DNA from: Thermoplasmata archaeon
GTDB lineage: Archaea; Thermoplasmatota; Thermoplasmata; Lutacidiplasmatales; UBA184
Direction of reading: 5' to 3'
DNA: 34,734 nt
Assembly (NCBI GenBank): GCA_021823345.1
Contig: JAKAOF010000015.1
Location: 1-34,734 of the forward strand
Position numbers and translations under genes: made by a program. The stretch's first letter is position 1. Every line of letters starts with the position of its first letter. The notes below the pieces were generated by a model. It was given only the letters and a program-made list of their open reading frames with translations. It did not search any database and was not told the origin of the DNA. Below, in pieces: positions 1-34,734 of this stretch.

Positions 1-728
1 TAGAGGGTCGGGGCCGGCGAGCATCGGATCGCCCGCCGGGCGACCGCAAGTTCCCCGGGCTGGGGACGATAGGCGGAGCCTTCCTTGAGGGCGGGATTCT
101 CGCCGAGCTTGGGAGCTCGAAGAAAGGCGTGCGAGTAGCGTTGGTCAATGAACACGATCGACCGCTCCCCTGCGCGCTCCACCTCCGGAACGTACGGCTG
201 GAGCAGGAGCTGGCCAACCCCCTCGAGCCCGCGCATCCGACGGAGCTCGGAGCGGACCTTCTCCCGATGAAGGAGGTGGGTCTGGTACGCTCCCGCGGAG
301 ACCGCGGGCTTCACTACAGCCCGGTCCCACGACCGTTTCTCCAGGGTGGGAACGATCTCATCCGGGCCGCCTAGGAGGGCGGTCGGTATGATCGGGACCC
401 CATGTTTCTCGAGGTCAAGAAGGTACGACTTGTGGCAGTTCCACCGGATGACCGTGGCCGGGTTCCACAGGGTCGAGCGATCGTCCACCCTCCGGATCCA
501 CTTCAGGAAGGCCGGGCGATCGAGATAGTAGCTCCACGTGGATCGGATCAGCACGGCATCGAAGTCTTCCCAACGGATGCCCGGCGCATCCCACACGGCG
601 GGAACCCCCCGGATGCCGAGCGCGCTCAGGGCCGGGAGGAGGTGGCGATCATCCGTGGTCAGGTCGGGAAAGTCCTTGGAGGTGGCGATCGCCACGCGAC
701 GGTCGGAACGGACCGGCGGTCTCGGCAT
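1..728 (-). CDS. ATP-grasp domain protein (partial, C-terminus off the left edge)
   Basis: The frame is open from ATG at 728 to the window edge (242 codons, no stop). The start is supported by a purine-rich GGAGGGGG just before it and a TATA-like box (753-758) about 27 nt upstream. The N-terminal part reads as a Rossmann-like segment (VAIATSKDFPDL), followed by RSTWSYYLDRPAFLKW and LWNPATVIRWNCHKSYLLDL, then VVKPAVSAGAYQT (probable ATP-binding lysine), LLQPYVPEVE and SIVFIDQRYSHAFLRAPKLG. This order is typical of ATP-grasp proteins related to glutathione synthetase and RimK, which join a carboxylate to an amine or thiol through an acyl-phosphate. The substrate cannot be read from sequence. 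About 50-60 C-terminal residues are probably missing. It is divergent from the cysteine-rich mini-protein gene, so a thiol- or metal-related role is possible but only inferred. Confidence 0.8.
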   Translation of the reverse strand, partial: MPRPPVRSDRRVAIATSKDFPDLTTDDRHLLPALSALGIRGVPAVWDAPGIRWEDFDAVLIRSTWSYYLDRPAFLKWIRRVDDRSTLWNPATVIRWNCHKSYLLDLEKHGVPIIPTALLGGPDEIVPTLEKRSWDRAVVKPAVSAGAYQTHLLHREKVRSELRRMRGLEGVGQLLLQPYVPEVERAGERSIVFIDQRYSHAFLRAPKLGENPALKEGSAYRPQPGELAVARRAIRCSPAPTL

Positions 729-807
729 CCCCCTCCGAGACGGTCCGGCACCATATATCCCCGCTGTCGGGGGAGGTGTAAAATATCCAGTGAACGATAC
801 GTACGGC
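729..807. promoter_or_regulatory. Divergent promoter region between the ATP-grasp and cysteine-rich genes
   Basis: This 79-bp gap holds two AT-rich boxes in an otherwise GC-rich context. CATATATC at 752-759 lies 24-30 nt from the minus-strand ATG at 728. AAAATATCC around 780-788 lies about 24 nt from the plus-strand ATG at 808. Both spacings fit archaeal TATA boxes with leaderless transcripts. A hairpin-prone CCCCGCTGTCGGGG lies between them at about 760-773 and could be an operator. Confidence 0.55.
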
Positions 808-948
808 ATGAGCAACCAAGCGATCGCGCCTCCAGGGAGGCTGTCGTGCGCATGCTGCAATTGTCCGCAAGGCTGCTGCCCTTGCTGTGCGTGCTGCTCG
901 ACCGGACAGGCTTGTTGCGCTTCGTGCCCACCCAGCACCCCGGCGTAA
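808..948 (+). CDS. 46-aa cysteine-rich mini-protein (metallothionein-like composition)
   Basis: The small frame runs from ATG 808 to TAA 948. The product is 46 residues with 13 cysteines, all between residues 14 and 40: CACCNC, GCCPCCACC and ACCASC. There are few hydrophobic residues and no signal peptide. Dense CC and CxC clusters without aromatics resemble metallothioneins that bind Zn, Cu or Cd in thiolate clusters, but I recognise no specific family, so this is an inference from composition. The start is supported by a TATA-like box about 24 nt upstream. It is divergent from an ATP-grasp gene. Alternatives are a scaffold for an Fe-S or mixed metal cluster, or a fortuitous open frame; the ordered Cys clusters argue against the last. 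Confidence 0.6.
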   Translation: MSNQAIAPPGRLSCACCNCPQGCCPCCACCSTGQACCASCPPSTPA

Positions 949-1096
949 CGGAAACGGACAGTTCCCATAGGAATACGGGCCCGAGCCGACACGGGAGATC
1001 GTACTACCGCTTCCTTCGTCGTGGGCTCTCGTACGGACCATCCCTTCCGTCCCCCTCGGCGTGAATTTTACGTTTCCGAGCGGTACGTTGCGATTA

Positions 1097-1183
1097 ATGG
1101 GCGCCCCCTCCGAGGAGGTGAAATTGCTCCGCGAGGCGCAAGAAGGCGATTTCTCCCCGAGCCTCCCTCGGAGAGTGAGTTGA
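1097..1183 (+). CDS. Possible 28-aa leaderless small ORF
   Basis: ATG 1097 to TGA 1181-1183 encodes a 28-residue peptide that starts MGAPSEEVKLLREAQEGDFS. A TATA-like AATTTTACG lies at about 1063-1071, roughly 30 nt upstream, and the peptide could form an amphipathic helix. Its stop overlaps the TATA-like box of the next gene. No family is recognised and chance is a serious alternative. The remainder of the 949-1219 gap shows no gene. Confidence 0.25.
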   Translation: MGAPSEEVKLLREAQEGDFSPSLPRRVS

Positions 1184-1206
1184 AATACTCCCCGAGTCTC
1201 TCCGAG
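1167..1206. promoter_or_regulatory. Inverted repeat flanking the core promoter of the 71-aa gene
   Basis: CTCGGAGA at 1167-1174 and its exact reverse complement TCTCCGAG at 1199-1206 bracket a TATA-like TTGAAATA at about 1180-1187. Initiation about 25 nt downstream would leave a leader of some 10 nt before ATG 1220. A further CTCCGAGG lies at 1108-1115, with CTCCCCGAG near 1153 and 1188. The symmetry around the core promoter suggests a dimeric regulator or an RNA structure; neither is proven. Confidence 0.35.
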
Positions 1207-1219
1207 AACGGTGACAACC

Positions 1220-1435
1220 ATGGGAACGCGAGTGGGCAAGGAGCAGATCAAGCGCGAGAACGGCTATCTCTACTACCTCGGAAAGGACGGATTCATCTGG
1301 AAGTCCCCGATGAAGACGAACAAGAAGGGGAAGAAGGCGAAGGTCGGAACAGAGAAGATCTCCAGGGAGTCTGGCACGATGTACTACCTCGACAAGGCGG
1401 GGTACGTCTGCAAGGCTAAGATGAAAAACGCCTGA
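1220..1435 (+). CDS. 71-aa lysine-rich protein with two tandem YYLxKxGY repeats
   Basis: ATG at 1220 is chosen over an in-frame GTG at 1211 because it follows the TATA-like box with a short leader. The protein is basic and made of two similar units: RENGYLYYLGKDGFIWKSPM (about residues 12-31) and RESGTMYYLDKAGYVCKAKM (about 49-68). A Lys-rich linker KTNKKGKKAKVGTEKI joins them. Each unit looks like a short beta-hairpin repeat. There are no membrane segments. Similar small proteins occur, as far as I recall, as conserved hypotheticals in archaea and bacteria, but no function is established. The basic charge makes nucleic-acid binding plausible (inference). The gene is monocistronic and ends 16 bp before a strong hairpin. 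Confidence 0.75.
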   Translation: MGTRVGKEQIKRENGYLYYLGKDGFIWKSPMKTNKKGKKAKVGTEKISRESGTMYYLDKAGYVCKAKMKNA

Positions 1436-1451
1436 ACAGGCGCCCTAAAAT

Positions 1452-1478
1452 GGTGGGGGGGATTTACCCCCCCCACCC
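1452..1478 (+). terminator. G/C hairpin terminator with following T-rich tract
   Basis: GGTGGGGGGG (1452-1461), an ATTTA loop and CCCCCCCCACC form a near-perfect 10-bp stem 16 bp past the stop of the 71-aa gene. A pyrimidine run CCCCTTTTCTTTCT follows. Archaeal termination mainly needs the T tract, but the hairpin may also protect the 3' end. Confidence 0.6.
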
Positions 1479-1639
1479 AACCCCTTTTCTTTCTGAGATT
1501 TTTCTGGAGATCCCGCACGGGCTGACGGCGGCAAGATCCTAACGGTGTTGACGAAGCAGGCGAAGCCGTCTTGCGGCGTGAACGTGCATGACCGAATCGG
1601 GCTTGTCGCCTGGGCGTACACCGGTGGCAGAATGGACAT

Positions 1640-1659
1640 GCGGGCTCGCCGGGATTCGA
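1640..1659 (-). repeat. Left att repeat: displaced 3' end of tRNA-Arg
   Basis: The 20 bp starting GCGGGCTCGCCGGG match 6427-6446 exactly. There the same bases form the acceptor stem and T-arm of the intact tRNA-Arg. Beyond 1659 the match fades (scattered identities to about 1680), so only the tRNA 3' end is present. This is the expected scar of integration into a tRNA 3' end. The orientation also fits: the intact tRNA lies on the far side of the element. Confidence 0.75.
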
Positions 1660-1693
1660 CCGTACACCGATGAAGCAAAGTGCCCGTTTGTGG

Positions 1694-2693
1694 TCATTTA
1701 GCCTCCAAACACAGAGTCGAGCGTACGCACGGCGCGAGCGCGGTCGTCGTGATCCAGACACAAGTAGTGGCGGGTCTGGTCGATGGACTCGTAGCCCATG
1801 AGGAGGGAGATTGTCTCGATGGGAACTCCTTAGTCATGGAGGGATCGACCGAAGGCGCGCCGAAGGGCGTGATGTGCGTTACCGGGGGGGAGTGTGGCAC
1901 CGGCCTTGACATACAATCAGCGATGGGTGCCGTCCGCCCGGGTCTTCTTCCGACCGAGGAGGGGATAGTTGGGAGGGAGTGGACTACGTTCCCGGAGAAC
2001 ACCCGGTAGCACTCACCGATAGAGAAAGGACGTCTCGACCGAGCGGGACTTCCCCCCCAAGCGCCCCTTCCCGATGAATCGAATTGGGTTGGACTTGCCA
2101 CCATCGACTGTGAGACCGAGCGCTTCAGATCTTCGAGAGCCCTTAGTGAGGTCGAGTGCGATGAGGAGGAGTTCTGATGGCCCCTTGGACCGGGCGACCC
2201 GAAGAACAGCAGTGACTTGCTCTCGAGTGAGGAAGGCGAGGCCTCGTACCGGGGAGATGGGGGCAGAGAGGGCCGAGCGGTGCTCCAGTATCCAATTCCC
2301 CTGCAAGCTGAGAAACAGACGTAGGAACGTGTGCTTCTCAGCGTAAGACCGAGGGGAGTGGCCCGGTCGGATCTACCCCTCCGCCGCAGGGGCCCACGCA
2401 GCAGAGCGGCGATTTGTGTCTCCCCAAAACGAGCGGGGGAAACAATCTCCCCGACCGAGTCCAGATACTCCCCGGCGTGGAGCAGTGTTGACCTCTGATT
2501 TCGGAGGTAATGGGGGAGTGATGTTGCCACGGAGCGATTGTTGAGCAATGTAGTCCCCAACCGCACAGTTCCCGTCCGCAAAGGGTGGGGCACATCAATG
2601 AGGCTCGGTTTGAGCAGGCGAACGAAAGGGTACGGCGTTCTTCTCGATCTGACCTCGATACTCAGAGATCAAGTACTGGAGAACTGCATCCAT
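1694..2693 (-). pseudogene. Tyrosine recombinase (integrase), inactivated by in-frame stops
   Basis: One minus-strand frame from ATG 2693 to the stop at 1694 carries integrase signatures but is interrupted by stops at about 2597, 2370, 2015-2013 (TGA), 1919-1917 (TGA) and 1832-1830 (TAA). Legible parts are AEKHTFLRLFLSLQGNWI; FLTREQVTAVL; the box-I arginine in KGSRRSEALGLTV (near 2130); a beta-hairpin lysine stretch FIGKGRLGGKSRSV; the HxLRR box in NAHHALRRAFGRSLHD (near 1865); and MGYESIDQTRHYLCLD with the presumed catalytic tyrosine at 1764-1766. The R, H-x-x-R and Y set is that of archaeal XerC/D-like integrases. The N-terminal third is hard to read and may also contain frameshifts. Mixed stop types (TGA, TAG, TAA) argue against recoding. 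It lies 35 bp inside the left att repeat, the usual place for an integrase. Confidence 0.8.
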
Positions 2694-2709
2694 AGCACAT
2701 ACAGACTTG

Positions 2710-2735
2710 TCAACGACGTTGAAGCTCAACGTTGA
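2710..2735. promoter_or_regulatory. Tandem palindromic operator upstream of the integrase
   Basis: Two perfect dyads lie side by side: TCAACG-A-CGTTGA at 2710-2722 and TCAACGTTGA at 2726-2735, separated by AGC. Together they also make a larger dyad, ACGTTGA-AGC-TCAACGT (2716-2732). They begin 17 bp upstream of the integrase start (2693) and about 115 bp before the winged-helix gene. This is a typical layout for a dimeric repressor, plausibly the element's own winged-helix protein (inference). Confidence 0.55.
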
Positions 2736-2851
2736 TTTCATCGAGGTTAAACCATGTCGGGCCCCTCTTCACCCTGAGTCGAGTTGTCTCGCGCAATATT
2801 AGCCATTAGACTACTCGCCCAGCCGCACACCACGTATTCGCTCTTAGTCGA

Positions 2852-3469
2852 ATGGCTATGGCCGCGTTGGAGATAACCTCCCCACTCTTCACTATTGGCA
2901 GAATGGCTACCTCCCTGTCTGGTAAATACGCATTACCCATTATGATAAAGTTGCTCGAAAGTGGTAGCCTGATGAAGTCAGATATGTTCGATATCGTCAA
3001 GTCGAATCATACTCTTGACAAGCTATTGAACTCCCTTGAGGATGAAGGGTTTGTGACGATGTCCGAGACCGTTATAGGAAGACGGGTCTACAGCGTATCT
3101 CTCACTCCAAAGGGCAAGACTGTAGCCGACCAGCTCAAGGGGGCCCAGGATGCCGCCCACGGCACCACCCCCGCTCCTGCCGATGCCGGCGCCGTCATCC
3201 ATGAACGCTTCCGCAACTTCCGTGCCCTCTACCACTTCAGCATAACTGGAGATACGATCCGCATCGCGGATGCCGGAGTAAAAGGGAAGCGCATCGCAGA
3301 CGTCCAGGTGAAGGTCGTGGGGAAGAACCTCAAGCTCTATTGCGATCAGGACCGGAGCTTCGACTGCGAGCATATCGACTTCATCTGGGTCGACCGGAGT
3401 CTGCGTCAGAGGATCCTTGAGCGGGTCGATAAGGATGGCCTGAAGGTATGGACGAGGGAGGGGCCATAG
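2852..3469 (+). CDS. Winged-helix DNA-binding protein with C-terminal domain (element cargo)
   Basis: 205 residues. Residues 20-95 read as a winged helix: GKYALPIMIKLLESGSL, SDMFDIVKSNHTLDKLLNSL (recognition-helix region), EDEGFVTMSETVIGRRVYSV (wing) and LTPKGKTVADQL, the usual end of MarR/PadR/HxlR-like modules. A Pro/Ala linker (about 100-113) leads to a second domain with NFRALYHFSITGDTIRIAD, ADVQVKVVGKNLKLYC and FDCEHIDFIW. The second domain looks beta-rich and is unknown to me. It may bind a ligand or a partner. ATG 2852 is used; ATG 2858 or 2903 are alternatives. A weak TATA-like CAATATTAG lies at 2793-2801. It heads a three-gene operon and is the best candidate for binding the operator at 2710-2735. 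Confidence 0.75.
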   Translation: MAMAALEITSPLFTIGRMATSLSGKYALPIMIKLLESGSLMKSDMFDIVKSNHTLDKLLNSLEDEGFVTMSETVIGRRVYSVSLTPKGKTVADQLKGAQDAAHGTTPAPADAGAVIHERFRNFRALYHFSITGDTIRIADAGVKGKRIADVQVKVVGKNLKLYCDQDRSFDCEHIDFIWVDRSLRQRILERVDKDGLKVWTREGP

Positions 3470-3471
3470 CA

Positions 3472-3654
3472 ATGGGCACAGGAGTAATCAATGTGGGATT
3501 ACCAGGAAAGCCCAGGAGTGTGGAAGTGGATCCCCCCCATTGTCACTGGCACATAGAGAGACATCACTTCTCTACGCCTGACTTCTACCACTATGACGAT
3601 AGGAATAAGACCTGGGAAATCGTTAGAGTGATTGATAAGAGAAAGTACGCATGA
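3472..3654 (+). CDS. 60-aa His-rich small protein (element cargo)
   Basis: ATG 3472 lies two bases after the stop of the winged-helix gene. A purine-rich GGGAGGGG sits about 10 nt upstream, inside that gene's end. The peptide is 60 residues with a central cluster PPHCHWHIERHHFSTPDFYH (four or five histidines plus one cysteine), which could bind a metal ion, and a basic C-terminus VIDKRKYA. An upstream in-frame ATG at 3448 would add eight residues and overlap the preceding gene. Its stop overlaps the next start (ATGA at 3651-3654), so translation of the three genes is probably coupled. No family is recognised. The tight packing suggests a partner of the 397-aa protein. Confidence 0.7.
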   Translation: MGTGVINVGLPGKPRSVEVDPPHCHWHIERHHFSTPDFYHYDDRNKTWEIVRVIDKRKYA

Positions 3655-4844
3655 GTCTAAAGTTCAAGTTGGTCAAGGAAGACCAAGAAGAGGGTAATTA
3701 CCACCGTGTTGTAGATTTCAAAGCGGGATCTGGCGGGTGGACACCATTCCTTCCCGCGTGGAGGCATGACCGCCAGTTTTCGGAGGACACCTATGGTGGA
3801 CACGAACCCATTGCCGAGACCTACGTGAAACTCACCCTGGACAAGCTTCGGGAAATAGATAGCGAAGGAGCGCTTCAGAGGCAGTACATCCTCGAACATC
3901 TTAAACCGGTCGACGGAGTCCTGAGCCTCCCCTTGATACGACTCTGCATGAAGGAAGGACAGACCGTTTCCAGTGAAGACATTCGCTATCTGAGTTGTCT
4001 GTTTCCTCCTCCCCCTTACTTAGCGGCCACCATACCTTTTCTGTTCTACTACAAAGAGAAGATGAACGAACAGGGAAAGCCCGTTCCTAACCTAAGAGAG
4101 GCAGCACTCGAACCGGTTCCCTCGTCTTTCTACTTGGACTTCGTAGAGAAATTCATGGACCAGGTGGGTAGTTCCTACACGGGTGACCTCGCAATGGTTG
4201 TGCCACCATTGTTCAAAGCGAGCGAGGTCCCCAGGTTGCTGAAGGCCTACAGAGACCACGGAGCACCCCTGGGTATCTTGGATTCCTTTGGCTCTTCAAC
4301 CTATGAGCTCTATCCAGTACTTCGAGCGTTGAGAGGAACGGGAGCCAAGGGCAAGTCCTACTCATTTCCCGAGCTATACGGAGAGGATCATGCGTTCTAT
4401 GCCTTCGATACCAAACCCTACGTAGGTATGAAACCGGAGGTGGCGGCAACTCATTTGATTCAAACCATGGGGGGTTACAGTAGCTTTGGGCCGAGAAGGT
4501 CGGTCAAGTCGTTCCCTTTCAAGAAGCCGGGCGTTCCACCACAGCCCCAGAAGCCGCCTCGCGTATTGGTGCCTAACGAGATATCGTATTCACGAGCGGA
4601 CGTTGAGGGTGCGACCGACCCTATCACAAGGTGGGCCGAGAGTGTTGCTCCTCAGGTTCGCAAACCGTGGCTAGACTACTACCTGCGGTCAAGGTTCGCT
4701 GCTGAGGGAGAGGTCAAGATCGCGATGAACATGAGGGAGTGGGCTATCGAGGGACACCTTTCGCAACGGCTCAACAAGAAGGGGCTCATCTCTAAGGAAT
4801 TGGCAAGGGTTCGGAAGGGAAATCGCCGGTTACTGGGACCTTGA
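3651..4844 (+). CDS. 397-aa protein of unknown function (main element cargo)
   Basis: The ATG overlaps the preceding stop. There are no signal peptide or membrane segments. The legible plan is an N-terminal part with VVDFKAGSGGWTPFLPAW and YGGHEPIAETYVKLTLDKL; a central alternating alpha/beta region (about 95-250) with GVLSLPLIRLCM, DLAMVVPPLFKASEVPRLLK, APLGILDSFGSSTYELYPVL and AFYAFDTKPYVGMKPEVAAT; then QTMGGYSSFGPRRSVKSFPF; a proline-rich linker (KKPGVPPQPQKPPRVLVP, about 285-303); and a basic C-terminal region ending KELARVRKGNRRLLG. The central region could be a TIM-barrel-like enzyme fold, and DFxGSS and FDTKPY look like active-site loops, but this is weak inference. It may work on nucleic acid, given the basic tail. 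A toxin, defence or base-modifying role is possible; nothing in the sequence proves any. Its last 15 bp overlap the convergent gene. Confidence 0.75.
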   Translation: MSLKFKLVKEDQEEGNYHRVVDFKAGSGGWTPFLPAWRHDRQFSEDTYGGHEPIAETYVKLTLDKLREIDSEGALQRQYILEHLKPVDGVLSLPLIRLCMKEGQTVSSEDIRYLSCLFPPPPYLAATIPFLFYYKEKMNEQGKPVPNLREAALEPVPSSFYLDFVEKFMDQVGSSYTGDLAMVVPPLFKASEVPRLLKAYRDHGAPLGILDSFGSSTYELYPVLRALRGTGAKGKSYSFPELYGEDHAFYAFDTKPYVGMKPEVAATHLIQTMGGYSSFGPRRSVKSFPFKKPGVPPQPQKPPRVLVPNEISYSRADVEGATDPITRWAESVAPQVRKPWLDYYLRSRFAAEGEVKIAMNMREWAIEGHLSQRLNKKGLISKELARVRKGNRRLLGP

Positions 4845-5447
4845 TTTGGGGAGGAGGGTCAGGCGACCCCCCTTCTTAGAAACGGTCATCACGTTCCCCT
4901 TGTCCGAGGTAACAACGGCAAACGCCCCTTCTTTTATGGCCCCCTCTCGAATGGTGTAGTGTTCGAGGCGGTCGGACTGGATATCCTTTGGTGACATCTC
5001 GGACTGGCTTGCGAATTCAGGATAAAGCTTGTAGACGAGGTAGAGGATATCACGCCGAGTGAAGCCTTGTTCCTTGAATATTTTCCACATGTCATCGGAG
5101 AGCTTGACTACCCCCGTGAACTCAGGATCCTTGCGTAGAGAAGACGCGGTGTCCCTTCCGGCGGAACTCAGCGCCATCCTTGTCGTCTCAAGAAGGCTCA
5201 TGTCTCTCAATCGTAGCAGAATGTCATCGGCGGAACCGCTGTAAGGACCCTTCTTGTAGGGTTCAAACGACTCAGCAAGAGCATCTAGTTCCGGCGCTCC
5301 AGACCGGGTCAATAGAAAGAGCGCCTTCTCGAAGTAAATTCGGTCAGTCTCGTAGGCTGCAGGCATAGAGGCGAGGGTGAGCAAAATGGCCTTTTCCTCG
5401 TCGCTCAGATCTTGTGGGCTGACTGCAGTTTGCCTCGTTGCGGACAC
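4830..5447 (-). CDS. 205-aa protein with an FEPYKKGPYS motif (YwgA/SocA-like)
   Basis: The start is GTG 5447, chosen because GAGGTGAT, an excellent match to the archaeal anti-Shine-Dalgarno, lies 4 nt upstream; ATG 5451 is out of frame. Residues 15-75 read DEEKAILLTLASMPAAYETD, YFEKALFLLTRSG, ESFEPYKKGPYSGSADDIL and LRLRDMSLLE. The helix, FxPYxxGPYS, then LxxLxxxxLLE pattern recalls YwgA-like and SocA/Panacea-type proteins of phages and plasmids, some of which act as antitoxins or adaptors (family knowledge; the match here is by eye). The C-terminal part has GFTRRDILYLVYKLYPEF and a basic VSKKGGRLTLLPKSRSQ. It is convergent with, and overlaps by 15 bp, the 397-aa gene. An antitoxin-like partner role is possible but unproven. 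Confidence 0.7.
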   Translation of the reverse strand: MSATRQTAVSPQDLSDEEKAILLTLASMPAAYETDRIYFEKALFLLTRSGAPELDALAESFEPYKKGPYSGSADDILLRLRDMSLLETTRMALSSAGRDTASSLRKDPEFTGVVKLSDDMWKIFKEQGFTRRDILYLVYKLYPEFASQSEMSPKDIQSDRLEHYTIREGAIKEGAFAVVTSDKGNVMTVSKKGGRLTLLPKSRSQ

Positions 5448-6426
5448 TTCATCACCTCTAACAATTCCTCAATACCTAATGACGCCCAGTGATTTGAAGG
5501 CGACGGTGCATACGCTGACTGAGCGACAGTCTATTGTGTTGCCCGTGACGAGACCTTGGCGCGTTTCTTCTCCATTCTCAGATTAGTAATGAGAAAACTT
5601 CGAAGGTGGCACAGTTGTAATCACACCGGGATGAGCGGGAGCGCAAGGGATGGAAGACCAAGAAACCCCCGCATATTCCGTGCGCTTTGGCCTCGGCATA
5701 TGCCCAACTGCGCACCTCCATGTCGCCTTCTTTGGTTTAAAGGTTATCGATGGCCCATTCAGTCTAAGCGGAAACAGCGCAATGAATGGGTGAACGGAGC
5801 TGGCCATGCCGGGGAAGGTTGTTGGCAGGCATGAGACGTCGGCCCGTACCTGTCCCCTCCATTCGAAGGATGACGTTGCACAAAGCAAGGCCAGTTTCAG
5901 CGCGTTGAACGATGGCGCTCACTTCCTGTTGCTCCCAGGTTGCGGGGGACATGACGTTAGTCTCCCCGGAGGTGCCGGGTAGCAGTGAGGGCACTCCTTG
6001 CGCCTGCATGCCTTACGGAAGGCGTGGTCGCGCCAGTCCTCATCTTCGGCACGGTGCCCCTTGAACCCGATACGTCCGCAGTCCGGCTTAGGGTTCCCCA
6101 TTGTGAGGGAGTTGGAAGGTGAGCGGGTGAGTCTCGTCCTCCGCCCGCGACGGCTACCGGGGGGGACACTGGTTGCGTACCTTCCTTTTGCGTCAGCCCC
6201 CGGATCCAGTTACGGGGGATTTCCTTGGAGTGTGGGCACGGGTAACGTCCCTCGCTTCCCCCTGCGTCGCCAGGATGCGCAACTTTGCAGCGGTGGGCTA
6301 TGAGGGGGCGACGCGGGGCGCGCCCACGGAGACAGCTCAGAAGTGCTACGGCGTAAACATGGATGACATAGTTGATGTCGAAAACGGGCGTGTCGGGTTT
6401 CAGTTCTTCGCCCTGAAAATGGGGTA
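5448..6426. other. Gene-poor debris at the right end of the element
   Basis: Nearly 1 kb without an intact gene. Near 5448-5480 is the leader of the minus-strand GPYS gene: the Shine-Dalgarno sequence and a possible TATA element TTAGGTATTGAGG. An inverted repeat TTCTCA-N9-TGAGAA lies at about 5574-5594. Short open frames of 60-100 codons occur on both strands, but none has convincing composition except the Rep-like fragment at 5919-6101. A plus-strand frame of 84 codons ending at 6427, beside the tRNA, has a plausible tail (VNMDDIVDVENGRVGFQF) but no recognisable start or family. Confidence 0.5.
5919..6101 (-). pseudogene. Fragment resembling the N-terminus of an archaeal plasmid Rep-like protein
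   Basis: The 60-codon frame reads CGRIGFKGHRAEDEDWRDHA and then FRKACRRKECPHCY before turning into low-quality sequence. A different frame continues with ETNVMSPATWEQQEVSAIVQ. A basic stretch with C-x-x-x-x-C-P-x-C-Y, then an (H)VxxSP-like strand, is seen in zinc-finger replication proteins of archaeal plasmids (recalled pattern, not searched). The frame change and lack of a full-length product point to a frameshifted remnant. If correct, the element was once a replicating plasmid. Confidence 0.35.
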
Positions 6427-6446
6427 GCGGGCTCGCCGGGATTCGA
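6427..6446 (-). repeat. Right att repeat within the intact tRNA-Arg
   Basis: This 20-bp copy is identical to 1640-1659 and spans the discriminator, the acceptor 3' strand and most of the T-arm. The recombining element brought in a functional 3' end, so the tRNA stayed intact after insertion. Confidence 0.75.
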
Positions 6447-6502
6447 ACCCGGGTCGATGGCTCCGAAGGCCATCAGGATGGTCCAGACTACCCCACGAGC
6501 CC
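6428..6502 (-). tRNA. tRNA-Arg (anticodon TCG)
   Basis: The minus strand folds as a cloverleaf of 75 nt. The acceptor GGGCTCG (from 6502) pairs with CGAGCCC (6435-6429), with discriminator G at 6428. U8 is present and the D-arm contains GGTAGTCTGGA. The anticodon stem ATGGC/GCCAT encloses the loop CTTCGGA, giving anticodon TCG, which reads CGA. The T-arm is CCGGG-TTCGAAT-CCCGG. No intron, and no encoded CCA. It starts 22 bp after the polC stop, and no TATA-like box is visible in that gap, so it may be processed from the polC transcript. Its last 19 bases plus one flanking base form the right copy of the att repeat. Confidence 0.95.
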
Positions 6503-6524
6503 GCCGTCCGGAGAGCGGGGGGGT

Positions 6525-9500
6525 CTAAAACTTCTCCTCGGGGTTCTCGTCGCCGTACGTCTGCAGGCTCGTCTGCGATTGGGGGAAGAGGGTGAGGATC
6601 GATGCCTCGAGGATCTGGACGCGTTGCTTGATGTAATCGCCCACCCCATTCTGGGTGGCGAGCCCCTTTGATAGCGCCAGATACTTCGTCACGGCCCCCT
6701 CGTAAACGGTGGGGCTGAGCTCTCCCCCGCACGTCCCGGCCTCGACCGCGGCGACGCAGGTACCGCTCAAGGGGGGACGGCGATAGGATTCCCCGCACTT
6801 TCGGCAGCGGAAGCGCTGGGTGGCGTAGCTCTTCATGTTGCCCATGATGTCGGGAAGGAAGTGGTGGTTGAGGACCATCGCGACCGCCTCCCCGAGGTCC
6901 ACGGCCGAGATCTTGGAGACCACCGACATGGACTGGGAGACGACGTTCGCCATTCCCTCGCTCTCCCGATAGGCGGAACGGGTAGGTCCGATGCCGAGGT
7001 CGGTGGTATCGTGCGTGAAACCGTACCCGGAGAAGTGCCGGCTGGGGTCCTTGAGTCGCTTCCCGGCGGTCTCCATGATCCCTTCCAGGTCCTTCGGACG
7101 GACCCGGCGTTCGGCCGCCTCGTAGAACTCGACCGGGTACACGGATAGGACGTCCACGTTCTGGGCCTCCTTGTCCACCTCGCTCAGGTCCAACCGGGTG
7201 GTCAGAACGAGGGGCTTGTCCATCAACCCGCCCCGTGTCTCGGGGAGGTACGCGAAGGAGAAGTTGAGCAGTCCATCCAAGAGCAGGGTGACCGAGTCCT
7301 CGTCCCCGTCACAGTTCCGGCGCTTCGACGCGTGGAAGGCGGGATGGGCAAGGCATCCCTCCACCTCGGTGAATCCGATGAGCCTCCCCAGTACGGCCCC
7401 CGAAGTATGGGGGGCGAGGGCCATCACCTCATGTCCGACGAGGTCGACCGGGGTCTTCGCCTTGTAGTAAGGTTCCATCGCGTAGAACCTCACCAGTTCA
7501 TCGTCCAGGTAATGCGACAGCCGCAGGAGGTACTCTCCGCAACCGGAGGAAACGATCAGGTCCTGGGGCCGGAGCTCGAGGATCTGTTCCGGATCGGTGA
7601 CGGGGGCACCGGTGATGTCAACGTCGTACCCCAGCTTTCGGGCCTGCTCCACCGTGAGCTGGATCTCGGCCGGGCGGAAGTGGGTGATCGGGATGTCGGT
7701 GAGATCGAACCGGGTGGTCCCGTCCTGGTAGACGAAGACCTCGTGCTGGGCGCGAAGGATCCCCTTCTCCACCGGCTCCGGCGTCTTGGTCTTCGAGATC
7801 AGCCCCCGGACCCCCTTGACCAACGGAGGCTCCGTGAGCCGCAGCCGCGCACAGGCGTTCGTGAAGTGTTCCCCCACGGGCAGGTCCACCTGGGCATTCT
7901 TTCCCACCGGCAGGGTGTGGGTGCCACAGGTGCACAGGTTCCACGGGGTCTGCCGTCCGCAGGAGGGACACTTGCGGACCCCGATCGACACGTTGGCGAA
8001 GCCGCCTCCCTCGGCGGACATGAGGCTGTTGAGGGACCGCTGGGGCCCGCCCGCCATCTCGACGGGAAACAGCGCGTGCACGGGAGGCTTCATCGCTCGG
8101 AGACGGGCTTTCTCGGGGCGACCCACCCGGGCCCCCACTCGGGACGGGCCCCGGGGTTTGATCCGGATCCCAGCGACCCGCGAGACCTCGGCGATTGCAT
8201 CGGGCGAGTTTCCTTCGATGACCTCGCGGCGAGCGAGCCGCCCGTCCTGGTCGTTCAGGCCGAGGCAATGGAGCAACGCCGGCGAGAGCAGAGGGTCGAC
8301 ATGGATCTTCCCCTCGTGCATCGTGTGCAGTACCCCGAGGGTCACCAAGAGGTCCTTGACCGGACGCTCATCCGGAAGGATGAGCGTGCCCGCGCTCACG
8401 GTACCCTTCAGAAGCACTTCGTCCGCCAAGAACCCGGCCTGGGCGGTCTTGAGGTCGTGCCAGAAGAGGTTGAACCGAGGGTGGAGCGGGACCATGTGCA
8501 CCCGCGAATCCTCGAGCGCCTCTTCCCAGCTCGGAGCCACCGCCCGGCGGGTCACCGGCACGCCCTTCCGGCGGAGTTCTTCCAGGTGCCAGGGGAGGGA
8601 ATATGCGCCCGGCACGAGCTGGTAGTTGTTCTCGAGGAACTCCCCATAGGAGATCAGGATCTCCCCGAGGTCCACGATCCGGTCGATGAAGGGCAGAACG
8701 GTACGTGCCCGGTCGGAATCGTGGACGGCCACGAGGTCTCCGTTCTTCAGGAGGACCACCGGTCCGTCGATGGTATCGCAGGAGGTGATCGCCGCCGCCT
8801 TGCCCGGATATTCGAGCTTGAGCTGGGTGCCGATGGCCACGAAGTCCTCCAGGATGACCATCGTCGCGGGATTCAACGAGGCCGCGGCGAGCCCGCTCGT
8901 GCGGGAGCGGCCGTAGGTGAGGCGGAAGGCGCCCTTCTTGTTGTGCGGATAGGCGAGGATCGGCCGTCCCCCGACCGACTCGGCGAGGTACTTCGGTACC
9001 GGTCCTTCCTCGGCCGAGGGGTTCTTCCGGCCCACCTGCTTCAGGAAATCCCAACCGTCGATCCCGAGCTTCTCGACGACGGAGCTCAGTTTGCGCGCCT
9101 TCTGACAGATCCCTTCGGCGATGACCAGGCACGCGCCCCCGCGGATCCCGGAGGTGTCCACGCGCCGGACGTTCCGGAACGCGGTGACCTCCTCATCCCC
9201 TTCGGTGGACTCCCCGTTGATGCACACCGGGATGCTCCGTACGGCGAGCTCGATCTCCTCGGCCGAGGGGGAGTATTGGAGATGCTGGAGGTGCTTGTAG
9301 AGCGGAAGCTCCTCCTTGTACCGGCCGATCTCCTCGGGCGTGGCCACGTAGGGAGCGATGTTCAGCTGCCGGCGCACCACGTCGGCCATGAGCACGGAGA
9401 TGGCCTGGGCGGTGCCCCCTGCGGCCCGAATGGGACCGGCGTAATAGAGGTCGACGTACGCTCCGGCCGGGTCTTCCCGGATCTTCGCCTGTACGAGGCC

Positions 9501-9848
9501 TTCGAGGGGAGCGACCAGGATACCTTCCGTGAGGATGGCGAGCCCCGTGCGCAGGGCCACGTCCAGGCGCGTTTCACGGTCCCCCCGCGACGTGTCCATG
9601 GCGAGCTCCTGGGCGATGGTCAGGGCGACCATGTCCCGGGAGATGTCCCGGGCAGAAAGTTCGCGGATCCGATCGGCCACCCCGTCGACATGCCACTTCG
9701 CCAGCAGCTTTTCCACCCGCGAGGCCAGGTCGTTTGCCAGGGGGATCTCCACATGGACCTCCGGGTCCAATCCTCTCCGGCGAGCCGTCTCGGCGATGCC
9801 GTAGGCGCGCTTGACCTCCGATTCCAGAGAGTCAAAGTACGCCTTCAC
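6525..9848 (-). CDS. polC: DNA polymerase D large subunit DP2
   Basis: 1107 residues, close to the usual 1100-1200 for the catalytic subunit of archaeal PolD, which replicates the chromosome together with DP1 (DP1 is not in this window). Visible features: N-terminal YFDSLESEVKRAYGIAETAR and KIREDPAGAYVDLYYAGPIR; AGGTAQAISVL; a zinc motif CPSCGRQTPWNLCTCGTHT near residues 625-640; the catalytic acid cluster RRNCDGDEDSVTLLLDG near 842-857; and a C-terminal zinc motif CRKCGES...GTCGGEL near 1015-1040. The tail QSQTSLQTYG may be a PCNA-binding motif (weak). No intein interrupts the active-site region. The start is GTG 9848, 27 nt from the AT box at 9871-9880, so the mRNA is probably leaderless. 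It is divergent from dph2. Confidence 0.97.
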   Translation of the reverse strand: MKAYFDSLESEVKRAYGIAETARRRGLDPEVHVEIPLANDLASRVEKLLAKWHVDGVADRIRELSARDISRDMVALTIAQELAMDTSRGDRETRLDVALRTGLAILTEGILVAPLEGLVQAKIREDPAGAYVDLYYAGPIRAAGGTAQAISVLMADVVRRQLNIAPYVATPEEIGRYKEELPLYKHLQHLQYSPSAEEIELAVRSIPVCINGESTEGDEEVTAFRNVRRVDTSGIRGGACLVIAEGICQKARKLSSVVEKLGIDGWDFLKQVGRKNPSAEEGPVPKYLAESVGGRPILAYPHNKKGAFRLTYGRSRTSGLAAASLNPATMVILEDFVAIGTQLKLEYPGKAAAITSCDTIDGPVVLLKNGDLVAVHDSDRARTVLPFIDRIVDLGEILISYGEFLENNYQLVPGAYSLPWHLEELRRKGVPVTRRAVAPSWEEALEDSRVHMVPLHPRFNLFWHDLKTAQAGFLADEVLLKGTVSAGTLILPDERPVKDLLVTLGVLHTMHEGKIHVDPLLSPALLHCLGLNDQDGRLARREVIEGNSPDAIAEVSRVAGIRIKPRGPSRVGARVGRPEKARLRAMKPPVHALFPVEMAGGPQRSLNSLMSAEGGGFANVSIGVRKCPSCGRQTPWNLCTCGTHTLPVGKNAQVDLPVGEHFTNACARLRLTEPPLVKGVRGLISKTKTPEPVEKGILRAQHEVFVYQDGTTRFDLTDIPITHFRPAEIQLTVEQARKLGYDVDITGAPVTDPEQILELRPQDLIVSSGCGEYLLRLSHYLDDELVRFYAMEPYYKAKTPVDLVGHEVMALAPHTSGAVLGRLIGFTEVEGCLAHPAFHASKRRNCDGDEDSVTLLLDGLLNFSFAYLPETRGGLMDKPLVLTTRLDLSEVDKEAQNVDVLSVYPVEFYEAAERRVRPKDLEGIMETAGKRLKDPSRHFSGYGFTHDTTDLGIGPTRSAYRESEGMANVVSQSMSVVSKISAVDLGEAVAMVLNHHFLPDIMGNMKSYATQRFRCRKCGESYRRPPLSGTCVAAVEAGTCGGELSPTVYEGAVTKYLALSKGLATQNGVGDYIKQRVQILEASILTLFPQSQTSLQTYGDENPEEKF

Positions 9849-9907
9849 GATTTGAGTCCATGCGACTGGTTAAAATAAAGGGTGCGCATTCAAACGGCCG
9901 AATTGCC
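9849..9907. promoter_or_regulatory. Shared divergent promoter of polC and dph2
   Basis: The only AT-rich block in the gap is GGTTAAAATAAAGG (9869-9882). Its centre is about 27 nt from the polC GTG (9848) and about 33 nt from the dph2 ATG (9908). One AT core thus seems to serve both strands, with leaderless or near-leaderless transcripts. Confidence 0.6.
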
Positions 9908-10903
9908 ATGGAAACGTACTCTGCGGTGGACGACATTCTCCTCGGTGACCTGCGCAAGGCGGGCCACCGTCGGATCGCACTTCAGGTGCCCGCCGGTCTC
10001 CTCCCCAGCGCCTCCGCGCTCGCCCGTCGGATCGAGGAGGCCACGGGGGCTACCGTCGTCATACCGACCCGGGCCTGCTTTGGAGCGTGCGACCCGCCTG
10101 GCCCCGAGGAGTCCCTGGGATCCGATGCCATCGTGACCCTCGGGCATGCCCCGATCCTGAACATGCGCCGGCCGATGAAGGAGTACTTCGTGGAGATGCG
10201 CTCCCCCGAGCCGGACCTCGAGCCGCTCATTGAACGCGTCCTCAAGGCCGATCTGCCCCACCGACTGGGACTGGTCGCCTCGGTCCAGCACCTGTCGCTC
10301 CTCGGCCCGTTCTCCCGGGAGCTCGCACGGCACGGGTTCACGACCGAGGTGGGGACCGGGGGACGACGGCTCGCCTACCCGGGTCAAGCCCTGGGGTGCA
10401 ACTACACTTCCGCGACCTCTATCGAAAAAGAGGTCGGGGGCTTCCTCTTCATCGGGAGCGGGAGGTTCCACCCGCTGGGCCTCGCCCTGTCGGTGGAGAA
10501 GCCGGTCTGGAGCCTCGACCCCCTGGGAGGGGCCCTGGAGGGGCCCTACCACCGGGAAAAGATGTTGTCCCGACGGTTGCTCCTCATCGAATCCGCGATG
10601 GATGCGAAGAAGTGGGGAGTGCTCGTGAGCGCATTTCCTGGACAGAGTCGCGTTCCGCTCGCGCAACGACTGGTCGCCAAGGCGCTGAAGCATGGCAAGG
10701 ATGCGGTGGTCCTCACCTTCGACCGCCTGGACGCTCGCGACCTGCTCGGTCGAGGACTGGAGGCGTACGTCATGACCGCCTGCCCCCGGATCGCCCTTGA
10801 TGATGCGTCCCAGTACGACCGTCCCATGCTCACCCCGCCGGAGTTCCTCTCGGCCATCGGGGACCGCCCCTTGCTCCCCTACCGGTTCGATACGTTCGTA
10901 TGA
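9908..10903 (+). CDS. dph2: Diphthamide biosynthesis enzyme Dph2
   Basis: The enzyme is a homodimeric [4Fe-4S] radical protein that moves the 3-amino-3-carboxypropyl group of S-adenosylmethionine to the conserved histidine of elongation factor 2, the first step of diphthamide synthesis. The three cluster-binding cysteines of the archaeal family are present: PTRACFGACD (about residue 57), GQALGCNYTSA (about 165) and MTACPRIALDD (about 290). Other family landmarks are IALQVPAGLL, HAPI, and SVEKPVWSLDP. ATG 9908 (METYSAVDDILL) is preferred over an in-frame ATG at 9860, because 9860 lies upstream of the TATA-like block. The product is 331 residues, normal for the family. The ATGA overlap with the next gene suggests translational coupling. 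Confidence 0.95.
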   Translation: METYSAVDDILLGDLRKAGHRRIALQVPAGLLPSASALARRIEEATGATVVIPTRACFGACDPPGPEESLGSDAIVTLGHAPILNMRRPMKEYFVEMRSPEPDLEPLIERVLKADLPHRLGLVASVQHLSLLGPFSRELARHGFTTEVGTGGRRLAYPGQALGCNYTSATSIEKEVGGFLFIGSGRFHPLGLALSVEKPVWSLDPLGGALEGPYHREKMLSRRLLLIESAMDAKKWGVLVSAFPGQSRVPLAQRLVAKALKHGKDAVVLTFDRLDARDLLGRGLEAYVMTACPRIALDDASQYDRPMLTPPEFLSAIGDRPLLPYRFDTFV

Positions 10904-11304
10904 GGCCCTCGGTCGTTCTCGCGCTCGGACTCCTCCTGCTCGCCTCCGGGGTCGGACTGCTGGCGGTCGGGTTCATGACCGGGGGGGCCCACTTCGCGCT
11001 CATCGTCATCATCCCGGTCATCTACGGGAGCTCCCTCTACGTGGCCGCCGGCGGTGCGTTGCTCGTCTTCGGGATATTCCTGACGTTCCTGGGGGGAGCC
11101 GCCACGGCCGGATACACGGGGGATGACGGGCCGTTGCCCTCTTCGGCCAGCTCGGCCGGAGGGTCGAAGACCTCCTACGGAGGGTTCCTCCTGATCGGTC
11201 CCGTCCCGATCGTGTTCGGCAACCGGGGATCCTGGCTGCCGTATCTCCTCGTCATGGGACTCATCACCGTGCTTGCGGTGATCCTCGTCGTCCTGCTCTA
11301 CTGA
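10900..11304 (+). CDS. DUF131 family membrane protein
   Basis: 134 residues. A hydrophobic N-terminal segment (about 6-27), a second one or two between 32 and 66, a Ser/Gly-rich linker, the family hallmark GGFLLIGPVPIVFGN (about 94-108), and a C-terminal segment LPYLLVMGLITVLAVILVVL. The order and the GPxPIVFG motif match the archaeal DUF131 (TIGR00304) proteins, which are of unknown function. The start overlaps the dph2 stop by 4 bp, so the two are cotranscribed. No functional link to diphthamide is known. Confidence 0.85.
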   Translation: MRPSVVLALGLLLLASGVGLLAVGFMTGGAHFALIVIIPVIYGSSLYVAAGGALLVFGIFLTFLGGAATAGYTGDDGPLPSSASSAGGSKTSYGGFLLIGPVPIVFGNRGSWLPYLLVMGLITVLAVILVVLLY

Positions 11305-11344
11305 GAGATTTGAAAACGGGAGACCCCATTTGGACCGGGATTCG

Positions 11345-12598
11345 ATGAACGCTTCCCCCGGCCCTTCTCCAAATTCCGTCCCGGACGGGAGTACTCCCCT
11401 CGCCCCGGGGCGTCGGAACTCTTCCATGGCGGCCTTGGCGCTCTACTCGCTCTTGGCCAGCAACCGGGGGAGCCTCTTCACGGTCTACTTCGCGCTCTTT
11501 CTGGTGACCGAAAAGGGCGCGTCGTTACCCTTCGCCCTGGCGGTCCTTTCGATCGCCTACGTGGGGGCGAGCCTGCTCTTTCCCGTCATGGGCCGATGGT
11601 CGGACAGGGTGGGCCGGCGCAAACCCTTCGTGGTGGCCTCGGAGGGGTTGGCGCTTCCGTTCCTGCTGGCGGTGCCGTTCATGCCCGGGTACTGGGCGGC
11701 GGGCCTCGTGTTCATTGCCGCCGAGTGGATCCTCTCCCTCGGCTCTCCGGCGATAAATGCCTACGTGATCGATTCCACCCTGCGCGGGACGCGCGGGCGA
11801 TGGTACGGCCTCCTGGGAGCGACGAACTCCCTCGGAGCGGCGATCGGATTCCCCATCGCGGGATTCCTCATCGGGGTCTATGGGTTCAATGCGCTCTTCC
11901 TCGTGGCCGGGACGGTGATGGTCCTGGCGTTCCTGACGGTGCTCCTGCTGCTCCCGGATATCCGAGCACCGGTGGCGCCCCCGTCCCGACCGCTCCGCGA
12001 GATGCGGAGCCTCGGCGTGTTCTCCTTCGCCGTGTCGGTGCGCGCGATCGGGTGGGGCGCGGTCGTCTCCTTCTACGGCGCCTTTGCCTTCCTCCTCGGA
12101 GCATCGGCGTTCGACATCAGCCTCATCGCACTGTCCGGGTGGGCGGTGGGCGCCCTCATCTCGGTCCCGGCGGGACGCCTGGTGGACCGACTGGGGGAGA
12201 TCCGGGCCATGCTCCTCGGGGCGCTCGTGAGCCTCGGGGCCATGTTCATCTTCCTCTTCACGACGTTCTGGCCCGAGCTCTTTCCCGCCCAGATCGTGTA
12301 CCGGGTGGGTTTCGCCTTCATGAACCCCGCCATGCTGGCCTGGGTCGGCAACCTCGCGCCAGAGGGGCGGAGGGCCGAATACCTCGGATTCTTCTCGATG
12401 GTCAATTCCACCATGTGGAGCTCGGGTCCGCTGGTAGGGGCCCTCGTCCTGGCCAGCGGCGGCCCCCAGAGCCTCTTCCTGATGGCCACCCTGGCGACGG
12501 TCGTCTCGGTCGTGGCCATCCCGGTGCTCTACCGGAGCGAGATCTTCCGCCCGGGGCGCGGGTCGGCCCGGCCGGACCCTCCCGCGTCCACGACCTGA
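11345..12598 (+). CDS. Major facilitator superfamily transporter
   Basis: 417 residues with about 12 hydrophobic segments in two halves of six. The MFS loop 2-3 motif is clear as GRWSDRVGRRKPFVV (about residues 82-96), and a degenerate copy GRLVDRLGEIRAM occurs in the second half. A Pro/Ser-rich cytoplasmic N-terminus precedes the first helix. ATG 11345 is preferred over TTG 11330; a TATA-like TTTGAAAACG lies at about 11309-11318. Substrate unknown; such archaeal proteins are usually listed as multidrug or sugar/organic-acid exporters, which the sequence alone cannot decide. The N-terminal half lines up well with the usual MFS fold and shows no truncation. Confidence 0.9.
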   Translation: MNASPGPSPNSVPDGSTPLAPGRRNSSMAALALYSLLASNRGSLFTVYFALFLVTEKGASLPFALAVLSIAYVGASLLFPVMGRWSDRVGRRKPFVVASEGLALPFLLAVPFMPGYWAAGLVFIAAEWILSLGSPAINAYVIDSTLRGTRGRWYGLLGATNSLGAAIGFPIAGFLIGVYGFNALFLVAGTVMVLAFLTVLLLLPDIRAPVAPPSRPLREMRSLGVFSFAVSVRAIGWGAVVSFYGAFAFLLGASAFDISLIALSGWAVGALISVPAGRLVDRLGEIRAMLLGALVSLGAMFIFLFTTFWPELFPAQIVYRVGFAFMNPAMLAWVGNLAPEGRRAEYLGFFSMVNSTMWSSGPLVGALVLASGGPQSLFLMATLATVVSVVAIPVLYRSEIFRPGRGSARPDPPASTT

Positions 12599-12658
12599 AC
12601 TCGATCACGGGAGCCCACGTCGCCGACTCGGGTTCGGAAGCGTTATTCCGACTGACGC

Positions 12659-13255
12659 GTGGACGGGAATGTGTCCCTCGCCACCTACTGCCCTTCGAGC
12701 GTGAACTGCGGGGCGATCGTTCCCGCGTTCCTCCTCATCGGGGACCTCTTGGTCTTCCTCTTGCTGGTGATCGACCTGCGCCTTCTCCAGCCGAGACGAT
12801 ACACCGTCCTGTTCTGGGCCTCCCCGTTGCTCTACGGCTATCTTCTCCTCAGCCTGGTCGGGGGCGTCTTCCTGGAGGCCCTCAACGGGACGTTCACTTC
12901 CGTCCTTTATCTGGCGGCCTCCGTCGCCGCCATCCTGCTCGGTCTCTTGGCGGGAGTCGGAGCCGGACGGGTGATCGGCCGGCGGATGCGGATCGGGAAG
13001 TACGCCGACGGCAAGAAGTGGTTCCAGGGGGGCCGCCGACTCGTGGCCCTCCTGTGGGTGTGCCTCCTTCCCCGGGCCGTGGTCTCCGGCGTGGACCTGC
13101 TCAACCTCGCCTCGGTGTCCGGCGTGAACGCCTTCGTGACCACCCCGCCGTTCCTCCTCCTCGACGTGCTCAGCGGGGCGCTCGCCGTACTGGTCGCCGC
13201 CCTCACCGTGACGTGGAAGTCCCGGGTGAGCGTGCGCTTCTTCGAGATGCACTGA
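12659..13255 (+). CDS. Polytopic membrane protein, unknown function
   Basis: 198 residues from GTG 12659. About five hydrophobic segments: 19-42, 50-75, 78-103, 128-146 and 165-188. Between the third and fourth is a basic loop GRRMRIGKYADGKKWFQGGR, and the protein ends with a short basic tail. Two cysteines lie in the N-terminal extracytoplasmic segment (TYCPSSVNCG) and could form a disulfide. I recognise no family. A weak TATA-like GTTATTCC lies at about 12642, which would give a near-leaderless mRNA. The gene is convergent with the small zinc-ribbon gene at 13297-13590. Confidence 0.75.
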   Translation: MDGNVSLATYCPSSVNCGAIVPAFLLIGDLLVFLLLVIDLRLLQPRRYTVLFWASPLLYGYLLLSLVGGVFLEALNGTFTSVLYLAASVAAILLGLLAGVGAGRVIGRRMRIGKYADGKKWFQGGRRLVALLWVCLLPRAVVSGVDLLNLASVSGVNAFVTTPPFLLLDVLSGALAVLVAALTVTWKSRVSVRFFEMH

Positions 13256-13296
13256 AGCGCTCGCCCCTCACCGTCCCGGACGGAGCCGCGGCGAGA

Positions 13297-13590
13297 TCAG
13301 CTCTTGGCCGCGGAAACCTGAGTAGCGTGGAGTTCAAAGGTCGACCACTTGTGGCAGAGCGGGCAGGCCATGTACCGGCCCGTACCCAGCCGGAGCGCGG
13401 TCACGGAAGCCCCGGGGATGTAGTCGTAGTCGAAGGTCTCCCCGCACTTCGGGCAGTGGAGACGGGACCGGGACACCATCCCTGCCCTCCCCATCGACTT
13501 GTTGCGCAGGTAGACCCAGACGTAGAAGACCACCAGCAACACGATCAGCACTCCGGCGACAGCGAGCGATGCCCATCCGACCCCTAACAT
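13297..13590 (-). CDS. Membrane-anchored zinc-ribbon small protein
   Basis: 97 residues from ATG 13590. One membrane segment near the start (WASLAVAGVLIVLLVVFYVW, about 6-25) is followed by a basic stretch and a zinc ribbon, CPKCGETFDYDYIP (about 47-60) and ACPLCHKWSTFEL (about 76-88). The topology predicts a cytoplasmic ribbon tethered to the membrane. Proteins of this design are common in Thermoplasmata-like genomes, with unknown roles. The frame is open further upstream, but that part overlaps the preceding gene and has poor composition. It begins 4 bp after the upstream gene ends, so they form an operon. Confidence 0.8.
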   Translation of the reverse strand: MLGVGWASLAVAGVLIVLLVVFYVWVYLRNKSMGRAGMVSRSRLHCPKCGETFDYDYIPGASVTALRLGTGRYMACPLCHKWSTFELHATQVSAAKS

Positions 13591-13594
13591 GTTC

Positions 13595-13957
13595 TCACTC
13601 TCTCCTCGGTCCGGGCGGGATCTGGGAAGGGTCCTTCGACGTTCGGTGGACCAACCGGGACCCCAGGCCCTGAACACTGTGAAGGAGCGTGACCAACGGA
13701 TCCTCGGCCAGCGGGACATGGCCCCCGCCCCGGGGAAGTTCCGCCGGAAGGACCTTGGGTTGCACCTGGGCGACCTTGAGGTAGAGTTCCAGGTCGGGGA
13801 TCGCCTCCGCCGCCTTCCTACGGATGCCCCAGAGCATCTTCCGCTGGTAGGTGGGGTTCGGGAACGAGGAGGCCAGGGTCGCCCCGGGACGGGAGCTTCT
13901 CCCCTCTTCCGCTTGGAGCAGGAGCGACAGAAAATCTCTCTCGCGCCGGCTGAACAT
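13595..13957 (-). CDS. 120-aa conserved small protein, unknown function
   Basis: ATG 13957 follows a strong Shine-Dalgarno GGAGGACACAG. Residues 1-60 read MFSRRERDFLSLLLQAEEG, FPNPTYQRKMLWGIRRKAAE and AIPDLELYLKVAQVQP, which suggests a small helical domain; RERDFLSLL and YQRKMLWGIRRKA are likely the conserved core. The C-terminal half is Pro-rich and less structured. No membrane segment and no cysteine motif. It is the first gene of a two-gene operon with the membrane-anchored zinc ribbon. Its role is unknown; the amphipathic basic helices would fit RNA or ribosome binding, which is only a guess. Confidence 0.7.
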   Translation of the reverse strand: MFSRRERDFLSLLLQAEEGRSSRPGATLASSFPNPTYQRKMLWGIRRKAAEAIPDLELYLKVAQVQPKVLPAELPRGGGHVPLAEDPLVTLLHSVQGLGSRLVHRTSKDPSQIPPGPRRE

Positions 13958-13974
13958 CTGTGTCCTCCGACGGA

Positions 13975-14017
13975 CCTATAGGCCGGGAGATATTTATGTG
14001 TTACTATTTTTGGTAAC
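13975..14017 (-). promoter_or_regulatory. Promoter with palindrome GTTAC-N8-GTAAC next to the TATA box
   Basis: On the minus strand, a dyad GTTAC-N8-GTAAC (14017-14000) abuts the TATA-like ATAAATATCT (13998-13989). A second AT box, CTATAGG, is at about 13981-13975, and the Shine-Dalgarno and ATG follow. The dyad sits where an activator, or a repressor blocking TBP/TFB, would bind. Confidence 0.5.
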
Positions 14018-14074
14018 GCTCCTAAGGGTCTCCACCAAGGGGGCGGAAGCCCCTCCGGGACGCCCTATGGGAAC

Positions 14075-14539
14075 TCACTTCTCCGAGGCGGGCCAGCCTT
14101 CGCTCTCCGCGGGGATGAGCGAGCGCAGGAACTTCTCCCGGAGGTCGTCGGATAGCGGCTTCTTCTGCAGGGTCCGGTAGTCATAGGCCACCTGGACGGA
14201 GCGGGCGCGCATGAGGATCGTTCCCGTGGGTGCGTCCGAGAAACGATAGATGAGCTCCCAGCTGGTGCGCCCCACCCGGGAGGGGGCCACCTCGACGAGC
14301 ACCTGGTGCTGGAACCGTACGGGAACGAGATAGCGGGCGCTCGACTCGGCGAGGATGAAGTCGATCTTCATCGGGTCCTCGAGCCCCGAGGCCTGCATGT
14401 AGTGGTGGAGACGCGCGGTCTCCATCCAGGTGAAGACGACCGCGTTGTTGACGTGCCCGGCGAGGTCCAGGTCCCGGAAGGTCACCTCGATCCGTTCCGA
14501 AAAGTCCCATCGCTTCCGCGCTTCCGTATGCTCGGTCAT
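14075..14539 (-). CDS. Acyl-CoA thioesterase, hotdog fold (4HBT family)
   Basis: 154 residues. The family signature is FRDLDLAGHVNNAVVFTWME (about 22-41), with the catalytic aspartate in DLDLAGHVNN, followed by TARLHHY. Then comes an alternating strand pattern: RYLVPVRFQHQVLVEVAP, RTSWELIYRFSDAPTG and RARSVQVAYDYRT. This is the single-domain hotdog thioesterase plan (YbgC/FadM-like), which hydrolyses acyl-CoA to free acid and CoA in the cytoplasm. Chain-length preference cannot be told. It lies 54 bp downstream of the 336-aa conserved gene on the same strand; a TATA-like CTGAAATCA at about 14570-14578 may give it its own promoter. Confidence 0.88.
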   Translation of the reverse strand: MTEHTEARKRWDFSERIEVTFRDLDLAGHVNNAVVFTWMETARLHHYMQASGLEDPMKIDFILAESSARYLVPVRFQHQVLVEVAPSRVGRTSWELIYRFSDAPTGTILMRARSVQVAYDYRTLQKKPLSDDLREKFLRSLIPAESEGWPASEK

Positions 14540-14593
14540 GTTCGAATGGTCGGGCCTTCCTCCCTACGGACCCAAGTGATTTCAGGGAAGAAA

Positions 14594-15604
14594 CTATCGA
14601 CGTGGGGGAGCAACAGGGGCCTGGGACACAAGCGGCCTCGGGAACTGGGTGCAGAGCCTCTCGCTGCCGAGCCCGCTGATGAAGAGCCTCTCCTTCCGGT
14701 TGTTCAGGTACTTCTGGGTCCAATCGGTGGGCCCCCCATCGGCGAGACTTATCCATTCGTCCCCCGGAGCCCGGGCGGAGATGAGGAAGCGGAATTCCCG
14801 ATAATAGCCCGGAACGTCCGTGTGGTCCGTCATCCATGTCCACTCCACTTTCCCCAGGTCGAAGGAGGCCGCCTGGAGGGCGGCCTGGCGGATCGGTTCC
14901 CGCGGCACCTGCGGGTCGGCGAGGTCACGAAGGGTGACCTGGAGGTCCACCGCGGGCCCCAGGTACGCACGCAGGCTTGGGAGGTAGAAGCGAAGGTGGG
15001 TCGTGAGTGCTTCCCGCTCGAACCGTAGGTCCCCGGTATCCCGCCCTGCGCTGCAGAGCGCGAAGAGACGGAAATGCGAAAGTTGTGTAGGGTCGTCATA
15101 GTGCTGGGCGCGCACGACGCGCTGGGAAGCGGCCAGATGGACGGGCTTTTCCCGACCTTCCGCGGTCCGGCCCACCTTGCGGCGCCGGAGGGCGCACTCG
15201 AGCGCCAGGGTGTTCGTCACGTCGGAGACCACGTCGAGGTTCCGAGAGGCCGACACCACCCAGTCCTGGCTCACGGGGCCGAGGGCGGAGACGCTCCCCG
15301 AGGGGACGACGGGGGACAGGTCGAGCGCTTCGAACTCTGCGGGGAGATGGGACCACGCCACGGACTCCCATGCGTGGAACTTCTGGGCTTCGAGGGGCGA
15401 GGGACGCACGAACCGCCCCTGCTCGTACTCCCGCAGGATCTGTCGGGGCGAGCGGGCCTTGGCGCGACGGCGATGCACCTCGAGGAGCACGGACTGCAGG
15501 TCGCTCGCGGGGATCTTCTCGGCGAGGGCCGTTATGAGGCCGGGGAGACCGACCTCGCGCTCGATGCGGGAAGTGATGTCGTGCATGTCTTCCCTCGAGG
15601 GCAT
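14594..15604 (-). CDS. 336-aa conserved protein, unknown function
   Basis: ATG 15604 is used; a TATA-like CAATAGG about 30 nt upstream supports it over longer in-frame starts. Recognisable stretches are SPRQILREYEQGRFVRPSPL, AWSHLPAEFEALDLSPVVPS, GSVSALGPVSQDWVVSASRN, VVSDVTNTLALECALRRR, SHFRLFALCSAGRDTG and FEREALTTHLRFYL. I recall this order in a conserved hypothetical family shared by archaea and bacteria. The SPVxPxGSxS, VVSxxRxxxVVSDxTNxLALE and FRLFAxxSAGRDTG blocks look like a catalytic or ligand-binding core, perhaps related to the class II aminoacyl-tRNA synthetase fold (HisZ-like). That is inference. No membrane segments. It is divergent from the M29-like gene. Confidence 0.75.
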   Translation of the reverse strand: MPSREDMHDITSRIEREVGLPGLITALAEKIPASDLQSVLLEVHRRRAKARSPRQILREYEQGRFVRPSPLEAQKFHAWESVAWSHLPAEFEALDLSPVVPSGSVSALGPVSQDWVVSASRNLDVVSDVTNTLALECALRRRKVGRTAEGREKPVHLAASQRVVRAQHYDDPTQLSHFRLFALCSAGRDTGDLRFEREALTTHLRFYLPSLRAYLGPAVDLQVTLRDLADPQVPREPIRQAALQAASFDLGKVEWTWMTDHTDVPGYYREFRFLISARAPGDEWISLADGGPTDWTQKYLNNRKERLFISGLGSERLCTQFPRPLVSQAPVAPPRR

Positions 15605-15714
15605 GGGCCACCATAACCCCTCGCGGGCGAGCCTATTGACCCCGTAGGACGGGGTTCCCGAGAGTTTTGTGGGCACTACGTCGGCTTGAAATAACCCCCT
15701 CCGCTGAGAGGGCC
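15605..15714. promoter_or_regulatory. Divergent promoter region
   Basis: For the plus-strand M29-like gene, TTGAAATAA at 15687-15695 is about 25 nt before ATG 15715. For the minus-strand gene, CAATAGG near 15634-15640 is about 30 nt before ATG 15604. Both suggest leaderless mRNAs and support the chosen starts. Confidence 0.5.
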
Positions 15715-16830
15715 ATGGCCAACAAGAGCTCCACTTCCGAGACCCCGATCGAGAACCAGGTGGCCTCGCACGTGTTGCGAAACACCCTGCGAGTGAAACG
15801 TGGCGAGAACGTGGCGATCGAGACCTGGCCCCACACCATGGCGTACGCGACGGCCTTTGTCTTCGAAGCGCGGCGGCTGGGAGCGCATCCCCTCCTCCTC
15901 GTGGAGGACGAGGCCACCTTCTGGAAGAGCGCGGATGAACTGCCGGCGCAGGCGTTGGGCGTGGTGGGAAGCCACGAATGGGCGCTCCTTTCCAAGACCC
16001 ACGCCTACGTCTTCTTGCAAGGTCCGGCGGATCGAACCCAGTTCCGGTCCCTCTCCGACAAGAAGCGGATGGCGCTCACGGCCTACAATCATGAGTGGTA
16101 CGCTCGTGCGGAGAAGGCGCACCTTCGGGGCGCTCGGATGTTCCTCGCCTCGGTCGGGGAGAACCAAGCCAAGAACTTCGGGGTGGACGAAGCCGGGTGG
16201 CGCACGGAACTCACGGAAGCCACGCTGGTCGACCCCAAGGGGATGGTCCGCGAGGGTCGGCGGATCGCGGAAGCCTTCCGGCGAGGAAAGAAGGTGACCA
16301 TCGACCATCCGAATGGAACGCACCTCGAACTGCGTCTCAAAGGACGAAGACCGGACGTGGACGACGGTGTGGTCGGTCCCGAGGATATCGCCGCCGGCCA
16401 CAACATGACCCCGGTCCCCTCCGGGGTGGCCTCGGTCACCGTGGATGAGACGTTCGCGGAGGGGTTGGTGCGGGCGAACCGCCCGAGCTATCTTCAGGGC
16501 CTTCCCGCCGAGGGAGGCGAATGGACCTTCCGCGGGGGCCGGCTCGTGGACTTCCGCTACGGAAGCGGCGGGGAACAGTTCTCGAAGCCGTTCGCCGCGG
16601 CACCCAAGGGCCGGGACCAGCCGGCCTTCCTGTCCATCGGGCTCAACCCCCGATTGCACCACGCTCCCCAGATGGAGGACCAGGAGCGGGGAGTGGTCTG
16701 TGTCGCGGTCGGGGGCAACCACTGGCAGGGCGGGGCGAACAAGTGTCCGTTCCTGTCGTGGCTAGCGATCGGCGAGTGCAACGTCCGGGTGGACGGCAAA
16801 CCGCTCCTCCGGGCGGGCGAGATCGCCTAG
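15715..16830 (+). CDS. M29 aminopeptidase-like protein with altered metal site
   Basis: 371 residues with the overall plan of M29 (AmpS/thermophilic aminopeptidase) proteins: LRVKRGENVAIETWPHTMAY, VFEARRLGAHPLLLVEDE, the FLASVGENQAKNFG region, GRRIAEAFRRGKKVTIDHPN, PVPSGVASVTVDETFAEG, FLSIGLNPRLHHAPQMEDQE, GVVCVAVGGNHWQGGANK and CNVRVDGKPLLRAGEI. Family members typically have a glutamate in the PSGE position, a glutamate in ELGIGxNP, a histidine in the TVHIALGDN position and HxD near the end. Here these read V, S, C and no HxD (CPFLSW). So the fold is clear, but most of the dinuclear metal ligands seem lost. It may be a non-peptidase homologue. ATG 15715 is preferred to a TTG- or ATG-extended start because of the TATA box. 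Confidence 0.8.
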   Translation: MANKSSTSETPIENQVASHVLRNTLRVKRGENVAIETWPHTMAYATAFVFEARRLGAHPLLLVEDEATFWKSADELPAQALGVVGSHEWALLSKTHAYVFLQGPADRTQFRSLSDKKRMALTAYNHEWYARAEKAHLRGARMFLASVGENQAKNFGVDEAGWRTELTEATLVDPKGMVREGRRIAEAFRRGKKVTIDHPNGTHLELRLKGRRPDVDDGVVGPEDIAAGHNMTPVPSGVASVTVDETFAEGLVRANRPSYLQGLPAEGGEWTFRGGRLVDFRYGSGGEQFSKPFAAAPKGRDQPAFLSIGLNPRLHHAPQMEDQERGVVCVAVGGNHWQGGANKCPFLSWLAIGECNVRVDGKPLLRAGEIA

Positions 16831-16848
16831 GTTCCGACGGCTCACCCG

Positions 16849-18084
16849 TCAGTGCCGGGGGCTTCGCCCATCGGCGATGGCGTTCACGAGCGTGAGGGCC
16901 CGGACGGTCTCGCGGACATCATGCACCCGGACGATGTCGGCGCCATGCAGCGCCGCGACCACGGCGGACCCGAGGGACGCCTCGAGCCGGTCGGTAACGA
17001 CGGCTCCTCCCGACAGGTGTCCAAGGAAGGATTTGCGGGAGGTTCCGACCAGGACCGGGTAGCCCAGCGCTCGGAATTCCCCCAGGTGACTGAGGAGGTC
17101 CACGTTGCCCTCCACCGATTTTCCGAACCCGATGCCGGGGTCCACGATGAGATGGTCGGCGGAGATCTTGTCCGCCCGCGCTAACTCCGTCCGCTCCTTG
17201 AGGAAACGGAAGACCTCCCCGCGCAGGTCGGCATAGCGCGTGAGCATTTGCATCGTGGACGGTTCTCCCCGCATGTGCATCACGGCCACCCCCGCCCCCG
17301 CCCGCTGGACCACCTTGCGCATGGCCGAAGACCGCAGGCCTCCCACGTCGTTGACGAGCGACGCCCCGGAACGCAGGGCCTTTTCGGCGATTCGGGGCCG
17401 TCGGGTGTCGATCGAGACCGGGACGGAGAGCCCCTCGGCGATCTCCTTCACCACGGGGAGGACCCTCCGCTCCTCCTCCTCCGCGCTGACCCAGGATGCT
17501 CCGGGGCGGGTCGATTCCCCCCCGATGTCCACGAGGTCGGCACCCTCCTTCACCATCCGGCGGGCGCGGGCGACGGCCCGATCCGTGGAGAAGAAGTCCC
17601 CCCCGTCGGAGAACGAATCCGGAGTGACGTTGAGCACGCCCATGACCAATGCCCGTCCCCCCACCCGGAGCTCCCGACCCCCGGCGAGCGCGACCACGCG
17701 TTCCTCCGCGGCGACGTAGTTCTGGACGACCTCTCGGATCTCCTGGATGGACCGATCCGTACGCGTTCTACGGCCCGAACGACGCAAGGGAAGAAGAGCC
17801 CCGGGGTCCACCCAGGCGAACAGGCAGGGCTCGTTGGAGCGCATCGGGTCGAGGACCCAGGTGGACCCGCACAGTTTCTCCTTCCGGAGCGCCCGGTGAA
17901 GGTCGTGCGCGGTCCGGGCATCCACGGGCCCAAAACTGACCAGCACCCCGCCGCCCGGTGCGTTGTGAGGTCCCGCGGGGTGGGTGCCCTCCGGACGAGC
18001 CGGAAGATACCGTTCGACGTCCTCTCCCGAGCGGACCTCGATCACCCGCGCGAGCGGGGTGGGTTTCACTCGGTCGTCCACCAT
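16849..18084 (-). CDS. folP: Dihydropteroate synthase with N-terminal extension
   Basis: 411 residues. The C-terminal 270 residues are a complete dihydropteroate synthase: VMGVLNVTPDSFSDGG (about 145-160), DIGGESTRPGA, VSIDTRRPRIAEKALRSGA, LVNDVGGL, VAVMHMRGEPSTMQ, IVDPGIGFGKSVEGN and VLVGTSRKSFLG. It condenses a pterin pyrophosphate with an aryl amine to make folate-type coenzymes. The N-terminal 140 residues (RVIEVRSGEDVERYLPARPE, GGGVLVSFGPVDARTAHDLH, CGSTWVLDPMRSNEPCLFAW) are extra compared with the bacterial enzyme (about 280) and look like a separate alpha/beta domain of unknown role. ATG 18084 overlaps the end of the 71-aa gene by 19 bp. It is the last gene of a four-gene operon. Confidence 0.93.
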   Translation of the reverse strand: MVDDRVKPTPLARVIEVRSGEDVERYLPARPEGTHPAGPHNAPGGGVLVSFGPVDARTAHDLHRALRKEKLCGSTWVLDPMRSNEPCLFAWVDPGALLPLRRSGRRTRTDRSIQEIREVVQNYVAAEERVVALAGGRELRVGGRALVMGVLNVTPDSFSDGGDFFSTDRAVARARRMVKEGADLVDIGGESTRPGASWVSAEEEERRVLPVVKEIAEGLSVPVSIDTRRPRIAEKALRSGASLVNDVGGLRSSAMRKVVQRAGAGVAVMHMRGEPSTMQMLTRYADLRGEVFRFLKERTELARADKISADHLIVDPGIGFGKSVEGNVDLLSHLGEFRALGYPVLVGTSRKSFLGHLSGGAVVTDRLEASLGSAVVAALHGADIVRVHDVRETVRALTLVNAIADGRSPRH

Positions 18085-18281
18085 GTCCGGCCCTCCGGAT
18101 CCGTGCGGAGCGTCCCGGCCGAGCCGGCGACGGGCAGGGGGCCGTCCACGATCGCGATCCGTCGGCGACCATCCCCCAGGGTGACCACGGCCAGACGATG
18201 CGGGGCGACAAAGCCCGCCGGGGGAACCGATAGCTCCGTGGCCACGAGGATCTTAGCGCGCTCGGTGGAGGTATCCGCCAC
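18066..18281 (-). CDS. 71-aa small protein, unknown function
   Basis: GTG 18281, preceded by GAAGGGAG 9-16 nt upstream. The product reads as a small beta protein: KILVATELSVPPAGFVAPHR, RLAVVTLGDGRRRIAIVDGP and RTDPEGRTWWTTE. No cysteines and no membrane segment. The gene starts 13 bp after the DUF835-type gene and overlaps folP by 19 bp, so it is translated as part of the operon. Unrecognised. The tight packing and typical codon use argue that it is real. Confidence 0.6.
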   Translation of the reverse strand: MADTSTERAKILVATELSVPPAGFVAPHRLAVVTLGDGRRRIAIVDGPLPVAGSAGTLRTDPEGRTWWTTE

Positions 18282-18294
18282 GGGGCCGCTCCCT

Positions 18295-19110
18295 TCAGGC
18301 CGGGGGGGCCTTGACCATGGCCGCCCCCCGGGTGAGCATGGCGACCGGGTCCTTGGTCAATGCCTTGGGGTCGAGCGAAACGAGGACGGATCCGCGGGAA
18401 GATTGGGCGACCTCCCGGGCCACGTCGAGCAACCGCCGTACATTCTTCGGGCCGTTCGCCTCGACCAGCGTCTCGATCGAGGAGAGCACCACCTTGTACC
18501 CCGTGCCCCGGCTGAGGTGCTTCTCGATGAGGTATCCGATCTTGTCGAGGTCCCCGGGAGGCACGACGTCCTCGGCCTCCACCCGGGAGATCCGGACCGT
18601 CTCCACCCCGCCGAGGCCCAGCTCCTGAAGGGCATAGTCGGAGCTGAAGGCGAGCAGGAGGAGCAGCCGGTCGGGCGGGATCTCCGCGTTCCGGGCCATC
18701 TGCAGGAGGTCCTTCTCCATCGAGGTTTCCAAGAACACGAGGGGTTCGAAGAGCGGCCAGGGCGGGAAGGGAGCGGGAGGACCCCGGGGAGCCGCGGCGG
18801 CGGCCGGAACGGCGGCCGGAGCGGCGGCCCCTACGGGAGCCGCCGTGAACGTCGGCGTGCCCGAAGGCACGACCGAGCCCGCCGGAGAGGGAATGGCATG
18901 GTAGGCGGCCAACGCCTGTCGCTCCGCGGCGAGCTTGTGGATCAAGTGGCGGGCCGGGATCCCGACCGCGACCCCGAGAAGGACCGCAAGCACGATGATG
19001 ATGAAGATCATCGTGACGGGGTCCGTGTAGTTCATCAACCACAGCAAGAGCCCGATCACGATGCCGAGGACCACCGCGCTCGATACCGGTCCGGATACGG
19101 TCTCCGCCAC
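18295..19110 (-). CDS. Membrane-anchored DUF835 domain protein
   Basis: GTG 19110 is chosen: it lies 4 bp after the upstream stop and has GGAGG about 11 nt before it. A start at 19188 would overlap the upstream gene by 74 bp. From this start the protein has 271 residues. Two membrane segments are near the N-terminus (SAVVLGIVIGLLLWLM and MIFIIIVLAVLLGVAVG), then an Ala/Pro-rich linker (PAAVPAAAAAPRGPPAPFP). The C-terminal domain has RLLLLLAFSSDYALQELGL, VPPGDLDKIGYLIEKHL, GYKVVLSSIETLVEANG and SSRGSVLVSLDPKAL. That pattern (a SDYALQ lead, a V-L-x-IE-x-L strand, then SxLVSLDP) matches DUF835, an archaeal RecA-like domain often linked to signalling. ATP binding is not evident. Confidence 0.8.
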   Translation of the reverse strand: MAETVSGPVSSAVVLGIVIGLLLWLMNYTDPVTMIFIIIVLAVLLGVAVGIPARHLIHKLAAERQALAAYHAIPSPAGSVVPSGTPTFTAAPVGAAAPAAVPAAAAAPRGPPAPFPPWPLFEPLVFLETSMEKDLLQMARNAEIPPDRLLLLLAFSSDYALQELGLGGVETVRISRVEAEDVVPPGDLDKIGYLIEKHLSRGTGYKVVLSSIETLVEANGPKNVRRLLDVAREVAQSSRGSVLVSLDPKALTKDPVAMLTRGAAMVKAPPA

Positions 19111-19114
19111 GGTC

Positions 19115-19867
19115 CTATCGGCCTCCTGGAGGATCCTGCGAGGGGGGGAACCCCCGGCTGAGCGCCGCCCGTTGTTCCCTCGCGACACGCAACTTCTTGC
19201 GGATCCGCAGGAAGTCCCGGGCGAGGTAGAAGATCTCGACGAGCCCGACGATCATGAGCAAGAGCACGAGGATGGTAAGGGGGTTGTAGGGCGAGACGAT
19301 CTTGATGAGGAAAGGTACCCCGGACCCCAGTTGGGTGTTGTTGGCCGAATAGAAGACGATGGAACCCGAGTAGACCCCGGACAGGATGAGCCCGTAGTCG
19401 CTGAAGTTCGAATCCGTAAAGTTGGTGGACCCCGAGAGGTTGGTCGCGGTGCACGCCGACGGCAGTGACTGGATCCAGGTGAACATGATGAACCCATAGA
19501 GCAGGATATCGAAGGTCACCTTGCCGATCGGGAACGCCCCGGAACAATGCCAAGAGATATCGATGGTCGCGAGGCCCGCGGTGCTCATGGAGACGGCCGA
19601 GCCGAGGTTGTCGCTGCTGGGCGTGATGGACTGGTTCGAAGGAACGTTGGTCGCGCCCATCGGGTTGATGATGTAGGCGCACACGTAGAAGGAACCCTGA
19701 GAGATCGCGTTCGAGCCGCAGTCCCAGGCGGTCTTGGCGGGGTGTGCGGTCGCCGCCCCCGTAGCGGCGGGGGTCCCGATGTTCCGCACGGACCCCCCAC
19801 CAACGATTCCTGTAAAGGAAAGGACGCCTGCCACCAGCAGGACCGCAAGGCAGGTCCAGAATCTCAT
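19115..19867 (-). CDS. Exported, membrane-anchored surface protein
   Basis: 250 residues. A hydrophobic N-terminus (FWTCLAVLLVAGVLSFTGIV) is a signal peptide or anchor. A Ser/Thr/Asn-rich extracytoplasmic part follows with several N-x-S/T sites (NQS, NLS, NFT, NFS, NNT) and four spaced cysteines (WDCGS, YVCAY, WHCSG, SACTA), likely two disulfides. The C-terminus has a membrane segment (PLTILVLLLMIVGLVEIFYL) and a basic cytoplasmic tail. A strong TATA box, CTTTTATAGG (19900-19891), lies about 28 nt before ATG 19867, so this is the first gene of the operon leading to folP. Function unknown. Confidence 0.8.
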   Translation of the reverse strand: MRFWTCLAVLLVAGVLSFTGIVGGGSVRNIGTPAATGAATAHPAKTAWDCGSNAISQGSFYVCAYIINPMGATNVPSNQSITPSSDNLGSAVSMSTAGLATIDISWHCSGAFPIGKVTFDILLYGFIMFTWIQSLPSACTATNLSGSTNFTDSNFSDYGLILSGVYSGSIVFYSANNTQLGSGVPFLIKIVSPYNPLTILVLLLMIVGLVEIFYLARDFLRIRKKLRVAREQRAALSRGFPPSQDPPGGR

Positions 19868-19890
19868 CTGGGAAGTTCATGGACGCCTGG

Positions 19891-19900
19891 CCTATAAAAG
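19891..19900 (-). promoter_or_regulatory. TATA box of the 19867-16849 operon
   Basis: CTTTTATAGG is the only AT-rich box upstream of the exported-protein gene. It is centred about 28 nt from ATG 19867, which implies a leaderless mRNA. Confidence 0.6.
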
Positions 19901-19945
19901 TGACGTGGCGGGGTTTCGCCGGTCTCCATCGCCCTACTGGCGCGC

Positions 19946-21076
19946 TCAACCGTGGTGTCGGAGCAAGGTCACAAAGTTGTGGGAGCCCATCCCTCCCACG
20001 GACTGCGCGAGGGCGAGGCGGCGCCGACCGGCCTGTAGCTTGCCCGCCTCCCCTTCCAATTGGAGACTGAGTTCGGCGATCTGCGCAAGACCCGATGCCC
20101 CCACCGGATGTCCCCGGCCCAGGATGCCACCCGAGGGATTGACGGCGACGATCCCTGACGGCGAGCCATGACCCTTCTCCATCCACGCAAGCGCCTCTCC
20201 AGGTCCACAGATCCCCACGTCTTCGAGATCGATCAGCTCGAACGGTGCGAAGGCATCATGCACCTCCGCCACGTCGACCTCCTTTCGAGTGATCCCCGCC
20301 GCCTCGTACGCCCGCCGGGCGGCCAGCCGGGTGGCTCGGAACCCCGTCAGGGTCTCCCGCATCACCACGTCGCTTACGTCCGTGCCCTGCCCGCACCCGA
20401 TGACCTCCACCGGGGACGCCCCACGGCTGAGGAGGGCCGCGGACGCCCCGTCGCTGACGGCGGCAACATGCAGAAGACGCAACGGGGATGCGATCATGCG
20501 GCTCGAATTGACCTCGTCGCGGCTCACGGGCTTTTGAAGGTGGGCGTAGGGGTTCTTCGACGCCGCTTCCCGGTTCAGCACGGTGACAAGGGACACGTCC
20601 TCGATCCGCACCTTGAACTGGTCCAGGTAGGATTGGCTGACCAGGGCCGCCATCGAGGGCATGGTCCCTCCGTGCAGGACCTCGAGCGTGGACAGGGAAT
20701 GGGCCAGGGTGGTCGTCACTTCCGTGAGCGGTGCGGAGGTCATCTTCTCCCCGGCCACGACCAGGACGGACCCGAAGGACCCCGAGGCGACGGCGTGGAC
20801 GGCCGACTGGAACGCCGCCGCCCCCGAGGCCGAGGCGGCGTCGATGTGGAACCCCGGGATCCCGGAGAGCTCGAGCGCATCGGCCAACTTGGGGATCAGA
20901 TTCTCGACCCCCGCGAGCGGCCCAGGGGCCATGCACCCGACGAAGAGGGCTTCGGGGACGGCCCCCGACGGAGCCCGTTCCAGTGCCTCCCGGCCCGCCT
21001 GCGCGAGGAGCTCCACCAGCCCTTCGGTCCGCTTGCCGAACGGGGTCCGTCCCACGGCCGGAACGAAGACGCTCAT
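19946..21076 (-). CDS. Thiolase-family protein, nucleophile Cys replaced by Ser
   Basis: 376 residues with the thiolase fold. N-terminal VFVPAVGRTPFGKR; the active-site loop region reads HIDAASASGAAAFQSAVHAV (about 79-98); then VVAGEKMTS, AEVHDAFAPFEL, NPSGGILGRGHPVGASGL and QSVGGMGSHNFVTLL. Archaeal acetyl-CoA acetyltransferases have a cysteine in the AACASG loop that forms the acyl-enzyme. Here the codon is TCG, serine. The HD and GHPxGA histidines are retained. The gene overlaps the Hjc-like gene (ATGA, 21073-21076). No HMG-CoA synthase or DUF35 gene is adjacent, unlike the common mevalonate-pathway arrangement. Catalysis may differ from a true thiolase (SCP-x/lipid-transfer-like); or the activity is lost. 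Confidence 0.88.
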   Translation of the reverse strand: MSVFVPAVGRTPFGKRTEGLVELLAQAGREALERAPSGAVPEALFVGCMAPGPLAGVENLIPKLADALELSGIPGFHIDAASASGAAAFQSAVHAVASGSFGSVLVVAGEKMTSAPLTEVTTTLAHSLSTLEVLHGGTMPSMAALVSQSYLDQFKVRIEDVSLVTVLNREAASKNPYAHLQKPVSRDEVNSSRMIASPLRLLHVAAVSDGASAALLSRGASPVEVIGCGQGTDVSDVVMRETLTGFRATRLAARRAYEAAGITRKEVDVAEVHDAFAPFELIDLEDVGICGPGEALAWMEKGHGSPSGIVAVNPSGGILGRGHPVGASGLAQIAELSLQLEGEAGKLQAGRRRLALAQSVGGMGSHNFVTLLRHHG

Positions 21077-21606
21077 TGTGAGATCTCGAGCACCATGTGG
21101 AGGAAAGCGAGGAGCGGCATGCCGTCCTTCCAGCGGAGCACCTGATTTCCCTGGCTGGTCGCGTCGATCTCGGGAGTATGGTTGGCGATGAGGCGGGCGA
21201 CCCCCTTGGTGTCGCCGTTCGAGGCCCGGAAGAGCCGCCAGGGGTCCTCGGCCCGCATCCCCATGAGGCGGTACGCGTAGAGCAGCACCTGGCCGGCCCG
21301 GAAGGTCTGGCGGGTCAGTTGCTCGTACTGTTCCATGTTCCGACCTCGGGAGGCCGTAAAGTGGATCGTCTCCTCCCCCGAGCATTTCACCTCGATCGGG
21401 AGGGCGACCCCGTCCCGGAGGGCGAGGAGATCGAAACCGTGCGAACCTGCCGTCCGGATCACGAGAAAGGGACGTTCCTCCAACTGGTCCAGGGAATGGA
21501 GGGTCTCGACCGTGGTCGCGATACGACGGTACCGGTTGAGGAGCGTGCGATCCCCCGCCATGATCCCCTTGAGCTCCCGCTCGTAGGAGGAATAGCCAGA
21601 CCCCAT
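21073..21606 (-). CDS. Hjc-like Holliday junction resolvase / PD-(D/E)xK nuclease
   Basis: 177 residues from ATG 21606 (MGSGYSSYERELKGIM); a seven-residue longer in-frame start is less likely because of the TATA spacing. The nuclease core is visible: Glu in SSYERELKGIM, Asp in GSHGFDLLALRDG, and E-x-K in LPIEVKCSGEETIHF, the E...D...ExK set of archaeal Hjc enzymes that cut four-way DNA junctions. The N-terminal GxGYSxxERE also fits Hjc. It is longer than usual Hjc (about 130) because of a C-terminal part (NGDTKGVARLIANHTPEIDA ... LRWKDGMPLLAFLHMVLEIS) of unknown role. It is translationally coupled to the thiolase-like gene and divergent from an AAA+ ATPase. Confidence 0.85.
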   Translation of the reverse strand: MGSGYSSYERELKGIMAGDRTLLNRYRRIATTVETLHSLDQLEERPFLVIRTAGSHGFDLLALRDGVALPIEVKCSGEETIHFTASRGRNMEQYEQLTRQTFRAGQVLLYAYRLMGMRAEDPWRLFRASNGDTKGVARLIANHTPEIDATSQGNQVLRWKDGMPLLAFLHMVLEISQ

Positions 21607-21666
21607 GCGATGCCGAGAAGGACCCAACAGTAGATATAGGCTCGGAGGTTGTCAAGGTCAGTGGCG
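21607..21666. promoter_or_regulatory. Symmetrical divergent promoter
   Basis: A single AT box TAGATATAGG (21631-21640) lies midway in a 60-bp gap, with its centre about 30 nt from both ATG 21606 (minus) and ATG 21667 (plus). The palindromic ATAT core could be used by TBP in both directions, giving leaderless mRNAs on each side. Confidence 0.6.
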
Positions 21667-23127
21667 ATGGGGGTGGCGACGGGCCGCAGTCCCGACCTCG
21701 AGCTGGCGGACGACGAGGTGCCCGTGGCCCGCAAGGTTCTCGACCTGCTCGAATCCTCGCGGAGGCACCAGGAGTCCCGCGGCACCCGGAACGCCCGACC
21801 CTCCTTCCGGCTCTCGGAACTTCGCATGGGGTTGCTGCAGGAGAAGGCCTTCACCGATCCCCTGCGGTTGCTCCAACGCCTGAAGCGGGTGGGCCTCCTC
21901 GAGGAGGTGGCCGCGACCCGGGAAGACCGCACCTACGTCCCCACGAGCGAGGAGCACCTCCTCGGCTTCCTCCGTTCGACCTTGGAAGCGCCCGAGCAGG
22001 GGAGCGACCTCCCCATGTCCGGTCCCGCGAACGAGGGAATCGAGCTCCGGGAGATGGACACCGAGTACTTCCTCTACCTCAAGGACCTCCTGAACGACCG
22101 GCTGACGGAGACGCTCAAGTTCGCCCGGGATTTCTCGCTCGCCGAGCTTGCCAAGCACACGAAGGAGCTCTTCGGAGAAGAGCTCTACGTCGACATCCTC
22201 ATCGGACTGCTGCATCAGTACGCCCTCTGTGACGTTCCGCTCCTCGCTCCGACCGGCCGGTCCACGGGGACGAGCGGGTTCTCGCTCGCGCTCTTCGGTC
22301 CCCCGGGCACCGGGAAGACCTTCGCCATCGACGACATGATCCGGGGGAACCCCAAGGCCGGGATCCCGCCCCATGGGCTCCCGGGACGCAACCGGTACTG
22401 CGGGGGCATCACCCCCGCCCAGTTCCTCCGGGTGGGGTCCTACTACCGGGGCCGGACGTTCAACTTCATCGTGCCGGAGTTCAATGACTGGTTCAAGTAC
22501 CGGGGGATGGTCGAGCCCCTGAAGCTCGTGATGGAGCAACGTCCGGTGAAGTGGGAGACGACGCTCGGCACCATCGGTCCCTACATCTTCTCCTCGTACT
22601 TTTCCGTGAACTACAACGTCCGGGTCGAAGGGCAGAGCGACTATTGGACGACCATCGCGGATCCCAACTTCGCGGCCCTCGAGGACCGGATGCTGCTGCG
22701 ATTCCACCGCATGACCAAGGCCCGGTTCCGGGCGGTCGAGTCGAGCGCGGAGCGGCTCGAGCTCGGAGAGATCGACTTCTCCCGCGCCCAGCAGATCCGG
22801 GACCACCTGACCCTGGTCCATGCCATCGAGACGGGCCATCCGCTCGCCCGGAAGTGGCGGAAGAAGGGGGTGGCGCTCACCCGGAACCTCTACGGATCGC
22901 TGCGGACGGTGTCGGAGAAGGCGCTCGAACGGACGAACTCTCCGCGCTTCTCGCCACGGCTCAAGAGCCGGGCCGCCCGGCTGGCGGCCGCGGGAGCCAT
23001 CGTGGGGTACTTTACGGATGAGTCCCGGGAGGTCATCCCGGTGGGAAAGAAGGAGGAAGAGCTCGCACGGCTCTTCTACGAGGAGGAAATTGCCGCGAGG
23101 GAAGGCAAAGGCTTCAGCCGATACTGA
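21667..23127 (+). CDS. AAA+ ATPase with N-terminal winged-helix-like region
   Basis: 486 residues from ATG 21667 (TTG 21649 and GTG 21661 lie too close to the TATA box). Residues 15-110 look like a small winged-helix module (FRLSELRMGLLQEKAF, LLQRLKRVGLLEEV). The ATPase core follows: Walker A in SLALFGPPGTGKTFAIDDM (about 205-223); FIVPEFNDWFKYRGMVEPLK as a Walker B region in which the usual DE is PE; sensor-1-like FSVNYN; and NFAALEDRMLLRFHRMTK, an arginine-finger/sensor-like segment as in MCM and related AAA+ proteins. The C-terminus is helical and basic. The divergent partner is an Hjc-like nuclease, so a role in DNA processing is plausible (inference). No known family name can be given. 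Confidence 0.8.
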   Translation: MGVATGRSPDLELADDEVPVARKVLDLLESSRRHQESRGTRNARPSFRLSELRMGLLQEKAFTDPLRLLQRLKRVGLLEEVAATREDRTYVPTSEEHLLGFLRSTLEAPEQGSDLPMSGPANEGIELREMDTEYFLYLKDLLNDRLTETLKFARDFSLAELAKHTKELFGEELYVDILIGLLHQYALCDVPLLAPTGRSTGTSGFSLALFGPPGTGKTFAIDDMIRGNPKAGIPPHGLPGRNRYCGGITPAQFLRVGSYYRGRTFNFIVPEFNDWFKYRGMVEPLKLVMEQRPVKWETTLGTIGPYIFSSYFSVNYNVRVEGQSDYWTTIADPNFAALEDRMLLRFHRMTKARFRAVESSAERLELGEIDFSRAQQIRDHLTLVHAIETGHPLARKWRKKGVALTRNLYGSLRTVSEKALERTNSPRFSPRLKSRAARLAAAGAIVGYFTDESREVIPVGKKEEELARLFYEEEIAAREGKGFSRY

Positions 23128-23149
23128 GCGCCCGAGGAAGGCCCGGCGG

Positions 23150-23560
23150 ATGGCCCCGTCCCTCGGGGACTACGAGCTCGCCTCTCCCGAGGTGATCGAG
23201 GCGCTCGCGCTGCGCGCCCTCTATTCCTCCGGCGGCTCGATCGACACTCAGCGACGGCTCCACGATGAGGTCGTCGAGCAGTTGCGGGGGGAGGAGAAGA
23301 AGTATCGGGTGAGCGAGGAGCGGATGCGCTCCGTGCTGCTCTCCTCCAAGCGGATCGCCGTGGACGTGCGGTATGCCTCCCGGCCCGCCCGGTCTCCCCT
23401 GCGGACCTGCCCGGTGTGCCACAAACCCATCCAGGAGATCTACAACGAGACGCTCGACGGGGGACGCGTGATCGCCGGATTCAAATGCCGGCACTGTTCA
23501 TTCTGGACGCCCCTCAAACGACGGGTACCTGCCCGATACAACTTCCGGGCCACGCGATAG
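23150..23560 (+). CDS. 136-aa protein with C-terminal zinc ribbon
   Basis: ATG 23150, 22 bp after the AAA+ gene and on the same strand. The N-terminal part is helical and charged (ALRALYSSGGSIDTQRRLHD, YRVSEERMRSVLLSSKRIAV) and resembles a winged helix. The C-terminal zinc ribbon is CPVCHKPIQEIYNETLDGGR (starting about residue 88) with the second pair in FKCRHCSFWTPLKRR. The two pairs are about 25 residues apart. Cotranscribed with the AAA+ ATPase, so probably a partner that binds nucleic acid (inference). Unrecognised at family level. An in-frame upstream extension would run into the ATPase gene and is not used. Confidence 0.78.
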   Translation: MAPSLGDYELASPEVIEALALRALYSSGGSIDTQRRLHDEVVEQLRGEEKKYRVSEERMRSVLLSSKRIAVDVRYASRPARSPLRTCPVCHKPIQEIYNETLDGGRVIAGFKCRHCSFWTPLKRRVPARYNFRATR

Positions 23561-23583
23561 GGAACCCGGCGATACCGGACCCA

Positions 23584-24342
23584 CTACCCGTTGACCATTC
23601 GCTGGAACTTGAGCACCAGGGGTTTCGGGATCAGGTAGGCGAACCGGAAGCTCATCACTCGAACTGCGAGCACCGAGAGGAACATCTTGGGGACCTCCGT
23701 GCCGGGGTTGAGCCGGCTGTTCTCCACGTGGTTCCAGGTGACCGGGACCTCCCGGAGGTGGTAGCCCTTCTTGCGCAGATGGAAGAGCAGGCCCGCATCG
23801 AACGCCCAATTGGTGATCGACACCGACTGGAGCGAACAGCGGAGGACGGAACGGCGGAAGAACTTGGCACCGCATTGCGTGTCCTTGACCGGCAGCAGCA
23901 AGAGGCTTCGGGTCAGGGCGTTCCAGATGCGGCCCATCACGACCCGGGAAACGGGCTGTTGGACGATGATGTTGCTCCCGCGTACCCAACGGGAGGCGAT
24001 GACGGCGTCGCAGGTGGGCAACGTATGGACCATCTGAACGAGATCGGAACCGAGCACCGGTCCATCGGCATCGACGTACCCCACGTATTCGTAGCGTGCG
24101 CCGTCCACCCCTACCTTGATCGCTCCCCCCTTGCCCAGTCGCTGAGGGAACTCGAGGACCCGCACTCCGCGGTGCGAGAACTGGCGGGCGACCTCCGCGG
24201 TGCGATCTTTCACCCCGTCCACGACCACGATGACCTCGTAGGGACGGGGTTCCTGCTCGAGCACCGAGAGGTACTTCTCAAGGGTCTGAGGGAGACGCAT
24301 TTCCTCGTTATAGGCGGGGATAACGATCGAGACCCCGGCCAT
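23584..24342 (-). CDS. GT2 glycosyltransferase (dolichyl-phosphate glucose/mannose synthase type)
   Basis: From ATG 24342 the protein has 252 residues and starts at the beginning of the GT-A fold: MAGVSIVIPAYNEEMRLPQT; an in-frame ATG at 24438 or 24444 would add 32-34 residues. Landmarks: VIVVVDGVKDRTAEVARQF (about 40-58), QRLGKGGAIKVGVDGARY, the metal-binding YVDADGPVLGSDL (about 91-103), VIASRWVRGSN, LLLPVKDTQCGAKFFRRSVL and the later FDAGLLFHLRKKGYHLREVP. The order, with QCGAKFF and EVPV, is that of enzymes moving a hexose from a nucleotide sugar to polyprenyl phosphate on the cytoplasmic face. No C-terminal membrane segments. It opens the surface-glycan locus, on the opposite strand to the next GT2. 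Confidence 0.9.
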   Translation of the reverse strand: MAGVSIVIPAYNEEMRLPQTLEKYLSVLEQEPRPYEVIVVVDGVKDRTAEVARQFSHRGVRVLEFPQRLGKGGAIKVGVDGARYEYVGYVDADGPVLGSDLVQMVHTLPTCDAVIASRWVRGSNIIVQQPVSRVVMGRIWNALTRSLLLLPVKDTQCGAKFFRRSVLRCSLQSVSITNWAFDAGLLFHLRKKGYHLREVPVTWNHVENSRLNPGTEVPKMFLSVLAVRVMSFRFAYLIPKPLVLKFQRMVNG

Positions 24343-24683
24343 GTCGGTCGGGCCCTCCGGGATGTCGGAAAGGTAGTTACGCGGTAATTCAAAGGATACG
24401 GGGCGGTGAATTGCGAAATGCTCGGCGTTTGCTTCCATCACCATGTGGATTTACGGCGCAGCTTGTCAGCCTATGACACCCCCCACTGACTGCCTGCTCC
24501 TGCCATGCCGAAGTAATGCCTCGTGTATTTTTACACCTGGGATGAGGTAATAAACTTTTGCTTTGAAGTGGAAATGCATTGGTGCCGGGGGCGCTTTTCG
24601 GTCCCATGCCGTCGCAAGCGGGTCCGACTCCCCAAGTGTTAAGCGGCAAAGTGGTGTTCTCGCTCACCCGAACCCCGGAATTC
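24343..24683. other. Divergent intergenic region at the start of the glycan locus
   Basis: About 340 bp between the two GT2 genes, noticeably more AT-rich than the flanks. GAGGTAATAAAC (about 24544-24555) is the best TATA-like box for the plus strand. Candidate minus-strand elements are GTCATAGGC near 24466-24474 and TTGAATTACC near 24379-24388. The plus-strand frame is open from TTG 24579, so the right GT2 could begin further left; the left GT2 could begin at 24444. No separate gene is seen. Confidence 0.4.
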
Positions 24684-25736
24684 ATGGAAAACGCCCCCAA
24701 GTCATCGCATTCTACCTCTCCCCGAGTGTCCGTGATCGTGACTGCGCACGATCGCCAGTCCTATCTCCATAGTGCGTTGGTCTCCCTCGACCAGCAGAGC
24801 CTGCCCCGGGAGGAGTTCGAAGTCGTGCTGGTTTCGAATATCGAGGAAGCCTACTTGCGACCCCTCCTCCCAAATCTTCCTCTCCGCATGGTTCTCGAGA
24901 AACGACTCGGACTCGGACAGAAGATAGCTACAGCCCTCCCGTTGTGTCGAGCCCCCATCATATGCTTCTTGGAGGATGATGACGCGTACGCACCAGAGAA
25001 GCTGTCGACCGTCCTCGATGAGTTCAGGAACGACCCCCAGCTCGGTTTCTATCACAACCACTATAATCTTGCAGATGGGGACGGGCGGCAGCTCCCGGCA
25101 TCCATATTCCGGGCTCGTACGGACCGGATCCTACGAGCCGCAGGGCAGGTACGCCTAGGTGGACATGATCGATGGGCATTTCTTCCACGCTTGGAGGGGA
25201 TATACCCCGAGTTCAGCAACAGCTGCATATCGATCCGCAGGGACATGTTGGAAGAACATCTTGACTGGCTGGCCCAAGCGGACCTCGCCACAGACCAGTT
25301 TCTATTGTTGCTCGCCCTGCGTAACCCTTGGAACATCACGATCGATGCACGTCGGTTGACAACCGTCCGACTCCATGGAGCGAACACTTCCCGGATTTCT
25401 CGGGAGTCCCGGAACCAGGCATCGGGTGGGACCCGGGATCTTTCTGAAAGAAATTATCACGCACTCTCCGGACTCGCCGGTCGGCTCAAGGAAGGACAAC
25501 CCCCCGAGTATTCTAGAATCGTGGACTCGGTGATCGCTGTGGAAACAGCCCTCCTCGACCTACGAAGGAGGGCCGACCGTGGGCAGTACACCCGAGACCT
25601 CCGCTCGCTGATGGAACTCCGGACCACCTATCCCATAAAGACCCGAGAGCCCCTCATAGGGCTCACGTTGCTGGGAGTCGTACTTCCTTCCGCGGCTCAG
25701 AAGCTCTATCGCTCTCTTGCGGGTCAGATTTCCTGA
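24684..25736 (+). CDS. GT2 family glycosyltransferase
   Basis: 350 residues from ATG 24684 (earlier starts at TTG 24579 or ATG 24606 are possible). GT-A features: RVSVIVTAHDRQSYLHSALV near the start; LVSLDQQSLPREEFEVVLVS; LGLGQKIATALPLCRAPIIC; and the metal site FLEDDDAYAPEKL (about 94-106), followed by FYHNHYNLADGDGRQLPASI. A second half (about 180-330) with NSCISIRRDML and FLLLLALRN may be the acceptor domain. It is cytoplasmic, with no clear membrane segment. Acceptor and sugar are unknown; the context suggests assembly of a lipid-linked or protein-linked surface glycan. Its 3' end overlaps the convergent GT4 gene by 13 bp. Confidence 0.85.
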   Translation: MENAPKSSHSTSPRVSVIVTAHDRQSYLHSALVSLDQQSLPREEFEVVLVSNIEEAYLRPLLPNLPLRMVLEKRLGLGQKIATALPLCRAPIICFLEDDDAYAPEKLSTVLDEFRNDPQLGFYHNHYNLADGDGRQLPASIFRARTDRILRAAGQVRLGGHDRWAFLPRLEGIYPEFSNSCISIRRDMLEEHLDWLAQADLATDQFLLLLALRNPWNITIDARRLTTVRLHGANTSRISRESRNQASGGTRDLSERNYHALSGLAGRLKEGQPPEYSRIVDSVIAVETALLDLRRRADRGQYTRDLRSLMELRTTYPIKTREPLIGLTLLGVVLPSAAQKLYRSLAGQIS

Positions 25737-26968
25737 CGCCCGCCTGGTCTCCGCGCCAGCTGAGCCAAGGTGCCCATGGTCCCTCGCCAGGATTCCTCTA
25801 CCGGCTCGGAATGCACTTCATGGATCTTCCCTTCCTTGGTGAGCGCCTCGAATCCGCGGGGGTGTGCATCCATCCGAAGAAGACGGTGCAATGCCTCCGG
25901 AAAATCGTCAATCGGAGAGACCAAGAGTCGCTCCGAAGGAGGCTGACCGACGGCCGCCTGAGGGGTCGCTACCACGGTGAGTCCGTGCGCCAGATAGTCG
26001 ATCACCTTGGAACTGACCCCGCCTTCTACCGGGATGGGCGCGATGCCCACGTGCGCTGCATAGAGCAACAAGCTCAGATCATCCACCATGCCCAGCACTT
26101 TGACATTTGGCCTTGCCCCTCCCCCGAGGCGGTCACTTCCCGGTCCCGCAAGCAGCACCACCACCTTTGGGAACAGTTTCTCCAGGGTGGGTGCCACCTG
26201 GTCGAGGATGTACCGCCCGGCTTGTGCATTGGGGGGATAGAAACAGTCTCCGGTGAATACCAACAGCAGGGAGTCCTCAATCCCCCACTCCCGCAACTGG
26301 GTTCGTAGGTGAGCCTCCTCGAAAGGCGTACGTACGGCAAGGTGATGTGCGACCAGCACCGGTACCTTGCTGGAACGTGGTGCGAGTAATGAAGCGATGG
26401 CGGTTTGCATCGCTTCGGTGCGCACGACAATGACGTCGCTGGTGCGAAAGGTCAACCAATCCAGCAGGCCTCGGACTAGTCGGACTGAGAGGCTTCCGGA
26501 TCCGGTAGACTGGGCAAAGGAGGCCGCATATCTCCCGGGAAGGTCACTACATAAGAACACCAAGGGAATCCGCCGAATCTTGGCGATCAGAAGAGGGATG
26601 ACGAACAGGTATACGTCCGCCACAATCACGAGCGCTCGTCGATCGGGGGGAAGCAATTTTCGTGAGCGGAACAGGGCACCAAGCTGGTATCGCAGGGAGG
26701 ACAGGATGTCCTCACCGAGGGGAGAAAAGCGCGCGGGAGTCAGCGCGCCGGCGCCCGGTGCGATCGTAACCAAGGAAAAGCGGTCGCGGGACTCGAGGAT
26801 GAATTGCCGGACGTAGACGGCCTCTCCGTGGTACTTGTTCCTTGTGTCCCGGTGATAGAATAGGAGGATACGAACAGGGGTGCGGAGCTTTTCCCCAGGA
26901 TCGTCGTGCAAGGTATCAACCGGACCTTCCCTGGTGGCGAGTGGAGGCTCGCCCAAACGGGTACGCAA
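25724..26968 (-). CDS. GT4-like family glycosyltransferase
   Basis: 414 residues from TTG 26968. No ATG or GTG start is available near the N-terminus, so the exact start is uncertain; TTG 26914 is an alternative. Two Rossmann halves are visible: PVRILLFYHRDTRNKYHGEA with LVIVADVYLFVIPLLIAKIR, and later VLVAHHLAVR, LLLVFTGDCFYPPNAQAGR, FPKVVVLLAGPGSDRL, VKVLGMVDDLSLLLYAAHVG and IAPIPVEGGVSSKVIDYLAH. The last block is the donor-binding region of GT-B enzymes. The frame is the same as that of the methyltransferase upstream, from which it is separated by one TGA and 27 bp. Sugar and acceptor are unknown. Confidence 0.8.
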   Translation of the reverse strand: MRTRLGEPPLATREGPVDTLHDDPGEKLRTPVRILLFYHRDTRNKYHGEAVYVRQFILESRDRFSLVTIAPGAGALTPARFSPLGEDILSSLRYQLGALFRSRKLLPPDRRALVIVADVYLFVIPLLIAKIRRIPLVFLCSDLPGRYAASFAQSTGSGSLSVRLVRGLLDWLTFRTSDVIVVRTEAMQTAIASLLAPRSSKVPVLVAHHLAVRTPFEEAHLRTQLREWGIEDSLLLVFTGDCFYPPNAQAGRYILDQVAPTLEKLFPKVVVLLAGPGSDRLGGGARPNVKVLGMVDDLSLLLYAAHVGIAPIPVEGGVSSKVIDYLAHGLTVVATPQAAVGQPPSERLLVSPIDDFPEALHRLLRMDAHPRGFEALTKEGKIHEVHSEPVEESWRGTMGTLAQLARRPGGRQEI

Positions 26969-26995
26969 CCAACGCAGGTGATCGCGGAACGTGGC

Positions 26996-27928
26996 TCATG
27001 TCGGAACGGTCCTAATCTCGGTCCTTGGCGTTCCCTTCCGGGCTATAAGACCGATCTTCCGACGGCAGATTACCGTGACCTCTTCCTGGTGTCGAGTAGC
27101 GAAGTCCGTGAAGGCGTTGTTCCAGTCCATATCGTCACACGCGATCAGGCTCCCGGGTCCGGACCTCTCCCACGCCCAGTTCAGTTCGAGGGTGATGTGC
27201 TCGTACGTATGAAGCGAGTCATGCAAGAACAGATCCGGCTTCACCTGAAGCTTCGGTAGAATCTCTTGGGCCGGACCCAGCTGGAGGTCCCAACGACCCT
27301 TCAACGCGGCAGGAACTAGCCACCCGGGATCGCTTCCCAACTTGGTGTAGACGCGGTCCCTGACCCCACCCGTTGGGTAGGAGTACCCCTTGGGGTCGCG
27401 GTTCGGAAGGTCGATTGAAACCAGTTTCCCCCGGTTGTTCGCCTCGAGCGCGCTGAGGATGAAATAGGAGGATACCCCCTGTGCCACGCCCGTTTCCACG
27501 ACTAAATCCACCGGGGCATTCCGGATCAACACGTAGAGGAGGGCCTCCTTGATCCCGGGCCATCCGCCGGTCGAGCACTGATCAATCTCCTGACTTGAGA
27601 AACCCGACTTGAGTCGCTCCACGATGTCCCTTCGGATGTCCAGGAGACGACGAATGTCGCCCTCCGAAGGAAGGGTGTCGAAGAGACGGCGAGAGGAATG
27701 CAACGCGAACATGAGGAAGGAGAACTCCTCCGGGTCCTTGGTCACGTATTCCCCAAACCCCGGAAGCTTCATGGACAGCGACTTGGGGTGGGCTCTCCTC
27801 CGATTCCACCACCACCACCATTCCGCGCGCCAGAGGGAAGGGACCACTTCCCGGAGGTTGCGGTGCACACCCCAGGGTCCCGGGTCTAGTTCGGCGTGCT
27901 TCAAGCTGGACCTTCCCTCACCTTCCAT
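26996..27928 (-). CDS. Class I SAM-dependent methyltransferase
   Basis: 310 residues from ATG 27928; a later in-frame ATG at 27772 would remove an odd N-terminus that contains WRAEWWWWWNRRR. The SAM-binding motif I is VDLVVETGVAQGVSSYFILS (about 140-159), followed by GKLVSIDLPNRD (motif II), LGPAQEILPKLQVKPDLFLH (about 218-237) and SLIACDDMDWNNAF (about 263-276). The set resembles Methyltransf_24-type enzymes of glycan loci, which O-methylate sugars. The D-S-x-H-T-Y (HDSLHTYEH) and CDDMDW residues could bind a metal. Acts in the cytoplasm. It precedes the GT4 gene on the same strand. Confidence 0.85.
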   Translation of the reverse strand: MEGEGRSSLKHAELDPGPWGVHRNLREVVPSLWRAEWWWWWNRRRAHPKSLSMKLPGFGEYVTKDPEEFSFLMFALHSSRRLFDTLPSEGDIRRLLDIRRDIVERLKSGFSSQEIDQCSTGGWPGIKEALLYVLIRNAPVDLVVETGVAQGVSSYFILSALEANNRGKLVSIDLPNRDPKGYSYPTGGVRDRVYTKLGSDPGWLVPAALKGRWDLQLGPAQEILPKLQVKPDLFLHDSLHTYEHITLELNWAWERSGPGSLIACDDMDWNNAFTDFATRHQEEVTVICRRKIGLIARKGTPRTEIRTVPT

Positions 27929-28277
27929 GCTCCAATGCCTCCGGGGCTATATCCCCCTCAAAAGAAAATGATGTGGGTGCATGTCGCTCCAGATATGAGC
28001 TGGCAACACAGGCGGTCACGTTCGCTCAGAGAAATAAAGATTGTTGTCGCCCACCCCTCGGTTCAGACCGCGATTGGGAACAGCGGTGGTGGGGCGGGGC
28101 CCGTGCCTTCTCACCTCGCGTGGTCACGAAAGGCTTTTCCGTGAGGATCTCAAACCTGACGGGGGGGCCGGCGGGTCAAACCTGCGATACGACTCCAATT
28201 GTTGGTCCTGAATATGTACCGGATTTGACTACTTTCCTAGGTCGCGAGCAGGTCATAGGAATCAATTTAACTTGGAC
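27929..28277. other. Divergent intergenic region, no gene found
   Basis: 349 bp between the methyltransferase and the GT-C gene. There are AT-rich boxes: GGCTATATCC (27942-27951) in a position to serve the minus strand, AGAAATAAAGATT near 28030-28042, and AATCAATTTAACTT near 28261-28274 just before the GT-C start. A G-run GGGGGGG occurs near 28160. No coding frame with good composition was seen. Confidence 0.45.
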
Positions 28278-29789
28278 ATGGATGCCACGCGCCCAGAGCA
28301 GTTTGCCGTGCCCGAAGTAGAAACTCGAGAGATCGCCGCCCGTCCACACTTTCTGGGGGCCCTTCGATGCAAGCGACAACTTGCAAGGGTCCGCTCATAC
28401 TGCGCTATCCGGTGGGCCAGCATACGATTTCGGCGCCTGTTCCTGCCGCTGACGGCCTTGGGCCTCATCGTTCGACTTGTTCTGGCTCCCCTCACCGGCG
28501 AGCCGGACCTCGTGAACTTCTCTGCCATCGGACTCACGATGGCCTATGGAGGGGGTCCGTACACCTATCCATCAATCTACCCACCTTTGTGGGTCTACCT
28601 GTTGAACTTGAACACCCGGTTGGCGGGCGTATTTTACCCGCTGAACCTCGTTCTCCAAACCCGGCCAGGCCTTCTTATCATGAACGCCCAGGTTGGGTAC
28701 ATCCAGTCACCCTACCTGGCCGCCCCGGCTTTTGCCGTGGCGGAAAAGCTACCCCTTATCCTGTTCGATCTCCTCACCGCAATACTCCTCTACTGGATCG
28801 TGGAGGAATTCGTCGGATCCAAGGAGGCCGCCACACGGGCGTTCCTCCTATGGTGGCTGAACCCACTCGTCATCATCGTGAGTTCGGTGCACGGAGACTA
28901 CGATGTACTTCCCGTGTTCTTCGTGATGGCCTCCTACTTTCTGTTGAGTCACCAACGTTACCCTGCTGCCGGAGCCGCACTGGCCATCGGGATCTTCCTC
29001 AAGGTGTTCCCGGTGGTCCTCCTCCCGGTCTTCGCGGTCTCCCTGTGGTATCAGTCCCGACGCAAGCTTGGAAATTTTGTAAGGGATTTGTTGCAGTTCA
29101 TCATGGGATCCGCGCTGGTCACGGCAATAGCGGTGCTCCCGGGAAACGTCATCCAGAGCTACTTTGTTCAACGCCTTGGCGGGGCCTACTACGCGGGGGG
29201 GACGGCTTTCGGAGGATTCGGGGTCTGGGGATTCCTCGACCTGCCACAACTATCACCCATAGCGAATTGGTTCGAGCTGAACACGAGTTCAGTTCAGTCG
29301 TTTGTGACGTTCCTGGCGGTGGGCATTGCGCTCTTGCTCGCGTGGTTGTACTATCGGTGGAAACCCGAGAGCCTGCTCAGTTGGGAGGGGATCTGGATAT
29401 GCACCCTTTGCGTCTCCGCCGTCTGCATTCCACTAGCATTCCTTCAACCCCAGTATGTCCTCTGGTTGCTTCCCTGGATTATCTTGCTTGCGGTGGTCTA
29501 CGGTCAAGGGCGAATACCATTGGTCGTGCTCACGGTCACCACCGTGGGAGCCTACCTCTTCGGGTTGGGAGGACCTACGTTCTATTTTGAACCATCCGCA
29601 CTATTTTTTGGAACACCCTCGCTGGACTGGATCCTTACCCAACTGCCCTACTGGTATGCCCGGTCCGCCCTGGTCCTTGCTGTCACGGCGGTTCCGGCTT
29701 CGCTGGCCACGTACCACCTCTGGGGACAAGGGGCAATACAACTTTGGCGTTTGCGAAAGTGGCGTCGTTTGGAGACCTTGGCAAAATGA
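28278..29789 (+). CDS. GT-C type polytopic glycosyltransferase
   Basis: 503 residues with about ten or eleven hydrophobic segments. The start could be ATG 28278 or TTG 28272. After a basic N-terminus the first segment is LFLPLTALGLIVRLVLAPL. The following loop reads EPDLVNFSAIGLTMAYGGGP and YTYPSIYPPLWVYLLNLN; the D-x-x-N/x-Y-PPLW pattern is typical of polyprenyl-phosphate-sugar-dependent GT-C enzymes (GT87/PMT-like). Later FLLWWLNPLVIIVSSVHGDY and FLQPQYVLWLLPWIILLAVV are the family-like WLNP...HGxxD and QPQY blocks. It probably uses a dolichyl-phosphate sugar, as made by the GT2 at 23584, and acts on the outer membrane face. It overlaps the next gene (ATGA). Confidence 0.85.
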   Translation: MDATRPEQFAVPEVETREIAARPHFLGALRCKRQLARVRSYCAIRWASIRFRRLFLPLTALGLIVRLVLAPLTGEPDLVNFSAIGLTMAYGGGPYTYPSIYPPLWVYLLNLNTRLAGVFYPLNLVLQTRPGLLIMNAQVGYIQSPYLAAPAFAVAEKLPLILFDLLTAILLYWIVEEFVGSKEAATRAFLLWWLNPLVIIVSSVHGDYDVLPVFFVMASYFLLSHQRYPAAGAALAIGIFLKVFPVVLLPVFAVSLWYQSRRKLGNFVRDLLQFIMGSALVTAIAVLPGNVIQSYFVQRLGGAYYAGGTAFGGFGVWGFLDLPQLSPIANWFELNTSSVQSFVTFLAVGIALLLAWLYYRWKPESLLSWEGIWICTLCVSAVCIPLAFLQPQYVLWLLPWIILLAVVYGQGRIPLVVLTVTTVGAYLFGLGGPTFYFEPSALFFGTPSLDWILTQLPYWYARSALVLAVTAVPASLATYHLWGQGAIQLWRLRKWRRLETLAK

Positions 29790-30928
29790 GGCTCTTCTCG
29801 ATGTCGAAACCCCGGTTTGTCGAGGTTGCCGTGTCCGTGTTCTTGATCGTGATCCTCGTGTCCGAAGCTACGATCTATCTGGCCCCAATTCACAACACCC
29901 TCTCCGTGAACAGCACGGTGTCGATCGCGACGACCCCCGAGGGGTATTACATTAATTCCTCCTTTCAGGTCCCTTTCAGTGCGAGCTTTGTACAGAGCTA
30001 CCTCTGGGAACCAAGTGGAGTGCCGAGCTGGCATCTTTATGTCTATCTTGACCCCGCATATCCTTCGTACACCTCGATTGCCGAAGTGGTCGGGATCGAT
30101 GATCATTTTTCGACGGTAGCGGCGTACCGTCATGCGGACAGCGAGATCACGGTGGTCAATACCTCCCAGCTCGTGAATCTCCTCGAAGCCCCGCCACTTC
30201 CGGACGATGTCCTGGTGATGGCGACGGGTGCGATCCCCGACCTAGTGGCACAACCTAACACCAACCTGCTGGCGAACTGGATCACCTCCGGAGGAAGCGT
30301 CCTTTGGATCGGCTATACCATCGGCTACCTGGTCAGCTCCCTCCCCAACTCGCTCTCGTCGACCATTCCGACCAACGACTCGGGATGGTTTGGAACTGCA
30401 CGATTCGTCCCTTACAGCTTCACGATGGGGGGTGGGCCGTCCAGCACTTCCCCGACCTATCTACGGCGTGCCACGTTTTCGACGACCCCCTCCATCTTCA
30501 CGACTTCGTCCGCCCTCGGAACCGCCGTGGGCATAGACTATCCCTACACCATCTTTCCAGCGCTCTGGAACGTGTCGAAGCTTGCCGGTGCCGGGGACTT
30601 GGCCATCGGTAACACGTGGGCTAATTGGACGAACGTCGCATGGATGCACGTCGGCAAGGGGATCTTGGTCGACTTTGCCGGACCACTCGAGGATGTGACC
30701 CCGCTATCTATCTGGCTGGCGAATCTTCTCCAGAGCGGATTCTTGACCGAACACCCTATGGTGCTGCAGAGCCATTCCTTCCCCCAGGTCCAGGGAAGCG
30801 ACTTCACAACCCGCGAGTACATCCCCTACTCCGCCATCCCAGGACCTACTACCGGTACCCTGTGCGTGTTGACCTTGCAAACCGATCCCTATCAGCCGTA
30901 CGGCAACTCCACCTGCGCCGCCGCTTGA
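29786..30928 (+). CDS. Exported Ser/Thr-rich surface protein
   Basis: 380 residues from ATG 29786, which overlaps the GT-C stop. One N-terminal hydrophobic segment (VEVAVSVFLIVILVSEATIY) acts as signal or anchor. The rest is extracytoplasmic, rich in Ser, Thr, Asn and aromatics, with many N-x-S/T sequons (NST, NSS, NTS, NDS, NVS, NWT). A middle part reads DDVLVMATGAIPDLVAQP and LLANWITSGGSVLWIGYTIG, reminiscent of the GATase-like surface domains where a Gly-rich strand precedes a helix, but no active site is clear. It ends with two cysteines near the C-terminus. Cotranscribed with the GT-C enzyme, so it may be a substrate or accessory of the glycan pathway (inference). Confidence 0.75.
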   Translation: MRLFSMSKPRFVEVAVSVFLIVILVSEATIYLAPIHNTLSVNSTVSIATTPEGYYINSSFQVPFSASFVQSYLWEPSGVPSWHLYVYLDPAYPSYTSIAEVVGIDDHFSTVAAYRHADSEITVVNTSQLVNLLEAPPLPDDVLVMATGAIPDLVAQPNTNLLANWITSGGSVLWIGYTIGYLVSSLPNSLSSTIPTNDSGWFGTARFVPYSFTMGGGPSSTSPTYLRRATFSTTPSIFTTSSALGTAVGIDYPYTIFPALWNVSKLAGAGDLAIGNTWANWTNVAWMHVGKGILVDFAGPLEDVTPLSIWLANLLQSGFLTEHPMVLQSHSFPQVQGSDFTTREYIPYSAIPGPTTGTLCVLTLQTDPYQPYGNSTCAAA

Positions 30929-31023
30929 AGGACGGGGCCCGACGCTTCGGCACGTGCGGAACTCCGGGATGGCCCAGCGGCGAACGGGACGCCCGTACCG
31001 TCGATTAATAGCCTTCGTTCCCT

Positions 31024-32157
31024 GTGAGGGAAAGCGTGAAGGGAGTGTCGGCCGACCAGCCGGTAGCCCGTGGGCGACCGTCCCGCACGGTGCTCACCTA
31101 TTGGCCGGGGGGGACCCTCGAACCCGTCCACCTTCAGAAGGACCCGGGCGGGATCCCGATCGCCATTGCGGAGGAACACCATCGATCGATGCTCTTGGTT
31201 CGCACCTCCCGGGTCCCCCAGATCCCGAACGTCGAGGTCATTGAGGAATGCGGTGAGGGAGGGCCCGACATGCGGCGCGACCTTCGCCGTGCCCTTGCCG
31301 TGCTCCGGAATCCCGAAATCACCGATGTACTGGTGATCAAAGGATGGAAACGGCAGATGCTCGTGACGGCGATCGAACGGCTCCGACACTGGGGCCGTCC
31401 GAGGCCGCGCTGGATCCTCAAAATGGATTGGGGTGGACCGTTCTCCGATCGACTGACAAAGTACACGACCCCACCCTACCTCATCCTTGCAAGCTGGCTA
31501 TACGACCAAATCGTGGTCGAAACGAGTTGTGCGGAGGCGATTGCCCGCGATTGGGTGGTGGGGCCCGCACGGCTGTCCATGGTGCCGGACGGCTATTCGC
31601 CGCATTTTCATCACCCCACCGGCTACCGCGCAACGCCTCGATCCCCCATCGTCCTGTCCGTCTGCCGAATTGCGCCGATCAAGCGGCTCGAGATCCTCAT
31701 CGAGGCCTTTGCTCAGGCGACCACCGACCACCCGGATTGGCAGTTACGTCTTGTGGGACCTACGGAAGACCCCGATTACCGGGAGCGCCTCCAACGACTC
31801 ATCGATTCGCTACGACTGGGTAAACGGGTCGCCCTGGTCGGAGAGGTCGACGATGTACGGGAGGAATACACGAGGGCATCCGTGTTCTGTTCGACCTCCG
31901 AACGAGAGAGCTTCGGGATCTCCCGCATCGAGGCCATGATCAACGGACTTCCCGTGATCACCACCCCCGCTGGATGCCCCGAGGACCTCAAAGCCATGGG
32001 CATGGTCGTCGTCCCGGACGTCAGCGTTTCCACCTTTGTGGAGGCCCTGCGCAAGTTGGTGTCGGATGGGTCCCTCCGCGAACGATTGGGGGAGCAGGGT
32101 CTTCAGGGGGTGTTGAGTTGGAACCAGATTGTCCGCGCCCTGGTCGAACCTCGATAG
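31024..32157 (+). CDS. GT4 family glycosyltransferase
   Basis: 377 residues from GTG 31024 (or GTG 31036). A TATA-like CGATTAATAG (31002-31011) precedes it by about 20 nt. The GT-B donor domain is clear: PIVLSVCRIAPIKRLEILIE (about 209-228), WQLRLVGPTEDPDYRERLQR, KRVALVGEVDDVREEYTRAS and CSTSERESFGISRIEAMING. The last stretch holds E-x7-E (ESFGISRIE), the GT4 signature. The N-terminal half contains a loop with EEHHRSMLLVRTSRVPQ. A cytoplasmic retaining glycosyltransferase; sugar unknown. It stands alone, with about 95 bp upstream and 166 bp downstream free of genes. Confidence 0.88.
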   Translation: MRESVKGVSADQPVARGRPSRTVLTYWPGGTLEPVHLQKDPGGIPIAIAEEHHRSMLLVRTSRVPQIPNVEVIEECGEGGPDMRRDLRRALAVLRNPEITDVLVIKGWKRQMLVTAIERLRHWGRPRPRWILKMDWGGPFSDRLTKYTTPPYLILASWLYDQIVVETSCAEAIARDWVVGPARLSMVPDGYSPHFHHPTGYRATPRSPIVLSVCRIAPIKRLEILIEAFAQATTDHPDWQLRLVGPTEDPDYRERLQRLIDSLRLGKRVALVGEVDDVREEYTRASVFCSTSERESFGISRIEAMINGLPVITTPAGCPEDLKAMGMVVVPDVSVSTFVEALRKLVSDGSLRERLGEQGLQGVLSWNQIVRALVEPR

Positions 32158-32277
32158 ATCCCAAGATCGGTGCCTCTTTGAGCTTGTGTTCTGTGCGAAT
32201 CTGTCGGGGGCACGCAGGGTCGGGCGCCCTTGGCCCGCAGAATGGAGCGATGCGCTCATGATTCTCGAAGGCGAGGT

Positions 32278-32323
32278 TTATTAGGGTGGCCCCGACTCAC
32301 CGACGTCCGAGGAGACCTCGTAC
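32278..32323 (+). promoter_or_regulatory. Promoter and ribosome site of the DUF2079 gene
   Basis: TTTATTAGG (32278-32286) is a good TATA-like box. GAGGAG (32309-32314) lies 9 nt before the TTG start at 32324. Both make this non-ATG start credible. Confidence 0.5.
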
Positions 32324-34426
32324 TTGAAACTCACATCACGAGTCCAGGAACTGTTCCGCGCGAGGTCGAAGACCGACCCAACGACTCCGTCGCAGAAATC
32401 ACGATTCTTGCGCAGGCTGACCGTACCCCACTGGCACTGGGCCCTGCTTGTCACGGTACTGTCGGTCTATGTCGCCGGATGGTCCTTTCTGTCGATCTCC
32501 CGGATGTACTCCTTCCAGACCCAAGTCTACGACCTCGGGATCGAGATGTCGATCATCTGGATCCCGTATCACACACAAGGAGCTTGGAACCTGCTCAGTT
32601 ACATCGGGTATGTACTTGGGAACGGGACCGCCCTTCTCTTCTTCCCGTTCGCGATCTACCCGGACTACACCGCACTGCTGGTCCTTCAGTCCTTCTTCAT
32701 CGGTGCCCCGGCGCTCGTGCTTTACGCCATCGGGAAGGAACGGGTGGGCGATCGGAACGTCGCCCTCGGCTTGGCCGCCTCATATTTTGTCAGTTTCGAT
32801 GTCAGCGGGATGAACTGGTATGATTTCCATCTCGAATCGATCTTTCCCCTCCTCTTCGTCCTTGGATACTACCTCTTCCTCAAGGACGCGTACTGGGCCT
32901 CCGCCGTGTTGTTTGTGCTGTCGGGGCTTGTTCGAGTCCCCTACATGGTCTTCCCCTTGATGCTGGCCGTCGTCCTGCTCTTCCAGCACTTCACGGGTCA
33001 CGAGGACTGGATTCCCCTTTCGTCCCCGTCGAGAAGGAAGTTCGTCTGGGGCCTGCTCTTTGTGTGTCTTGCGTACTTTGCTGCGTTGGAGGTACTCAAC
33101 ACCTTCGCCACCGCGGGGGTGACGGCGAATGCGGCCCTGGTCCACCAAGGGTCATTCCTTTCGGATTTTGATCTGAAGCTCATGACCTTCGCTCTTTTGG
33201 CGCTCCCGTTCGTGCTACTGCTCCCCTTGGTTCGGTGGTGGTTGCTCTTCCTCCTGCCGTATGCCTACCTCGTGTTCTTCGTGGGGTGGTTCCATTACTA
33301 CTACCCGTACGTTCTCACCGACCAGTATTTTGCCATCGTGGTCCCGTTCGTGTACTTGGGGGCCGTGGACGCATTACGGGAGGCCCGTAAGATCGCCCGT
33401 GGGCCAACGAATTCGATTATCCCCTCGAACACCTCCCGGTACCGCGGGTCCCGATTCCGGCTCCCGTATCATCGGCTGGGACACCGAGGCCCCCTGATCC
33501 TCAGTATGACCATACTGGTGATCACAATCCTGATGGGCACGTACCTGTTGCCCTACGGCCCCTGGAATGCGGAGAGCCCCGCAAACTACGACATGTCAGA
33601 CGCTACGATGTACAACCACACGTTCTACAATGAGTATCTCCGCGTGATCTCCTACGTTCCCGCCGACAACGGTTATGTCGTGTTCCAGGAGAACCTGCCG
33701 CAATTGCTTCCCCGTCCCCTACCGTACAGCCAGCCCATGGCGCCTCCCAACTCGATCCTAGGCTCCAACTTCACCCAAGGTCACTACCCGGTATGGAATG
33801 CTCTCGCCAAGAAGTGGGAGCTTGCCATCATCGATTATGTGGTCGGGGAGCCGCAGTCCACCCCCTTCTTTTTCTGGGGAGCTCCCAGTGTCATGACCAT
33901 CTCCGAGCAGCTCTACTCGCTCGGGCAGCTGGGGATCGTGTCCGAGGCGTCCGGGATGTACGTTCTTGAGCGGGGATATCAGGGATCCTTGGATTACTAC
34001 GTGCCCTGGGACCAGAGCCTGTCCACGTCCTCGACGGAGTTCAGTGTTTTTCCCGATGGAGCCCACGGCCCTTCCGGCTCGTTGATCGGTCCGGAGACCG
34101 GCCAGTCGACAAATTTGATGTGGGCCCTTTACTATCCATTCCTCGTCCCTGGCACCTACCATGTGACCTTCACCATGAAGACCACCAGCCTGGACCCATC
34201 CAACAACCTGCTTATCTCAAATCCGCTCGGAAAAGGATTGACCGTCACGAGCGCTCAGTTCGCTCATCCAAATACTTGGACCCCCGTTTCTCTCCAGCTC
34301 AACGTCACCGGATTCTACGGGCTCAATACCTGGGGTTTCTATTGCAACCAATGGAACGGCACCATCTCGCTCTCCGGGATGTCCATACAGGAGATCTCAC
34401 CTCCAGGACCGACCGTAGCTCCCTAA
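32324..34426 (+). CDS. DUF2079-like polytopic membrane protein
   Basis: 700 residues from TTG 32324; no upstream ATG is in frame, and the next in-frame ATG falls within the first luminal loop. The N-terminal half is polytopic: HWALLVTVLSVYVAGWSFLS, then QTQVYDLGIEMSIIWIPYHT with the D-L-G-I motif that DUF2079 proteins share with GT-C enzymes; FFPFAIYPDYTALLVLQSFF; GMNWYDFHLESIFPLLFVLG, the family-like DFHxE stretch; and further segments to about 390. The C-terminal 300 residues are extracytoplasmic and probably beta-rich. The family is thought to move sugars from lipid carriers (by analogy). The last gene of the glycan locus; convergent with lipB. Confidence 0.82.
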   Translation: MKLTSRVQELFRARSKTDPTTPSQKSRFLRRLTVPHWHWALLVTVLSVYVAGWSFLSISRMYSFQTQVYDLGIEMSIIWIPYHTQGAWNLLSYIGYVLGNGTALLFFPFAIYPDYTALLVLQSFFIGAPALVLYAIGKERVGDRNVALGLAASYFVSFDVSGMNWYDFHLESIFPLLFVLGYYLFLKDAYWASAVLFVLSGLVRVPYMVFPLMLAVVLLFQHFTGHEDWIPLSSPSRRKFVWGLLFVCLAYFAALEVLNTFATAGVTANAALVHQGSFLSDFDLKLMTFALLALPFVLLLPLVRWWLLFLLPYAYLVFFVGWFHYYYPYVLTDQYFAIVVPFVYLGAVDALREARKIARGPTNSIIPSNTSRYRGSRFRLPYHRLGHRGPLILSMTILVITILMGTYLLPYGPWNAESPANYDMSDATMYNHTFYNEYLRVISYVPADNGYVVFQENLPQLLPRPLPYSQPMAPPNSILGSNFTQGHYPVWNALAKKWELAIIDYVVGEPQSTPFFFWGAPSVMTISEQLYSLGQLGIVSEASGMYVLERGYQGSLDYYVPWDQSLSTSSTEFSVFPDGAHGPSGSLIGPETGQSTNLMWALYYPFLVPGTYHVTFTMKTTSLDPSNNLLISNPLGKGLTVTSAQFAHPNTWTPVSLQLNVTGFYGLNTWGFYCNQWNGTISLSGMSIQEISPPGPTVAP

Positions 34427-34453
34427 GCGTCAACGACCCCCGCCGGCCCGGTC

Positions 34454-34734
34454 TCACGGGGTCCGAGCTTGTCCTGACAGCACGGGGACCTCGACTTCGG
34501 ATTCCATGAACCGGTGGAAGGCCTCCTGTATCGGAGAAGCGACCTCTGCGAGGCTCACGCGAGCGCCGAGCTCGCGCTCCATCGAGGTCATGATCTTCCC
34601 TTCGAAACCACACGGGTGGATCTTCTCGAACCAGGAGAGGTCGGTGGAGACGTTCAGGGCGAACCCGTGGTAGGTCACCCAGTCCTTTACGGCGATGCCG
34701 ACGGAGGCGATCTTGCGGTCCGCGACCCAGACCC
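34454..34734 (-). CDS. lipB: Octanoyl/lipoyl transferase LipB (partial, N-terminus off the right edge)
   Basis: About 93 C-terminal residues, open to the window edge. The active-site lysine region is ADRKIASVGIAVKDWVTYHG, followed by FALNVSTDLSWFEKIHPCGF with the catalytic cysteine in HPCG, and EGKIMTSMERELG. LipB moves an octanoyl group from acyl carrier protein, or lipoate from another protein, to a lysine of E2 or GcvH. It is convergent with the DUF2079 gene (27-bp gap). Its presence implies lipoylated enzymes, such as a glycine cleavage system or 2-oxoacid dehydrogenase complexes, elsewhere in the genome. Confidence 0.93.
   Translation of the reverse strand, partial: VWVADRKIASVGIAVKDWVTYHGFALNVSTDLSWFEKIHPCGFEGKIMTSMERELGARVSLAEVASPIQEAFHRFMESEVEVPVLSGQARTP

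Follow-up and report, generated by a model that had tools for sequence, protein, structure and literature searches.

What function, if any, is served by an archaeal protein in which 13 of 46 residues (28%) are Cys? The question is raised by an open reading frame (ORF) at positions 808-948, plus strand, of a 34,734-nucleotide stretch of Thermoplasmata DNA, here called the window, which is the entire contig C6 of a 1.86-Mb genome. The ORF starts with ATG at 808, stops with a TAA that ends at 948, and translates as MSNQAIAPPGRLSCACCNCPQGCCPCCACCSTGQACCASCPPSTPA, confirming the length and Cys content given in an earlier note on this DNA. Its core reads C-A-CC-N-C-PQG-CC-P-CC-A-CC-STGQA-CC-AS-C. 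All other reading frames of the window contain at most six Cys per 32-residue stretch, and the maximum in 30 Markov surrogates of the window is seven. The ORF is an extreme Cys outlier within the window. A TATA-box-like element (GTGTAAAATATCC, positions 776-788, plus strand) precedes it and includes the all-A/T octamer TAAAATAT at 779-786, which begins 29 nucleotides 5' of the ATG. Only eight such octamers occur in the 34.7-kb window, whose GC content is 62.5%. This position is where an archaeal TATA box would be expected if the mRNA is leaderless, and the earlier note's wording, an archaeal promoter at leaderless distance, is apt.

Short ORFs may be chance reading frames without function, and spurious long frames are common in GC-rich DNA. 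Conservation speaks to this reading directly. An initial search recovered a homologue in a congener in which all 13 Cys can be aligned. It is flanked by an amine-oxidase-like gene and a metallo-beta-lactamase-fold gene, a neighborhood unlike that of the window. Of 103 sampled genomes belonging to the same archaeal family, 55 were matched in profile searches, and these represent five of its seven genera. Among the high-quality genomes, 18 of 36 have a match, with a degenerate copy in G003 set aside. Within this one family, whose members are uncultured, roughly half of the species carry the gene. The 54 intact sequences, which come from 53 genomes and comprise 49 aligned members and five read later (L128-L132), retain all 13 Cys in the spacing CxCCxC-x(1-3)-CCxCCxCC-x5-CCxxC. 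In the 49 aligned members, the 13 Cys are invariant, and the residue between the second and third doublets of the CCxCCxCC block is almost always Ala. A subgroup carries one conserved His (CCHCC). Both TGC and TGT are used at each of the 13 Cys positions (488:136 in total), and pS in the pooled core is 0.73 versus a pN of 0.165. The mixed Cys codons and the excess of pS over pN indicate that conservation acts on the protein rather than on the DNA. Judged by these substitution patterns, the peptide is under strong purifying selection at the protein level. The Cys spacing, whose lack in close relatives the earlier note had named as grounds to abandon its proposal, is clearly conserved. A chance frame is refuted by the 54 intact homologues, the strong purifying selection, and the differing genomic contexts, and its probability is negligible. 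The 808-948 ORF is a real member of a strongly conserved gene family.

Degenerate versions that have lost several Cys are present at L133:6007 (G003, a congener) and L054:6019 (G043), and G044 contains an extra degenerate copy. The G003 and G043 copies suggest that, in some species, the protein has recently lost its function or has changed its role. Two members, on contigs G010:C63 and G065:C7, are identical in sequence to their counterparts in DAHUZP010000032.1 and DAHUYN010000016.1, respectively. No relatives outside the family were found in the sampled genomes of the class (400) or the phylum (390). A search of contig records gave two records of the same lineage and one match in Treponema that was judged spurious.

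Searched at E<=10, Pfam and NCBIfam returned no family for any of the 49 aligned members. Sequence relatives are likewise absent from the PDB and from viral contigs, and from plasmids when the window protein is the query. AlphaFold2, given the 49-row alignment, modeled the metal-free chain with a mean pLDDT of 55.5 and no secondary structure, which is too poor for a fold search. The absent fold would be expected for a metal-free metallothionein, and equally for any disordered or poorly modeled peptide. Small zinc-ribbon proteins are numerous in archaea, and the peptide could instead be a structural zinc mini-protein (a zinc ribbon or adaptor) with one or two bound Zn ions and a nucleic-acid or protein contact partner, rather than a metal sink. 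The five loci of cluster 4, in which a gene for an OB-fold nucleic-acid-binding protein immediately precedes the peptide gene, would suit such a role; an OB-fold gene is also the upstream neighbor in some g7 genomes. However, the Cys are spaced as CC/CxC clusters rather than paired CxxC knuckles, a conserved hydrophobic core is absent, and no zinc-finger match in Pfam or NCBIfam is found for any of the 49 members. The lack of an AlphaFold fold and the variable neighborhoods also argue against a zinc mini-protein, which is unlikely.

The composition of the family instead resembles that of metallothioneins. Across the 49 members, Cys makes up 29% of the residues, while Phe (0.7%), Tyr (0.1%), Trp (0.1%), and His (0.9%) are nearly absent. 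By working definition, metallothioneins are small (<7-10 kDa) and Cys-rich, with CC/CxC clusters, scarce or absent aromatic residues and His, and conserved Cys under selection on the protein; the archaeal family, with its conserved CxCC and CCxCCxCC clusters, shares these attributes. The peptide is likely to act as a metallothionein does, as a small metal-thiolate protein that is probably located in the cytosol. In the proposed mechanism, transcription from its own promoter would yield a short leaderless mRNA, and the apo-chain would be unstructured. The 13 Cys, arranged in CxCC, CCxCCxCC, and CCxxC clusters, would wrap around Hg(II), Cu(I), Cd(II), and Zn(II), all soft metal ions, and thereby hold them away from cellular thiols. 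Work on Thermococcus gammatolerans (PMC3407056) and Haloferax mediterranei (PMC9240420) reported no metallothioneins, and the phrase "archaeal metallothionein" was not found in the searched literature. As far as could be checked, this is the first metallothionein-like family described from archaea.

The window itself offers a possible partner. An ATP-grasp gene, truncated by the contig end, occupies positions 3-728 of the minus strand and diverges from the Cys-rich gene. Its product matches the DcsG-type NCBIfam model (E=1.3e-43) and, weakly, GSH-S_ATP. The earlier note raised the possibility that this ligase serves the same thiol or metal response as the peptide. However, the gene recurs at no other fetched locus, so it provides no evidence for a thiol pathway, and the partnership was rejected. 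The same gene bears on a further alternative, in which the peptide is secreted and either disulfide-rich or modified (an antimicrobial or RiPP precursor) and the ATP-grasp enzyme acts as its maturase. This reading draws on the adjacency of the two genes in the window, and the lack of an ATP-grasp gene at every other fetched locus counts against it. In addition, the Cys count is odd, MSNQAIAPPGRLS has no hydrophobic signal segment, and no maturase or protease recurs among the top Pfam families of 149 neighboring genes, where ABC transporters occur only sporadically. A secreted or modified peptide is highly improbable. Downstream of the Cys-rich gene, a small ORF of 74 residues (1211-1435, plus strand) contains two imperfect repeats (YLYYLGKDGFIWKSPMK and TMYYLDKAGYVCKAKMK) of the form YYLxKxGxxxKxxMK and has no Pfam match. 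Neither this ORF nor the ATP-grasp gene is near any other family member among the fetched loci. About 0.8 kb from the Cys-rich gene, the minus strand carries a tyrosine recombinase remnant (1758-2234; PF00589, E=4.2e-7) with three in-frame stop codons.

Across the family, the peptide gene occurs in many different neighborhoods, and the contexts differ between genera, which argues that the peptide itself is the conserved unit. A GTP cyclohydrolase II gene (RibA) lies directly upstream in all four g3 genomes and in four of six g6 genomes; it was considered as a partner and is read as inherited synteny. In the four g3 genomes, msrB (SelR) is the next gene downstream. This arrangement would suit a peptide that serves generally as a thiol redox buffer or in oxidative stress, with metal binding secondary. 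However, the msrB adjacency is limited to one genus, and the fixed 13-Cys spacing suggests defined coordination rather than bulk thiol. A redox buffer is very unlikely. No metal-sensor or repressor genes stand out among the nearest neighbors. A heavy-metal ATPase is found within 5 kb at only three loci, two of them from sister species, and linkage to a copper ATPase was set aside because about one such locus is expected by chance according to our own estimate. The sister-species enzymes (L066:7255-9324 and L083:7270-9339) are heavy-metal P-type ATPases with an N-terminal YHS domain, encoded on the opposite strand about 1.2 kb downstream of the Cys-rich gene. Glyoxalase/VOC genes follow on the same strand, 71-87 nucleotides downstream, in L057, L063, and L073, and genes of this family make up five of the 149 neighbors by raw count. 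Loci outside the RibA, msrB, and OB-fold contexts have no neighbor in common.

The organomercurial lyase MerB (PF03243) is the second most frequent Pfam family among the nearest neighbors, and it is present in only 17 of the 103 family genomes. In five genomes, merB is directly adjacent to the peptide gene on the same strand, downstream in G023, G077, G086, and G093 and upstream in G070. These represent only five of the 54 intact loci. The probability of five adjacencies by chance is about 1.5e-12 under a crude uniform-placement binomial model that ignores phylogenetic relatedness. The peptide is present in 15 of 17 MerB-positive genomes versus 39 of 86 others (Fisher p=0.0012, a test that also ignores relatedness). 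The MerB neighbors score above the PF03243 cut-off and keep the equivalents of Cys96, Asp99, and Cys159 (and Cys117), with the motifs CCxxD, TRCPxCG, and VCC/ICC aligning with 1s6l. The four downstream MerBs belong to a short subfamily with 36-55% mutual identity. Because the pair is kept at this level of identity and with changing flanks, it survives large divergence. The family contains five short MerBs, and the peptide gene is immediately upstream of four of them. No Cys-rich ORF adjoins the fifth (G088, split over two contigs), nor does one adjoin the short MerBs from f25, outside the family. The four short MerBs reach 20-40 bits against an NCBIfam equivalog cut-off of 193-200 and fall short of the full length with an N-terminal domain. 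These proteins (L045:5554-5994, L051:1036-1437, L085:5501-5983, and L089:2460-2894) contain little beyond the MerB domain and an extra zinc-knuckle-like TRCPxCG, and they are possibly an unrecognized MerB subfamily.

Canonical MerA is found in 13 genomes of the family, none of which is MerB-positive, and it is never adjacent to the peptide gene; a MerA partnership was therefore rejected. No MerA scores above the curated cut-off in the 17 MerB-positive genomes. The FAD enzyme beside the peptide gene in L046 was considered as a MerA, and its best score is as a dihydrolipoyl dehydrogenase. The occurrence of MerB in the absence of MerA has been described as puzzling, since the Hg(II) has to leave MerB by some route (PMC8261052). 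It is plausible that the 13-Cys peptide is the Hg(II) acceptor or sink of MerB organisms that lack MerA. In lineages with an adjacent merB and no canonical MerA, the peptide would most likely take the Hg(II) released by MerB. Tentatively, MerB and the peptide may form a MerA-independent organomercury detoxification module, in which C-Hg cleavage is followed by transfer of Hg(II) to an archaeal metallothionein and by sequestration instead of reduction to Hg(0). If true, such a module would offer one solution to the question, raised in the literature, of how MerB functions where MerA is missing (PMC8261052), and the pairing gives a testable idea for unexplained MerB-without-MerA genomes. Most peptide-bearing genomes have no MerB, including that of the window, in which no MerA above the curated cut-off was found either. 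Thus, the general role of the peptide must be broader than mercury and is probably soft-metal sequestration. The merB linkage in five genomes joins the composition and the 13 Cys kept in 54 homologues in upholding the metallothionein-like part of the earlier interpretation, whose ATP-grasp part has fallen.

How the peptide compares with known systems depends on the system. Like the mer system, it is associated with MerB, through an adjacent gene in five genomes whose product keeps the equivalents of the catalytic Cys96, Asp99, and Cys159. Unlike the mer system, the MerB-positive genomes have no canonical MerA, four of the MerBs are short, and a Cys-rich peptide occupies the expected place of the Hg(II) acceptor. 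The bacterial metallothioneins BmtA, SmtA, and NmtA are small intracellular Cys-rich prokaryotic proteins, as the archaeal peptide probably is, and metal sequestration is the role proposed for the latter. A zinc-finger fold within a metal cluster is common to SmtA-type homologues (PMC7558416), whose expression is under the control of SmtB/ArsR repressors (PMC8790569). However, the archaeal family has no homology to the curated BmtA/SmtA models (0 of 49 members), contains many CC doublets and almost no His, and has no repressor gene that stands out beside it. MymT, the mycobacterial copper metallothionein, is a tiny, previously unannotated Cys-rich ORF of 4.9 kDa that binds Cu(I) (PMC7558416). 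Compared by description, MymT and the archaeal peptide are both tiny Cys-rich ORFs, although their lineages differ, and the archaeal family illustrates how easily annotation misses tiny genes. In Tetrahymena metallothionein subfamily 7a, most Cys are in CC clusters and CXCC motifs (PMC1808422), both of which are also found in the archaeal peptide. However, Tetrahymena MTT3/MTT5 are 162 residues long and built of C2X6 and CXCXXCXCCK modules with CCC clusters (PMC1808422), whereas the archaeal peptide is a single core of about 27 residues without C2X6 or CXCXXCXCCK modules. Metallothioneins are considered a functional, polyphyletic class, and the likeness to the ciliate proteins is naturally read as convergence (PMC9781358). 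The metallothionein-like composition, the absence of BmtA/SmtA homology and of Tetrahymena 7a modules, and the lack of metallothioneins in the archaeal studies together point to an independently derived metallothionein variant. The best reading is a new, independently evolved metallothionein-like family that sequesters thiophilic metals, and its clade-wide occurrence would mean that archaea evolved metal buffering of the metallothionein type independently.
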